Shown here: positions 1 through 39,199 of the stretch, piece after piece
How positions within the stretch are numbered: the first letter of the stretch is position 1
Layout of the letters: every line of letters starts with the position of its first letter
Virus record (IMG/VR): IMGVR_UViG_3300010354_000214
Span: 1 to 39,199 of that record
DNA length: 39,199 nucleotides
From: a virus
Reading direction: 5' to 3' (one strand)
The notes under the pieces: generated by a model
The model's database searches: none
What the model saw: only the letters and a program-made list of their open reading frames with translations
What the model was told of the DNA's origin: nothing
Translations under genes and position numbers: made by a program

Positions 1-2
1 AC

Positions 3-355
3 ATCCCATCACCCCACCGCCGGAGCTAATTGAAGACTGGATAGAGATTGCCAAACCTGAACCGTGGAAGCGCCCACCTGATCCGAACGTACTTTGTACG
101 CTTGCCGCCCAATGGGGCGCAGACCAGGAGCTGGAGGCGTGCTGTGAGTGGCTGGATTGTGAAGGCTGGTCCGGCGAATCAAGGCAACTCCGCGCCGCTC
201 GTCGCCCCAAGCCGCCGAGCTTGAAGGAGAAAGGCATGAAGTCCTTAGATAATGTAATTGATTGCATTAAGTCATTAGTATCAGGTGCCAGTGTCGATGG
301 CGAAGACATCCAAAACATCCGCCGCGCCCTTGAACAACTGCCCGACAACGAGTAG
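3..355 (+). CDS. Partial cyanobacterial/cyanophage-type small protein
   Basis: Open from the left edge (frame starting at base 3) to the TAG at 353-355; the start lies before the window. The visible protein begins HPITPPPELIEDW and contains AAQWGADQELEACCEWL, then RAARRPKPPSLKEKG and an acidic end LEQLPDNE. I recall this arrangement from hypothetical proteins of marine Synechococcus and their phages; no function is known to me. An internal ATG at 235 has an AAGGAG-like site upstream, but the frame is open and family-like before it, so I take the whole stretch as one gene. The next gene starts with a related HPITP motif. Confidence 0.7.
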   Translation, partial: PITPPPELIEDWIEIAKPEPWKRPPDPNVLCTLAAQWGADQELEACCEWLDCEGWSGESRQLRAARRPKPPSLKEKGMKSLDNVIDCIKSLVSGASVDGEDIQNIRRALEQLPDNE

Positions 356-376
356 TCGCTTTCACTAATCAACATG
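353..376 (+). repeat. Intergenic repeat, copy 1
   Basis: The stop TAG is followed by TCGCTTTCACTAATCAAC and then directly by the ATG of the next gene. Two more copies occur at the next two gene junctions (608-630 and 856-879). There is no Shine-Dalgarno sequence in it. Confidence 0.7.
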
Positions 377-610
377 ACACAACAACATCCCATCACCCCG
401 TCTAACCTTTCACCACAAGCCTGGGCTGTATTAGAGGCAGCCTATCAAGCACCTGACGGTAGGAACGCCACTCGCCAATGCGTTGCAGCCGCCCTGCGAG
501 CTGCTGCGAATGAATTGGGCTATCGCATCATTTTCGACGATGGTGAGACTGAGTACAGGATTGATGTCACTGATCTGCTAGCCATCGCCGACGAGCTTGA
601 AACCCAGTAG
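374..610 (+). CDS. Small cyanobacterial-type hypothetical protein (HPITP start)
   Basis: 78 residues, ATG start, 18 bases after the previous stop. The N-terminus MTQQHPITPSNLSPQ resembles the start of the partial gene before it, so the two may share an N-terminal module. The middle (RQCVAAALRAAANELGYRI) looks helical, and the end DLLAIADELETQ is a pattern I associate with small proteins of picocyanobacteria. No catalytic motif or membrane segment is visible and I cannot assign a function. It lies in a string of small genes with the same repeated junction sequence. Confidence 0.7.
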   Translation: MTQQHPITPSNLSPQAWAVLEAAYQAPDGRNATRQCVAAALRAAANELGYRIIFDDGETEYRIDVTDLLAIADELETQ

Positions 611-630
611 TCGCTTCCACTAACACCTTG
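608..630 (+). repeat. Intergenic repeat, copy 2
   Basis: TAG, then TCGCTTCCACTAACACC, then TTG. It aligns with copy 1 (353-376) and copy 3 (856-879), which supports TTG 628 as the start codon, because it sits where the other copies have ATG. Confidence 0.65.
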
Positions 631-855
631 AACATTGCTCAAATGGATTCCGCCTCTATAGGATCAATCGAAGTGATGCCAACTGATTTTGCATTGGCTT
701 ATAGCGTTCTTTCTAGACGCATGGCCGCCATTGATGCAATTTTGAGTAGCGGTCAATGGACAGAGCACCGCCTCAGGGAAGTGCGGTCTCAAGTGGATGC
801 AGCGATGACAGCGATTGAACAGATTGAGACTGTTCGGTTTGTTGTCAAGCCCTAG
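628..855 (+). CDS. Small hypothetical protein, TTG start
   Basis: 75 residues. The TTG start is chosen because the upstream repeat places it exactly where the neighbouring genes have ATG. The protein is predicted to be mainly helical (ALAYSVLSRRMAAIDAILSS, REVRSQVDAAMTAIEQIE), without cysteines, signal peptide or membrane segment. I do not recognise a family. It is part of the run of small host-like genes that leads into the dCMP deaminase gene. Confidence 0.6.
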   Translation: MNIAQMDSASIGSIEVMPTDFALAYSVLSRRMAAIDAILSSGQWTEHRLREVRSQVDAAMTAIEQIETVRFVVKP

Positions 856-879
856 TAGTCACCTTCACTAATCACCATG
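856..879 (+). repeat. Intergenic repeat, copy 3
   Basis: TAGTCACCTTCACTAATCACC followed directly by the ATG of the deaminase gene. The preceding stop is a second TAG, giving TAGTAG. Same element as at 353-376 and 608-630. Confidence 0.7.
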
Positions 880-1326
880 TGGGACCTTAGATTTCTCGAT
901 TTAGCTAAGCACATAGCCCAATGGAGTAAGGATCCCTCCACTCAGGTTGGTGCTGTCTGTGTTCGGGATCGGCGCGTTCTTGCCACGGGTTACAACGGAT
1001 TCCCGAAAGCCATCGCGGATTTGCCTGGGCGTCTCAACAATCGAAATGAGAAGTTGTTGCGCACGGTACACGCTGAGGCGAACATAGTCGCACAGGCGGC
1101 TAAAAACGGAATTTCCTTGCAGGGTTCCACGGTCTATGTTTGGCCGTTTCTACCCTGTAGTTCTTGCTGTACACTGCTGATCCAGGCGGGAATCAAACGC
1201 GTGGTTTCGATCAACGCGCCGATTCCTGATCGCTGGGCACTGAGCTTTGAAACATCAAAGCAAATGTTTAAAGAATCTTCAGTTGAATTGGTTTTGATCG
1301 ATGTCGCAGACCAAGATCGAGATTGA
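877..1326 (+). CDS. Deoxycytidylate (dCMP) deaminase
   Basis: 149 residues, about the usual length of phage and bacterial dCMP deaminases. The zinc-dependent deaminase signature is complete: HAEAN near residues 66-70 supplies the zinc histidine and the catalytic glutamate, and PCSSC near residue 93 supplies the two zinc cysteines. The N-terminal WSKDPSTQVGAV and ATGYNGFP segments are typical of the family. The enzyme converts dCMP to dUMP in the cytoplasm and so feeds thymidylate synthesis during phage DNA replication. The last 26 bases overlap the start of the following sugar dehydratase gene. The family call is secure; whether dCTP regulates it cannot be seen. Confidence 0.93.
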   Translation: MWDLRFLDLAKHIAQWSKDPSTQVGAVCVRDRRVLATGYNGFPKAIADLPGRLNNRNEKLLRTVHAEANIVAQAAKNGISLQGSTVYVWPFLPCSSCCTLLIQAGIKRVVSINAPIPDRWALSFETSKQMFKESSVELVLIDVADQDRD

Positions 1327-2344
1327 TTATTCGTTTTTTAACGGAAAAACAGTATTAGTTACAGGTGGCGCAGGGTTCATCGGGTCGGCTGTAGTCAGGC
1401 GGCTACAGCTAAAAAGCTCGTGTACCGTTGCGGTTATCGACAAATTCGGGCACGGTAGTGCTACCGATTCGTTTGTGCTGCACGAACGTAAGGGGGATGT
1501 TCGGGTACACAAGCTGGATTTGACCGATGAGACAGGTGTTGGTCTTGTTTGCCAGTATTTAAAACCTACAGTTTTTATCCATTTGGCGGCTGAGAGCCAT
1601 GTGGATCGGTCGATATCTGGGCCACGTGCGTTTATCGAGAGCAACGTGGTGGGCACGTACTCGATTTTGGAGTCAGCACTTCGGACTTACAATTCCTTAC
1701 CTAGTAAGGAGAAGGAAGATTTTAGGTTCCATCATGTGTCTACGGATGAGGTTTTTGGGTCTCTGAATGAGACTGGCGTGTTCTGCGAGACAACTCCGTA
1801 TGCGCCGAACTCGCCCTACTCGGCAACCAAGGCGGCCAGCGACCATCTTGTTCGAGCGTGGCATAAAACGTACGGGCTACCTGTAACAATCACGAACTGT
1901 TCCAACAACTACGGGCCTTGGCAGGATGCTGAGAAGTTCGTGCCCACGGTGATCGAGGGTATCTTGAGTAACGTTCCCGTGCCTATTTATGGGGATGGGT
2001 CCAACGTTCGGGATTGGTTGTATGTTGAGGATCACGTTGACGCGATTTTGCTGGCGATAACTAAGGGTAAAAACGGGGAGTCGTACTGCATTGGCGGCGG
2101 CACGGAGCTCACGAATATCGAGATGTGTTGGGCGGTCAGTGCTGCGGTGCGCGGTATCGGGATTGATGAAAGTGTGATGTTTACGTTTGTCAATGACCGA
2201 GCTGGGCACGACCAGCGTTATGCGATTGATGGGTCTAAGGCTGAGACTGAGCTTGGTTGGTATCCGCAGACGCCTCTAGAGGATGGATTGAAAACCACCG
2301 TGGATTGGTACGCCCGGCGTAGCGAACACAAGCTTCATCTTTAA
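1301..2344 (+). CDS. rfbB: dTDP-glucose 4,6-dehydratase (RmlB-like)
   Basis: 347 residues, full length for the extended short-chain dehydrogenase family. It has the NAD-binding TGGAGFIGS at residues 21-29, HLAAESHVDRS near 94-104, the dehydratase triad STDE (147-150) and the catalytic YSATK with Tyr173 and Lys177. NNYGPWQ and the YGDGSNVRDWLYVEDH segment are typical of RmlB. The enzyme makes dTDP-4-keto-6-deoxyglucose, the branch point to rhamnose and other deoxysugars. The ATG at 1301 overlaps the deaminase gene by 26 bases and is the only reasonable start before the Rossmann fold. No RmlA, C or D is in the window, so it would depend on host enzymes or supply a different sugar. Confidence 0.92.
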   Translation: MSQTKIEIDYSFFNGKTVLVTGGAGFIGSAVVRRLQLKSSCTVAVIDKFGHGSATDSFVLHERKGDVRVHKLDLTDETGVGLVCQYLKPTVFIHLAAESHVDRSISGPRAFIESNVVGTYSILESALRTYNSLPSKEKEDFRFHHVSTDEVFGSLNETGVFCETTPYAPNSPYSATKAASDHLVRAWHKTYGLPVTITNCSNNYGPWQDAEKFVPTVIEGILSNVPVPIYGDGSNVRDWLYVEDHVDAILLAITKGKNGESYCIGGGTELTNIEMCWAVSAAVRGIGIDESVMFTFVNDRAGHDQRYAIDGSKAETELGWYPQTPLEDGLKTTVDWYARRSEHKLHL

Positions 2345-2375
2345 ACTAAGGTGACTTGATCGTGCGGGCCACGCG

Positions 2376-2546
2376 ATGATGGACGGTGTTGAGTTCCCTG
2401 AGACTGAAACTGTGTCGTTGGAAGACGGCTGTGTTCAGGTCAGGGTTGGGGACCAGAGCGGGGTCGTCAGCTCGTTTCATCTGGTCGAACCCAAGGCCAA
2501 TCAACTACGAACCGCGTGGCTCCGAGAGCGGGGTGACCTTAGTTAG
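2376..2546 (+). CDS. Small hypothetical protein (56 aa)
   Basis: A short frame from ATGATG (2376/2379) to TAG 2544-2546 encodes an acidic protein beginning MMDGVEFPETETVSL with a valine-rich middle (VQVRVGDQSGVVSSFHLVE) and ending LRERGDLS. It fills the otherwise empty space between the dehydratase and methyltransferase genes and reads better than the longer basic frame that overlaps it at 2386-2607. No family recognised; it may be a small beta-rich protein. The call rests only on composition and gene packing. Confidence 0.5.
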   Translation: MMDGVEFPETETVSLEDGCVQVRVGDQSGVVSSFHLVEPKANQLRTAWLRERGDLS

Positions 2547-2649
2547 GGGGGACAAGCGTGGAGTAAAAACGGCGTTCTCCGTGCTCCAGACGCAAGTCGG
2601 TTTTTAACTTCGGATAGTGTTAATATATTGCTAGATCTTAGTTTTAATT

Positions 2650-3159
2650 TTGTCCACAGTAGACCGCAACTTTGAGTTGGCGAAGGCCACTCCTTCAGAT
2701 ATTAACGAGCATTTGCCACTGCTGTTCGATTTGGCGAAACAGTGCGACAGCGTGGTTGAACTTGGCGTTCGAACTGCTGTTAGTAGCACCGCTTTAATAG
2801 CGGCCCGACCTAAGGAGTTGGTTAGTTACGATATTGTGTTGCTGCCTGAAGCACTCTCCATTTTTGACGCGGGTGTTGCTGAGGGTATTAACTGCGGTTT
2901 GATCCAAGCCAGCTCCTTTGATATCGAGCTGCCGGAGGTGGATTTTATCTTCATCGATACGGATCACACGTACGATTGCTTGTCGAAAGAACTGAGCCTG
3001 CACGGCAATAAGGCTCGTAAGTTCCTGGCTTTCCACGACACTGTTTCGTGTGCAGGGCAATTGATGCCCGCGATTAACGAGTTCCGAGAAGCTAATCCTG
3101 AGTGGACGGTTCATTCGGACTGTCGGAATAACAACGGTCTTCTGGTTCTGTCTCGCTGA
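2650..3159 (+). CDS. Class I SAM-dependent methyltransferase-like protein
   Basis: 169 residues from a TTG start. The segment VVELGVRTAVSSTALIAA matches the glycine-containing SAM-binding loop (motif I), ELVSYDI is the acidic strand after it, and DFIFIDTDHTYDCLSKEL followed by KFLAFHDT resembles the Methyltransf_24 type found in sugar-modification clusters. The protein is short for a complete methyltransferase, and its substrate is unknown. It lies between a sugar dehydratase and a glycosyltransferase, so sugar or glycan O-methylation is a fair inference. No Shine-Dalgarno site is evident before the TTG. Confidence 0.65.
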   Translation: MSTVDRNFELAKATPSDINEHLPLLFDLAKQCDSVVELGVRTAVSSTALIAARPKELVSYDIVLLPEALSIFDAGVAEGINCGLIQASSFDIELPEVDFIFIDTDHTYDCLSKELSLHGNKARKFLAFHDTVSCAGQLMPAINEFREANPEWTVHSDCRNNNGLLVLSR

Positions 3160-3167
3160 GTTTTGTT

Positions 3168-3938
3168 ATGGATTCGATTCCGGTTATTGGTACAGCGGTT
3201 GTTAACGCACCGCATTGGGTTTATCGCCTTTTCTATAGCATCGATTATCCCGTAGATACCTTTGTTGTTTTTAATAACAACGGTAGGGATCAGATTACAA
3301 AGGAACTTGACCTGCTGAAGGAGGTTCCTCATAAGTATGTGAGGCGCGTTGTGGTTTGCCACATGCCTTCCAACATCGGGTGTTCCGGGGCTTGGAACCT
3401 AATTATCAAGTCCTACATGAACGCTCCTTACTGGATCATAACGAACCACGACGTAATGTATACGCCTGGGTTCCTGGAGCGCATGGTTACGCACGCGCAA
3501 GATGCGGAAACAGGCGTGGTCCATGGGCAGGACGGTGGATGGGACGTGTTCCTACTGAAGGACTGGGTGGTACAGCATTACGGTCTGTTCGATGAGAATT
3601 TATATCCTGCGTACTGTGAGGATATGGATTACGGTATGCGCTTTAAGCATAAGGAGCTTAAACGAGAGATGTCCGTTGGCGTTCCTTATTACCACGGTGA
3701 ATTGGCGGGGAGCTACACGGATGGTTCGCAAACTTGGCGCAGTGAACCTGAGTTAGCTCAGAAGATTCATATTGCGCACGAGATGAACAAGCATTATCTC
3801 CACGCGAAATGGAGCCCCGCGTGGCAGAACCATATTGAAGGTGACGTTTACTCCTGTCCGTTTAACAACACCGCTTTACCTTTAGATTTCACTACGTATG
3901 ACTTGGAATTTGTCAGACGTAAGAATTTGGGCTTCTGA
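3168..3938 (+). CDS. Glycosyltransferase, GT2-like fold
   Basis: 256 residues. It opens with a beta-strand and nucleotide-binding arrangement (IGTAVVNAPHWVYRLFYSI), has CHMPSNIGCSGAWNLIIKSY, then WIITNHDVMYTPGFLERM, where NHDV takes the place of the usual DXD, and later YPAYCEDMDYGMRFKHK, which matches the acceptor-site ED region of GT2-type enzymes. The role is transfer of a sugar from a nucleotide sugar to an unknown acceptor. It starts 8 bases after the methyltransferase stop, and its TGA overlaps the next ATG. Together with the dehydratase upstream it suggests a deoxysugar transfer module. Confidence 0.75.
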   Translation: MDSIPVIGTAVVNAPHWVYRLFYSIDYPVDTFVVFNNNGRDQITKELDLLKEVPHKYVRRVVVCHMPSNIGCSGAWNLIIKSYMNAPYWIITNHDVMYTPGFLERMVTHAQDAETGVVHGQDGGWDVFLLKDWVVQHYGLFDENLYPAYCEDMDYGMRFKHKELKREMSVGVPYYHGELAGSYTDGSQTWRSEPELAQKIHIAHEMNKHYLHAKWSPAWQNHIEGDVYSCPFNNTALPLDFTTYDLEFVRRKNLGF

Positions 3939-4264
3939 TGGACGACTTCCCTTGTACTGGTTGTAGCGCGTGCTGTCGCGTTATTGGTCAGGTTCTCAGT
4001 CTTAATCCGGATGATTGTCACCCGGTCTTGGGTGACGCCATTGAGCGCTTTCCGTACAAACCGAATTTAAACGGCGTCTGCGAGAAGCTTGTGGACAATA
4101 AGTGTTCTGTTTATCATAATCGTCCGCTTCTATGTAATGTAAAACTTTTAGGTGAACTTATGGATGTAGATCAATCTAAGTGGTATAGCCAGAATATAAA
4201 AGCATGTAATGCTCTTATTGATTCCCTACAATTAGACCCTAGTTACAAAATTGACGAGTTTTAA
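3938..4264 (+). CDS. YkgJ-type cysteine-cluster protein
   Basis: 108 residues. The N-terminal CTGCSACCRVIG and the later C-x7-C (residues 48 and 56) and NRPLLCNV give the cysteine set of the YkgJ/UPF0153 family, thought to bind zinc or an iron-sulfur centre. The biochemical function of the family is poorly known. The start is fixed by the TGATG overlap with the glycosyltransferase stop, implying translational coupling. The C-terminal half (WYSQNIKACNALIDSL) is helical. Members of this family often accompany sugar-modifying genes; its job here is unknown. Confidence 0.75.
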   Translation: MDDFPCTGCSACCRVIGQVLSLNPDDCHPVLGDAIERFPYKPNLNGVCEKLVDNKCSVYHNRPLLCNVKLLGELMDVDQSKWYSQNIKACNALIDSLQLDPSYKIDEF

Positions 4265-4296
4265 TTAAACTTATACATCAGCATATTAATACTGGA

Positions 4297-4566
4297 ATGC
4301 CGTTTTACTCCTCTCATACTCGGTGCGGGAAGCTTATTAATACCCTTAAGTCGGTTATCGATTCGTACGGAATATCTTCGTTTCGTCTAAGCAAAATGAG
4401 TAGTTTATCTCCTACTACTACACGTAAAATCTATTATGATGAGACTTATATACCGTCACCTGATGTCTTAGAACGTATCTGCTTAGTGTTAGACGTTGAG
4501 CCTGGCGATATTTTGAAGATTTCGTCTAAGATGGACTCATCAGTAGTGGTGTGTTCTGGTGTTTAG
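4297..4566 (+). CDS. Small XRE (Cro/CI-type) helix-turn-helix protein
   Basis: 89 residues. The central part fits a five-helix Cro/CI domain: a first helix (LINTLKSVIDSYG), the turn region FRLSKMSSLSPTTTRKIYY as the DNA-reading HTH, and VLERICLVLDVEPGDIL as the closing helices, the last being very typical of the HTH_26 type. It is probably a DNA-binding regulator. The final 8 bases overlap the GTG start of the next gene, so it is the first gene of a unit of virion-type proteins. Its operator cannot be identified from the sequence. Confidence 0.75.
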   Translation: MPFYSSHTRCGKLINTLKSVIDSYGISSFRLSKMSSLSPTTTRKIYYDETYIPSPDVLERICLVLDVEPGDILKISSKMDSSVVVCSGV

Positions 4567-5065
4567 TCCGCAAGATTATGAGTTCGCAGCTCGCGTAGTC
4601 GGACTCCCGGTTCCCCAAACTCCGGCTGAGCGTGCTGTGGCAGCACCCATGGTTGCTCAGATTCTTCGGAATTTTCATCGAGCCGCTCCCCCTATGCCGG
4701 GGCATGACGATCCCAGCGGTATGAATACCGGCGCTACGCGCTCCTTAAACACTTACCCTGATGTTCGTCAACCCGAGGCACGAGTTCAACTTGGTCGCCG
4801 TTTAGAAGCTGGCGTTGTTTCTCCTGACGATCAGGCTGAGTTGTATCGTCTGTTGGAGATCATCATGAGTGATCCCACGTTGGCTCAGATGTTTGCTGAC
4901 TTTATTCAGAACATCGATGACGATGCGCTTGCTGGCGGTGAGTATCTGAGCCAGCAGCGTCCTCTGGAGTATGACTTGCCTAACTACGGTGGTCAGTATT
5001 CTGTTCTGAATGCTCCTACTTCTAGCACCATTCCCGCTTCTGTTCGTTACCAAGAGTTGGGTTGA
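4559..5065 (+). CDS. Hypothetical protein, probable virion-related
   Basis: 168 residues from GTG 4559. The N-terminus (FSPQDYEFAARVVGLPVPQT) is helical, the middle is proline-rich and disordered-looking (AAPPMPGHDDPSGMNTG), then comes a helical acidic part (PDDQAELYRLLEIIMSDPTL) and a tail rich in Tyr, Gly and Ser. No family recognised. It lies in a closely packed run with the three Gly/Ala-rich proteins that follow, so a structural or internal-virion role is inferred from position only. Its TGA overlaps the ATG of the next gene. Confidence 0.55.
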   Translation: MFSPQDYEFAARVVGLPVPQTPAERAVAAPMVAQILRNFHRAAPPMPGHDDPSGMNTGATRSLNTYPDVRQPEARVQLGRRLEAGVVSPDDQAELYRLLEIIMSDPTLAQMFADFIQNIDDDALAGGEYLSQQRPLEYDLPNYGGQYSVLNAPTSSTIPASVRYQELG

Positions 5066-5295
5066 TGGATCGGCGTCAGCAACTGTTTGATCAAGACGTT
5101 CGGAAAACTGCTCCGGCTCTTGATCCCGTGTCCTTTCTGGACATGTACGTTCAATCTAACTTCCCGCAAACAGCTGCTTTAGCTTCGGAGGAGCAACGTC
5201 AGCGCGGCGTGGCCCCGCAAATGGAAGTTAAAGATGTAAACTTACAGAAGAAGATACCTTCTGGTACTCAATTCGACCGCCCCCAAGTGAGTTGA
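5065..5295 (+). CDS. Small hypothetical protein
   Basis: 76 residues from ATG 5065, preferred over an in-frame TTG three bases earlier because ATG overlaps the preceding stop as TGATG. The sequence (DRRQQLFDQDVRKTAPAL, FLDMYVQSNFPQTAALASEEQ) is charged and helical, ending in a lysine- and glutamine-rich tail. No family recognised. It sits one base before the next gene, so the run 4559-7484 is probably translated from one message. Confidence 0.55.
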   Translation: MDRRQQLFDQDVRKTAPALDPVSFLDMYVQSNFPQTAALASEEQRQRGVAPQMEVKDVNLQKKIPSGTQFDRPQVS

Positions 5296-5296
5296 T

Positions 5297-6007
5297 ATGG
5301 CTCTTCCTTTTGCTGGTTTAATGGGCGGCGCAGCTAAGGCCACGGGTGGCGCTGTAGCTGCAGATTTAATTATTAATCTTGCCCAGAAACTTGTTGGGGC
5401 GGGTTTTAGTCAAGAGCAAGCGATTCAGCTTTTAAGTAATCCTCAGACGATGCGAGCTCTTGCTGGGCAGCCTGAGGATAACGCCATGGGCGGAATTGCT
5501 TCGTGGGCAGGTGATATTTCTAAGATGGCTGCTGGCGGCGCCATTCAAAGTGCTACGGCACCTGCTGGTTCGATTGATGCCGGTATCAGCAGCAAATACT
5601 TTATCTCTCCCTCTTTGGGGATGGAGTACGAGCTGAAGTCGGCTCCCGAACAGTTCCGCAGGTCCTTACTGCAGAAGTTTGGTGTTGATATCCCTGATCT
5701 CGCCTCTCAGGAAGAGCTGTTAGCTCAAGCTGAGCGTCGCAACTTGGAGATGGCTGAGAGTCTCACCGAACGTGAGATTGCCAAGATCCGCGCTCAGCGT
5801 GAATACGACGTTATTAATCAGGCTCTTCAGTCTGAGGCTCAGATTCGTCAACAGCAAGTTAAATCGCTGGGTGAAGTTCAGAGCCAGCGTGTTCAATCTG
5901 GTTACGATTACGCTAAGAATATTCTGCAATCTGCCATCAATAACGTTTACGAACGAGCCAAGTTAGAAAATAGTCCTGTGCTGCAAGAAATTGCTAAAGT
6001 ACAGTGA
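5297..6007 (+). CDS. Gly/Ala-rich protein with coiled coil, probable internal virion/ejection protein
   Basis: 236 residues. Residues 5-40 are Gly/Ala-rich and hydrophobic (FAGLMGGAAKATGGAVAADL), able to form a membrane-active amphipathic helix. Residues about 135-236 are highly charged and heptad-like (LAQAERRNLEMAESLTERE, IRAQREYDVINQALQSEAQ), a long coiled coil. This two-part design is common in proteins short-tailed phages inject with their DNA. No homologue is recognised, so the call is by architecture and by position among similar proteins at 6022 and 6786. Confidence 0.5.
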   Translation: MALPFAGLMGGAAKATGGAVAADLIINLAQKLVGAGFSQEQAIQLLSNPQTMRALAGQPEDNAMGGIASWAGDISKMAAGGAIQSATAPAGSIDAGISSKYFISPSLGMEYELKSAPEQFRRSLLQKFGVDIPDLASQEELLAQAERRNLEMAESLTEREIAKIRAQREYDVINQALQSEAQIRQQQVKSLGEVQSQRVQSGYDYAKNILQSAINNVYERAKLENSPVLQEIAKVQ

Positions 6008-6021
6008 GGAGCTCATAAGTT

Positions 6022-6780
6022 ATGTCTGACGGTTTTTTACAGTCTCCTTCTAACTTAGAGAACTTCTTATTGTCTAATCCTTTTACGGCTCCTATTGGGG
6101 TTGCCTCTAAGTTATTTTCGGGTACTTCCGAAGCTAAGCAGGAGACTCCTCAAGAGAAAGCCCTGCGTTTATCTCAACAGCGCAAGCGTGGGCAGGAAGC
6201 TGTTTTAGGGGGTAAGAACGTATATTGGGATGACGCCGCAAAACAATGGCGTGAATTAAAGCCATTCTATGAGCGTTACGGTACTCCTCCTGGAGTCTCG
6301 GCTGCTGAATTAGATGCAGCTATGCCTAAAGGTACTAGCGGGTCTACCACTGGTTCCGATACAACCGGTGGTTTAGAGACCGGAGAGCCTCCTGTAAAAC
6401 CTGAACTTCCTGAGACGAAAGGACCTAAGGAAGGTACGGAACCGGTTGTAAAATCGGCTGAGGATAAGCTCGAAGAAATCTTGAGGCGTTTCCCTGAACT
6501 GGAACGCTTCCGGACTGAGCAGTTGATGAAGGCTAGTGTTTTAAATGCTGCCATCGCTCAAGAAGGTCGTAAAGAACTGACTCGCCGAGCTCTTGAGCAG
6601 GAGAATATTAAGGCGTGGCGCGATCTTGAAACCACGCGGCTTCAGACCCAGGCTCAACAGATGGGCGCTTTAGCCAGCGTGGCTTACCTGTCGCAACAAC
6701 CTAATACCGGCACAATGCAGGCCCTAAACGAAGCCTTCAAGGGTGCTTATTCGCCCCTTCCCAGCCTTAAAGGAGGTTAA
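6022..6780 (+). CDS. Hypothetical virion-type protein with disordered linker and C-terminal helix
   Basis: 252 residues. The N-terminal third is mixed (SNLENFLLSNPFTAPIGVA), the middle is a low-complexity Gly/Ser/Thr/Pro linker (GTSGSTTGSDTTGGLETGEP, PVKPELPETKGPKEGTEP), and residues about 145-235 form charged helices (DKLEEILRRFPELERF; ALEQENIKAWRDLETTRLQT). The design resembles its neighbours and suggests an internal virion or ejection protein. No catalytic motif is present. Its last codons contain AAAGGAGGT, which serves as the ribosome-binding site of the following gene. Confidence 0.5.
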   Translation: MSDGFLQSPSNLENFLLSNPFTAPIGVASKLFSGTSEAKQETPQEKALRLSQQRKRGQEAVLGGKNVYWDDAAKQWRELKPFYERYGTPPGVSAAELDAAMPKGTSGSTTGSDTTGGLETGEPPVKPELPETKGPKEGTEPVVKSAEDKLEEILRRFPELERFRTEQLMKASVLNAAIAQEGRKELTRRALEQENIKAWRDLETTRLQTQAQQMGALASVAYLSQQPNTGTMQALNEAFKGAYSPLPSLKGG

Positions 6781-6785
6781 TTAAT

Positions 6786-7484
6786 ATGGCTGCACCTTTA
6801 GCTGGTATCGGTGCTGTTCTCACTGGAGCAGGAGCGGCTGCCGGTGGGATCGGCAGTTTAATTGGGGGCATTCGTGGCGGAGGCACTCCAGCCGCAGACT
6901 ACAGCGCTTTATATGCGTCTGAATTAGCTCCCGGTCAGACCCGTCTTTCTGTTGCTGGGCAAGAGTTAGCTCAGATGATGGCCCCGTATATTCGGGCTCT
7001 TAATTTTCAAACTAACGTTTTAGGTCAACAGGCATACGATCAGTTTTCTCAAGCCATCTCTAAGGAGCAGATGCAGTCCGGCTTGCAAGCCGGTATTGCT
7101 TCTCAGTACGCCAGCAGCGTAATCGGTAATCAGGATCTCGCTGCTAAGGCTCGGACTTCAACCGAGTTGCTTGGGCCGGAGACCGCAGCAAACTTAACTA
7201 AGCTGTACGCTCAGGGTGTTAGCGACCTTCAGAAGACTGGTTTAGCTGGTGAGACCACGCTGCTGAATCCCACTGCGCAGGCTCAGGCCACTGCTGGTCT
7301 GCAGGCTAACTTAGCCCGCAATCAACTTGCTTCGGATATCTCCAAGACCAACTTGGACATCTCAAAGATGCAGGAAGATACCCGCAATAAGCTTGCGTTA
7401 CAGCGTGGGCAAGTAGAGGGTCAGCTTGCGTTGAAACGTTTCGGGGCTGGTTTAGCCTTAGCGGGACAGCGGTCCTTCGCATGA
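6786..7484 (+). CDS. Gly/Ala-rich probable ejection protein
   Basis: 232 residues, ATG preceded by a perfect AGGAGGT site that overlaps the previous stop. Residues 1-32 are a glycine-zipper-like hydrophobic stretch (LAGIGAVLTGAGAAAGGIG then LIGGIRGG), followed by Ala/Gln-rich helices to the end (ISKTNLDISKMQEDTRNKLA). Such a membrane-active start plus long helical body is typical of DNA-ejection proteins. The same LAGIGA...G.LI.GIRG signature occurs in the small protein at 24933-25265. The stop overlaps the next ATG (ATGA). Confidence 0.5.
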   Translation: MAAPLAGIGAVLTGAGAAAGGIGSLIGGIRGGGTPAADYSALYASELAPGQTRLSVAGQELAQMMAPYIRALNFQTNVLGQQAYDQFSQAISKEQMQSGLQAGIASQYASSVIGNQDLAAKARTSTELLGPETAANLTKLYAQGVSDLQKTGLAGETTLLNPTAQAQATAGLQANLARNQLASDISKTNLDISKMQEDTRNKLALQRGQVEGQLALKRFGAGLALAGQRSFA

Positions 7485-8011
7485 TTAAATCGACAATCGG
7501 CTGCTCCGACACGGTTGCGGAGTGGCTTGCGTCTCTGGATAAATCCCAGAAGGACGCGTTTGTTCACTATGCGAAAAATTCGGCTAGTGATATTGAAGCT
7601 TATTTGTACGCTAGGTTTCTATCCCCAGGCTATGGCGGTAGTATAAGCGATCTAACTGCTTGGGTGCAGGAGAAATACCCTAAAGAAGATTTACGTAAAA
7701 TCTTATTAATAGAGATTGACAGTCTCCAAACAGACATTAAGAATGTTAGAGACATGACGTTGACGGGGATGTTAGATCATGCTACAGCAGCTACTAAGAT
7801 CTCCGCTCTTCAGAAAGAACTCCGTTCCCACATCCAGTCTGTTCGGGCTATTACTGACGGTTTGGATCGACGCGGTTTACTACTTGCCGGCGCCGACCGT
7901 TGTCTGCGGGAACTTATGCAGACATTGGATGGACAGCCGACCATCCAGGCTTTATTGGACGACGCCTCAATCCTGGTGTGGTCGACTCTGGAACGTGAAG
8001 AAAAGAGTTAA
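7481..8011 (+). CDS. Hypothetical helical protein, possible small terminase subunit
   Basis: 176 residues, starting with an ATGA overlap. The protein is almost entirely helical: an N-terminal segment (VAEWLASLDKSQKDAFVHYA), a possible HTH region (GGSISDLTAWVQEKYPKEDL), then a long coiled coil (IEIDSLQTDIKNVRDMTL; ATKISALQKELRSHIQSVR). A DNA-binding start followed by a coiled-coil oligomerisation part is the plan of small terminases. In plus-strand order it is the gene just before the large terminase, separated only by the minus-strand glycan pair. No direct homology is recognised, so the terminase idea is an inference. The gene ends inside a bidirectional hairpin. Confidence 0.45.
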   Translation: MIKSTIGCSDTVAEWLASLDKSQKDAFVHYAKNSASDIEAYLYARFLSPGYGGSISDLTAWVQEKYPKEDLRKILLIEIDSLQTDIKNVRDMTLTGMLDHATAATKISALQKELRSHIQSVRAITDGLDRRGLLLAGADRCLRELMQTLDGQPTIQALLDDASILVWSTLEREEKS

Positions 8012-8023
8012 TTGACTCTTTTT
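8001..8023. terminator. Bidirectional AT-rich terminator shared by convergent genes
   Basis: AAAAGAGT (8001-8008) and ACTCTTTT (8015-8022) form a perfect 8-bp stem with the loop TAATTG. Each strand carries a U-run on leaving the stem. The TTAA at 8008-8011 contains the stop codons of both convergent genes. The stem is AT-rich, so it would be only moderately strong. Confidence 0.6.
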
Positions 8024-9087
8024 AAGCGTCGCATGATGTTTTCTAAGGGGGTCCTAAAGATTCCCATGAAAGCATCGTTTACCCCCAGCGACATAACCAA
8101 ATCGGTGCCCTCAACATACGCGCCGAACGGCAAGATTACAGCAGGTTGAGTGGAAAGTGGATTCCCTGCGTAATCCGTCCACTGGATTAACTTGTCGTTT
8201 AACGACCCCGTAAACAGCGGGTTTTCATCGACATAGAGGATCTCCTTGAAATCCTTACTCGCGATGTAGCTACCTAGGTGATAAATCAAATAGTTCTGAC
8301 CCGAATCGCTGCGGGTCATGTGCTTCCAGTGATAAAACACCAGATGGCCGTAACCCAGATCAATAGGGGCAGTGGAGTTAAAGGTTGGGCACCCTTTACT
8401 GACCTGTTTAAGAGGCTCCGAGTCAGTCTCAATTCGAGGCAGTGATTCGCTCTCAATAACAAGAGGAACCGTGGAGTAAAGACAACTCAGCTGGTCCTTG
8501 TACGGGAAGAAGCACCAGTTTTTCTCTGGCTTCTCTTTATTTCTGTTTTCTCCAATTGGTGGGATTGCGGCGCTAACAGCCTCGCCGTTTTCATCCACGT
8601 AGCAAACGATAACTTTGGGGTTATCGAACAGATTTTTACCGCCTCGGTTATACCGACTCGCGTATGTGGAGGCGACAAACTGCACATATAGTTCGTCGTC
8701 CGGACCCACGAACAAGCGTGGATCCTCATAACTCAGTCGATGCGGTTTAGACCTTAACTTCTTTGTTCCGAGAATCGTTTCGTCATCAGCCAGCTGGCCG
8801 ATGTAAATATCGGTGTTCCCGTTATTTAAGTAAAAGTAGTTGCGATCGTATCTAAAGCCAAAGGGCTCCGGTTGCGATCTCCACGCGATGAAGGTTTTAT
8901 CCTTGTGTTGGATAATGCTGGGACTGAAGTTAGCTACAGCGTTATCCGGTAGCCCTTTGGTAATTCGAGTGAAGGTGCCGCCAAGGTTTTCGGCTTGACG
9001 GTAAACACTGGGAACTCCTTCTTCCTCCTGTTTAAGAGGAAACAGGCAATCACTGTAAGCGTGATAAAAACGGTGAGTTGTTTGCAT
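8008..9087 (-). CDS. Beta-propeller glycosidase-like protein (GH130/GH43-like)
   Basis: 359 residues when started at the ATG at 9087 (MQTTHRFYHAY), two bases after the stop of the upstream glycosyltransferase gene; the frame extends further upstream but would overlap that gene. The segments VANFSPSIIQHKDKTFIAWR, NTDIYIGQL and LSYEDPRLFVGPDDELY repeat the strand pattern of five-bladed beta-propellers of GH130-type mannoside phosphorylases and related glycosidases, where the EDPR region lies in the active site. It may cut or modify a glycan, or serve as a sugar-binding propeller. Substrate and activity cannot be told. It forms a two-gene minus-strand unit with the GT4 enzyme. Confidence 0.6.
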   Translation of the reverse strand: MQTTHRFYHAYSDCLFPLKQEEEGVPSVYRQAENLGGTFTRITKGLPDNAVANFSPSIIQHKDKTFIAWRSQPEPFGFRYDRNYFYLNNGNTDIYIGQLADDETILGTKKLRSKPHRLSYEDPRLFVGPDDELYVQFVASTYASRYNRGGKNLFDNPKVIVCYVDENGEAVSAAIPPIGENRNKEKPEKNWCFFPYKDQLSCLYSTVPLVIESESLPRIETDSEPLKQVSKGCPTFNSTAPIDLGYGHLVFYHWKHMTRSDSGQNYLIYHLGSYIASKDFKEILYVDENPLFTGSLNDKLIQWTDYAGNPLSTQPAVILPFGAYVEGTDLVMSLGVNDAFMGIFRTPLENIMRRLKRVN

Positions 9088-9089
9088 GA

Positions 9090-10262
9090 TCAAGCCAGGA
9101 GATCTTCGACAGCTTTGGAGAAACCTAGAGCGATATGTTCCCAGCGGTACTCTTTTCGTTGTGTTACCGCGTAGCACGAGTCGGCCACTTCTTTATAAGT
9201 GCTTTGGTCGTAATACAACTCGTTTAGCAGAGACACCATGTGATCGATACTGACCAACCCTCTTTCCACGCCGAGGTCTTTATCGGTCACCCACGAGGAG
9301 ATGTCGGCAAGCATCCCAGCTTCATCCCAGATGTCAGCGCAGACAGTGTGGTTGGGGACAATCTGTGGTTTTCGGCAACTCGCATGTTCGAAACTAACCA
9401 ACCCCCAACCTTCACCATCCGCTGTATTAATACCTACGTCGCAGGCGTTATAGATACGGTTAAGTACTTCGTCAGACGGAGCAGCAATATAGTTGATATT
9501 ATGCGAGGTCATGACCAAGCGTTTGTGGTCATCGAGACCCTGCGCTGACATCTCCTTCTTAAACAGCGGAATAACATCCCAACCCAGATCTTTTGCACTC
9601 ATGTGCAAATACAACATGGTGTCGGGTTTATCGACCGCGAATTTGGAGAAAGCTTTAATCGTTAGATCAATGCGCTTGCGGGGCTGGTTTCTATTGGCGT
9701 TTAATACGATGAATTTATCTTTAGGGAGTCCTAATTGATCTCGGGCTTCATCCCTGGGCATGGGTTTGAACCGGCCTGTGTCCACGCCATGTGGCAGAAC
9801 ACCTAGTCGCTTGGCTGGAACTTTCTGCTGGATGATGCGTTGAGCGCTATTGATGGTAAATGTGATGGCCATATCCCAGTAAGGGATATTGCGTAACATA
9901 TCCGGCAAATAAGACTGACTATCTACCGGGAAGTAAACAATGAATTTAAATTTGTATTTTTCTTGAAGGAACTGAGCTTGTTCCCAAACCTGATTGGCGA
10001 CCCAAATATCGTTTAGGCAGATATAAATATCTGGTCTTACCTTGTCGATAATCTCAGGGATACGCGGCAGACCGAATCGATCCGGGCAGTTGACGTTTGC
10101 CGCTGGGTAAATCTTGTACGGATAATCGTGTGGGTCGCCGCTGTAATTGATGCCTAATACGTGTACTTCATGGTCTTTACTCAGGTGCTCTAGTACACTA
10201 TGTGTTACTCGACCAAATCCTGTATTACTACAAGCATCACCGTGCCAAAGAATCCTGGCCAT
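9090..10262 (-). CDS. Glycosyltransferase family 4 (GT-B fold)
   Basis: 390 residues. The N-terminal domain starts with the acceptor-binding HGDACSNTGFGRVTHSVL (glycine-rich loop), the linker has LGVLPHGVDTGRFKP, the donor domain begins IVLNANRNQPRKRIDLTI, and the GT4 E-x7-E motif is complete in GEGWGLVSFEHASC (Glu284 and Glu292). It transfers a sugar from a nucleotide sugar with retention of configuration, in the cytoplasm. The start ATG faces the terminase gene across 53 bases. Phage GT4 enzymes modify phage DNA, phage proteins or host surface sugars; which applies is unknown. Partner of the propeller gene downstream. Confidence 0.88.
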   Translation of the reverse strand: MARILWHGDACSNTGFGRVTHSVLEHLSKDHEVHVLGINYSGDPHDYPYKIYPAANVNCPDRFGLPRIPEIIDKVRPDIYICLNDIWVANQVWEQAQFLQEKYKFKFIVYFPVDSQSYLPDMLRNIPYWDMAITFTINSAQRIIQQKVPAKRLGVLPHGVDTGRFKPMPRDEARDQLGLPKDKFIVLNANRNQPRKRIDLTIKAFSKFAVDKPDTMLYLHMSAKDLGWDVIPLFKKEMSAQGLDDHKRLVMTSHNINYIAAPSDEVLNRIYNACDVGINTADGEGWGLVSFEHASCRKPQIVPNHTVCADIWDEAGMLADISSWVTDKDLGVERGLVSIDHMVSLLNELYYDQSTYKEVADSCYAVTQRKEYRWEHIALGFSKAVEDLLA

Positions 10263-10315
10263 TCAGATGTAGAATTTCAATACGGCTAATATAGCAACAT
10301 TGTCAGCTTACTGAT

Positions 10316-11836
10316 ATGCCCAGTCGGGAAACCTTTGCCTATCGGCGCGGTGCTCAAATGCGGGCACTTCGGGCACAAGAGGATACATCAACAAACGTAG
10401 GAAGTATCTACTCTAAGGCGCGTGATGATTTTCATACGTTCTGTACTATTCTAGATAAACCCCCAGCAAAGCACATGCTGGAGTGGCACCAACATTTGAT
10501 CACTGGAGAGTCGAATAAGTACCTGCTGGATATCGCTGGGCCAAATCTGGATATTCTTGCCCCACGGGGTTCGGCTAAATCCACGGTATTAAACCTATTT
10601 ACCGCGTGGATTATAGGTAGGCACACAACTGCAAAGCTTCCTCTGCAGATCATCTATGTGTCTTATAACATCGCCACCGCAATCCCAAAGAGTCGGATTA
10701 TTCGTCAAATTATTGATTCTTCGGAGTACCGCAAGGTTTTCCCGCGTGTTCAGTTAAAAGCGGGTATGCAGTCAGATATTGGTTGGTCTATCGACTTTGA
10801 TTTTGCAGGCATCCCCCGCGTGGGTGATGAAGAATTTACGTTGAGGGCGGCGGGTCTCCGAGGCTCGATTACTTCGAAACGTGCTCACCTCGTTATCGTT
10901 GATGACCCTATTAAATCCAGCGCAGATATTAAAAACCCGGCAATCCGGGACGAGATGAATAACAACTGGTCTTCAGTTATTGCGCCGATTATTTTCGAAG
11001 GTGGTCGTTCTATTTGTCTGGGTACTCGATTCCACCCGTTAGATATTCATAAGACTATGTTTGTGCCCTCTAAAGGGTGGAAGCAGGTTACACAAGAAGC
11101 TATTACGTATAACAACATGGGGGACCCGGTCAGTTATTGGCCTGAGCAATGGTCCACCGAATACCTATTGGGACAAAAAGAGTTAGATCCTGTTGCTTTT
11201 GCCTTCCAGTACCAACAACAACCTGTGATGACCTCTGATCTGGTTGTTTCACCGGATCTGTTAGTTAAAAGTGAAGTTGTTACAGAGTTCGATTCACTTG
11301 CTGTGGGCATCGACTTGTCCGCCAGTAAAAACGAAACGAGTGACTACACAGCATTTGTTCTTGGCGGCCGTCTAGGGGATAAGTACTACATCATCGATGC
11401 GCATCAGTGCCGGAGTATCGGCAACTTAGAGAAAATAGATTTGCTTTGTGACATGCTCTTGGAGTGGGGTATCCTCACCAAGCAAGATGATGTATTCTAC
11501 CCAACATACTCTACGGTTACTCTCGTCGTTGAGTCTGTAGCGTACCAAGCTTCGTTAGCCGCTGACTTGCGGCGGGTTCTCATTAATGAAAGAGAACTGA
11601 GCAACTTACATATTCATGAGATTAAAGGATTTAGAGGGGATAAGATCGCACGATTCCGGGGAACTCTAGGTCTGTTGGAAAACAAAAAAGTGACTTTTAA
11701 CAAATATCGTAAGTTCGACGCACTCTTCGACCAGCTGATTAACGTTGGTGCGACTGCGCACGACGACCTCTTGGACGCTTACGTTTGGTTGATCACGTTT
11801 TTACAGAAGCGTGGGAACTTCTCGATTGAGTACTGA
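10316..11836 (+). CDS. Terminase large subunit (packaging ATPase/nuclease)
   Basis: 506 residues. The ATPase domain has a variant Walker A, APRGSAKST (82-90), Walker B LVIVDD (192-197) and the coupling motif CLGTR (234-238). The RNase H-like nuclease domain has three acidic sites: GIDLS (Asp333), VVESV (Glu406) and HDDLLDA (Asp483/484). The protein drives DNA into the prohead and cuts it. The start ATG is 53 bases from the divergent GT4 gene. The length and order of motifs fit a complete enzyme. The Arg-Gly-Ser-Ala-Lys-Ser loop resembles large terminases of cyanophages and some podoviruses rather than T4. Confidence 0.93.
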   Translation: MPSRETFAYRRGAQMRALRAQEDTSTNVGSIYSKARDDFHTFCTILDKPPAKHMLEWHQHLITGESNKYLLDIAGPNLDILAPRGSAKSTVLNLFTAWIIGRHTTAKLPLQIIYVSYNIATAIPKSRIIRQIIDSSEYRKVFPRVQLKAGMQSDIGWSIDFDFAGIPRVGDEEFTLRAAGLRGSITSKRAHLVIVDDPIKSSADIKNPAIRDEMNNNWSSVIAPIIFEGGRSICLGTRFHPLDIHKTMFVPSKGWKQVTQEAITYNNMGDPVSYWPEQWSTEYLLGQKELDPVAFAFQYQQQPVMTSDLVVSPDLLVKSEVVTEFDSLAVGIDLSASKNETSDYTAFVLGGRLGDKYYIIDAHQCRSIGNLEKIDLLCDMLLEWGILTKQDDVFYPTYSTVTLVVESVAYQASLAADLRRVLINERELSNLHIHEIKGFRGDKIARFRGTLGLLENKKVTFNKYRKFDALFDQLINVGATAHDDLLDAYVWLITFLQKRGNFSIEY

Positions 11837-11838
11837 TA

Positions 11839-12714
11839 ATGAATCAAAAAATCTGGGTTGCTATTACAGCCCACAACCCCCTCGGCAGACTTAATTCCCT
11901 TGTAAACGTAATTAGTCCTTACGAGAAGTATCCATTTGAAGTACATATTCGTATCTATATAAATTATGAAGCTCAAGATGATGTTGAACTACTAGAAAAA
12001 CTTTTATCTGCCTTCGCAAAGTTAAAAATAGAGGTTGTCGTAGCTTCTCCTGGTTATGAAGGCTGGTATTTAACTTGGGCGCATAAAACTGATCTAGCTT
12101 TAGCTGTTTTAAATAAACAAGCAGACTTTTATATTTACCAAGAAAATGACATGGTTATACCGCTTAATAGTTTCAACTATTGGCTGCGGTGGAAACCAAG
12201 ATTAAACCGAATGGGTTTCGAGCCCGGTTTTATTCGGTACGAAACGTATAACGGCCTTAAGGTCCCGTTTGATAATCACTATGTATATAGTCTAACAAAG
12301 GAGACACCCAGCATTTGGGGGGATAAAGGATTCAACGTAACGAAATTTTTGGTAATCGATCACGTTGTGCAGTTCTTTGTTCAGGTCGCTAGCCCGTATT
12401 ACGGAGCGATGATCCTGGACCAGTCAGACGCAGATCGATACATCCGTTCAGACAGTTACGATCCGGAGAAAAGCTACCAAAAAGTTGGTATCCGTAACTG
12501 GCCTATCGCCGACCGCAGTTCGATGGGCTTAGCTTTTGAGGATATACCGGAAGGTCACGAGCACCGACGCTGCATTCCTTTAATTCGGGAACACGGTGTC
12601 TACAAACCTCATGAAGACTGCCTTTTAAAACACGATGATCTTAAGTACGCGCCCGAACTTCATGAGAAGTTGGGATACGTAATAGACTGTAATAAGATGT
12701 TCAGGCTCGGTTAA
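11839..12714 (+). CDS. Glycosyltransferase-like protein (GT-A type)
   Basis: 291 residues, starting two bases after the terminase stop. It begins with IWVAITAHNPLGRL, followed by ISPYEKYPFEVHIRIYIN, and has FYIYQENDMVIP near residue 96-107, which takes the place of a DXD metal site, then GFEPGFIRYE, a motif of a glycosyltransferase-like family seen in eukaryotic and phage proteins. The C-terminal part (LAFEDIPEGHEHRRCIPL) contains charged residues suited to an acceptor site. A sugar-transfer role is likely, but donor and acceptor are unknown. The stop overlaps the ATG of the small gene downstream. Confidence 0.65.
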   Translation: MNQKIWVAITAHNPLGRLNSLVNVISPYEKYPFEVHIRIYINYEAQDDVELLEKLLSAFAKLKIEVVVASPGYEGWYLTWAHKTDLALAVLNKQADFYIYQENDMVIPLNSFNYWLRWKPRLNRMGFEPGFIRYETYNGLKVPFDNHYVYSLTKETPSIWGDKGFNVTKFLVIDHVVQFFVQVASPYYGAMILDQSDADRYIRSDSYDPEKSYQKVGIRNWPIADRSSMGLAFEDIPEGHEHRRCIPLIREHGVYKPHEDCLLKHDDLKYAPELHEKLGYVIDCNKMFRLG

Positions 12715-12863
12715 TGGTCCCGCGTGGGGCAGAATTTGTAGCTGTCTGCTATATCCTTCGCGGTACACATACTTGCACAACAGTCAGGCGAGAGGATGCC
12801 TATAGACTGAGAGCCCACATCGAAGCTTCGAATGGAACCATCTACTGGTTCAATCCCGGTTGA
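12714..12863 (+). CDS. Small hypothetical protein (49 aa)
   Basis: The ATG overlaps the preceding stop as TAATG, and the frame runs to TGA 12861-12863. It encodes a compact basic protein (VPRGAEFVAVCYILRGTH, REDAYRLRAHIEASNG, then TIYWFNPG). It fills the space before the next gene and overlaps it by 32 bases. The ending, with a helix followed by TIYWFNP, looks like a small folded domain. Function unknown; the call rests on the coupled start and on protein-like composition. Confidence 0.55.
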   Translation: MVPRGAEFVAVCYILRGTHTCTTVRREDAYRLRAHIEASNGTIYWFNPG

Positions 12864-13068
12864 TCCTGCGGTTAAGCCTAATTATTACAGGAAGGACGGT
12901 TTAGAGTGTTACGATGCACAGAAAGCTTCTGTAGGTTTAGTTAAATTTCAAGGTTATTTAGAGTGCTGTATTTATAAGTATTTATGGCGCTGGGAAGATA
13001 AAAACGGAAAACAGGATCTGGAAAAAGCTGCTGAATATCTGGCTAAACTTATAGAAACACTCGATTGA
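12832..13068 (+). CDS. DUF3310 (SaV-like) nucleotide kinase-related small protein
   Basis: 78 residues. KPNYYRKDGLECYDAQKA, then LECCIYKYLWRWEDKNGKQD and LEKAAEYLAKLIETL is the complete DUF3310 pattern, a small helical domain common in phages and sometimes annotated as protein SaV or nucleotide-kinase-like. The real biochemical role is not established. No better start is present than the ATG at 12832, which overlaps the previous small gene. The following gene starts right after the stop. Confidence 0.85.
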   Translation: MEPSTGSIPVDPAVKPNYYRKDGLECYDAQKASVGLVKFQGYLECCIYKYLWRWEDKNGKQDLEKAAEYLAKLIETLD

Positions 13069-13069
13069 T

Positions 13070-13354
13070 ATGGACGTTAGGGCTTTCGGTTCTGTTTACG
13101 GGCAAACAGCCTCACTTCCCTACGCGAGTGGTTTCGGTTGGGCACCCGCTGGCGGTCGTCAGAATTTTGCTGCCTGCCGCGCAATTTTTATTGAAGCTAA
13201 AGCTTCTGGCAGTAAAGATTATTTGTCTGTAGAGCTGTCAGACGCTCCAGGTCAGGTGTCCACAGCGATTAACTTAGAGGGTAATACTCTTATTCCTATT
13301 TCCTGTACCGCACTTGTTAGTGGTTCCGTCCAGGGTGTCTTCGTTCTCTACTAA
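13070..13354 (+). CDS. Small beta-rich virion-type protein
   Basis: 94 residues with alternating hydrophobic and small residues: CRAIFIEAKASGSKDYLSVE, STAINLEGNTLIPISCTALV and a hydrophobic end GSVQGVFVLY. I associate this order (a charged strand, then a 'lipis' strand, then a final hydrophobic strand) with small capsid-surface or head-tail proteins in phages. No firm family name. The stop overlaps the next ATG (TAATG), and the gene belongs to the string of small genes before the portal. Confidence 0.5.
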   Translation: MDVRAFGSVYGQTASLPYASGFGWAPAGGRQNFAACRAIFIEAKASGSKDYLSVELSDAPGQVSTAINLEGNTLIPISCTALVSGSVQGVFVLY

Positions 13355-13581
13355 TGGCTGAGATCGCTAAGAAAAAAGACCCTGAAAAATGGGCAAGAGC
13401 GAAAGCTAAAGCACGAGCAAAACTCGGCGGACACAGTGCCCGTGCAATGCAATTAGCTACAAAGTACTATAAGGAAGCGGGCGGTCGTTACGAGGGTAAA
13501 AAATCCTCAGAGAATCGGCTAAGTCGCTGGTCCAAAGAGGATTGGCAGACTCGCGAAGAGTACGAAAAATCCAAAGATTGA
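13354..13581 (+). CDS. Small basic phage protein (DUF5872-like)
   Basis: 75 residues, very rich in Lys, Arg and Ala. The pattern KKDPEKWARAKAKARAKLG, then SARAMQLATKYYKEAGGRY and SRWSKEDWQTR is one I recall from conserved small proteins of large viruses and phages, listed as DUF5872-like; function unknown. It could bind nucleic acid given its charge. It overlaps the previous gene by one base and is two bases from the next, within a tightly packed run. Confidence 0.6.
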   Translation: MAEIAKKKDPEKWARAKAKARAKLGGHSARAMQLATKYYKEAGGRYEGKKSSENRLSRWSKEDWQTREEYEKSKD

Positions 13582-13582
13582 C

Positions 13583-13774
13583 ATGGATCTAACCACGCTG
13601 ATCTCCGCACTATCCGGTGGCGACAGTTATCGCGAAAAAAGCGGCCTGCCCGAGTTCGAGGACATTACCTCGTATATGTCTGCAAAAGTTGATCCTGATG
13701 TGATGCAGATGAAGGATCTACTTATTGCTAAAGCTCTGTCGGATAAACACCTGAAGGCTGGAGTTATTGACTGA
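13583..13774 (+). CDS. Small hypothetical protein
   Basis: 63 residues, acidic and helical (DLTTLISALSGGDSYREKSG; VDPDVMQMKDLLIAKALS). The GTLISALSGG-like start resembles short head or connector accessory proteins, but no family is recognised. Its TGA overlaps the ATG of the following basic protein as TGATG, so the two are probably translated together. Confidence 0.5.
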   Translation: MDLTTLISALSGGDSYREKSGLPEFEDITSYMSAKVDPDVMQMKDLLIAKALSDKHLKAGVID

Positions 13775-13989
13775 TGGCGGATTTAGCTCGCGAAAAAGGA
13801 CGTACCGAACGGTATCTTCCCAGATCCGCGTGGGCAAGTCTGTCTGCTGAGGAACGCCGTGCAACTGATGAGAAAAAGAAGCGAGCTACTGCCGGTGATA
13901 AACCTGTGAATACTCAGGTTCCAAACACTCAGGCAGCTCGCGAAGCACGCCGCCGCGCTTCTGAGTACATTAAAAGTAAGAAATCGTAA
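13774..13989 (+). CDS. Small basic phage protein
   Basis: 71 residues, about one third charged. It begins LAREKGRTERYLPRSAWASL, followed by EERRATDEKKKRATAGDK and a lysine-rich end. The RTERYLPRSAW segment with ATDEKKK looks like the C-terminal part of the small basic phage proteins of the kind encoded at 13354, so the two neighbours may be a split or duplicated pair. Function unknown, possibly nucleic-acid binding. Confidence 0.55.
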   Translation: MADLAREKGRTERYLPRSAWASLSAEERRATDEKKKRATAGDKPVNTQVPNTQAAREARRRASEYIKSKKS

Positions 13990-13993
13990 ATTA

Positions 13994-14320
13994 ATGGATC
14001 CTTTTTCCCGCGCTGGTTCTTTCTTTTCGAAAGCATTTGATGAGCAGGCTAATGCCGCAAATCAACAGGTGAAAGCCCAGCGTACAGGTATGCAGGATGC
14101 TCGATATGACGCAGATCAGGACGGATACAGTTTTTCTGGACCAGTCCCACCGCAAGATGGGCCTTACGGGGATAATGAGAGCCCTGTTTCCGGCTCGCCT
14201 GACTTTCTGGAGTCGATGAAGTCGGATATGTTGGCTCAAGCTCGGGCAAAACGACGGGCGGAGACCCCTACTATCGCTGCTCGCGCGGGGAACGGCATCA
14301 ATACAGCAGTTCGGTACTAA
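13994..14320 (+). CDS. Hypothetical protein, low complexity
   Basis: 108 residues. FSRAGSFFSKAFDEQANAAN starts a short amphipathic part, then comes a Gln/Asp/Gly/Pro-rich disordered middle, and the end is Ala/Arg-rich (LAQARAKRRAETPTIAARA). No domain is recognised. The antisense frame of similar length (13991-14323) is a shadow. Position just before the GT17 and portal genes suggests a minor virion or assembly protein, but nothing in the sequence proves it. Confidence 0.5.
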   Translation: MDPFSRAGSFFSKAFDEQANAANQQVKAQRTGMQDARYDADQDGYSFSGPVPPQDGPYGDNESPVSGSPDFLESMKSDMLAQARAKRRAETPTIAARAGNGINTAVRY

Positions 14321-14344
14321 CATAGTGGCAGTTGACTGCCTGCC

Positions 14345-15187
14345 GTGCTGTTTGATTGTTTCCTTTATTTTGATGAGAAAGAGCTTTTAGAGCTCCGTAT
14401 CAATATCCTTAAAGATATTGTAGATGGTTTTATAATTACAGATGCAAATAGGACGTTCAAAGGCGATCCTAAGCCTTTTACGTGCGTAGATACTATCCGT
14501 GAACTGGGTCTTCCTGAGGACAAAATCCAAGTTTTACACGTCGAATTACCTTCGAAAGAGGAAATTCCAAACCCGTGGGCACGAGAGTACGCTCAACGGG
14601 ACGCTCTAGCGGTCGGAATGAGGATGACACCGCCCGATTCGGTGTTTTTCTTCAGTGATGTTGACGAAATACCCAAACCTGATGCCTTATTAGAGGCTGC
14701 GCGTCTTGCTCAGTTGTCACCGGAGCGTTGTTTCCGTCTTTCGATGCCTATGTTTTACGGTCGGGCAGATTTACGCGTCGTTGATCCAGAGCAAAACGAT
14801 AAAAAACCGCCTACAAACTGGGTTTGCGGCACAATCGTGCTGCACGATCACTTAGATCAAACACTTTCGCAGATCCGCCGTAATCCAAACGATGTTGTTT
14901 ACGGTAATTGCGACGCTGGTTGGCATTTCAGCTGGATGGGTGACGCTGCACGTATGAAGCGTAAGGTCACTTCCTTCTCTCACTGTTATGACGACATCCC
15001 TAATGCTGTTGCCCCGGCTTATAGCCAGGAAATGTTGGATCATTTAGACGCGTATAAGCCCACGGCGGGTGGTAACGATCCGTTAGGGCGTACTGATCAC
15101 ATTCTTATTGATTATCCCCATGAGCTTTTGCCTTCTGAGCTGTTTAAAATAGAGCGAGTGAAGAATTATCTGCTGCCCGATGTCTAA
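14345..15187 (+). CDS. Glycosyltransferase family 17 (beta-1,4-N-acetylglucosaminyltransferase-like)
   Basis: 280 residues from GTG 14345. It matches the GT17 plan: LFDCFLYFDEKELLELRIN at the start, DGFIITDANRTFKG, the donor-site FFFSDVDEIPKPDALL with the DVD metal motif near residues 102-104, and NCDAGWHFSWMGDAARMKRK then TSFSHCYDD. Eukaryotic members add bisecting GlcNAc; bacterial and phage members act on unknown glycans. No membrane anchor is seen, so it should be cytoplasmic. The last 8 bases overlap the next small gene. This is the most securely named of the glycosyltransferases in the window. Confidence 0.88.
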   Translation: MLFDCFLYFDEKELLELRINILKDIVDGFIITDANRTFKGDPKPFTCVDTIRELGLPEDKIQVLHVELPSKEEIPNPWAREYAQRDALAVGMRMTPPDSVFFFSDVDEIPKPDALLEAARLAQLSPERCFRLSMPMFYGRADLRVVDPEQNDKKPPTNWVCGTIVLHDHLDQTLSQIRRNPNDVVYGNCDAGWHFSWMGDAARMKRKVTSFSHCYDDIPNAVAPAYSQEMLDHLDAYKPTAGGNDPLGRTDHILIDYPHELLPSELFKIERVKNYLLPDV

Positions 15188-15329
15188 AGGTATGCCTGAG
15201 GGCCTTCGTAAGCACTTCGAAGAGAAAGAAGGTAAGGAGGGTAAGAAAGAAGAGCATAAGGAAGCTCTACGTAAGGCCCGCAGAGCTAAGATGAAGCGTC
15301 GCGCAGAGAAGGAAGCCCCTAAAAGCTGA
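15180..15329 (+). CDS. Small highly charged protein (49 aa)
   Basis: ATG 15180 overlaps the end of the GT17 gene and the frame closes with TGA at 15327-15329. The protein is mostly Lys, Glu and Arg (KGMPEGLRKHFEEKEGKEGK, ALRKARRAKMKRRAEKE) and should be a single charged helix. The portal gene follows after 29 bases. Short basic helical proteins of this kind are common beside capsid genes; nucleic-acid or scaffold contacts are possible but unproven. Confidence 0.55.
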   Translation: MSKGMPEGLRKHFEEKEGKEGKKEEHKEALRKARRAKMKRRAEKEAPKS

Positions 15330-15358
15330 TTTAAACTACCAGAAAGGGAACAACCCTA

Positions 15359-17596
15359 ATGCCGGCTGATAATCTCAGCGTTCGTCAACGTTTTAACGAG
15401 ATCCTGGAGGCTTCACGCACCCAGGATCGTTCTAAGCAGTCGGCCACCATGGTCGTTTTGAGTCATCTGCAGCAAATGACGCTGTTGATGATGAAAAAGG
15501 GCCTGTTTTTTTACTGCGAACAAGACACCTATAAAGCCCGGACCAAATTTTTAACGGATTTACTCGATTTAAATAAGATCGACATCCGTTTTCCGTCGAT
15601 TATCCGGAATTTTTTGATCGACGGCTGTGGATTGTTCTATTTCCGCCCTGATCCAAAACTAAAGTATCAAATCTACTTCTTCTCTAAAAATCAATATCGT
15701 GTTTATCACGATATAAATGGGAATATTGAGGAAGTCGTAATTATTTACAGTTATAAGGTACGTAATTCGTCCTTAGGTCTGCCTGCCGATACTTATGGGC
15801 AAAATAAGCGGTACGTCAGACTCTCGATAACTGCTGAAACCATTTCAGAGTTTGAAGCGAATACAGAGCTTAGTTTTGAGTTAGACCCTGGCACGGTTTT
15901 AACACCTAAAAGCCGTAAACCCAATACGCTCGGATTTATCCCCGCTGTTGAGGTTTTAAACAAACCTAATTCCAGCGGTACTGAGGGAGAAGGCGAATTT
16001 GAGGCGTTCATGGAGCAGATTGTGCTTCATGATCAGATGATGACGAATATTGCCAAGAATATTGAGTTTTTTGGCAATCCCACGCTGATTAGTTCGCGTC
16101 CCCGTAGCGATCTGGTGGAAGCATCGGACGCTGACCGGAACTTCCGGCCCACCATCAGTAGTCAGAGCGGATTTGCCGGATTAGATACACCGTCAACTCG
16201 TGTATCCGATCCATTTGGAGCGAGCTCTGCTCTGGGCGGACTTCGAGTTCCTCGCGTTATCGCCAACGTCGAGCCTACAGATCGTGTGGGCTACATGACG
16301 CCCGACCCCGTTAACGGGGATATGAATCGATACGCACTTCTCTTAAGAGAGGAAATACGTACAGCTTTAGGTGGCGTTGACGAGATTTCTGTCTCAGCTG
16401 GTGCTACCGCAACTGAAATTAAAGGCTTAATGGGTCGTGCTCAAGCAACGGCCCTGCGGAAAAACAAGAGTTTCTTAACTTACGGTTTCTGCCGCCTCTT
16501 GGAGATGATTATTTATCACCAGGAGATTATTTTCCGCGAAAGTTTCATCCAAGTTATGGGGCTTACACCCCCTAAAGAACCTAAAGAGCAAACTGAAGAA
16601 TCTGTTGCTAAGTACCAAAAGAGACTCACTAAGTACGAGTCTGATGTTGACTTAGCTATTCAAACCGCTGTAACTGAAAACAAAGTCCCACGTGGCGTTT
16701 ACGGCCTTCCGCCTGACGGAGATCGTAACGTTACATATCGCTTTCAAGGCGATGTTTACGAAGATACTGCGTACGACATCAACCAAAAATCTATCGTCGT
16801 TCGAAATCTTCAAGAGTTGGGTGTTGATTCTGTAGAGGCTCTGAAGTATCTGTTCCCGGATAAAACCGATTCAGAACGTGCCGAGATGCTGAAGGGTTTT
16901 CCCTTCAGAATGATTCAACAAACCCAGGGCGCTTTCCAGCAATTTCTACTATTATTGAATCAGATGTTGCAAGCGCCACATCCACTTGCGCCGAATCAAC
17001 CGCTTGCGGCTGACCCTCGGCTAAACATAACGCCCTTGCTCTATAGGACGTTTGACCACCTTGCGCAAGAACTGACTTACTCGGGCAGCTATGAGCCAGC
17101 AGATCCCAGCTTCGATCCCGAGCCCGGTATCCCCGGCGGTAGCAGCCCCGCAGGCGGCGCCCTCGGCGGATATGGGCTCAACAGCCTACCCGCAGTGGGT
17201 AGCAACTACCCAGGCGGCACCTTCGGCAGCTATGCCCCAAGTGCAGTCGCCGGCAACACAGGCTTCGGTCCCTTCTACCAACAGCCAGTACAGCCAGTCT
17301 CCGTCAACGTCCTCCCCGTCCAACCCGTGGGAAGCGGCGATGAGCAGCTTGGAGCGGGTGGTCTCCCGTATCTCTCCGTCCCCCAGCCAGACAGCGTCGT
17401 ATCAGCAGAGCCCGGTGGCGCTGCAGGATACTCAACTCAGCAGTCTGCCTTCACAGGCCCAACAGCCTTGGGCTTACCAGGCACCCCAGGCTCCGCTGAT
17501 CTCGTCCAACAACGGGTATACAACCCAGACTTCTTATCCGACTTCTACGGAGCAACAAGCTCCGCAGCTAAGCCAAGAAACCGCCGCCGTCGTTAA
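15359..17596 (+). CDS. Portal protein with long Gly/Pro-rich C-terminal tail
   Basis: 745 residues. The body has the order of podovirus-type portals: helical start (RQRFNEILEASRTQD), a core with FIPAVEVLNKPNSSGTEGEG, and the region MTPDPVNGDMNRYALLLREE, then EISVSAGATATEIKGLMG and FLTYGFCRLLEMIIYHQEI, which resembles the clip/stem part of portals. The dodecameric ring is the DNA channel of the head. Residues from about 578 on are Gly/Pro/Ser-rich, ending RNRRRR, and are encoded in a stretch that also carries the next gene in another frame. The length is unusually large because of this tail. The upstream GAAAGGGA may act as ribosome-binding site. Confidence 0.85.
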   Translation: MPADNLSVRQRFNEILEASRTQDRSKQSATMVVLSHLQQMTLLMMKKGLFFYCEQDTYKARTKFLTDLLDLNKIDIRFPSIIRNFLIDGCGLFYFRPDPKLKYQIYFFSKNQYRVYHDINGNIEEVVIIYSYKVRNSSLGLPADTYGQNKRYVRLSITAETISEFEANTELSFELDPGTVLTPKSRKPNTLGFIPAVEVLNKPNSSGTEGEGEFEAFMEQIVLHDQMMTNIAKNIEFFGNPTLISSRPRSDLVEASDADRNFRPTISSQSGFAGLDTPSTRVSDPFGASSALGGLRVPRVIANVEPTDRVGYMTPDPVNGDMNRYALLLREEIRTALGGVDEISVSAGATATEIKGLMGRAQATALRKNKSFLTYGFCRLLEMIIYHQEIIFRESFIQVMGLTPPKEPKEQTEESVAKYQKRLTKYESDVDLAIQTAVTENKVPRGVYGLPPDGDRNVTYRFQGDVYEDTAYDINQKSIVVRNLQELGVDSVEALKYLFPDKTDSERAEMLKGFPFRMIQQTQGAFQQFLLLLNQMLQAPHPLAPNQPLAADPRLNITPLLYRTFDHLAQELTYSGSYEPADPSFDPEPGIPGGSSPAGGALGGYGLNSLPAVGSNYPGGTFGSYAPSAVAGNTGFGPFYQQPVQPVSVNVLPVQPVGSGDEQLGAGGLPYLSVPQPDSVVSAEPGGAAGYSTQQSAFTGPTALGLPGTPGSADLVQQRVYNPDFLSDFYGATSSAAKPRNRRRR

Positions 17597-18008
17597 TCAC
17601 TTCGGCATCGAGGCTCCTGGAATCCTCAATCAGTACTCCGTTACTCTTGAGGATGCTCTGATTCAACAGCACACCGTGCTGGAGAACGTGGCTAGCCGCG
17701 CCATGGCCATGGAGCAGATTCTGACTGATCCCGATCAGCTTGCTGATTACACCAACCGGTTCTTCACCGAGGTGTACCCCGTGGACGAAGCAGCTCCTGT
17801 TCAGGAGAATGCTTATCAACCCCGTTACGATCAGATGCCCGCCGTTCCCGCTTCGGCTGGCACCGGCACTCCCACTGGTGATCCCCAAATCCAATGGGAA
17901 GGTTTCAGCAACGTGATGAACCAGAACCCTGAGCAAGCTTGGCGTGTTCTGTCTCAAATGAGTCCTGAGGCATTCCGCTCCAAACTCTTGTTCCTGGACG
18001 GCAACTGA
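17091..18008 (+). CDS. Probable scaffolding protein, overlapping the portal gene
   Basis: 305 residues. Residues 1-168 are Ser/Gln/Pro/Ala-rich and are read from the same bases as the portal tail in another frame. Residues 169-305 are unique: AAVVNHFGIEAPG, an acidic helical region (VTLEDALIQQHTVLEN), ILTDPDQLADYTNRFFTEVY, which resembles scaffold proteins of T7-like cyanophages, and a helical end (QNPEQAWRVLSQMSPEAFRS). Position between portal and capsid is the standard scaffold place. No Shine-Dalgarno site precedes ATG 17091, so expression could depend on coupling; a later start cannot be excluded. A strong terminator follows. Confidence 0.65.
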   Translation: MSQQIPASIPSPVSPAVAAPQAAPSADMGSTAYPQWVATTQAAPSAAMPQVQSPATQASVPSTNSQYSQSPSTSSPSNPWEAAMSSLERVVSRISPSPSQTASYQQSPVALQDTQLSSLPSQAQQPWAYQAPQAPLISSNNGYTTQTSYPTSTEQQAPQLSQETAAVVNHFGIEAPGILNQYSVTLEDALIQQHTVLENVASRAMAMEQILTDPDQLADYTNRFFTEVYPVDEAAPVQENAYQPRYDQMPAVPASAGTGTPTGDPQIQWEGFSNVMNQNPEQAWRVLSQMSPEAFRSKLLFLDGN

Positions 18009-18044
18009 TCTATAGTTTGTCCGCTCCGGTGGATAAGGGACACG

Positions 18045-18072
18045 CCCTCGTCTTTACAGACGGGGGTTTTTT
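18045..18072 (+). terminator. Rho-independent terminator after scaffold gene
   Basis: CCCTCGTCT (18045-18053), loop TTAC, AGACGGGGG (18058-18066), then six T. The 9-bp stem is complete apart from one G-T pair. It ends the transcript that covers portal and scaffold and separates it from the capsid unit. Confidence 0.9.
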
Positions 18073-18104
18073 ATTGGTAAACTCAATTAGAGACATTTAA
18101 AACT

Positions 18105-18287
18105 ATGCCTTTTAAATCGGAGGCACAGCGCCGCAAATTTTATGCGATGGAAGCTCGGGGCGAGATCTCGAAAGCAAAAGTCGCTGAGTATGAAAAAGAA
18201 ACTAAGGGCAACCTCCCTGAGCGGGTAAAGGCGAAGCGTAAAGCTAAGAAGTACACTGAGAGTAAGCGTAAGAGCTCCAATGCCTAA
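18105..18287 (+). CDS. Small conserved phage protein (MPFKSEAQRRKFYAM type)
   Basis: 60 residues, basic. The start PFKSEAQRRKFYAMEARGEI is a motif found in many small phage proteins near head genes, followed by a KETKGNLPERVK segment. The function of these proteins is not known to me. The gene is the first after the terminator at 18045-18072 and so opens the capsid unit. Its last bases overlap the next ATG (18280). Confidence 0.7.
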   Translation: MPFKSEAQRRKFYAMEARGEISKAKVAEYEKETKGNLPERVKAKRKAKKYTESKRKSSNA

Positions 18288-18456
18288 CTCTCTGGGTCGT
18301 CGTCAAGTTCAAGTTTCTACTTCAGCTGAAGTTGAGACCTTAAAAAAAGAACTTGAAGAACTTAAAGCTCTTTATCGCACCGATATGGCCAATATCAGTG
18401 CTGATATGAGTCACCTGAATTCTCAGCTTACTCCTGCAGCTAATACAGAAAGTTAA
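18280..18456 (+). CDS. Small coiled-coil protein (58 aa)
   Basis: ATG 18280 overlaps the end of the previous gene by 8 bases; the stop TAA is at 18454-18456. The N-terminus is PNSLGRRQVQVSTSAEVE, followed by a heptad-like helix (ETLKKELEELKALYRTDM) and a polar tail. It is protein-like and fills the gap exactly. Possibly an assembly or capsid-accessory factor; no family recognised. Confidence 0.6.
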   Translation: MPNSLGRRQVQVSTSAEVETLKKELEELKALYRTDMANISADMSHLNSQLTPAANTES

Positions 18457-18487
18457 AACTTAGACTGGGTATAAGCGCATATCCGCC

Positions 18488-19243
18488 GTGACTTATACCC
18501 CACTTTCTAATTACAAGTACGACTCAGGCCCTCATCGGATTCAAAGTGGTCCGAATTATGAGGGCTTTGTTGTTGTCGCTTCTGGTATTAATGATCTCGG
18601 AGCCGATCTCGGTGTAATTACTCCGGGAGCACCTAACAGCGGGTTGTGGTATCAGACAGACGATTGGAGGTCTGTACCAAGAGCTGTTTCCGGTTATTGG
18701 ACTGATTACACGCACGATGTAGCCTACGAGCCCAGTGGAGCTCTAGATGCTTACGTTGGATATCGTTCGATTAGCTCCACAACCGTTGCTGGTGTAAAAA
18801 CTCAAACTGCGACTACACCGGATTACGGGGTTCGTAACGCGGGTAAATACCTTTATTACGGTGGAGGCGCCCCTGACGGTCAGGTTTACACGCCGTTCAA
18901 TACTCCTGATAGCAATTCGGCTGCGGAGGGATATACCGGCGGTGGCGTTACCCACCGTAACTATGAGGGTGCGATATTAACGAATGATCTTGGGAGTCAG
19001 GGCACAGCTAATAGGGCTGAATGGCGATATAACCCCCCGGTATATTGCAAAACTTACACTGAGACTGTTCGTTCTCAAGCTCCGGGATTGATGTCCACGC
19101 CCCTCCGGTTTATATACCGGGGCGGTTCTACACGGTATGTATCCAATTACGGTTCTGTTTACTACCAGATCCCTGAGAGCGTGCGTGGCCTTATCCGTCC
19201 CTTTAGCACGTCAGTTAACGTCGGCAATCAGCCGCAGGTTTAA
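18488..19243 (+). CDS. Virion-type structural protein of unknown role
   Basis: 251 residues from GTG 18488. The sequence is rich in Tyr, Gly, Ser and Thr (SNYKYDSGPHRIQSGPNYEG, GGAPDGQVYTPFNTPDSNS) and almost free of helices, as in beta-sheet surface proteins. It contains GVTHRNYEGAILTNDLG and ends with RGLIRPFSTSVNVGNQPQV. No family is recognised. It lies directly before the major capsid gene within the same unit, so a capsid-associated or decoration protein is likely. The GTG start follows CATATCCGCC without a clear Shine-Dalgarno site. Confidence 0.6.
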   Translation: MTYTPLSNYKYDSGPHRIQSGPNYEGFVVVASGINDLGADLGVITPGAPNSGLWYQTDDWRSVPRAVSGYWTDYTHDVAYEPSGALDAYVGYRSISSTTVAGVKTQTATTPDYGVRNAGKYLYYGGGAPDGQVYTPFNTPDSNSAAEGYTGGGVTHRNYEGAILTNDLGSQGTANRAEWRYNPPVYCKTYTETVRSQAPGLMSTPLRFIYRGGSTRYVSNYGSVYYQIPESVRGLIRPFSTSVNVGNQPQV

Positions 19244-19290
19244 CGCTAAGAATGCGACAAAATAGATCGCTTTTAACGTCTTTTAGTTAT

Positions 19291-19314
19291 AAACTACACT
19301 TGTAGTTTCCGGAG
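19291..19314 (+). promoter_or_regulatory. 5' hairpin with ribosome-binding site before the major capsid gene
   Basis: AAACTAC (19291-19297), loop ACTT, GTAGTTT (19302-19308) is a perfect 7-bp stem, followed at once by CCGGAG containing the ribosome-binding site (GGAG 19311-19314) and the GTG start at 19324. It may stabilise the capsid message or be an operator; no U-run follows, so it is not a terminator. Confidence 0.6.
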
Positions 19315-19323
19315 AAATCGGCA

Positions 19324-20439
19324 GTGTTTGTCGATAATGATTTCCCGAAGCTTCTCGGCGCCGAACTTTACCGTCCGCACCCCGCGTACGTTGTAGAGAT
19401 GGCAGCAGAACCTGTGGTCGTTCATGACTTCAGTAAGCAGCCAGGCCAGACTGTACAGTTAGATCGTTACAGGTTCTGGGGCAATCCGGGAAGCAAAGAG
19501 TCACGTGAGCGTACTGCTGAGCAGACCATTGGTACTGCTAACAGCCGTAATATCGTGAAGGACAAGGTTCTCGTGACTCTTCGCGAGTATACCGGTCCTG
19601 CCGACCCGACTGATCCTACCCAGCCCAGCACCTTCAAGATTGCTCGCGAGACTCTGATCACCGCGCAGCGTCTTCTGCTGGATACCGGCAACCTGACTGC
19701 CTTCCACCAGTCCATCGGTTCGCTGACCCTGCTTGACGACTATCGTCGTTGGCGCGACCGGGTGTTCATCAACGAACTCCTGAAAGCTGTTTCCAAGGGC
19801 CAGGCTTCCGACAGCCAAGGTGGTTACTACTACCCCGGCGATCTCGCTGTTGGTAGCCTCACCTATGCCAACGCCGAGCAAGCTAAGTTCGACGTTAAGG
19901 ACGACCTGCTGCGCGTGGTGAAGAGCCTGCGTAAGCGTAACGTCCCCACCTACCAGGACGGTTTCTATCGCTGCGTTTGCGATCCTACCTTCCTGATGCA
20001 CCTGCGTCAGAACAGCGACTTCCGTGAAGTTGCTCGTTACCCTGGCAACGGGCAGATCAACCCGCTCATGTCGGCGATGCAGCCTAACGCTGCTATCTAC
20101 ATGGGTCAGGGCTTCGGTCAAGCCACCTTCGTGGCTGGTGAGCCGATCATGCCCACCGGTTTCGTGTTTGAAGGCGTTCGATTCTTCGAGTCGACCAACA
20201 TGCCTTCTCAGAACGCAACCGCCACCATCGCAGGTACTTCGAAGTCCTACGAAACCGCGATTGGTATGTTCTTTGGTCCCCAGAGCGTGGGCGTCGGTAT
20301 CGGCGGCAACAACGCTCAGGTGCTCCTGAACAACAACGACGACTTCAGCCGTTTCATCATGATGATTTGGAGCCTGTACGCAGGTTTCGAACTCCTGAAT
20401 GCTGATTTCGCCACCATCGCTTACTCCTTTAACGCTTGA
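19324..20439 (+). CDS. Major capsid protein
   Basis: 371 residues from GTG 19324, a size normal for an HK97-fold shell protein. Typical features are the early extended arm (QTVQLDRYRFWG), the long helical spine region (AEQAKFDVKDDLLRVVKSLR), DGFYRCVCDPTFLMHL, and the domain-A-like MFFGPQSVGVGIGGNNAQV. Codons in this gene and the next are strongly biased to C-ending forms, unlike the surrounding AT-rich genes, as expected for the most abundant virion proteins. Its stop overlaps a perfect AGGAGGT for the following gene. The order portal, scaffold, capsid supports the call, although no family was searched. Confidence 0.85.
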   Translation: MFVDNDFPKLLGAELYRPHPAYVVEMAAEPVVVHDFSKQPGQTVQLDRYRFWGNPGSKESRERTAEQTIGTANSRNIVKDKVLVTLREYTGPADPTDPTQPSTFKIARETLITAQRLLLDTGNLTAFHQSIGSLTLLDDYRRWRDRVFINELLKAVSKGQASDSQGGYYYPGDLAVGSLTYANAEQAKFDVKDDLLRVVKSLRKRNVPTYQDGFYRCVCDPTFLMHLRQNSDFREVARYPGNGQINPLMSAMQPNAAIYMGQGFGQATFVAGEPIMPTGFVFEGVRFFESTNMPSQNATATIAGTSKSYETAIGMFFGPQSVGVGIGGNNAQVLLNNNDDFSRFIMMIWSLYAGFELLNADFATIAYSFNA

Positions 20440-20453
20440 GGAGGTAACTAACG

Positions 20454-21326
20454 ATGGCAATTAATCCTGCACAGATCTCCGTTTCGAAGATCTACCCCGG
20501 TAACTACACCAACGTTCTCCGGTACTGGCACGAGTCCAAGTCTGTCGATTTTCTTAACGAAAACGGCACAGCTGAGACTCTGGCTAATCAGCCCGTTGGC
20601 GGCCCTGTTGGCGTTATCTTCCGTCCTGGTTGGATCGCTCAGCAAGCTGTCGGCTATGTCGACCTGTCGTACCAAGCTCTTGGCTCTGTCAACCAGCTTG
20701 AGTACTACACCACCCCTTGGGGTTCCGGTCTGAACGGCGATAACAAGGCGTTCACCTCCGGCGATGTGATCATTCCTTCGCCTGATTACCACAAGGACAT
20801 TCGTGCCGATATCGCTAACGGCATTACTGTTCCTTCCGGTGCTTATGTGTACCGTGTGGGCCTCCGTCTCGACGGCGGCGATGTGGTGAACAGCGGTGTT
20901 GGCGGTGCTTCGGCTACCCCCACCCTGGGTCTCGGCCCCGCCCTCGGCGTTGGTCTGACCACTGCCCCCACCCCCAGCGGCTTCTTCGCCACTGTGGCCG
21001 GTTCGAACAACCGTATCGAAAACGGTTCGTTCAACTCCAGCAACGCCTGGAATGCGGCAAACATGCATGTGGTGACTGCCGACACCACCTACAAGCTGTA
21101 CACCGTGGGCAACCTCGGTGGCGCTGCTGCCTCTGGCCTGGCTCAGGCTTCCGGTGTGTACGATCCTCGTGCAAAAGCCGGCAAGCTGTCTGGCAAGAAC
21201 AAGGCTCTCGCTCTGTGCGAAGTGTGCTGGCTTATCCCCGATGAGCCGCCCAAGCGCGACGATGTGGCCCTGCAGCCTGGCGGTGTGGTGGAATCCAGCA
21301 TCTACACCTCGACCAGCCCTTCCTGA
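20454..21326 (+). CDS. Abundant capsid-associated protein (decoration/head protein candidate)
   Basis: 290 residues. The N-terminal part (NPAQISVSKIYPGNYTNVLR) and a Gly/Ala/Thr/Pro-rich centre (GGASATPTLGLGPALGVG) precede a region with KAGKLSGKNKALALCEVCWL and a Ser/Thr-rich end. It has the best ribosome-binding site in the window (AGGAGGT, 20439-20445, 8 bases before ATG) and the same C-ending codon bias as the capsid gene, so it should be made in very large amounts. A decoration or second shell protein is likely; no family is recognised. A strong terminator follows. Confidence 0.65.
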   Translation: MAINPAQISVSKIYPGNYTNVLRYWHESKSVDFLNENGTAETLANQPVGGPVGVIFRPGWIAQQAVGYVDLSYQALGSVNQLEYYTTPWGSGLNGDNKAFTSGDVIIPSPDYHKDIRADIANGITVPSGAYVYRVGLRLDGGDVVNSGVGGASATPTLGLGPALGVGLTTAPTPSGFFATVAGSNNRIENGSFNSSNAWNAANMHVVTADTTYKLYTVGNLGGAAASGLAQASGVYDPRAKAGKLSGKNKALALCEVCWLIPDEPPKRDDVALQPGGVVESSIYTSTSPS

Positions 21327-21356
21327 TATACTCAGGACGCGAACCAAGGGTCTCTA

Positions 21357-21380
21357 CCCCCTCTTCGGAGGGGGTTTTTT
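21357..21380 (+). terminator. Rho-independent terminator with UUCG loop after capsid unit
   Basis: CCCCCTC (21357-21363), loop TTCG, GAGGGGG (21368-21374) and six T (21375-21380). The 7-bp GC-rich stem with a UUCG tetraloop should be very efficient. It ends the capsid unit. Confidence 0.95.
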
Positions 21381-21401
21381 ATTTGCGTGTAGCTATACTG
21401 A

Positions 21402-21857
21402 GTGTCGATAACTGCTCACATAATGCCAGTCGCAGAAATGAAGGAGTACACCTACACCCCTAACGGGGTCAAAGTGTCTGTAATCAGTGTTCACGATGAC
21501 GGTGAATACTTTATGGTTAAGTCCGTGACCACGGGCAAAATCTTCTTCGCTCATAAAAATCAGATTGCTGAACGAGAGTTAGAGCCTGAGACGGCAGAAA
21601 AAACACCAAAGCAACGCCGTGGACGCACAATTGCTAAACCTGAAGTCCCTGCTTTTAATCGGGTAAATATCAACAGTGCTCCCCCTGAGTTGCTTACTCA
21701 GGTTCTAAAGGGAGTTGGCATGAAGACTGCGGTTCAAATTAAAGAACTTCAACAGTCCATGCCAGGTGAGCGTTTCTCCAAGCTGGATCAGCTTAAGGAG
21801 ATCAAGCATGTTGATTGGGACACTGTTCTTGCTGACGATCACGTATACGTAGAGTGA
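21402..21857 (+). CDS. Protein with C-terminal helix-hairpin-helix (ComEA-like) domain
   Basis: 151 residues from GTG 21402; ATGs at 21423 and 21438 are alternative starts, and a -10-like TATACT lies at 21394-21399, which would put the transcript start close to or inside the first codons. Residues about 14-60 form strands (YTYTPNGVKVSVISVHDDGE). Residues 88-150 match two helix-hairpin-helix units as in ComEA: VNINSAPPELLTQVLKGVG and TAVQIKELQQSM, then FSKLDQLKEIKHVDWDTVL. HhH motifs bind DNA backbone or make protein contacts. It stands at the start of the neck/tail gene run, so a head-completion role is possible. Confidence 0.65.
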   Translation: MSITAHIMPVAEMKEYTYTPNGVKVSVISVHDDGEYFMVKSVTTGKIFFAHKNQIAERELEPETAEKTPKQRRGRTIAKPEVPAFNRVNINSAPPELLTQVLKGVGMKTAVQIKELQQSMPGERFSKLDQLKEIKHVDWDTVLADDHVYVE

Positions 21858-21900
21858 CACAAAGGACAGCTCTAGAATGTGAGTATCTGGGGCTTTATTC

Positions 21901-22533
21901 GTGTCGACCATACTGACCTCTCAGCTCGAACAGATCGAACGGTATCTGGTTGAGCAAGGGGTCATTTTTAATACGCAAATAACTGATGCCACTAAGCGTG
22001 AGGTTGTTTACGCAGCGGTAAATCAGTTAACGCGTAACGGGTTTGAAGTCGATAGTTATGCTCTCTGTCAGTACGACTTTGATCGCGCTTGTTATCACTT
22101 AAATTACAACATAGCTTCCGTCAGTCCTGCTGATTACGCTCGACTTTTGGAGGCTTGTAACAATATCCCCAGCGAGTTTTATTACACCAAAATTGTCGAG
22201 CAGATTCAGCGGTGTGAAGTTGCTGAACCTTTGTGTGAGCTAGCTAATGGTCGTGCCACAAACCGGCAAGAAACCATCCTAGGTGAAGGCACGGAAGTAC
22301 TAAATCGCTCTATTACAATCCAAGACAAACGAGTTGTTGCTCGTATCTGGCGGGAAAATTATCTGTATGAGTGTGATCGTTTATCTAATATTCTCCATGT
22401 CGTTAACTATAAAGATCCTTTAATTGCGTCCTCTCGTTTTATCGAAACTGAAGGAGATTTTATTCAGGGTTATCCTGGTCCCCCTAACCCTGCGTTAGCA
22501 GATGATCTGTATTTTTCGACAGCGTGGCGCTGA
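21901..22533 (+). CDS. Tandem paralogue A, probable neck/connector virion protein
   Basis: 210 residues from GTG 21901. It shares most of its length with the next protein: QLEQIERYLVEQGVIF, TKREVVYAAVNQL, YHLNYNIASV, IPSEFY, GRATNRQETILG and ARIWRENYLYECDRL all have close counterparts. The end (PGPPNPALADDLYFSTAWR) is also shared in form. No external family is recognised. The position between the capsid genes and ejection-type proteins suggests a neck, connector or tail component present as two related rings or one mixed ring. Confidence 0.6.
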   Translation: MSTILTSQLEQIERYLVEQGVIFNTQITDATKREVVYAAVNQLTRNGFEVDSYALCQYDFDRACYHLNYNIASVSPADYARLLEACNNIPSEFYYTKIVEQIQRCEVAEPLCELANGRATNRQETILGEGTEVLNRSITIQDKRVVARIWRENYLYECDRLSNILHVVNYKDPLIASSRFIETEGDFIQGYPGPPNPALADDLYFSTAWR

Positions 22534-22562
22534 GTAGAATATTTATATCCGAGGGTTAAGGT

Positions 22563-23183
22563 GTGGCGGATTTAACGACACAGGAGTTAGAGCAAATCCA
22601 GAGCTATTTAGCTCAGCAGGGTATTGTATTTCAACCGGATACGGTTGATACAACAAAGCGTGAAATTGTATATGCAGCTATAAATCAGTTAGCCAGAAAC
22701 CCCGCTCAGGTTTTTGGTTATAGACTTGATGATTTTAATTTTAGTCGTGTAGCTTATCACCTTGGGTATAATATAGCCACAGTTCCTGCGGGGGATTATT
22801 CGCGGTTGATGCAGGCTTGCAACAGCATCCCCAGCGAAATCTACGTGGATAAAATCGTTCAACAGATCGAACGTTGTGAGGAAGCGGAACGTTTAACTGA
22901 ACTGGCTACTGGTCGAGCCACCAGCCGTCAAGAGACAATTTTAGGTGACGTTAGCCGTTCTATTAATATTCAAGATAAGAAGGAAACAGCAAGAATATGG
23001 AGAGAAAACTATGTGTTTGAGACAGATCGCTTAGCGCAGATGTTATATGTAGCAAATTATCGTAATCCAGTAACTAATCGATACAGATTTGAGCGAAGCG
23101 GAGCTTCATTCGTGCAGGCTATTCCTGGCCCACCGACAGCATCACGTGCTGATCGAATGTATTTTTACACTAACTGGCGCTAG
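22563..23183 (+). CDS. Tandem paralogue B, probable neck/connector virion protein
   Basis: 206 residues from GTG 22563. Matching blocks with the previous protein are ELEQIQSYLAQQGIVF, TKREIVYAAINQL, YHLGYNIATV, IPSEIY, GRATSRQETILG and ARIWRENYVFETDRL, and both end in NWR/AWR. The region between GRAT...ILG and INIQDK is shorter here, and the end differs in detail. Codon use is more AT-rich than in paralogue A, which argues that the duplication is old. Function unknown, virion role inferred from position. Confidence 0.6.
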   Translation: MADLTTQELEQIQSYLAQQGIVFQPDTVDTTKREIVYAAINQLARNPAQVFGYRLDDFNFSRVAYHLGYNIATVPAGDYSRLMQACNSIPSEIYVDKIVQQIERCEEAERLTELATGRATSRQETILGDVSRSINIQDKKETARIWRENYVFETDRLAQMLYVANYRNPVTNRYRFERSGASFVQAIPGPPTASRADRMYFYTNWR

Positions 23184-23215
23184 ACTTTTCATAGCTTAGG
23201 TAGCTTGTAGATCTA

Positions 23216-24904
23216 ATGGCTCCCAAACCTCTTACTGCGCAGGATTTACTGAATCTTGCAGGTGTTTTCGCAGGGACTCTTGGGGGTCAATTCCGCAAAA
23301 TGGCGGGTCAGTCAGGTATTTTGCCTCCTACCCGTCAAGGTCCGCGCGAGGGTATTGAAGCTGCCCGTGGGGTGTTCAAGGCACCTACCCCTAGTGTTAA
23401 GCCCGGCGGAGGAGCTACATATCAATTAGGTGCTACTGCAGGTCCCGCTCCGGCTCCCGCTGCTCGTGCTGTTAGACCCGAGCCACCTGTTTCTCCTGTT
23501 TTCCAACCGCCTGCCACTCCGGCTTTACGCTCTACTGCTACTCCTACTGTCAATCAACCTTCTTTACCTATTGTCTCGCGTCCTACTGGTTCTCCCGAAT
23601 TAGCTCGTCAATTAGAGGCTCGGGAGAGTATTAAGTTAATGGCTGATGACGCCGGTAATCAGTTTTATGTAGGCCCCGGCGGGCGTGTTTTATCCGAACG
23701 GGAGGTAGTGGAAGCTTATGCGGGCCGTATTCCCTCTGCCGTGGAAACAAGCCCAATTACGAGTCAAGCTATTCAGGGTCCTGTAAAACCCTCCTTACCG
23801 GTACTTGACCCTAAAGGCACTGTTTATAAGCAACCCAGTTTATTTGGTCCCGCAGATAACCCTGCGGTTCGAGCTTTTTACGAAGCAGGCGGCCAACCCC
23901 GCGCTTTTGCGTACAAAAAAGCCGGTGGATTTGACGCCGAGACTCAACTTGGTCCTCGGGCTTTTGTTGAGGATATGAGTGGCAACCTTGTTCCTAGTTC
24001 TAGCAGAGTCTTTTCGGGTGAGGCTCCGGGCCAATTACCTTTAAATCTTCGTACTGATATAACTTCTGCCTGGTCCCCTAAAGGTGCTGAGCTTCGTAAT
24101 CTTTTGAGTAATCTGCAGGGTCGGTTACCCTTAATCGCCTTGGGTACAGCGGGTGCTACTGCTGCTACTGGCGCTGCATTTAATTTGCTTGGGGGAGAGG
24201 AGACGCCGCTCGGTCCCACCACCGCTAAACCCCCCGCTTCTTTAGAGGAGCAAACCGCTCCTAATAATGTTGACGCCACCGTTATAGCTGAACAAACAGA
24301 AGTTGCTGAGGCTGCTGCTCGCGATCTAGCCGCAGGCGGGTTGGCAGCTACTACTCAGCGTTTTAGTGATCGCAATAGCAATCTTCGGCAAGCAGCTCAA
24401 GCTGCAGCCGCCAGTGCTCGATTAGATCCTTCCCGCACTGGAGGCGCTCCGACCACGCCCACCAAAGGCACCGTGGGAGCTCCCGCAGACTACAAGCAGA
24501 TTGCTCAGTATTACGCTGCTCGCCGTCAGGAGGCTCTTAAGCCTAAGAGTGTTGATCAAACTGTTCTGGAACTCCAAGCCAGCGGAGCTCTCGACAAAGC
24601 TGGGATCGCTCAATGGGCTGCCTCTAATCCCGTTCTTGCCTATGAGTTGAATCAAAAACTCCGCTCTCGCGATATCTCACAGCAATCTCAAAATGTAGTG
24701 GGAGCTGAGATTACTTCTCCGTTGGGTTCCAACGTTAATAATCTGGTTCCCGGCAGCACCCAGGGTCTGATTGATGCAGCCGAGGGTAAAGACCCGGCTA
24801 TTAAGGATGTGACCAACGCCACCGTGTCCACATCCATCGCTCCTATGCCTCGGGATATGCAAGCATTCTTTAATCGCGTCGGCTTTCAGAACCGCGTTTA
24901 TTGA
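23216..24904 (+). CDS. Large proline/alanine-rich virion protein, probable ejection protein
   Basis: 562 residues. The N-terminus (LTAQDLLNLAGVFAGTLGGQ) is amphipathic. Residues about 50-140 are Pro/Ala/Thr-rich and disordered, with PAPAARAVRPEPPVSPVFQP. A hydrophobic glycine-rich stretch near residues 302-325 (LPLIALGTAGATAATGAAF) could insert in a membrane. Helical segments follow (AAARDLAAGGLAATTQRFSD, YKQIAQYYAARRQEALKPK). This mixture is characteristic of proteins injected with the genome. No enzymatic motif is seen. It is followed closely by a small protein with a similar membrane-active motif. Confidence 0.5.
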   Translation: MAPKPLTAQDLLNLAGVFAGTLGGQFRKMAGQSGILPPTRQGPREGIEAARGVFKAPTPSVKPGGGATYQLGATAGPAPAPAARAVRPEPPVSPVFQPPATPALRSTATPTVNQPSLPIVSRPTGSPELARQLEARESIKLMADDAGNQFYVGPGGRVLSEREVVEAYAGRIPSAVETSPITSQAIQGPVKPSLPVLDPKGTVYKQPSLFGPADNPAVRAFYEAGGQPRAFAYKKAGGFDAETQLGPRAFVEDMSGNLVPSSSRVFSGEAPGQLPLNLRTDITSAWSPKGAELRNLLSNLQGRLPLIALGTAGATAATGAAFNLLGGEETPLGPTTAKPPASLEEQTAPNNVDATVIAEQTEVAEAAARDLAAGGLAATTQRFSDRNSNLRQAAQAAAASARLDPSRTGGAPTTPTKGTVGAPADYKQIAQYYAARRQEALKPKSVDQTVLELQASGALDKAGIAQWAASNPVLAYELNQKLRSRDISQQSQNVVGAEITSPLGSNVNNLVPGSTQGLIDAAEGKDPAIKDVTNATVSTSIAPMPRDMQAFFNRVGFQNRVY

Positions 24905-24932
24905 GTTAAACTACTGATATTGAGGTCGAGTA

Positions 24933-25265
24933 ATGACTTACTCCCAAGGATCTGATTTCAATACAGGCCCTATTTGGGACGCGATGAAATTCGCGGAAAC
25001 ACCCAAACCCTTTGACTGGGGAGGAACATTAGCCGGTATTGGAGCCTTAGGTGAGGGTGTCGGTAACTTAATCCGAGGTATTCGTGGTGAACTTCCAGCC
25101 CCGATGGGGATGGCTACAAGTAAGCTTTCCGAGTACTTTAACCGAGACAAACAAGATTCTTCCTTGGCAATCTTGTTGGAGAAACTCTTAAGGGAGAAAG
25201 AAGAAGATATCGATTTAAAAACTAAAACAGGTTCTACAGATATCTCCAAAGCAGGTGGTATTTAA
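24933..25265 (+). CDS. Small ejection-type protein with Gly-rich membrane motif
   Basis: 110 residues. The middle, GTLAGIGALGEGVGNLIRG then IRGELPAP (about residues 30-56), closely matches the start of the protein encoded at 6786-7484, LAGIGAVL...LIGGIRG. The rest is charged and helical (LAILLEKLLREKEEDIDL). The shared glycine-spaced motif suggests a common membrane- or virion-inserting role. An antisense frame of similar size is a shadow. The next gene starts within a few bases of the stop. Confidence 0.5.
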   Translation: MTYSQGSDFNTGPIWDAMKFAETPKPFDWGGTLAGIGALGEGVGNLIRGIRGELPAPMGMATSKLSEYFNRDKQDSSLAILLEKLLREKEEDIDLKTKTGSTDISKAGGI

Positions 25266-25267
25266 TC

Positions 25268-25822
25268 ATGTCGAGCTCCTCCACAAACAAGCAGCCCTGT
25301 TTAATTGATCGCCCTTTTCTTCGGGGCGCTCGAATTAACAATGGCACCGGAACTTGTAATCCTACAAACCCGAATCTGACTGATTTAATTCAGTTAGTCC
25401 GCGTGGGCGACCTCCCCTCCGAGGATGCTGCCCTCGTCGAGGACATAACGATTGTAAGTAACGAGGATTATCCCGATAACAGCGGTATCCGTACAGCCGA
25501 TATCGGTCTGTATGTATACGCTCCTAACCAAGCTGCTCCCTCTACATCGGCGGCTTTAATGGTCGGCCGTTTTGAAGTCGGACTGAGTGGAAGCACCTTC
25601 GGTTACCCCCAATCGGTTCAGTTATTTGGTATTAACGCCCCTGTTCCCCAAGTTGGTGATACCGCCATTGTTGCTCCGATTCAGATCGGTAAAGGTGAGG
25701 GTCTTTATTTAGAGAAGGGTTATATTCTCTGCGCCGGTTACATAGGGAATGGTCCTACGTCTATTTCTGGCGGTTTAAGTCCTTCCGGTATTACTATTTT
25801 CGCTCAAGGCGGATTCTATTAA
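25268..25822 (+). CDS. Beta-rich virion structural protein
   Basis: 184 residues, with few helices. It contains DLIQLVRVGDLPSEDAAL, SGIRTADIGLYVYAPN, and VAPIQIGKGEGLYLEKGYIL, and ends SGITIFAQGGFY. The alternation of hydrophobic and polar residues with glycine turns is typical of tail or capsid surface proteins. I do not recognise a family. Close spacing to both neighbours places it in the same message as the SWIM-like virion protein that follows. Confidence 0.55.
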   Translation: MSSSSTNKQPCLIDRPFLRGARINNGTGTCNPTNPNLTDLIQLVRVGDLPSEDAALVEDITIVSNEDYPDNSGIRTADIGLYVYAPNQAAPSTSAALMVGRFEVGLSGSTFGYPQSVQLFGINAPVPQVGDTAIVAPIQIGKGEGLYLEKGYILCAGYIGNGPTSISGGLSPSGITIFAQGGFY

Positions 25823-25825
25823 GTC

Positions 25826-27364
25826 GTGGCCCGACGCAAGGGGTCGGATAACTTCGGTTTCAGGTCTTTAAAGGCTAATCAAGGTTTTGAGCAGCCGTCT
25901 AATGTACCTGGCGCCGATAATCCTTCCCAGTTAATAAATCCTCTACCTTTTAAACGTCGTTTTCGTCCTGCTACGGGAACTAAGGATTTCAGCATCCTTA
26001 GTGATTATGACTATGCATCTCTGTGGAGCCGCTGGCGGCGGGGTTATGAGCTGGCGATGTACTCGCAGCAGGCATATGACGGTTTAACTTATAGCTTCAA
26101 ATATTATTTACTAGGCACTCCCGGAATAGGCATATTTCTGCCTGGGATTGCTTTTATGTATCCCACCACTCGCGCGGATATGCGCATGTGGATGGTTGGA
26201 ATTAGACCTCGGGATTCTTTTAACTTTTTGAATTTCGGTTATGCAATTTCAGCTGTTTCTGACTATGACGCCGACACTTATGCGGTTCGATTAAATAGCA
26301 ACTTCGGCGCTCCTATTTCGTTCTTTACCGGGGAAATTTTATCAAACCGATTTACAGCAGCTGGTACAGATAAACAATATGGTTTTAATAATTACACGGT
26401 CAAAGGCGTAGGGATAAACGGTGTGCCTGCATCTAACCCCGGATACGCTCCCATATACAACACTTTATTTTTATCACATACAAAAGAAAACAGTTGGGCG
26501 GTTGTTAACGCTAATACTCTTGCAGTCCCTGCATCAGGTCCACCCGCTGTGGGTGAGTACCTGACAACTGAGATGCGCTCTCAGTGTACGTGCCCAGATT
26601 TCTTAGGTAGAGAAGGGTTTAATCTTTATGATCTTTCTCTCCGTCGTAAGTACCCTTACACCCGAGTCCAGAATTTTGATCCTGGGTTTTATGACGGGGG
26701 TCCTGATTTGGGTGCTGACCGCATTCAACAGTCAAGTGACAGTCCTGGTTGGGCGCGGGGCTTTGGTTTTATCTATTTAAACCAGATCTACAACCTTCCT
26801 CAATATACAGAAGCTGTTTATTCCGACCCTAATGTTTACTATTATCAACCGCGTTGGTGTAAACACATCTACGCAGCTATGTGGGATCTGAAGTATAGAT
26901 TCGGTCAGAACGCTGTTAGTTCACCTTGGCTTCCGCAGCCAAATGATGAACCAATGAACGAATATTATCGGGAGAAGTTTGAGATAGATCTGAATAAACA
27001 AGTTGATTTTTATAGGCGAGAACGGGATCTCCGGTGGTGGGAACGTTATAGCCCGAGTAAAAACGATATGCCTACTCACATGATGTACCCGGATATGTAC
27101 AACATGATGAGTAAAACTTTAAATAGTGGAGGTGTAAACTCGAACGTACCTCTTGAAGCTAATAGCTTCGAGATGTTTACTGTTGATGAATTTGATCCTT
27201 TTGCACCTGTTAATTTACAGAACTTACAAGTTTATGATGGCGGTCAGTACGCTAACGGTGTTCTAATTAGTCAACCCGTTAACACCCTTAACGGTGGCCA
27301 GTATACTAATGGTCAGTTAATCCCTGCGCCTAGTTTTCCGATTAACGGCGGCGTTTACACATGA
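25826..27364 (+). CDS. Virion protein with SWIM-like zinc site and C-terminal GGxYxNG repeats
   Basis: 512 residues from GTG 25826. MRSQCTCPDFLGREGFNLY supplies Cys254-x-Cys256 and PRWCKHIYAAMWDLKY supplies Cys345-x-His347, the CxC...CxH ligands of a SWIM zinc finger, here with about 88 residues between the pairs. I recall similar QCTCxDFLGR and PRWCKHIYAA segments in cyanophage structural proteins. The N-terminal half is Tyr/Gly-rich and beta-like. The end carries three related pieces, DGGQYANGVLI, NGGQYTNGQLI and INGGVYT. It overlaps the next gene by 4 bases (ATGA). A tail or neck structural role is likely. Confidence 0.65.
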   Translation: MARRKGSDNFGFRSLKANQGFEQPSNVPGADNPSQLINPLPFKRRFRPATGTKDFSILSDYDYASLWSRWRRGYELAMYSQQAYDGLTYSFKYYLLGTPGIGIFLPGIAFMYPTTRADMRMWMVGIRPRDSFNFLNFGYAISAVSDYDADTYAVRLNSNFGAPISFFTGEILSNRFTAAGTDKQYGFNNYTVKGVGINGVPASNPGYAPIYNTLFLSHTKENSWAVVNANTLAVPASGPPAVGEYLTTEMRSQCTCPDFLGREGFNLYDLSLRRKYPYTRVQNFDPGFYDGGPDLGADRIQQSSDSPGWARGFGFIYLNQIYNLPQYTEAVYSDPNVYYYQPRWCKHIYAAMWDLKYRFGQNAVSSPWLPQPNDEPMNEYYREKFEIDLNKQVDFYRRERDLRWWERYSPSKNDMPTHMMYPDMYNMMSKTLNSGGVNSNVPLEANSFEMFTVDEFDPFAPVNLQNLQVYDGGQYANGVLISQPVNTLNGGQYTNGQLIPAPSFPINGGVYT

Positions 27365-28002
27365 CATCAACACCAGTTGTTTTACTTCTTAAGCGCTCGG
27401 GTCAGTCGTCCGATAGACCTAGCGGAACGGTCGTTCAGAATGGTGAGCTGGCATTATCTTTCGGCGCAGTTGATCCTGGTCTCTACTTCGAGGATTCCGC
27501 AGGTTCCATACGAAAAATTGGTCCTAACCATTACGCAGCTACGGCACCTAACTCCTCTCCCGTTGGTTTAGCTGGTAATTCTGTCGGTGAAACTTGGGTA
27601 GATAGTTCGACCTCTAACTACTACTTCAAAGTCTGGAATGGGACCACGTGGCTGAAAGTAGGGGCTGGTTTTGCCGATACCGCGACATCGGCTAGCTCTG
27701 CCAACACAGCTAACTCGGCTGGATCTGCCGTAATGGCTTCCGGAGCAATTCTTGCCTCAGGCACGATATTGGCCTCTGGTGCTCTCTCCGCGTCCGGCAG
27801 TATTCAAGCCTCGGGTGCGATCATGGCCTCGGGCGCAATTCTATCTTCTGGGGCACTGAACGCCAACGTTGCATCCGGTATTCCGGCTGCCTCGGTCGCA
27901 ACTACGCTTCCCGTTTCTGCCCCCGTGGGGACGCTGTTTTATCAAACCAACGCCCCCAGCGGACTGTTTATCTATACCTCAGCTGGCTGGGCTCTTACTT
28001 AA
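27361..28002 (+). CDS. Tail fibre-type protein with hexapeptide repeats
   Basis: 213 residues, start in an ATGA overlap. The N-terminal block (VVQNGELALSFG, LYFEDSAGSIRKIG) resembles the start domain of cyanophage fibres. GETWVDSSTSNYYFKVWNG then TTWLKV is a module also seen in the protein at 35818. Residues about 120-165 form a six-residue repeat of the type ASGAIL (ASGAILASGTILASGALS and further copies), which could make a beta-helix or fibrous shaft. The end (GLFIYTSAGWALT) is a short tip. The last 24 bases overlap the convergent dps-like gene. Confidence 0.7.
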   Translation: MTSTPVVLLLKRSGQSSDRPSGTVVQNGELALSFGAVDPGLYFEDSAGSIRKIGPNHYAATAPNSSPVGLAGNSVGETWVDSSTSNYYFKVWNGTTWLKVGAGFADTATSASSANTANSAGSAVMASGAILASGTILASGALSASGSIQASGAIMASGAILSSGALNANVASGIPAASVATTLPVSAPVGTLFYQTNAPSGLFIYTSAGWALT

Positions 28003-28560
28003 CGGAGTTTCCGAACCGTTGCGAAGGGTGGCTTTTAAGAACCACGCGCCTTTAAACATCATGCCGACAAGCTCGGCTGCGTAATTTTCTACGTCGGGTG
28101 CGCCCACTTCCTTTGCCATGCAGCCAACATCTTTCGCCATCATGCCGCAGGCTTCCAGGTTCTTAGTGTAGACCGTAAGCATCTCTCTAGTGTCATATGA
28201 TTTTACATGTTTAAATCCTTTATATGCCGAAGCTAGTCCTCGGTCACACATTGGCATCAGATAGTCCATCGTGCGAACAAACTCAGCGATCGCATCGAAC
28301 TGCTCGATGTGTGCTGCGTACTGTTCCTTTAGAAACTCGTGAACGGGTATAAAAAGAGGACCTTCGAGGTTTAAGTGAATCAGGTGCGATTGGGTGTACA
28401 ACTGATTCAGATACGAAGAAAGCGACACCAGCTGCGAGATTAACTCGTCAACTGATGCCGCTGGCTTTACGTCTACTTCGCCGATGATCATTTGCTGGAC
28501 CGGCATGTCCCCCTGTGGGGCCATCGGATTACCAGATTCAAATGCGGCGGAGTAAGTCAT
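27979..28560 (-). CDS. dps: Dps-like ferritin (DNA-protecting iron-storage family)
   Basis: 193 residues. The Dps core is clear: LYTQSHLIHLNLEGPLF then IPVHEFLKEQYAAHIEQFDA and IAEFVRTMDY. His62, His74, Asp89 and Glu93 fall at the spacing of the ferroxidase ligands of E. coli Dps (H51, H63, D78, E82), but the position of Asp67 is Lys78. The N-terminal tail of about 35 residues lacks a lysine-rich DNA-binding stretch; the C-terminus (CGMMAKDVGCMAKEVG) is Met/Cys-rich. Dps shells oxidise and store iron and protect DNA from peroxide. The gene starts one base after an excisionase-like gene and is antisense to its neighbours, suggesting acquisition. Confidence 0.8.
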   Translation of the reverse strand: MTYSAAFESGNPMAPQGDMPVQQMIIGEVDVKPAASVDELISQLVSLSSYLNQLYTQSHLIHLNLEGPLFIPVHEFLKEQYAAHIEQFDAIAEFVRTMDYLMPMCDRGLASAYKGFKHVKSYDTREMLTVYTKNLEACGMMAKDVGCMAKEVGAPDVENYAAELVGMMFKGAWFLKATLRNGSETPLSKSPAS

Positions 28561-28561
28561 A

Positions 28562-28831
28562 TCAGAAAGAGCAAGCTGCAGCGGTAGCGGGAGCTTCTGC
28601 AGTTTCTACTTTAGCGCCAGTTGTGCCTTGCAGGTACTCTTCTAAGGCCGACTTGTTCACACGGTACAACGATTTTGCACCGTTAGGCTGCAGATTCACG
28701 TACACGCTTTTAGGCCAACCACCGGGCTGGTTAGCTTCAGCGAGTGCAATCCGCTTCCGAACAAACCCACTGCTGCAGTTAAGCAGTTCAGCTGTTTCTG
28801 CGATTGTAAGGAGAGTTTTACCGTCCGACAT
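28562..28831 (-). CDS. Excisionase/MerR-type helix-turn-helix protein
   Basis: 89 residues. LLTIAETAELLNCSSGFVRK and RIALAEAN form a winged HTH of the excisionase/MerR kind, and GAKSLYRVNKSALEEYLQG is the characteristic wing and helix that follows. The tail is Ala/Thr-rich and disordered. It probably binds DNA and may control its own promoter and the dps-like gene directly behind it, one base away. There is no integrase in the window, so a regulator is a better guess than a true excisionase. Confidence 0.7.
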   Translation of the reverse strand: MSDGKTLLTIAETAELLNCSSGFVRKRIALAEANQPGGWPKSVYVNLQPNGAKSLYRVNKSALEEYLQGTTGAKVETAEAPATAAACSF

Positions 28832-28912
28832 TTAGTGCTCTTGTAGAGAAGCAACGATGCCATGGTAACCCTATTTGTCCTAGTCGCAACGCAGTATTCG
28901 AAGCCTAATATC

Positions 28913-28935
28913 TTCTTAAGGTTTCAGTTGGTATG
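28913..28935 (+). promoter_or_regulatory. Repeated promoter-like element, copy 1
   Basis: TTCTTAAGGTTT (28913-28924) followed by GTTGGTATG (28927-28935) lies just before the ATG at 28951. The same 12-mer, followed by GTTAGCATG, occurs at 35213-35236, also upstream of the first plus-strand gene after a minus-strand block. Probably a phage promoter or activator site. Confidence 0.5.
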
Positions 28936-28950
28936 ATTAAGACGAGTTGA

Positions 28951-29208
28951 ATGAGTCTCGTGTCAATTCGTATTGCAGGAGAAATTTTTAAAAATTACAA
29001 TGTGCCAAAGCGTGATGTTCAGGGCGGTAAGGAATTTTCTGTAGCGGCTAAGGAAGGCGATGAGGTTCGTCTGGTTCGTTTTGGGGATCCAAATATGGAA
29101 AATCGGAGTGACGATCCTGCGCGCCGAGCTGCTTTCCGCTCACGTCACAGTTGTGATGAAAAGAAAAGCAAGCTGACTCCGGGCTTCTGGAGCTGTCGAG
29201 CCTGGTAA
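28951..29208 (+). CDS. Small conserved phage protein (FGDPNM...WSCRAW family)
   Basis: 85 residues. LVRFGDPNMENRSDDPARR, AAFRSRHSCDEKK and TPGFWSCRAW make up a pattern I know from a widespread family of small phage proteins, often beside head or maturation genes; its function is not established. The Cys and Trp near the end may form a metal or packing site. It starts with ATG 28951 after a promoter-like repeat and is the first plus-strand gene after the Dps/excisionase island. A long leader (29209-29290) follows. Confidence 0.7.
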   Translation: MSLVSIRIAGEIFKNYNVPKRDVQGGKEFSVAAKEGDEVRLVRFGDPNMENRSDDPARRAAFRSRHSCDEKKSKLTPGFWSCRAW

Positions 29209-29255
29209 CATAGTATTACTAGGTGCGTTGAGTATACTTTTAACCGGTGTTGTTT

Positions 29256-29293
29256 GGAGGGGCTAAGCTGTAATTAGCCGCTCTATAGTCGTG
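29256..29293 (+). promoter_or_regulatory. Ribosome-binding site separated from its GTG start by a hairpin
   Basis: GGAGG (29256-29260) is 30 bases from GTG 29291, too far to work linearly. Between them GGCTAA (29261-29266) and TTAGCC (29274-29279) form a 6-bp stem with a 7-base loop. Folding would leave about 11 bases between GGAGG and the GTG, a normal distance. No other site precedes the GTG, and an in-frame TAA at 29264 excludes an upstream start. Confidence 0.6.
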
Positions 29294-29548
29294 GGCCGCC
29301 GTAAAGACCAGGATTTGTCGGACATCAACTGCGGTCTGACCCTTGAGGACGAGTTTGTCCTGACCCGAATCCGAACTAAGGCTCATTCGCTAGATGACCC
29401 TAAGGAACGCGATCAGTATCTCTGGGCTACGGTTTTTAAATTAATTTGCCGTGAGCGAGCTTATAAAACAGTTATGCACGAATGCGGGATCGCTGTGGAA
29501 ACCAATATGAATCTATTTGATCCTGAGGAAGCTTCCGAAGATAACTGA
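29291..29548 (+). CDS. NblA-like small protein (phycobilisome degradation candidate)
   Basis: 85 residues from GTG 29291. CGLTLEDEFVLTRIRTKAHS then DQYLWATVFKLICRERAYKT and VMHECGI follows the NblA pattern L-[ST]-L-E-x-E-F-x-L followed by two helices ending near a short Leu/Met end. NblA proteins mark phycobilisomes for proteolysis, and several cyanophages carry copies. Here the protein is longer than the usual 55-65 residues, has an acidic tail, and lacks the consensus QMM stretch, so it could be a different small helical family. If correct, the host carries phycobilisomes. Expression may depend on the hairpin at 29256-29293. Confidence 0.45.
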   Translation: MGRRKDQDLSDINCGLTLEDEFVLTRIRTKAHSLDDPKERDQYLWATVFKLICRERAYKTVMHECGIAVETNMNLFDPEEASEDN

Positions 29549-29584
29549 AAATAAACGTACAATAAATAAAGAGCAAATGTAGAA

Positions 29585-30919
29585 ATGGCCCCTCTTGATT
29601 ATCGGGAAATTGCCCGGCAAAAGGCGGCTAAATACGGTTTAATACCGGAAGTTTTTGAGCGGCAAATAGCGGCGGAGTCTGGGTTTAATCCTGCAGCAGT
29701 CTCGTCAGCGGGTGCGACGGGCATCGCTCAGATTATGCCCTCTACAGCAAAGGGTTGGGGCGTAAATCCACGGGATCCCGTTGCTTCTTTGGATGCTGCC
29801 GCTAAGAACATGGCAGCTTACATTAAAACGTATGGTGGGGCTGGGACTTCTGATCCCGTAAAAGTTCGTACCGCCTATGAAAAGGCCCTACAGGCTTACA
29901 ATGCGGGTCCCGGTAGTGTCGGTAAGTATTTTCCTGCTGAAACTAAAAACTATATAAGTAAGATTATTGGTCCCGATAAATTCAGTTTTACGGATGCCCT
30001 TGCTTCTGGACAAGGTGTTTTAAATGCTGCTGCCGATGGTGGTACGACTCCTCCTCCCGAACCTATAGCTCTACCGAGGAAAGATTTTAATCAGATTTTT
30101 ACACAAGTTGCTTCTGATTTTCTTGCCCGCAACTTATTGAATCCTGCGTCCTCTACAACTTCTACAGATGCTCAAGCTTATTTAGCAGCTGCCGATAAGT
30201 TGGATGAGAGCACGAGTATCGAAGATCAAGCTTTAGCCGAAGAATATAGGAATCAAGCTATTCAGGCACAGACTATAAAAGACTTCAGCGGCGGTCTGGA
30301 TCCAATGCAGCTTATAAGTAAGTACATAGAAACAAAACAAAATGTATCAGAATACAATAAACAACAAGAGATACTTGAGAAGTACGCTAATACCGTTCGG
30401 GGTGCCTCCGAACTTCCAGACACCGTGGAGGATACGGTTCTGCCTACAGCAGGTAAAGGTCTCGCGTATAAAGGAGCTGTTTTAACTTCGGCTAAGGACA
30501 CAACAGGTGAGCCTGGTTTTGACTTTGTAATTCCGGGCGGTAGAGGAGCTGCTTTCCGCGCACCGTTCAACGCACAGGTAGTCAAAGTCGTTGGTAATCA
30601 GAATTGGGAAACCAATCTTGAGAAAGGTCCTGGCAAGCGTGGGTACGGTAACTATGTAGATTTACGGGTTAAGACTCCCGATGGGAAAGCCTTTGACGTG
30701 CGTTTAGCCCATTTCGATAAGGTTAATCCCCAACTTAAACCGGGTGCTGTTATTGGACCTGGAACTTTAATTGGTACTCAGGGTCGCACAGGATCTACAA
30801 CCGGAGCTCACGTATCCTGGGACATGTATGATCCCGGTAAGAACACAACAAGTCCAGAAGTTCTGCGGTATCGAGATATTTTTGCCGATAGAATACGCAA
30901 AGGACAACCTTTATTCTGA
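29585..30919 (+). CDS. Virion-associated lytic transglycosylase with degenerate M23 domain
   Basis: 444 residues. The N-terminal soluble lytic transglycosylase domain has the catalytic Glu31 in RQIAAESGFNPAAVSSAGA, then TGIAQIMPSTAKGWG and AYNAGPGSVGKYFP. A helical linker follows (about 145-290). Residues about 311-425 resemble a LytM/M23 fold (FDFVIPGGRGAAFRAPFNA, VRLAHFDKV, GRTGSTTGAHVSWDMYD). Asp313, His376 and His409 are kept, but the first zinc histidine is replaced near Glu309 and the last is Ser411, so the peptidase is doubtful. The enzyme would open peptidoglycan for DNA entry. It ends in TGATG with the next gene. Confidence 0.8.
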   Translation: MAPLDYREIARQKAAKYGLIPEVFERQIAAESGFNPAAVSSAGATGIAQIMPSTAKGWGVNPRDPVASLDAAAKNMAAYIKTYGGAGTSDPVKVRTAYEKALQAYNAGPGSVGKYFPAETKNYISKIIGPDKFSFTDALASGQGVLNAAADGGTTPPPEPIALPRKDFNQIFTQVASDFLARNLLNPASSTTSTDAQAYLAAADKLDESTSIEDQALAEEYRNQAIQAQTIKDFSGGLDPMQLISKYIETKQNVSEYNKQQEILEKYANTVRGASELPDTVEDTVLPTAGKGLAYKGAVLTSAKDTTGEPGFDFVIPGGRGAAFRAPFNAQVVKVVGNQNWETNLEKGPGKRGYGNYVDLRVKTPDGKAFDVRLAHFDKVNPQLKPGAVIGPGTLIGTQGRTGSTTGAHVSWDMYDPGKNTTSPEVLRYRDIFADRIRKGQPLF

Positions 30920-31455
30920 TGGGCGCATCTCCCGCTGAACAAGCTCGTCAAGCTGCACAAGGAGCAGTTGAAGAGGCCAAAAAGCAGCAGAAAAAACTCG
31001 TTAATGAGCTTGAGAGAAAAACTGGTAAATACGAGAACAAATTTGAGAAGGCAGCGGAGACTCTCGGCAGCTTAACCGGCACTTCTATGCCGGAATACGT
31101 AGATGAGGCTACCAAGCGCTTCTACGAAACCGTGGGAGCAGTTAAATCTGAGTATGAACCTAAGTTAGTCAATTTTCAGCCTAACTTACTAGCTTCTCCT
31201 AGCACTTCACAACTCACGGACTATCTTAAAGGTGCAGCCCAGTTATATACCGGAGCTACTGGGGGCGTTGCCCAAGGTGTGAGTCAGCGTCTGTATGACA
31301 CGCTAGCTGCTCCCCAGCAGGCTTTTACTGTCTCTTCTAAAAATCCGGCCTTCGAGAATCTACTAAATCCCATGTATATGGGGTTAGCCACAAAACCTCC
31401 TACTATTAGGAGTGATACTGACTCCTTTAAGCAACTGTATACTTACAATGTCTAG
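30919..31455 (+). CDS. Helical virion-type protein
   Basis: 178 residues, start overlapping the previous stop. The first 60 residues are a charged helix (AQGAVEEAKKQQKKLVNE; YENKFEKAAETLGSLTG), followed by a Gly/Ala/Thr part (GAAQLYTGATGGVAQGVSQ) and a Pro/Asn-rich C-terminus. No domain recognised. Architecture and location suggest an internal or tail-associated virion protein. The final 8 bases overlap the next start. Confidence 0.5.
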   Translation: MGASPAEQARQAAQGAVEEAKKQQKKLVNELERKTGKYENKFEKAAETLGSLTGTSMPEYVDEATKRFYETVGAVKSEYEPKLVNFQPNLLASPSTSQLTDYLKGAAQLYTGATGGVAQGVSQRLYDTLAAPQQAFTVSSKNPAFENLLNPMYMGLATKPPTIRSDTDSFKQLYTYNV

Positions 31456-31762
31456 TCCTTGGAATTTATCCAAGCATGAACGGAAGGTTGAGTTTCACGC
31501 AAACGCACCTTCCGCTAAACATGACTACAAATATAGGCAGCGTCGAGACATTCGATTTGCCGGATCGGTGTGGGAAGAGAGCGGAGATCAACGATCTTTT
31601 CGTTTAGCTCGTGCCCGCCGATCGGAACGTATGAAACAAACACCAACGGGTATTGGTTTTGGCGAACAAGATACTTTTGGACCCGATAACGATTATGGAA
31701 CTATAGAGATAATTAAACAAATACCCGACCAAGGTTACTATAGAGAGAGCAAAATTCGTTAA
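31448..31762 (+). CDS. Basic hypothetical protein
   Basis: 104 residues from ATG 31448, which overlaps the previous stop by 8 bases; an in-frame start at 31412 would lie wholly inside the earlier gene and is rejected. The protein is Arg/Lys-rich (SKHERKVEFHANAPSAKHD, RSFRLARARRSERMKQ) with an acidic, Gly-rich end. No family recognised. Its last 50 bases overlap the end of the convergent Dam-like gene, so one of the two may be shortened in reality. Confidence 0.55.
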   Translation: MSSPWNLSKHERKVEFHANAPSAKHDYKYRQRRDIRFAGSVWEESGDQRSFRLARARRSERMKQTPTGIGFGEQDTFGPDNDYGTIEIIKQIPDQGYYRESKIR

Positions 31763-32291
31763 TACGCTCCTCTGTATTATTTACAGAAGGCATGTAATAA
31801 ATAAACCCGTGACATCTAGTTTTAGGGATCAGTGTTAAATCCGGGTTGTCTATAAAAATTTTTGGATGTTCCCGCATCACACATAGAGGTAAATCAATAT
31901 TCAGTTTTTGAGTTGTTATCAAAGCAACTTCAGCTGAAGTTAAAAAAATTATGGCCTCATCGAATTCTTGTCGTACGTATCTCCTATATGCTTCTTCTAA
32001 CCAGACGCGTTGAGCAGATCTTTGAAATCTTTTACGCCTGTGATACAACGACGGATCTGGCGGCTGCTCTCCGCTAGTTAAGAAATCTCTTGGAGGATAT
32101 AAATAAACAGATTTGGCCTTCCATTTCTGTTTTAGACCGTTGTCCGCAACTGTGAAGTACCGCTCGGCTCCCACAATTGTGTTTGCATACTTACTCGATG
32201 CCGGATCGAGATCTATTTGTCCCCCAAAGAATGCCGCTGTGGTTGCAGCAACGTCCACGGGGGACACAAAATCATACGCCGCTAATGGCAT
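31713..32291 (-). CDS. Dam-like adenine methyltransferase, altered catalytic motif
   Basis: 192 residues. The N-terminal half fits phage N6-adenine methyltransferases (PF05869-like): DFVSPVDVAATTAAFFGGQ, IDLDPASSKYANT, then RYFTVADNGLKQKWKAKSVY. However the catalytic D/N-P-P-Y/F motif reads YPPRDF (residues 65-70), so the acidic or amide residue and aromatic residue are changed and catalysis is uncertain. The C-terminal half (FDEAIIFLTSAEVALITTQ, LCVMREHPKIFID) keeps the beta-strand order of the fold. It is the last gene of a minus-strand operon and overlaps the preceding gene by 20 bases. A binding or antirestriction role is possible. Confidence 0.65.
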   Translation of the reverse strand: MPLAAYDFVSPVDVAATTAAFFGGQIDLDPASSKYANTIVGAERYFTVADNGLKQKWKAKSVYLYPPRDFLTSGEQPPDPSLYHRRKRFQRSAQRVWLEEAYRRYVRQEFDEAIIFLTSAEVALITTQKLNIDLPLCVMREHPKIFIDNPDLTLIPKTRCHGFIYYMPSVNNTEERINEFCSLYSNLGRVFV

Positions 32292-32697
32292 CGTTCATAC
32301 GCTGTGTAATCATCTCTTCCGCCAAATTAAGATCAATTACATGTACACTCATTCCGGAGTGATCGATCATCACCACTATTGGTGATTCGTTTTCTGACTC
32401 AGACTGGATTAAGTTTACGAGCTTCTTGAGGAAGTCGCAAAGCTCCTCGTTCATAAGCTCTTCAGCTAGAGCGATATCTTTATGGATGTCGCTTAGCGTC
32501 AGATACTGTGAATCATCCGGGCGTTGAGGGTTAAAAAATAAAGCTCCGATTCCATCTGCTTTGCGGAATTCGGTGTATAGAGTAACTACATCGCCGATAA
32601 TCATCTTTACCGCATTTAAAGAAATACGGTTTTGTACCTCTGATTTACTAAACAGGCTGTTGGCCAACCGTTTTGCTTTTTGATTAAATTCTGGCAT
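32272..32697 (-). CDS. Hypothetical protein in regulatory operon
   Basis: 141 residues from ATG 32697, one base after the stop of the preceding gene; a longer frame to 32751 would overlap that gene. Sequence features: a basic start (FNQKAKRLANSLFSKSE), mixed strands (VKMIIGDVVTLYTEFRKAD), a helix (DIHKDIALAEELMNEELCDF) and a strand-rich end (PIVVMIDHSGMSVHVIDLN). It could be an alpha/beta protein. No family recognised. Its position between DNA-binding proteins and a Dam-like enzyme suggests DNA metabolism or regulation. Confidence 0.55.
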   Translation of the reverse strand: MPEFNQKAKRLANSLFSKSEVQNRISLNAVKMIIGDVVTLYTEFRKADGIGALFFNPQRPDDSQYLTLSDIHKDIALAEELMNEELCDFLKKLVNLIQSESENESPIVVMIDHSGMSVHVIDLNLAEEMITQRMNDAISGV

Positions 32698-32698
32698 C

Positions 32699-33016
32699 TT
32701 AATAGTTGGTGAAGTTTTTCCAGGCGTCGGAAAGAACTCTAGTCGAATCAAATAGAAAATTCGAGATGTTGTTTTCCGTAGGGTCTAGTTTGCAATAGTG
32801 CCTACCTTCAATTAGACCCGAAGTTCCTCCTGAGGTAAGTCCCTGATATACCAATTTATCTATAGCTACAGGTTGTACCCCTAACCGCGCTGCGAGTGCC
32901 TTTTTATTGACGAAAGCTGTGGTTAGACCGCCCGTCTTCGAGTTCGCCAACATCTGTAACGAAGTGTCGATGCTGCGTAGTATCTCTTGAAGTTCTTTTG
33001 AGAGAAGTAAGTCCAT
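32699..33016 (-). CDS. Excisionase/AlpA-type DNA-binding protein
   Basis: 105 residues. The N-terminus is a helix (LSKELQEILRSIDTSLQML). NKKALAARLGVQPVAIDKLV then QGLTSGGTSGLIEGRHYCKL is the HTH plus wing pattern of excisionase- or AlpA-like proteins, where LIEGxHY is typical. The C-terminal part (ISNFLFDSTRVLSDAWKNF) fits too. It begins directly downstream of the structured element at 33028-33110, so its translation may be controlled by that element. It is probably a transcriptional regulator. Confidence 0.65.
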   Translation of the reverse strand: MDLLLSKELQEILRSIDTSLQMLANSKTGGLTTAFVNKKALAARLGVQPVAIDKLVYQGLTSGGTSGLIEGRHYCKLDPTENNISNFLFDSTRVLSDAWKNFTNY

Positions 33017-33027
33017 AAGAAGTTGAA

Positions 33028-33110
33028 GTGAGGCCGCCGACTCCCCAGGCGCCTGGCAAGCCGGTTCGCTTACGGACTGTCGGAAACGAGAAAAACGACA
33101 GTCGCCTCAC
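33028..33110 (-). ncRNA. Structured leader: three-stem element upstream of regulator gene
   Basis: Outer stem GTGAGGC/GCCTCAC (33028-33034 with 33104-33110), an adjacent stem GACTGTCG/CGACAGTC (33075-33082 with 33096-33103, 13-base loop) and a central palindrome CCAGGCGCCTGG (33045-33056). CCGAC (33037-33041) can instead pair with GTCGG (33079-33083), which would open the second stem. It is GC-rich among AT-rich genes and lies 11 bases before the ATG at 33016. A further 6-bp hairpin (33115-33120 with 33140-33145) lies upstream. A regulatory leader, attachment-like or protein-binding site are all possible. Confidence 0.5.
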
Positions 33111-33155
33111 AGTACCACCGTTTTGCCCGTTCTTGCCCACGGTGGCCCTTAAATT

Positions 33156-33578
33156 CTAAGGTTGTCTTAGCCATTGTGTATCGGATAATTCCTCTACGGG
33201 GATTAATTTTTTATTTAGACCGGCTCTGGTTTTGTTTGTTATTAGGGGTGTCTCGAATCTAGACACATGGTGGCATGGATTTACGCACCCGATTGTTCCG
33301 CAGATTCGTTTGAGCGTGTGGTTACCGATGTCCCCCTTGAAGAAAGCGTAGTAAACATTCTCTATCTTCAGATTTTTGCCATTTATTCTTATGTGCTTAT
33401 AACCCGATTTCCAGCACTTACATAAATCCCTTTCCTGAACTGTTAACTGCGTCACTAGAGCTCGCAGCTCGGGTTCAATTTTGTTTAAATCAGGAAAGAA
33501 TACAGGATCGTCTATAGTTTTTAGGCAATCCTGACATACTGTATCGCGTTTTACATGCGACGTGTTTTTTAGGCACAT
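33156..33578 (-). CDS. Zinc-loop protein (HNH-type zinc-binding loop)
   Basis: 140 residues from ATG 33578, which overlaps the previous stop as TGATG; a GTG three bases earlier is possible. Metal-type residues: Cys15-x2-Cys18, Cys53-x-Cys55 and the loop CGTIGCVNPCHH (Cys93-x4-Cys98-x4-His103), which matches the zinc-binding loop of homing endonucleases (C...C-x-N-P-x-H). The strand IRINGKNLKIENVYYAFFKG precedes it. No catalytic HNH histidine is evident, so a DNA-binding or regulatory role is favoured. It is related in design to the protein at 34194-34868. Confidence 0.6.
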   Translation of the reverse strand: MCLKNTSHVKRDTVCQDCLKTIDDPVFFPDLNKIEPELRALVTQLTVQERDLCKCWKSGYKHIRINGKNLKIENVYYAFFKGDIGNHTLKRICGTIGCVNPCHHVSRFETPLITNKTRAGLNKKLIPVEELSDTQWLRQP

Positions 33579-33997
33579 CACACCAGGGTTTCTAACTGAG
33601 CTACGAAATCATCTGGTTCTTCTATTAGTAAATTAATTAATGTTTCCACCTTATGGGCAAGATTCTCCTCTCCCTCATCTCGCTCATTAAGTAGCAGCCA
33701 ATATGTATATGCGTTGAGTATATACATATGGGTTTGTTTTGCCCTTAAAGCTTGAGTGTGCCATTTTTCGTAATCATGACTGGATTGATGCCGACTGCTG
33801 CCGGTTTTCAGTTCGAGCTCCCTAATTTCGATTTGAAGTTCGATATCCTTGATCGTATACTCCGTCGCGGATATACGAGCTTTACACTCACTAATTGTCT
33901 TAGGCTGCTCGTTATCGCTGTAAATCCAGACAGGTAAGTTATCAATAATGTATTTTTTGTCCCATAAACAGGGCTTAGCCTCGTGGGTATAGGTCAT
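33578..33997 (-). CDS. Hypothetical helical protein
   Basis: 139 residues with an ATGA overlap at its start and a TGATG overlap at its end. The N-terminus is Trp/Tyr-rich (CLWDKKYIIDNLPVWIYSD), then a coiled coil (ATEYTIKDIELQIEIRELEL), a histidine-containing helix (YEKWHTQALRAKQTHMYILN) and an acidic end. No family recognised. It is tightly coupled to two DNA-binding genes in the minus-strand operon. Confidence 0.55.
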   Translation of the reverse strand: MTYTHEAKPCLWDKKYIIDNLPVWIYSDNEQPKTISECKARISATEYTIKDIELQIEIRELELKTGSSRHQSSHDYEKWHTQALRAKQTHMYILNAYTYWLLLNERDEGEENLAHKVETLINLLIEEPDDFVAQLETLV

Positions 33998-34326
33998 GAA
34001 TTTAAAGTTTCTCTGATGAGCGTGTTGAAATTGCCGTTAATTACGTAAAGAGTGTGACTCTCAAAACAGATCTTTTTAACCAGATCCAATTTAACTAAGT
34101 GTTTGAGAGCCCGAAGAAGACTGTCCTTAGGTAAGTACAGCTCGCTCCGTATCTCCTTGGTTGATAACGGTTGCTTGAACGTTAGCAGTTGAACTAGGTC
34201 TTCGTAAAGTCTGATTGCCGAAGCTCTTTTTTTATCAACTGAACCGTCCGAGCTGAGAGTGATTTTCCGTATTTGGTTTTGAGCAACTCCAGTATGGTTT
34301 GGGTGCTGGCATTGTTGTTGATCCAT
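33994..34326 (-). CDS. Winged-helix DNA-binding protein or frameshift extension
   Basis: 110 residues if started at ATG 34326, which would overlap the upstream gene by 133 bases in another frame. Only residues from about 34 look like a domain: RLYEDLVQLLTFKQPLSTKE, RSELYLPKDSLLRALKHL and VKLDLVKKICFESHTLYVI form a winged helix. The first 33 residues are unconvincing and no ribosome-binding site precedes the ATG. The domain begins right at an A7 run (34227-34233 on the plus strand as T7), so it may instead be fused to the upstream protein by a -1 frameshift. Confidence 0.6.
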   Translation of the reverse strand: MDQQQCQHPNHTGVAQNQIRKITLSSDGSVDKKRASAIRLYEDLVQLLTFKQPLSTKEIRSELYLPKDSLLRALKHLVKLDLVKKICFESHTLYVINGNFNTLIRETLNS

Positions 34327-34868
34327 AGTTTGATGTCTGATTTCATTTGCGGACTCACCTTACGTGCAGGGCTACGACCTAGCATCATATGGTAAGGATT
34401 TAAACAGAATTGATCTCCGCACGTAGAGAGTACATGATCATCTGATTTGAGTTTTTTGTTGAAGAAAACTTGATAGACGTAACGACGGGGTCGCATTAGT
34501 TGACCGTCAGCAACAAAACGTTGCAGAGATTCAGGAAGATACAGGTGTTCTTCTTGACGGATGGCTCTTCGTCGTCGTCTGACCCAGGCTTCGACCAGCT
34601 GAGTTCTAGATCGAGCTGCCTTGGAGTCCCGAATGCACACGGGGCAGGCAAGCAGACCTTGGATGGGTGATGCCCGTCGTAGATCCGCAACGGCAATCGG
34701 GATGGGCTCATGCCGACCGCAGGCGCAGTCCAGTAGGGCGTCGTTACCGAAGACCGCCAGCTCGAAGTTGCCGAACTCGCGGCGCTCCGACGAGATCCCT
34801 TCCGGGGTTTGAACCGGCGTGGGATCGAGGATGCCTAAATAGTGCGTCAGTAATAGGGATGTACTCAT
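34194..34868 (-). CDS. Zinc-loop plus helix-turn-helix DNA-binding protein
   Basis: 224 residues, first gene of the minus-strand operon. Cys48-x-Cys50 and Cys75-x2-Cys78 suggest one zinc site. HVLSTCGDQFCLNPYHMMLG (His145, Cys150, Cys155, His160) is the zinc-binding loop of homing-endonuclease-type proteins. It is followed by an HTH (VSPQMKSDIKLWINNNAST, ELLKTKYGKSLSARTVQLI). The frame passes over ATA AAA AAA GAG near its end; a -1 slip there would join it to the winged-helix frame, giving about 291 residues. Probably a transcription regulator rather than an active nuclease. Confidence 0.65.
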   Translation of the reverse strand: MSTSLLLTHYLGILDPTPVQTPEGISSERREFGNFELAVFGNDALLDCACGRHEPIPIAVADLRRASPIQGLLACPVCIRDSKAARSRTQLVEAWVRRRRRAIRQEEHLYLPESLQRFVADGQLMRPRRYVYQVFFNKKLKSDDHVLSTCGDQFCLNPYHMMLGRSPARKVSPQMKSDIKLWINNNASTQTILELLKTKYGKSLSARTVQLIKKELRQSDFTKT

Positions 34869-34890
34869 ACCCAGCTACGGGCTTGACGAT

Positions 34891-34919
34891 AGTGTACCAG
34901 ATGCACAGTGCGCACACAA
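34891..34919 (-). promoter_or_regulatory. Candidate promoter of the minus-strand regulatory operon
   Basis: On the minus strand, TTGTGT (34914-34919) and TACACT (34891-34896) are separated by 17 bases, about 23 bases before the ATG at 34868. The spacer contains the palindrome GTGCGCAC (34908-34915), a possible operator. Matches to consensus are moderate (3/6 and 4/6). Confidence 0.45.
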
Positions 34920-35205
34920 TGGGTAGCTCGGCCGGTCCTGTCCTTAAAAATGGGTTTTGTTTTTATGTTCAGTCGGCTTAACGGAAATTTCGCTGTCAAA
35001 GCGCAGTTTTTATCTTTTTAAGTTTTGGCGAAATTTTTGTTAGTCGCAGTACTCTATAAATTAAATTTAAATACTATAACTAAGACGATTTAAAACGAAA
35101 TTCACGTTAAGTATTGGGGTCTCAGGGTAGTTCCCGTTGAGCGGTCGTCAGAGTAACGACGTGGTATTCGGAGTTCCAACAGGATAATCGCATACAAGGT
35201 AGGTC
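34920..35205. other. Non-coding control region between divergent units
   Basis: About 290 bases without a credible gene, AT-rich with T-runs. AAATTTCGC (34985-34993) and GCGAAATTT (35028-35036) are a 9-base inverted repeat. GTCGT (35144-35148) with ACGAC (35156-35160) is a small hairpin. It could hold regulatory sites, a small RNA or an origin; I see no tRNA and no conserved RNA family I can name. Confidence 0.5.
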
Positions 35206-35212
35206 TTGGCAT

Positions 35213-35236
35213 TTCTTAAGGTTTGCTGTTAGCATG
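35213..35236 (+). promoter_or_regulatory. Repeated promoter-like element, copy 2
   Basis: TTCTTAAGGTTT (35213-35224) and GTTAGCATG (35228-35236), matching 28913-28935. A sigma-70-like reading is TTGGCA (35206-35211), 18 bases, TAGCAT (35230-35235). It precedes the ATG at 35265. Confidence 0.5.
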
Positions 35237-35264
35237 GCGTCATACGATGTTTAAAGGACCGCCC

Positions 35265-35420
35265 ATGTCCCAGAACACTGTCCGTACCTCTGAGGATTTG
35301 GATACCGAGTTTTGGGCTGAGTGTCGTAAGAGAGCTGCTGAGTTAAATATTCCTGCTTGGAAGCTCGCTGAGGAACTGTATCAACACCGGAACGTTGACG
35401 CTCGAACAAAATCCCGCTAA
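35265..35420 (+). CDS. Small protein, ribbon-helix-helix-like
   Basis: 51 residues from ATG 35265 with AAAGGA upstream; a longer in-frame start at 35223 lies inside the promoter-like repeat and is rejected. The sequence, NTVRTSEDLDTEFWAECRKR then AAELNIPAWKLAEELYQHRN, suggests a short strand followed by two helices, as in small Arc/MetJ-type regulators. It is the first gene of the right-hand unit. Family membership is not certain. Confidence 0.55.
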   Translation: MSQNTVRTSEDLDTEFWAECRKRAAELNIPAWKLAEELYQHRNVDARTKSR

Positions 35421-35447
35421 GGTCCGGGGGTTGACTCCCGCTACCCT

Positions 35448-35792
35448 GTGTTAACCAAGTCTCAGGTCGAGGAAAGGCTCTCCCGTTTTTCCGATATTTA
35501 CGATATGTACCTGAGCGGCTCTTCGTATTCGCAGATCGGAGCCAAGTACGGGATTACAAAAGAACGTGTTCGGCAAATACTTAAAAGTTATTGCACCGCT
35601 CAGCAGTACGCGAAAGTCCGTGAACGAATTGAGCAGCGGTGCTTATCCACCTATTTAGGTAAGGAAATTATTGCTCAACTTGAAGCCGGACATTCTTGTA
35701 GTCAAGTCGCAAAAAATTTAAGTTGTAGTTTGTCGCTTGTTAAACGAGTTTCTGCTAAGAAGAACAAAGAAAAGAATGATCCGTTAAACTAA
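35448..35792 (+). CDS. Helix-turn-helix protein, sigma-70 region 4-like
   Basis: 114 residues from GTG 35448. YLSGSSYSQIGAKYGITKE and RVRQILKSYC matches the region 4 HTH of sigma-70 factors, where T-x-E-R-V-R-Q-I is a hallmark. A second HTH-like segment, LGKEIIAQLEAGHSCSQVAK then NLSCSLSLVKRVSAKK, follows. There is no region 2, so it is not a complete sigma factor. It may direct late transcription of the fibre genes behind it or act as a repressor. No Shine-Dalgarno site is seen. Confidence 0.65.
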   Translation: MLTKSQVEERLSRFSDIYDMYLSGSSYSQIGAKYGITKERVRQILKSYCTAQQYAKVRERIEQRCLSTYLGKEIIAQLEAGHSCSQVAKNLSCSLSLVKRVSAKKNKEKNDPLN

Positions 35793-35817
35793 CTATACGG
35801 AGGGGTTTACGTTTTAA

Positions 35818-36762
35818 ATGGCCGAACTAAACGTACCTCCCTGCCCTACACACGGTGCTATTCCTCGTGCCCTCCATACTGAAAACTTCGAGGGCATCGT
35901 CACCGTCATTGAAGAAATTATCGCAACGGTGAGTGGCGTGGGAACCATTAGTTACTCTCGGTGCCCGTACGGTTATCCCTGGAACTTCGAAGGGATTGTC
36001 CGTGCTCTGGAAGATTTAAATACTTCTATAAGTGGAATTCAGGCTGGCGGCGGCGGTTCCGCTAGCGGTATTGCTGCTGGTTCAGGTATTTACATTACTG
36101 AGAGCGGAACTTTCCAAGTTATTAACGCAACGGTTAGTAGCGCATCTGGTGTTCTGTACACCGCTGGTTCAGGTCTTTATCTTTCTGACGGCGGCACTAG
36201 GTTTAATGCTGATTATGACGCCATTTTCCAGGGTTCTGTCTCTGGACATCTGATCCCAGAGGGATCTGTATCTATTACTTACAGCGGCAACGCTGCGATT
36301 ATCAGTGGCACCGCTGGCGGCGGAGGTGGTGGGGGCGTATCTGTCACTGTTTCGGGTGATCCCGGCACTGGTTACAGCGCCGGTTCCCTCTGGTTTGACA
36401 CTAATGAGGGTCGCCTGTTCGTTTACGCCAGCGGCAACGGTATCGCCAGCCCAGCGTGGTATCAAACGAATGCTGAGGCGATCGCTTCGAAGGGTGAAGC
36501 TCCGCCTTCTGGGGCTGGACTCAATGCACCGCCGCGAGACGGAAGCATTTGGTTCAACACACTGGTCGGCAACCTGTTTGTTTACGACGCTACTTCCAGC
36601 GGTTGGTACGAAACTGCACCTAGCCGCAGTGTTGCATACAGTGCAGGCGCACCTTCACCGACTGCTGCTGGCGCCGGTTGGCTGGATACCACTGTTAATC
36701 GTCTGAAGATCTGGAACGGCTCGACTTGGGCTGATATCGACATCGATGGAGGTGTTTACTGA
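35818..36762 (+). CDS. Tail fibre-type protein with WxDT tandem modules
   Basis: 314 residues. The N-terminus (CPTHGAIPRALHTENFEGIV) carries a repeated NFEGIV segment. The middle is Gly/Ser-rich with GSGIYITESGTFQVINATV and GSGLYLSDGGTRFNADYD. The C-terminal part has three tandem modules: GSLWFDTNEGRLFVYASG, GSIWFNTLVGNLFVYDAT and GAGWLDTTVNRLKIWNGS, each followed by a Trp. A similar module is in the protein at 27361. It probably forms a fibre or baseplate spike that binds the host. It ends in DGGVY and overlaps the next gene (TGATG). Confidence 0.7.
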   Translation: MAELNVPPCPTHGAIPRALHTENFEGIVTVIEEIIATVSGVGTISYSRCPYGYPWNFEGIVRALEDLNTSISGIQAGGGGSASGIAAGSGIYITESGTFQVINATVSSASGVLYTAGSGLYLSDGGTRFNADYDAIFQGSVSGHLIPEGSVSITYSGNAAIISGTAGGGGGGGVSVTVSGDPGTGYSAGSLWFDTNEGRLFVYASGNGIASPAWYQTNAEAIASKGEAPPSGAGLNAPPRDGSIWFNTLVGNLFVYDATSSGWYETAPSRSVAYSAGAPSPTAAGAGWLDTTVNRLKIWNGSTWADIDIDGGVY

Positions 36763-37478
36763 TGGCTAACGTCCAGCGCACAAAACGCACCCCTTCTGGT
36801 GTTGTTACTGGTGATCCTCTTGTTGGTGAACTTGTTTTAAATACGGCATCCGGGTATCTATACACAACCCGAGATGACGGAGCTTTAGTTCTTATAAATA
36901 ACGGAATTCCCGGTCCAATTGGCCCTAGTGGTGCTGTCGGACCTAGCGGAGCTGTCGGCGTTACAGGCGCTGTGGGACCGAGTGGTGCTACCGGTGCAAC
37001 AGGACCTGCGGGTAGTGGCTTGATTCCCTATTACGGGTCTTTTTACAGCTCTGTAAATCAGACTAACGCTTCGGGGACTGCTGTAAATAAGATTACGTAT
37101 AATAACACTACTCCAGAGACTCGCGGTGTAGCTGTAGTTTCTGGGTCTGTTGTTCAGGTAGCTAATTCAGGTATTTATAACGTTCAGTTTTCAGCTCAGA
37201 TTCAAAAAACAAACGCTAGTTCTGAGGATATTCAAATTTGGATCGCAAAAAATAACGTCAACGTTCCGGACTCAAATACCAGTTTGACGATTCAAGGATC
37301 CAATAACCGCATAGTTGCTGCGTGGAACTGGTTTATTACGCTAGATAATAATGAACACGTAGATCTTCGCTGGCATTCCGCTGATACTACGATGTTTTTA
37401 TTGGCTTCTGGGGTCGCTAGTAACCCTGTTCGTCCCGCAATTCCGTCTGTTATTCTCACTGTTAACAGAGTGGGTTGA
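36762..37478 (+). CDS. Collagen-like fibre protein with C1q-like head
   Basis: 238 residues. The N-terminal part (SGVVTGDPLVGELVLNTAS) is the typical fibre start. Residues 48-84 are about 12 Gly-X-Y triplets (GPIGPSGAVGPSGAVG and on to GATGATGPAG), a collagen-like triple helix. The rest is a C1q/TNF-like jelly-roll: YYGSFYSSVNQTNASGTA, SGIYNVQFSAQIQKTNAS, DIQIWIAKNNVNVPDSN. Such proteins form trimeric fibres for host recognition. The start overlaps the previous stop. Confidence 0.8.
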   Translation: MANVQRTKRTPSGVVTGDPLVGELVLNTASGYLYTTRDDGALVLINNGIPGPIGPSGAVGPSGAVGVTGAVGPSGATGATGPAGSGLIPYYGSFYSSVNQTNASGTAVNKITYNNTTPETRGVAVVSGSVVQVANSGIYNVQFSAQIQKTNASSEDIQIWIAKNNVNVPDSNTSLTIQGSNNRIVAAWNWFITLDNNEHVDLRWHSADTTMFLLASGVASNPVRPAIPSVILTVNRVG

Positions 37479-37522
37479 CGTTACCGTATTTCGGTCTAAG
37501 CTAGCCCCGTTGCTTTCTTCTG

Positions 37523-37648
37523 ATGGCCAAACCCAAGTCTGTTCTCAATAAGATTGAGTCCAAACCCAAGAAAACTCGCCAAGGCGACGGGCTGCACAGC
37601 AAGCCTTCACACGGACGTAAAAAGTCGCGCGGCCAAGGTAAAGGCTAA
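37523..37648 (+). CDS. Small basic protein (41 aa)
   Basis: ATG 37523 to TAA 37646-37648. The protein, with AKPKSVLNKIESKPKKTRQG and HGRKKSRGQGKG, is extremely rich in Lys and Gly and resembles a small conserved protein I recall from cyanophages. Nucleic-acid binding is likely from its charge. It lies between two fibre genes. Confidence 0.65.
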   Translation: MAKPKSVLNKIESKPKKTRQGDGLHSKPSHGRKKSRGQGKG

Positions 37649-37672
37649 ACTGTAATTATCTAAAAGGTCGAT

Positions 37673-38152
37673 ATGGCTCTTGCAAGTTTTATAGCTGGTG
37701 AAGCCATATCGGCTGGAAACGCTTTATATGTGAGTTCGTCTGGCCTTGTTTATAAAGCCAGCGCACTTACATCCGATAAAGCATCCGTCGTCGGCGTTGC
37801 CATTGATTCCGGCGCTGCCGGTAATCTTATCCGCGTTAACTGCGATAGCATCCAAGCAACTTACTCGGGACTTACACCCGGTGAGTATCAGTATTTATCG
37901 ATTACTAATTCCGGTCAGCTTGTTAATTACACAGCTTGGGAAGCTGAGTTAGCCAACTTAAGTGTCGATGCTTATTTAGAACAAGTTGGTCGTGCTGTAA
38001 CAACGTCCGGCGTGGAAATTGAAGCAAGACGACCGTTATATACAGTTAATTCGACATCGGTTCTTCTGCTGGAATCCTCCGCTGGGATTACGATTGATGC
38101 TATTCTTTTAGAAGATGGCTCTAGAATTGATTTAGAAGCCGCTACAGCGTAA
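37673..38152 (+). CDS. Beta-rich fibre or decoration-type protein
   Basis: 159 residues. LASFIAGEAISAGNALYVSS then SDKASVVGVAIDSGAAGN and LIRVNCDS is the pattern of a small beta-barrel module found in phage decoration and fibre proteins (a GxALYV strand, then a VxGVA strand). The C-terminal part (GRAVTTSGVEIEARRPLY) adds strands, ending DRIDLEAAT-like. Function is inferred from the fibre gene context; an antisense frame over it is a shadow. Confidence 0.6.
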   Translation: MALASFIAGEAISAGNALYVSSSGLVYKASALTSDKASVVGVAIDSGAAGNLIRVNCDSIQATYSGLTPGEYQYLSITNSGQLVNYTAWEAELANLSVDAYLEQVGRAVTTSGVEIEARRPLYTVNSTSVLLLESSAGITIDAILLEDGSRIDLEAATA

Positions 38153-38157
38153 TTCCG

Positions 38158-38799
38158 ATGGCTAGTCAGAAAATATCTCAACTGACGGCGATCACTACGC
38201 TTGCTAGTGGTGATTATTTTCCGGTTGTTCAAGCTTCAGGTACTACAAATAAACGTGTAGACGTAGGTGTACTGGATGTTCGCTATACTTTGGCGGCTAG
38301 CGGCGTAGCCGCACAGAGCACCGCTAATACTGCACAGAGTACAGCTAATACCGCTCTAGCTTCTGGTAATGCAGCACTGTCTTTAGCTGATGTAGCTGGA
38401 ATTGCTGCTACTGCTGCTCTTGCCTCTGGTAATGCTGCTTTAAGCTCTGCCGCTACTAAGTACGCTATTTCCGGCGGTTTAATTGACGGTCAGATCCGTA
38501 CAGTCATCACTGCCTTAGGTCTCAACGGCAGTGGTATTCCCTGCACTTCAGGTAATTATTTTACTGCGACCTTAAGCGGTAACTCCTCTGTTTATTTCCA
38601 AGGTGTGCCTGCTAATTCTTATAGTCTGGCCTACGAAGTTAATCACCAGACTGGAACTATTACCTGGCCCGCTTCTGTTACTTGGCCGAGTGCTACTGCC
38701 CCAACTTTAACGACAGGCAAAACACACTTATTTATGTTTGTTACTGACGATAGCGGCTCCAGTTGGCGAGCCTCTTCGTTAATTAATTACACGACTTGA
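38158..38799 (+). CDS. Tail fibre protein
   Basis: 213 residues. The N-terminus, SQKISQLTAITTLASGDYF then PVVQASGTTNKRVDV, is a classic start of phage tail fibres (KISxLxxLxxxxxxDxxPVV). Repeats follow: QSTANTA twice and ALASGNAAL twice, probably a trimeric coiled coil. The C-terminal half is beta-rich with GTITWPASVTWPSATAPTL and a tip ending SSLINYTT. It belongs to the fibre cluster and starts 6 bases after the previous stop. Confidence 0.75.
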   Translation: MASQKISQLTAITTLASGDYFPVVQASGTTNKRVDVGVLDVRYTLAASGVAAQSTANTAQSTANTALASGNAALSLADVAGIAATAALASGNAALSSAATKYAISGGLIDGQIRTVITALGLNGSGIPCTSGNYFTATLSGNSSVYFQGVPANSYSLAYEVNHQTGTITWPASVTWPSATAPTLTTGKTHLFMFVTDDSGSSWRASSLINYTT

Positions 38800-38804
38800 T
38801 ATAG

Positions 38805-39199
38805 ATGGATCCCACTACTTTAAAGCTTATGATGGGCGCGGCTGGCGCTGCCAGTCCTGCTTATGTTGAGGATGTTTTTTCGACGTGGCTGTATACCGGC
38901 AACGGCAGCACGCAGCCGATCACGAACGGGATTGATCTGGCGGGTGAAGGGGGGTTGGTTTGGACGAAACCTCGCGTGAATGATGGGGTAAATTATCATG
39001 CGCTTTTTGACACGGCCAGAGGGGCTGGTGAATATCTTTCCTCTAATTTAACGTCAGGCCAAAACGGAGACGGCAGCAGTCTTTCTGCTTTTGGTGCGAC
39101 AGGATTCACACTTGGCAACAGCGGGCTTTGCAATGGCAATTCCTACACCTACGCCTCCTGGACCTTCCGCAAGGCGGCCAAGTTCTTTGATGTGGTGAC
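38805..39199 (+). CDS. Tail fibre-type protein with DUF7483-like domain (partial)
   Basis: Open from ATG 38805 to the right edge (131 complete codons visible), so the gene is cut by the window. The protein has YVEDVFSTWLYTGNGST, TNGIDLAGEGGLVWTKPR, ALFDTARGAGEYLSSNL, GFTLGNSGLCNGNSYTYAS and WTFRKAAKFFDVV, in the order of the DUF7483-type repeat domain common in phage fibres and receptor-binding proteins. Probably a host-recognition protein. Confidence 0.8.
   Translation, partial: MDPTTLKLMMGAAGAASPAYVEDVFSTWLYTGNGSTQPITNGIDLAGEGGLVWTKPRVNDGVNYHALFDTARGAGEYLSSNLTSGQNGDGSSLSAFGATGFTLGNSGLCNGNSYTYASWTFRKAAKFFDVV

Follow-up and report, generated by a model that had tools for sequence, protein, structure and literature searches.

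Dps proteins encoded by phages are already known, and a role in protection against oxidative stress has been proposed for those of gut and Lactobacillus phages (PMC8008677, PMC6669764). Such proteins occur in Lactobacillus phages (e.g., Semele), Bacteroides 'Gratiaviridae', Streptomyces phage Braelyn and Proteus phage Privateer, the four that were tested falling into PHROG 3636. So far, phage Dps have been read as oxidative-stress helpers by annotation alone. Four representatives of PHROG 3636 and one unannotated Enterococcus record have all five ferroxidase ligands with Asp or Glu at position 67 (E. coli numbering), unlike the protein described here. In canonical centres the acid at position 67 serves site B via a water molecule, and crystals often show this site unoccupied (PMC6675082). 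Nostoc Dps4 (NpDps4) has Asn at this position and still oxidises Fe2+ with O2 (PMC6675082).

The stretch analysed here (the window, 39,199 nucleotides of the viral record IMGVR_UViG_3300010354_000214 of IMG/VR) carries a dps gene whose closest described counterpart is that of phage S-EIV1 (KJ410740), annotated as ferritin-like (AHV82153). Both proteins belong to the same viral clade, with 53% identity over residues 37-182, and position 78 is non-acidic in both, i.e., Gly in S-EIV1 and Lys in the window. The S-EIV1 gene differs by a Lys-bearing N-terminal linker, by another gene neighbourhood and by the lack of an adjoining HTH partner; a second lineage, which includes S-EIV1, carries the same Dps in this different setting. 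As far as our tools show, three points are new: the lineage-wide lack of the site-B acid, the core status of the gene together with its HTH partner, and a branch in which the ferroxidase site is dead. The features of the locus are the following.

27361 to 28002, plus strand: tail-type gene, repeat-rich, convergent with dps (phrog_356, minor tail protein, 1.5e-16)
27979 to 28560, minus strand: dps, Dps-like miniferritin of 193 aa; H62, H74, D89 and E93 kept, Lys78 at the position of Asp67
28562 to 28831, minus strand: hth, DNA-binding protein of 89 aa, excisionase/HTH_17 type, directly upstream of dps
28832 to 28950, minus strand: divergent intergenic region upstream of hth, putative promoter region of the cassette
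28951 to 29208, plus strand: small conserved gene next to the cassette (PHROG 7595)
29291 to 29548, plus strand: NblA-like gene (sub-threshold match), two genes from the dps cassette
29585 to 30919, plus strand: lytic transglycosylase and M23 peptidase of virion type, conserved flank

The product of dps had been called a Dps-like ferritin in the sequence-only reading, and the searches bear this out. It matches Pfam Ferritin over residues 43-181 (E 7.9e-11, above the cut-off) and belongs to PHROG 3636, i.e., phage Dps (E 4e-24), a profile also matched by Privateer, Braelyn, Bacteroides and Grimontviridae phages. Its best sequence matches in the PDB are Dps and neutrophil-activating proteins (NAP). 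The AlphaFold2 model, computed for the monomer from 37 sequences (mean pLDDT 69.6; about 70-93 in the helices, low in the termini and the BC loop), has the four predicted Dps helices (37-64, 70-97, 124-152 and 155-184) plus a short BC region. The matches listed by Foldseek against the PDB are Dps-family structures, at about 17-24% identity. VIA-align gives Z values of 18-19.6 for Dps and likewise for bacterioferritins; thus the structure gives the superfamily, and the sequence gives Dps. Profile, model and structure search agree on a ferritin-like four-helix bundle with a short BC helix. According to the model, the protein folds as a Dps subunit; it probably assembles as a Dps dodecamer, the model itself being a monomer.

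Canonical Dps (E. coli Dps, P. aeruginosa PA0962 [8ff9] and H. pylori NAP) share with the window protein the fold, the ligand spacing and four of the five ligands. They differ from it by Asp or Glu at position 67, where the window protein has Lys, and by the residues that follow H62 and E93 (HL for HW and EF for ER, respectively); E66, H84 and C105 are moreover conserved in the viral family. The spacing H62-H74-K78-D89-E93 is identical to that of H51-H63-D67-D78-E82 in E. coli Dps, as had been noted earlier from the window alone. Homologues align from H74 to E93 with no gap, and since the ligand-to-ligand stretch is gapless a shifted alignment is ruled out. With four of the five ligands present, the window protein is, to judge from its residues, a Dps-fold variant rather than a canonical Dps.

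It cannot be assigned to the His-type Dps of cyanobacteria either. These proteins (NpDps4, TeDpsA and TlDps1) share the cyanobacterial setting, and Asn67 of NpDps4 is also non-acidic (PMC6675082, PMC7327923). The His-type ferroxidase as defined in PMC6675082 has His78 in place of Asp78 and a His164 in helix D, whereas the phage protein keeps the Asp (Asp89) and has a helix-D His only sporadically. In the alignment of the viral family, no helix-D His is consistently placed to substitute for the site-B acid.

Position 78 is never acidic in the 134 distinct viral cores: it is Lys in 102, Gly in 26, Gln in 2, Arg in 2, Asn in 1 and Thr in 1, with neither Asp nor Glu, so Lys78 as a private mutation or a sequencing error is ruled out. 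The sequence-only reading had asked how Lys78 fares in homologues; the absence of the acid proves to be lineage-wide, but Lys is not strictly required and Gly is a common alternative. In the first 82 sequences, column 78 is Lys at 89%, with synonymous exchange between AAA (62) and AAG (11); the other codons found there are those of Gly, Gln and Asn and never GAR or GAY. A single transition leads from AAR to GAR, yet the acid codon is absent. On the tree, Lys and other residues have been exchanged at least 7 times at this position. Position 78 is apparently selected to be non-acidic, and mostly to be Lys.

The remaining ligands behave differently. H62, H74 and D89 are kept in 132 of the 134 cores and E93 in all 134, while Q57, E66, Y81 and C105 are invariant in the viral family and H59 and H84 nearly so. 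The viral homologues diverge to about 50% identity, and zero-entropy ligand columns would scarcely be expected at such a divergence unless metal is bound. By analogy with the known centres, Lys78 probably weakens or abolishes site B and leaves site A able to bind iron. It had been suggested that the substitution could alter or remove iron oxidation. The second alternative is weakened: it does not follow from the loss of Asp67 alone, given the iron oxidation by NpDps4 despite its Asn67 and the variation of this position in cellular cyanobacterial Dps; total loss of activity is not implied by Lys78. Nevertheless, the activity of the window protein may differ from that of an ordinary iron oxidase.

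Cellular Dps of cyanobacteria mostly have Glu at position 67; Gln, Gly, Met and Asp occur there as well, and Lys in one case, in a sample biased by the query. Lys at the same ligand position is seen in a cellular Dps of a Leptolyngbya MAG (L187), whose subfamily also has Gln, Gly and Asp there.

Five contigs of one branch go much further. In L441-L443, L445 (the same contigs as L482-L485) and L491, which encode two distinct proteins, the two exceptions among the 134 cores, H59, H62, H74 and D89 are lost, and K78 and E93 are kept. The ORF is intact (177 codons) and its neighbours are unchanged. Of the changes that separate the two, about 22.5 are synonymous and 6.5 non-synonymous (dN/dS 0.067). 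Three ligand-loss contigs of 42-80 kb were searched for a second ferritin, and none turned up. This points to purifying selection on dps without a ferroxidase site, as a pointer rather than a proof, the case consisting of one branch and one independent pair. With the ferroxidase ligands lost and the gene still selected, ferroxidase activity would not be what retains dps in that branch. An extension of this idea, to be taken as tentative, is that the virus-only Dps clade as a whole, core in a widespread cyanophage lineage, gave up the two-iron ferroxidase and uses the cage in a non-ferroxidase role, e.g., as a virion component or as a one-metal sink.

The lineage is in this respect a natural test, with one iron ligand systematically missing, relatives with almost none, and the same gene context. 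The comparison of K78, G78 and ligand-free forms would tell whether iron chemistry or something else is the reason for which phages retain Dps; it would also add to the knowledge of site B, which is variable in cyanobacterial Dps.

Between the window and its nearest relative (L002, a close variant with 95% identity over 12.6 kb), dps shows 15 synonymous changes and 0 non-synonymous ones. The dN/dS ratio in other viral dps pairs is 0.04-0.06, to be read with the caveat that dS is saturated in several pairs. It must be mentioned that positions 26250-28000 of the window, with the tail-type genes next to dps, are only 75-84% identical to L002, which corresponds to local tail divergence or to recombination.

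Prevalence was searched through the neighbouring gene of 512 aa, in order not to select for Dps, and 59 contigs were found. The 49 that reach the dps position all contain dps, 48 of them with hth also; the other ten end before this position. The dps gene thus counts among the core genes of the window's lineage, a sporadic moron or passenger being ruled out by its presence in 49/49 contigs. No cellular relative was found by signature patterns in 84,980 species, a search of limited sensitivity, and no close cyanobacterial homologue in 292 cyanobacterial genomes (best match 55 bits). In a tree with 41 other Dps, the viral Dps lie on one side of a branch with an SH-aLRT of 99, a value to be read with a long-branch warning and with the few columns in mind. 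The absent signature matches, the 55-bit best match and the viral branch together disfavour a recent capture from a cyanobacterium.

As regards the host, the gene at 29291-29548 reaches 13.7 bits against Pfam NblA (PF04485), under the cut-off of 25. Among its relatives, 12 of 21 match Pfam NblA at E up to 1 (best 1.2e-3), and its only sequence matches in the PDB are NblA (E 0.1 and 0.28). The structure search with its model gave no NblA match. The assignment to NblA is thereby a weak one, drawn from sequence. Of 15 related phage genomes, 14 contain an NblA-like match, four of them above the Pfam cut-off, vs. one above the cut-off in 14 control genomes, among which Synechococcus elongatus is the only cyanobacterium. 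The nearest isolate, S-EIV1, infects freshwater Synechococcus. From these matches and the S-EIV1 host, phycobilisome-bearing cyanobacteria are likely to be the hosts, which agrees with the photosynthetic cell supposed at the outset. Neither psbA nor transaldolase was found in the related genomes. Many of these genomes hold another NblA-like gene elsewhere (four above the Pfam cut-off).

The gene hth matches HTH_17 (4.4e-6, 27.3 bits for a cut-off of 27) and falls just under the cut-off of TIGR01764 (4.6e-6, 26.9 vs. 28.8 bits). Its TGA stop lies 1 nt from the ATG of dps (TGATATG), and the arrangement suggests that both genes are probably co-transcribed and translationally coupled. The pair is conserved in relatives, both genes being on the minus strand between plus-strand genes, so the description of dps as antisense to its neighbours and paired with a DNA-binding regulator holds. 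In the window's lineage, the order tail-type gene, dps-hth, small genes and transglycosylase-peptidase is conserved. The 3' overlap of dps with the convergent tail gene is 24 nt in the window, and 4 nt at the stop codons in most relatives. In the divergent region 28832-28950 there is no match to the sigma-70 consensus, and the count of the promoter scan is not above chance; in relatives, a weakly conserved element gCTAa..T precedes hth by a few tens of nt. The same scan gave 6 terminator-like signals vs. 2.7 expected. The window contains no tRNA.

The window protein has a pI of 5.07, and its N-terminal tail has a net charge of −3 with one Lys/Arg, the lineage mean being −4.2; this is not the mobile tail rich in Lys and Arg of E. 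coli-type DNA-binding Dps. Binding of DNA in the E. coli manner, as suggested by the sequence-only reading, is thus not favoured by the composition of the tail and the pI.

Taken together, we give about even chances to the reading in which dps encodes a virus-specific Dps miniferritin, core in a cyanophage lineage, with site A and His74 kept and Lys78 in site B, and serving in the handling of iron and peroxide. The antisense cassette would make the protein, probably under the regulation of the small excisionase-type HTH partner. Site A would be formed by H62 and, from the partner subunit, D89 and E93; site B keeps His74 but has Lys78 instead of its acid. Each centre would then firmly bind one Fe(II) (or Zn) rather than two, the ammonium group of Lys occupying the place of the second metal. 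Uptake of Fe(II) would blunt Fenton chemistry in the infected photosynthetic cell, and DNA coating of the E. coli type would not be expected with the acidic tail. In the sub-branch whose iron site is nearly gone, the cage would need a use independent of ferroxidase.

This leaves two roles, either a sink for iron and peroxide inside the cell or a protein associated with the virion. The latter, somewhat unlikely in our view, supposes that the cage or the subunit travels with the tail or in the head and is delivered with the DNA, its function being structural or protective and iron chemistry secondary. Dps of Proteus phage Privateer has been found in purified virions by mass spectrometry (PMC7881722), and several 'prohead protease' proteins of BFVD contain a region that matches the dps model. 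In the window's lineage dps sits between the tail-type gene and the virion-type transglycosylase, and in the S-EIV1-like lineage beside large structural-looking genes; the retention of the ferroxidase-dead branch under selection would fit as well. On the other hand, the window's cassette runs opposite to the late genes and brings along a regulator, which one would not expect of a virion gene co-transcribed with them; the metal ligands are moreover invariant except in one branch. Because the site-A ligands are invariant outside this branch, the sink is ranked above the virion role.

The canonical role, in which Dps would oxidise iron and protect phage or host DNA by binding or compacting it, is improbable for this lineage. 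The Dps fold, the four ligands, the Lys-rich N-terminal linker of the S-EIV1-like lineage (mean net charge +1.7, about 4 Lys/Arg) and the five complete ligands of other phage Dps speak for it; the acidic tail (mean −4.2, pI 5.1) and the missing site-B acid of the window lineage speak against it. The Dps ferroxidase centre is built across subunits, and any mixed centre would be affected by a subunit that carries K78. Phage subunits might thus enter host cages and alter or poison their inter-subunit ferroxidase centres, with which the ligand loss of one branch is still compatible. The low similarity to cyanobacterial Dps (at best 55 bits) makes mixed interfaces unlikely, however, and the site-A ligands are otherwise conserved, so that such a modifier of host Dps is very improbable. 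That dps is a host-derived relic, in decay ever since it was captured and with Lys78 marking an early stage, is hardly credible for the lineage: the ligand losses of one branch and a frameshifted dps in one contig (L525) would agree with decay, and dN/dS of 0.04-0.07, presence in 49/49 contigs and the lack of a close cellular donor in the searches disfavour it.

Both the virion role and the ferroxidase-dead branch had been missed in the earlier reading. The BFVD entries A0A6J7WPK9, A0A6J7WIS1 and A0A6J7XDU5 (uncultured phage, 'prohead protease') contain one Dps-like region, which suggests Dps-protease fusions or polyproteins. In the structural region of the window, 21901-22533 and 22563-23183 are adjacent paralogues of PHROG 29158. 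A glycosyltransferase-type gene (phrog_2170) and an adjacent ORF lie on the minus strand at 8008-10262, antisense to the neighbouring terminase gene.
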